From a bacterium (GTDB lineage: Bacteria > B130-G9), in contig JAGHCW010000008.1 in NCBI GenBank assembly GCA_021160245.1, positions 1-5,291 of the forward strand: a stretch of 5,291 nucleotides of DNA, in the 5' to 3' direction. Each line of letters opens with the position of its first letter. The first letter of the stretch is position 1. The position numbers and the translations under genes are program-made. The notes beneath the pieces were generated by a model. It searched no databases, was not told the origin of the DNA, and saw nothing but the letters and a program-made list of their open reading frames with translations. Positions 1-5,291 of the stretch are shown piece by piece.

Positions 1-175
1 GATCACACCAAAGCAAAGTCCAATCGCTCGAAAAATGAACCACCGCAAACCAATACCTCGATATTCATCAGGCCTTATTAGACAGCCTCTTCAGGATGGT
101 TTCCCATGCGTCGGGAACGGGAGAAAGTGATCGGGACTTGAAACTTGCCGCCCATACCCCGAGAGTTGAACGCAA
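1..175. other. Upstream flank of truA, no gene supported
   Basis: All three forward frames are open at the left edge and close by stops ending near positions 38, 81 and 128. Any one of them could be the tail of a gene starting outside the window, but none of the short translated tails is recognisable. The minus-strand frames that cover this stretch continue into the coding sequence of truA and are its shadows. I see no convincing terminator, RNA gene or consensus promoter here. A weak purine stretch, GAGAG at 161-165, is the only candidate ribosome binding site for truA. Confidence 0.5.
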
Positions 176-970
176 ATGAAACGCATACGCATCGACCTGC
201 AATATGACGGGACGACATTCGATGGATGGCAGAAGCAGCCCGGCCGGAAAACCGTTCAGGGCCTGCTGGAATGGCAACTGCGGCGCGCCGTACAGTATCC
301 AGCCCTGAAATTGGTCGGTCAAGGGCGGACGGATGCCGGAACGCACGCACTCAAGCAGGTTGCCCATTTCGACTGCGAGACGCGCGTCCCGACCGAGAGA
401 CTCGTCGGAATACTAAATCGCACTTTGCCCGAGCAGGGCGTGGTTACCCTTCGTGTAACAGATGCAAAGTCCGACTTTCATGCCCGTTTTAGCGCGATAT
501 CTCGAACGTACTGCTATGTCCTGCACCATTCCCCAAGGCCGCCTCATATCTGCGCGCTACCTTTCTGCCACCACGTTAAGCACGAATTGGACTTCGAGGC
601 GATAGGGCGGGCGCTTGCAATGTTTAACGGGACGCACGATTTTGGCCCCTTCTGCTCAAATGAGTGGGAGGGCAAGACTACGGTGCGACGGATTCTGGAG
701 ACGCGCCTCGAGACCTATGACACGCAGGTTTGCGTTGCTGTGAAGGCGAACGCCTTCCTTCATAACATGGTACGACACATCGTCGGCTTCTTGCTTGAGA
801 TTGGCAGAGGCAAGTTCGCGCCGGAGGCCGTATCCACAATTCTTAAAGACCCAAAGCCCGTGACCGGCGATTGGCGAGGCTGGAACCTCCCGCCGGCTAG
901 GGGCTTATTTTTGGTCGATGTGGAGTATCCCCTTCCATTTCAAGAAAACTTCTCATCAGGACGTACTTGA
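176..970 (+). CDS. truA: tRNA pseudouridine(38-40) synthase TruA
   Basis: TruA isomerises uridine to pseudouridine at positions 38-40 in the anticodon arm of many tRNAs, acting in the cytoplasm, usually as a dimer. The 264-residue product has the usual family length and all family landmarks. These are the N-terminal YDGTTFDGWQ segment (residues 10-19) and the catalytic motif GRTDAGTHA with nucleophile Asp53 (E. coli Asp60). Next come FHARFSA (101-107) and RTYCY (110-114), whose Tyr112 matches E. coli Tyr118. The C-terminal KANAFLHNMVRHIVG (190-204) and the closing GLFLVDVEYP follow. The ATG at 176 gives a start that fits the family's N-terminal strand; the ribosome binding site is weak. The neighbouring radical SAM gene is 126 bp away and may have its own promoter, so co-transcription is uncertain. 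Nothing looks truncated or broken. Confidence 0.97.
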   Translation: MKRIRIDLQYDGTTFDGWQKQPGRKTVQGLLEWQLRRAVQYPALKLVGQGRTDAGTHALKQVAHFDCETRVPTERLVGILNRTLPEQGVVTLRVTDAKSDFHARFSAISRTYCYVLHHSPRPPHICALPFCHHVKHELDFEAIGRALAMFNGTHDFGPFCSNEWEGKTTVRRILETRLETYDTQVCVAVKANAFLHNMVRHIVGFLLEIGRGKFAPEAVSTILKDPKPVTGDWRGWNLPPARGLFLVDVEYPLPFQENFSSGRT

Positions 971-996
971 CAATCTAGCAATTTGACGAGTATTTT
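967..996 (+). promoter_or_regulatory. Candidate sigma-70-type promoter before the radical SAM pair
   Basis: A perfect -35 hexamer TTGACA (967-972) overlaps the truA stop codon (968-970). After 18 bp it is followed by TATTTT (991-996), which matches four of six -10 positions. Transcription would start roughly 90 bp before the ATG at 1097. The -10 is weak and the spacing is one base over optimum, so this is a plausible promoter but not a certain one. It would let the radical SAM genes be expressed independently of truA. Confidence 0.35.
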
Positions 997-1096
997 CCGT
1001 TGAGCGCTTTTTGGCTTCACAGAGTTTGCGTTTGGTTTTCCGTCTATGACGGCAACGCCAGGTCCTGGTCCCTGACATTTTTTGGGTGGGAAGAAA

Positions 1097-2644
1097 ATGC
1101 GGTTATTATTTGTTACTCCTTCAACGGGCGGTGAGTATTTCACCATCAACCTTGGACTCGCCTCAATTGCAACCTATTTGACGAGGCGCACTCGGCACCA
1201 ATCACGAGTATTGGACTTTTCGTTCTGTCGGAAGACTTGGCAGGAGCGGCTGAGGCGAGAGATAAAGCAGTTCAAGCCGGATGTTCTGGGTATAACGCTT
1301 CTTAGTACGCATGGATTCTCGGCCAAGGAGGTCATAAACGAGGCGCGGAAGATTGCACCTTCCATGAAGATCATGGGCGGTGGTCATCATGCGACGATCA
1401 CTCAGGAGCAGGTGTTTTCCGAGCTTAATATTGATGCGATTTGCATCGGTGATGGGGAATATACTTCTGAGGCCTATCTCGATCGGCTTGCCGCTGGCGA
1501 AGACCTTCACGGCCTTGAGGGCCTCTGGTTCAGGGATGGTGATGAGATAATCAAAAACCCTCTGAGAGACGCGATTAAGGACCTTGCGGCATTGCCGGCG
1601 CCAGACTGGCGGCTCTGGTCTGACTTTGACAAGCACCTTGAGACCTTCCAGATGTTCCCGTTTATTGGGCAGCGCAATTGCCCGCATCATTGCACTTATT
1701 GCTCGGCGACGATCGTTCGCAAGAGGACTGGTGTTGGGATACGATTCTTAGACCCCGTGGTCTATGCGAGGCAGGTTCGAGCGGCATGGGATATGTATCA
1801 CGGACCGTTCTTCAAGATAGCTTGGTTTTGGGACCCGGTATTCACAATCAATCGCAAATGGCTGCGGAAGTTCTTGGAGGAGTATGAGCGGCAGGGCCTT
1901 GCGGACGTGCTGCCGTATTCTATTTATACACGCGCGGACGAGCTGGATGAGGAGAAAGCGCGGATGCTGCACGAGACGGGCTGCATAAAGGTCCGGATGG
2001 GCATTGAGAGTGGCGACGATTCCATTCGTAATGGAGTTTATCAAAAGGATCTGTCTGAGGAACAGATAGACCGCGCGATCGAGCTCTGTGAGAAATATGA
2101 CCTGGCTGCAACGGCCTATTTCTGTGTGGGCGGCCCGGGTGAGACTCGCAAGACATTGCGCAAGACGAAGCATCTGGCAAAGCGCATCAAAGCAGAGACG
2201 ACGGTCTTTCACGTTTGGAAGCCGCTTCCTTATACGAAGGCGGTTGAGAAGCTGGCCGAGCTTGGGGGCAAGATTGGCAATCGCTGGGACAAAGAGGTTG
2301 TCGATATCACGCGCGTGTCGTTCATCACAACGCCCTATATCGGGCCTTGGACAATCGGTCGGTTTCAGACGAGAGTTCTCTTGGAGCTCACCATCAGGAA
2401 GGTGTTATCGCAATTTTGGTATCAGAAGCACAAATTCATCTCCAATTTCGTCAGGTACTTCCTGTTGTGCCGAAGGAATGGCTTCTCGTTATTTGATTCG
2501 CTGAAGAACTTCACGTACGTGAACGGGGTCGATATTCTTGTTGACCAAATAGCGGCCAGGCGTGCCGCAGAGTCCATTCTGAGAGAGCCCGGCCCTGATG
2601 CTCGGTTTGAGGAGGACGACAGCTTCGAAACTGTGTACCATTGA
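1097..2644 (+). CDS. B12-binding domain radical SAM protein (first of a tandem pair)
   Basis: This is a cytoplasmic iron-sulfur enzyme of the cobalamin-binding radical SAM class, whose known members catalyse methylations, ring formations and other radical reactions. The 515-residue product begins with a Rossmann-like B12-binding domain (about 1-140): the strand MRLLFVTP, then GGGHHAT (94-100) and GDGE (118-121). The radical SAM core spans roughly 185-400. Its cluster ligands are Cys195, Cys199 and Cys202 (CPHHCTYC), followed by WFWDPVFT (243-250), GIESG (302-306) and GGPGE (345-349). A C-terminal region of about 115 residues is basic and aromatic and matches no domain I can name. The cluster is preceded by GQRN where most relatives have an RG pair, and the second Asp of the usual DD-x-FT motif is Pro247. 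I chose ATG 1097 over an in-frame TTG at 1082 because it places the B12-domain strand at the N-terminus and has a GGTGGG stretch upstream. The next gene, another radical SAM protein, begins 51 bp downstream. The substrate is unknown. Confidence 0.93.
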   Translation: MRLLFVTPSTGGEYFTINLGLASIATYLTRRTRHQSRVLDFSFCRKTWQERLRREIKQFKPDVLGITLLSTHGFSAKEVINEARKIAPSMKIMGGGHHATITQEQVFSELNIDAICIGDGEYTSEAYLDRLAAGEDLHGLEGLWFRDGDEIIKNPLRDAIKDLAALPAPDWRLWSDFDKHLETFQMFPFIGQRNCPHHCTYCSATIVRKRTGVGIRFLDPVVYARQVRAAWDMYHGPFFKIAWFWDPVFTINRKWLRKFLEEYERQGLADVLPYSIYTRADELDEEKARMLHETGCIKVRMGIESGDDSIRNGVYQKDLSEEQIDRAIELCEKYDLAATAYFCVGGPGETRKTLRKTKHLAKRIKAETTVFHVWKPLPYTKAVEKLAELGGKIGNRWDKEVVDITRVSFITTPYIGPWTIGRFQTRVLLELTIRKVLSQFWYQKHKFISNFVRYFLLCRRNGFSLFDSLKNFTYVNGVDILVDQIAARRAAESILREPGPDARFEEDDSFETVYH

Positions 2645-2684
2645 TGTTTGCGATAGCTTTAACGCGGCCGTTGAATTCTGGTTT

Positions 2685-2688
2685 GGAG
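2685..2688 (+). promoter_or_regulatory. Ribosome binding site that decides the TTG start at 2696
   Basis: GGAG lies 7 nt before TTG 2696. The nearby ATG codons at 2689 and 2692 share one frame and meet a stop at once (ATG CTT GGC TGA). The frame of the radical SAM gene has a TGA at 2690-2692, just upstream, so TTG 2696 is the earliest possible start and the only well-placed one. Confidence 0.7.
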
Positions 2689-2695
2689 ATGATGC

Positions 2696-4171
2696 TTGGC
2701 TGAACTGGTTCTAGTAAACCCACCCCTCACCTCATGGGAGCAGTACTGCTACCTTGAGCAGACGAGCAACAACGTGGCGCCTCTTGGGCTTCTTAACCTC
2801 GGAGCTGTGACAAAGAAGGCGGGAATTGAGACCGCGCTTGTCGATGCAGAAGCGTTGGGACTCTCCTTCGATCAAGCGATCAAGAAGGCTCTCTCTTTTA
2901 ATCCAAGCGTGATTGCGGTTACGGCCGTCACGCTCTCGATAAGCAACGCTGCGGAGTTTGCATCGGGCATAAAGGAGGCGAACAGCTCCGTAAGAGTTGC
3001 AGTTGGTGGGCCTCACCTCTCGGCGGCCCCGGAGGAGACGATGCGTCGCTATCCCGAATTCGATGTGGGCGCAATTGGCGAGGGCGAGGTGACCATCATC
3101 GAGCTAATGGACGCGTTCCGAGGCGAGCGTTCTTTCGATAGCGTAGATGGTCTTATCCTGCGGAAAGATGGCGGCACGTATCGCACCTCAAAGCGGAAAT
3201 ACCTCGACGATCTCGACACGATTCCGCTTCAGGCCTGGGACCTATTGGAGCAATTCCCGGATATATACACGCCTCCGGCACACTCATTTGGAAGGCTGCC
3301 TGTGGCGGCGCTTTATACAACGCGCGGCTGTCCTGCGCAATGCACATATTGCTCGAAAAATGTCTTTGGCAATCGGATACGGTTCTTCAGCGCCGAATAT
3401 GTTCTCGAATCGCTCCGACATCTGATCTCGGAGTACGGCGTGCGTGAGGTCAAGTTCTATGACGACAACATGACCTTCTCCAAAGAGCGATTTTACGCGA
3501 TATGTGAGGGCATGCTCCGGGAGAAGATGGACATAACTTGGACATGTGTCTCGCGCGTTGATCTCGTTGACTTAGACTTGCTCAAGCTCGCAAAGAAGGC
3601 TGGCTGCTGGCAAATATCTTACGGCCTGGAGGCCGCCTCGGAGAGACTTCTCAAATTCATAAGAAAGGGCACGAATCTCGATAAGGTAAGGCAGGCGCTT
3701 GATATGACCCACAAGGCCAGAATCAGGGCTCGTGGCTACTATATGGCCGGGCTCCCAACGCAGACGCAAGAGGAACTCGAAGATACCGTTCGCTTTGCTC
3801 TGAAAGAACATGTGGATGATTTCCAGATACACCTTTTTGTCCCATTTCCCGGAACGCCTATCAGCGAGAACATAGAGCAATACGGCGAGATGATTGGTGA
3901 TTGGCACGACATGAACAAACACAAGGTTGTGTTCATTCCAAATGGATGGACTGCCGATGAGCTTGAGAAGGCTTACAACAACGCGCTGAGACGCTTTTAT
4001 TTGAGGCCGAAGGCGATCATCTCATACCTAGGCCAGATAAGAAGCTGGGAAGCGCTTACGAAATTCGTAAAGAGCGGCATGACTGTGGCTTGGCACTGGA
4101 TAGTCGGCGGCAAGTCTGACGCAAAGCACGATGCTCAGTCGCGCGCCAAGCTCCAAGCCAAGGATAGCTGA
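2696..4171 (+). CDS. B12-binding domain radical SAM protein (second of a tandem pair)
   Basis: This 491-residue protein has the full architecture of the cobalamin-binding radical SAM family. The N-terminal B12 domain (about 1-150) starts with AELVLVNPP and carries PLGLLNLGA, GGPH (104-107) and GEGE (128-131). The radical SAM core (about 200-400) has the ligands Cys212, Cys216 and Cys219 in TRGCPAQCTYC, then FYDDNMTF (254-261). GLEAA (310-314), MAGLPTQTQEE (350-360) and PFPGTP (383-388) follow. The C-terminal RRFYLRPKAI (432-441) is typical of this family's tail. Unlike its upstream neighbour, every motif is canonical, and the two proteins differ throughout, so they are not recent duplicates. 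The start is TTG, fixed by an upstream in-frame stop and a GGAG. The 51-bp spacing without a terminator suggests co-transcription with the first enzyme. Methylation or another radical modification of a shared substrate is plausible, but the window gives no clue to the substrate. Confidence 0.94.
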   Translation: MAELVLVNPPLTSWEQYCYLEQTSNNVAPLGLLNLGAVTKKAGIETALVDAEALGLSFDQAIKKALSFNPSVIAVTAVTLSISNAAEFASGIKEANSSVRVAVGGPHLSAAPEETMRRYPEFDVGAIGEGEVTIIELMDAFRGERSFDSVDGLILRKDGGTYRTSKRKYLDDLDTIPLQAWDLLEQFPDIYTPPAHSFGRLPVAALYTTRGCPAQCTYCSKNVFGNRIRFFSAEYVLESLRHLISEYGVREVKFYDDNMTFSKERFYAICEGMLREKMDITWTCVSRVDLVDLDLLKLAKKAGCWQISYGLEAASERLLKFIRKGTNLDKVRQALDMTHKARIRARGYYMAGLPTQTQEELEDTVRFALKEHVDDFQIHLFVPFPGTPISENIEQYGEMIGDWHDMNKHKVVFIPNGWTADELEKAYNNALRRFYLRPKAIISYLGQIRSWEALTKFVKSGMTVAWHWIVGGKSDAKHDAQSRAKLQAKDS

Positions 4172-4295
4172 GAAGTCTCACCACCTGACCGGTTTGACGC
4201 GATTTTCCTCGGCTCTCTTGCGCACAGGACCGCTCCAACCTCCCATCGACCAAGCGCCTCCATCTGGGCTATTGAAACTCTTCAACTCGTCTCAA

Positions 4296-4325
4296 TTGAC
4301 AATGTCCCATCCGGCTTGCTAGACT
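4296..4325 (+). promoter_or_regulatory. Candidate sigma-70-type promoter for the repeat-protein gene
   Basis: TTGACA (4296-4301, perfect -35) is followed after 18 bp by TAGACT (4320-4325), matching four of six -10 positions. It lies in the 214-bp gap between the second radical SAM gene and the GTG start at 4386, about 60 bp before that start. A short inverted repeat, TTGAA-4 nt-TTCAA (4272-4285), sits just upstream of the -35 and could be an operator half-site pair, although five-base arms are easily found by chance. No terminator hairpin with a T-run is visible in this gap. Confidence 0.38.
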
Positions 4326-4375
4326 TGCTTTCCTTACAAAGACGATTAGGGCGCCGCGGCCAGAAGAGAAGACTT

Positions 4376-4380
4376 GGAGG
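4376..4380 (+). promoter_or_regulatory. Ribosome binding site that decides the GTG start at 4386
   Basis: GGAGG, a near-perfect Shine-Dalgarno core, ends 5 nt before GTG 4386. An ATG at 4384 overlaps this start but reads into a stop after two codons. An in-frame TTG at 4374 overlaps the Shine-Dalgarno itself and has none of its own. Confidence 0.75.
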
Positions 4381-4385
4381 TAAAT

Positions 4386-5291
4386 GTGCTGAATCATCAT
4401 GCTAATTCAGGTGGTGTTGCTCTGCCGCTTCTGCCAGCGGTTGCTATTCTCATTTCTATGGCCCTCGTGGGCGCTGGGCTATATGCTACCGTTTCCGTAA
4501 GTAATTCGAACACCTGGCGCATCGCGAACGGCGATGGCCCATCGTCATGGTGCACGTGCGCCACAATATCAAACCTATCGCCTATTGAGCTCGATTTCGA
4601 GGCGCTGGGTGATGAGATAGCGCTCGTTGAGCTCTGGTATCGCCTCTCGCTTGATGATGGGGCGTCATTCGCCTACGAATGGTCGTTTTCCGGAGTCTCA
4701 ACTGATGCGACGGTTGGGATGCTGGAGTTCGAGCCGGTCATTGGTAAAGGCCTCTATGAATTCTACACAGTCGCTGAAAACGGCGCCGGCCAGCGTGAGG
4801 ATGCTCCCGGTAGCGCCGATTGCTACACACGTTTTATTCCGATGTTCCCAGGCTCGTTCTGCTGGTCGCCGGATTCCGCCAACCAGAAGCCGATTCCCGT
4901 CGATTTCGCGGCATACGCGCCGGATAATTCCTCGGTCGCAACCGTCGCTCTTTTCTATAGAAGGTTGGGCGAATTACAGACGCCTTTCATTGAGTATAGT
5001 GAATATGGCGTTGGAACCCGGGGGACGATTGAGTTCACATTGGGCGCGTCTATGGATGACGGTGTTTACGAGTTTTACACGGTCGCTCGAGACTCGGAGG
5101 ATAGAGAAGAGGACCCTCCCGCCAAGGCCGACGCCTCCACCGCTTACGACACAATTGCGCCCGAATCGGAGGGCAGCTGCGATGAGCGGTCGAGTTCCTC
5201 CGAAATAGTCGTCTCATTCGTGGCCTCTGATGAGATCTCCGGTGTCGAATCGACCAGACTATTCTTCCGCCTCAACGGCGCCGACTGGAGC
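4386..5291 (+). CDS. Exported or membrane-anchored repeat protein, 3' end outside the window
   Basis: The reading frame from GTG 4386 has no stop through the last base: 302 codons are seen and the C-terminus lies beyond the window. Residues 1-10 are short, with His but no Lys or Arg. Residues 11-38 form one hydrophobic segment (VALPLLPAVAILISMALVGA at 11-30), which fits a signal anchor, or a signal peptide cut after Ala34. A GG-VALP opening also recalls N-termini of PilX-like minor pilins, a weak resemblance. From about residue 56 the protein consists of roughly 104-residue repeats with WYRL/FYRRL/FFRL strands, a YEFYTVA block (124-130 and 228-234) and acidic, Pro-containing linkers. The layout suggests stacked beta-sandwich (Ig-like) domains outside the cytoplasm. 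I do not recognise a named family, and the role is unknown; a surface or adhesive protein is the most natural reading. A good ribosome binding site and a candidate promoter precede it, so it is probably a transcription unit separate from the radical SAM pair. Confidence 0.85.
   Translation, partial: MLNHHANSGGVALPLLPAVAILISMALVGAGLYATVSVSNSNTWRIANGDGPSSWCTCATISNLSPIELDFEALGDEIALVELWYRLSLDDGASFAYEWSFSGVSTDATVGMLEFEPVIGKGLYEFYTVAENGAGQREDAPGSADCYTRFIPMFPGSFCWSPDSANQKPIPVDFAAYAPDNSSVATVALFYRRLGELQTPFIEYSEYGVGTRGTIEFTLGASMDDGVYEFYTVARDSEDREEDPPAKADASTAYDTIAPESEGSCDERSSSSEIVVSFVASDEISGVESTRLFFRLNGADWS
4551..4850 (+). repeat. Protein repeat unit 1 (residues 56-155 of the exported protein)
   Basis: This first copy of a repeat of about 100 residues begins at Cys56 and carries PIELDF (66-71) and VELWYRL (81-87). 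Next are GLYEFYTVA (122-130), the acidic linker GAGQREDAP (133-141) and CYTRFIP (146-152). The linker resembles the D-x-AGN-x-E turn of bacterial Ig-like domains. Cys58 and Cys146 have no counterpart in unit 2. Confidence 0.75.
4851..5162 (+). repeat. Protein repeat unit 2 (residues 156-259)
   Basis: The second copy aligns with the first. Cys159 follows Cys56 by 103 residues, PIPVDF (169-174) matches PIELDF, VALFYRR (187-193) matches VELWYRL, and GVYEFYTVA (226-234) matches GLYEFYTVA 104 residues later. The linker SEDREEDPPAKADAS (237-251) is strongly acidic and runs into TAYDTIAP (252-259). At the DNA level the YEFYTVA blocks at 4755-4775 and 5067-5087 differ at third codon positions only, so the copies are old and held by protein selection. 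Confidence 0.8.
5163..5291 (+). repeat. Protein repeat unit 3, cut by the window edge (residues 260-302)
   Basis: The third copy starts after the same proline boundary and has Cys265, 106 residues after Cys159. EIVVSFVA (273-280) matches the PIPVDFAA strand and RLFFRLNG (291-298) matches the FYRRLG strand. An SGV segment (285-287) precedes that strand, as in related Ig-like repeats. The YEFYTVA block expected about 35 residues later lies outside the window. Confidence 0.65.

Follow-up and report, generated by a model that had tools for sequence, protein, structure and literature searches.

Tandem Ig/FN3-like units, expanded in a little-known bacterium, begin a gene that probably encodes a large exported stalk protein

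The giant Salmonella adhesin SiiE is a single type-I-secreted protein of 53 tandem BIg domains (2yn3/2yn5), Ig-like units about 100 residues long. Its type I Ca2+ sites draw Asp 117 from one domain and Asp 43 and Asp 97 from the domain that follows (PMC5466336). The HPI S-layer protein of Deinococcus (8cka) is likewise a surface protein with Ig-like domains, and fibronectin type III (FN3) tandems are found in titin, LAR, neogenin and, as FnIII-like modules, in CbhA of C. thermocellum. Two sequence families, NCBIfam NF047446 ("OmpL47-type beta-barrel") and Pfam PF19077 (Big_13), carry a G-x-Y-x-F...A-x-D-x-A-G-N-x-E signature. Here we compare these systems with a repeat protein gene in the window, the 5,291-base stretch of DNA that was analysed, which is the entire contig C41 of a 3.43 Mb genome assembled in 244 contigs. 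We put at roughly three in four the probability that this gene is the start of a large exported protein in which FN3/Ig-like units form a stalk or spacer, presumably stiffened by Ca2+.

The repeat gene opens from a GTG codon and runs in frame up to the contig end, so that about 300 residues are visible and the full architecture of the protein is hidden. The gene and its surroundings are as follows.

176-970: truA, 5′ of the repeat gene
1097-2644 and 2696-4171: a neighbouring pair of B12-binding radical SAM proteins, 5′ of the repeat gene
4296-4325, + strand: TTGACA-18-TAGACT, a sigma-70-like promoter by consensus match only, ahead of the repeat gene
4376-4380, + strand: ribosome-binding site GGAGG, 5 bases before the GTG start, read directly
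4386-5291, + strand: repeat protein gene, opening with GTG and truncated at the contig end before any stop codon
4410-4493, + strand: N-terminal hydrophobic segment GGVALPLLPAVAILISMALVGAGLYATV

The open frame itself spans 4374-5291. One promoter-like site was found where shuffles of the 351-base stretch led us to expect 0.0. The N-terminal hydrophobic segment has the character of a signal peptide or signal anchor. Used as a DNA query, the 3′ part of the window matched only itself and returned no contig continuing the repeat gene; by analogy with the paralogues described below, more units and a C-terminal domain probably follow past the contig end. Residue numbers refer to P0001, whose C60, C163 and C269 are residues 56, 159 and 265 when the GTG at 4386 is taken as the start.

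Behind the hydrophobic segment the protein consists of two complete units and the beginning of a third.

4539-4847, + strand: unit 1, FN3/Ig-like domain, P0001 residues 56-158, profile score 78.5 bits, model strands A-G
4755-4775, + strand: YEFYTVA of unit 1, exact sequence, strand F in the model
4848-5159, + strand: unit 2, FN3/Ig-like domain, residues 159-262, profile score 80.9 bits, model strands A-G
5067-5087, + strand: YEFYTVA of unit 2, exact sequence, strand F in the model
5160-5291, + strand: unit 3, first ~45 residues only, profile score 38.1 bits

On alignment, units 1 and 2 are clear homologues, with a score of 125 against a best of 59 among 2,000 shuffles. Pairwise matches of unit 3 to unit 1 (p 0.003) and to unit 2 (p 0.03) are weak, so unit 3 is secured by the profile alone; this profile took unit 2 as its seed and was then rebuilt with other genes of this genome, and because of the genome-wide scores listed above we take all three window units to be real. 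An earlier note on this DNA had described three tandem units, and three are present, each about 100 residues long and the third partial. The other motifs that it singled out are also there: YEFYTVA is identical in units 1 and 2, an aromatic-Arg pair (YR, YR, FR) ends the hydrophobic strand, which is strand C, and the acidic linker with its Pro corresponds to a stretch made up of strand G plus the linker. A pitch of about 104 residues fits the window units but not the family, in which the usual pitch is 98 residues (mean 101).

Searches with the profile revealed that the repeat is unusually expanded. Outside the window, the same genome holds ~235 further copies in ~23 mostly very long frames, a count in which some frames may be the two parts of a single gene broken during assembly. 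These copies amount to 23,619 residues, or 71 kb, which is 2.1% of the genome. Complete paralogues carry up to ~21 units per array. Mean identity between units in this genome is ~33%, and because neighbouring units are barely more alike than this mean, most arrays are probably old, judging from the sequences; a few arrays, whose units reach 86% identity, suggest recent duplication. In this genome many contigs, the window included, stop inside repeat arrays. At the 3′ end of contig C202 (L040) and the 5′ start of contig C209 (L034) lie units up to 78% identical, and L040 and L034 may on this account be one gene split by the assembler.

At least 447 units occur in stretches fetched from three relatives, which belong to the same family and are the sole other genomes of the phylum in our sample. 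Across the survey, profile matches were obtained in 86 of 290 sampled bacterial genomes, this genome and the three relatives included, with copy counts that are lower bounds and do not allow genomes to be ranked by copy number. A query with a single paralogue returned named matches that include Thermoplasmata, Methanomassiliicoccales, Armatimonadota, Anaerolineae and Zixibacteria, and the repeat thus extends to archaea. Two unrelated genomes contain frames of 22,286 aa (G032:C2) and 13,401 aa (G074:C42) with weak matches to the repeat profile. A literature search found no paper joining giant proteins, the candidate phylum and Ig-like repeats. The repeat is an ordinary Ig/FN3-like one; what is unusual is its expansion in a little-known bacterium.

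The fold was predicted with AlphaFold from an alignment of 22 sequences. The model (pLDDT 90.7) reveals seven strands per unit, A, B, C, C′, E, F and G, and in both units 1 and 2 the strand order is that of the FN3 domain. Each predicted unit has the seven strands, two sheets and ~90-100 residues of an FN3/Ig-like sandwich. Foldseek comparison with the Protein Data Bank (PDB) returned FN3/Ig tandems with E down to 6e-6, and VIA placed the model on PDB FN3/Ig tandems with Z 9-10 over 175-190 residues at an rmsd of 7-12 Å; we put this two-domain rmsd down to the angle between domains. The model leaves the orientation of one domain to the next unfixed (pTM 0.61). The stacked extracellular beta domains proposed in the earlier note thus find support in the predicted structure. 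Fibronectin type III tandems share the predicted topology and domain size with the window units and differ in linker and in sequence (7-15% identity), making this a likeness of fold only, and sharing a fold carries no information on function.

The repeat, whose family the earlier note was unable to name, can also be placed in sequence families. NF047446 matches 26 of 33 two-unit paralogue stretches (E≤0.01), L034:1003-1593 on the + strand among them, and Big_13 matches 24 of the 33 at the same E-value limit. Giant paralogues score 84-120 bits against NF047446 (threshold 40 bits) and, in sum, 70-84 bits against Big_13 (threshold 27 bits), and most paralogous units have the signature that marks these families. 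A profile search therefore places the paralogous units but not the window's own, which fall under the reporting level of both models: the window protein has no match to Big_13 at E≤1 and none to NF047446 at E≤0.1, and against Pfam it returns UPF0515 alone, under the cut-off at E 0.058. Since its scores miss both models, we do not file the window protein under NF047446 or Big_13, from which it is, by these scores, too divergent. Further differences from the two families are that the units here are predicted to form a sandwich, not a barrel, and that Cys in strand A is unusually frequent. Among solved structures, the repeat profile finds the S-layer protein 8cka (E 5e-5) as its best sequence match, followed by SiiE 2yn3/2yn5 (E 2e-4). 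The Deinococcus protein does not repeat a single unit in a long tandem array, as the proteins here do, and its S-layer status has no evident counterpart in the proteins of this genome.

Taken literally, the NCBIfam name would make the units segments of an OmpL47-type membrane beta-barrel, a reading that the 26 matches to NF047446 favour and that we nonetheless regard as hardly credible. The model shows soluble sandwiches of seven strands, one after another, and arrays of up to 21 units do not suit one barrel. The original assignment of OmpL47 as a barrel rested on strand-prediction programs and on surface and membrane-association assays (PMC2698987), and the available portion of that source mentions no structure. 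As a separate observation, a family named "OmpL47-type beta-barrel" here matches predicted FN3/Ig sandwiches, and the name may mislead annotation.

Comparison with SiiE suggests how successive sandwiches might be held together. An Asp triad, formed by profile position 97 of unit n-1 and positions 25 and 78 of unit n, is present at 161 of 195 interfaces in this genome (83%) and at 330 of 404 in the relatives. It has the same order as the type I sites of SiiE and nearly identical spacings (53 and 19, vs 54 and 20 in SiiE), a match that may be partly fortuitous because the SiiE residue numbers come from a multiple alignment. In the window the triad is degraded at the interface of units 1 and 2, where the usual-register Asp is absent both from the unit 1 linker and from position 25 of unit 2. 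At the interface of units 2 and 3, two of the three Asp are visible and the third lies past the contig end.

5148-5150, + strand: Asp259, linker, profile position 97, belonging to the Asp triad presumed to bind Ca2+ where units 2 and 3 meet (PMC5466336)
5229-5231, + strand: Asp286, profile position 25, another presumed Ca2+ ligand where units 2 and 3 meet

By analogy with SiiE, we infer putative Ca2+-stiffened interfaces. The resemblance does not extend to the whole protein: SiiE is one adhesin, whereas here ~23 frames carry the repeat, their N-terminal modules are of many kinds, and the paralogues start with hydrophobic export segments and share a C-terminal domain. Because they begin with N-terminal hydrophobic segments, their sequences suggest an export route that differs from type I secretion of the SiiE kind.

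The cysteines of the units lie at the following sites.

4551-4553, + strand: Cys60, unit 1, profile position 6, strand A, core-type with no regular partner
4557-4559, + strand: Cys62, unit 1, profile position 8, predicted to form a disulfide with Cys150
4821-4823, + strand: Cys150, unit 1, profile position 92, start of strand G
4860-4862, + strand: Cys163, unit 2, profile position 6
5178-5180, + strand: Cys269, unit 3, profile position 8, not the site of Cys60 and Cys163

Each window unit does have the early Cys that had been described as common to all three, but at position 6 in units 1 and 2 and at position 8 in unit 3. Such initial cysteines had been proposed to join neighbouring domains or to bind a ligand. 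In favour of this proposal, position 6 is Cys in 55% of units in this genome and 47% in the relatives, and Cys6 is weakly enriched in neighbouring units of this genome (p 0.015, uncorrected). The remaining units mostly have Ala, Val or Leu at position 6, which is C, A, V, L, I or M in 89-91% of units and Val or Ala in the archaeal relatives; Cys6 is moreover the sole profile-position Cys of its unit in 45 of 116 cases in this genome and 78 of 209 in the relatives. It avoids rather than joins the cysteines at positions 92/94, with 28 co-occurrences vs 32.0 expected in this genome and 59 vs 69.4 in the relatives by within-protein shuffles, and equivalent sites of adjacent sandwiches sit one domain length apart. 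An excess of Cys6 with Cys73, seen in the relatives only (27 vs 15.5 expected), would reflect a second optional bond within the unit. With position 6 core-type and lacking a regular Cys partner, we consider an inter-domain disulfide or ligand site very unlikely, and the simplest reading places the Cys at position 6 in the buried core.

Cys8 behaves differently from Cys6, co-occurring with Cys92/94 of the same unit 27 times vs 15.6 expected in this genome and 59 times vs 28.9 in the relatives. None of 5,000 within-protein shuffles reached this excess in either set, although such shuffles control relatedness among units only partly. The window is absent from both sets, and its unit 1 has the pair, C62 and C150. 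The simplest reading of these patterns is an optional within-unit disulfide between Cys8 and Cys92/94, predicted as C62-C150 in unit 1. Inter-unit Cys pairs, such as 43 with 27 and 11 with 80, appeared with small counts in few cells among many tests.

Complete paralogues share one domain order, in which the array lies between an N-terminal module (subtilase (S8), C25 peptidase, PQQ-propeller, Reg_prop, beta-helix or FG-GAP) and a common C-terminal domain. From this placement follows the stalk or spacer role that we favour. The protein would be exported by way of its N-terminal hydrophobic segment, with the chain of FN3/Ig-like sandwiches directly behind, and the array would most likely keep functional modules away from the cell surface. 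Ca2+ held by Asp 97 of unit n-1 and, in the unit after it, by Asp 25 and Asp 78 could stiffen the rod, an occasional Cys8-Cys92/94 disulfide would staple strand A to strand G within a unit, and the position-6 Cys would lie in the domain core. The repeats might instead themselves bind, as adhesin or glycan-binding units, since the Ig/FN3 fold often serves binding, the BIg domains of SiiE are believed to contact glycans (PMC5466336), and the loop regions here (profile positions 46-56) vary strongly among units. We judge this unlikely: at a mean identity of ~33%, the conserved positions are mainly those of the core, the turns and the presumed Ca2+ sites, a search for a conserved surface patch on the units found none, and the enzyme or propeller of most complete paralogues is a distinct module at the N-terminus.

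The stalk or spacer reading leaves the far end of these proteins to the common C-terminal domain of ~120 residues, which ends 17 of 17 paralogues with a genuine C-terminus. The L035 row of the alignment was not counted as a C-terminus, since it breaks off within a repeat, a few bases short of a contig end. Examples, all outside the window, are:

L045:8503-8886, + strand: C-terminal domain
L039:9612-9995, + strand: C-terminal domain
L048:7854-8237, + strand: C-terminal domain

Two proteins that lack the repeat also have this domain, at or close to their end. Searches of Pfam and NCBIfam gave nothing beyond chance level, and the predicted model is a beta-sandwich (pLDDT 88.4) nearest to RbmA, MG2, CARDB and Wzt carbohydrate-binding domains. 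We counted at least 15 copies in each of the four family genomes and at least 11 in each of four genomes outside the phylum (G050, G079, G089 and G221); in other phyla, too, it stands at or near the exact C-terminus and usually forms the last residues of the protein. As a rejected candidate, T9SS type A cargo was considered for this domain: the sorting-domain model TIGR04183 had no match in this genome, and its control matched in two genomes. A search for the SprA translocon had no match, and its control likewise matched nowhere. More tentatively, and with considerable doubt on our part, the arrays could be the stalks of a lineage-wide surface display system in which the C-terminal domain, common to many exported modules of unrelated kinds, is a sorting or anchoring signal for an undescribed export or anchoring machinery found in several other phyla as well.

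Together, these results give the "unnamed" repeat of the earlier note a name, as an Ig/FN3-like unit, and remove the idea of inter-domain disulfides. They reveal a single ordinary Ig/FN3-like unit filling ~2% of a genome in a candidate phylum known solely from assemblies, and the predicted model contradicts the NCBI annotation name "OmpL47-type beta-barrel". Should the Ca2+ triad prove real, stalks stiffened by calcium as in SiiE would be a general device well outside Proteobacteria. The unnamed C-terminal domain is a better lead than the repeat and provides a concrete handle on surface-protein sorting and anchoring in such bacteria.
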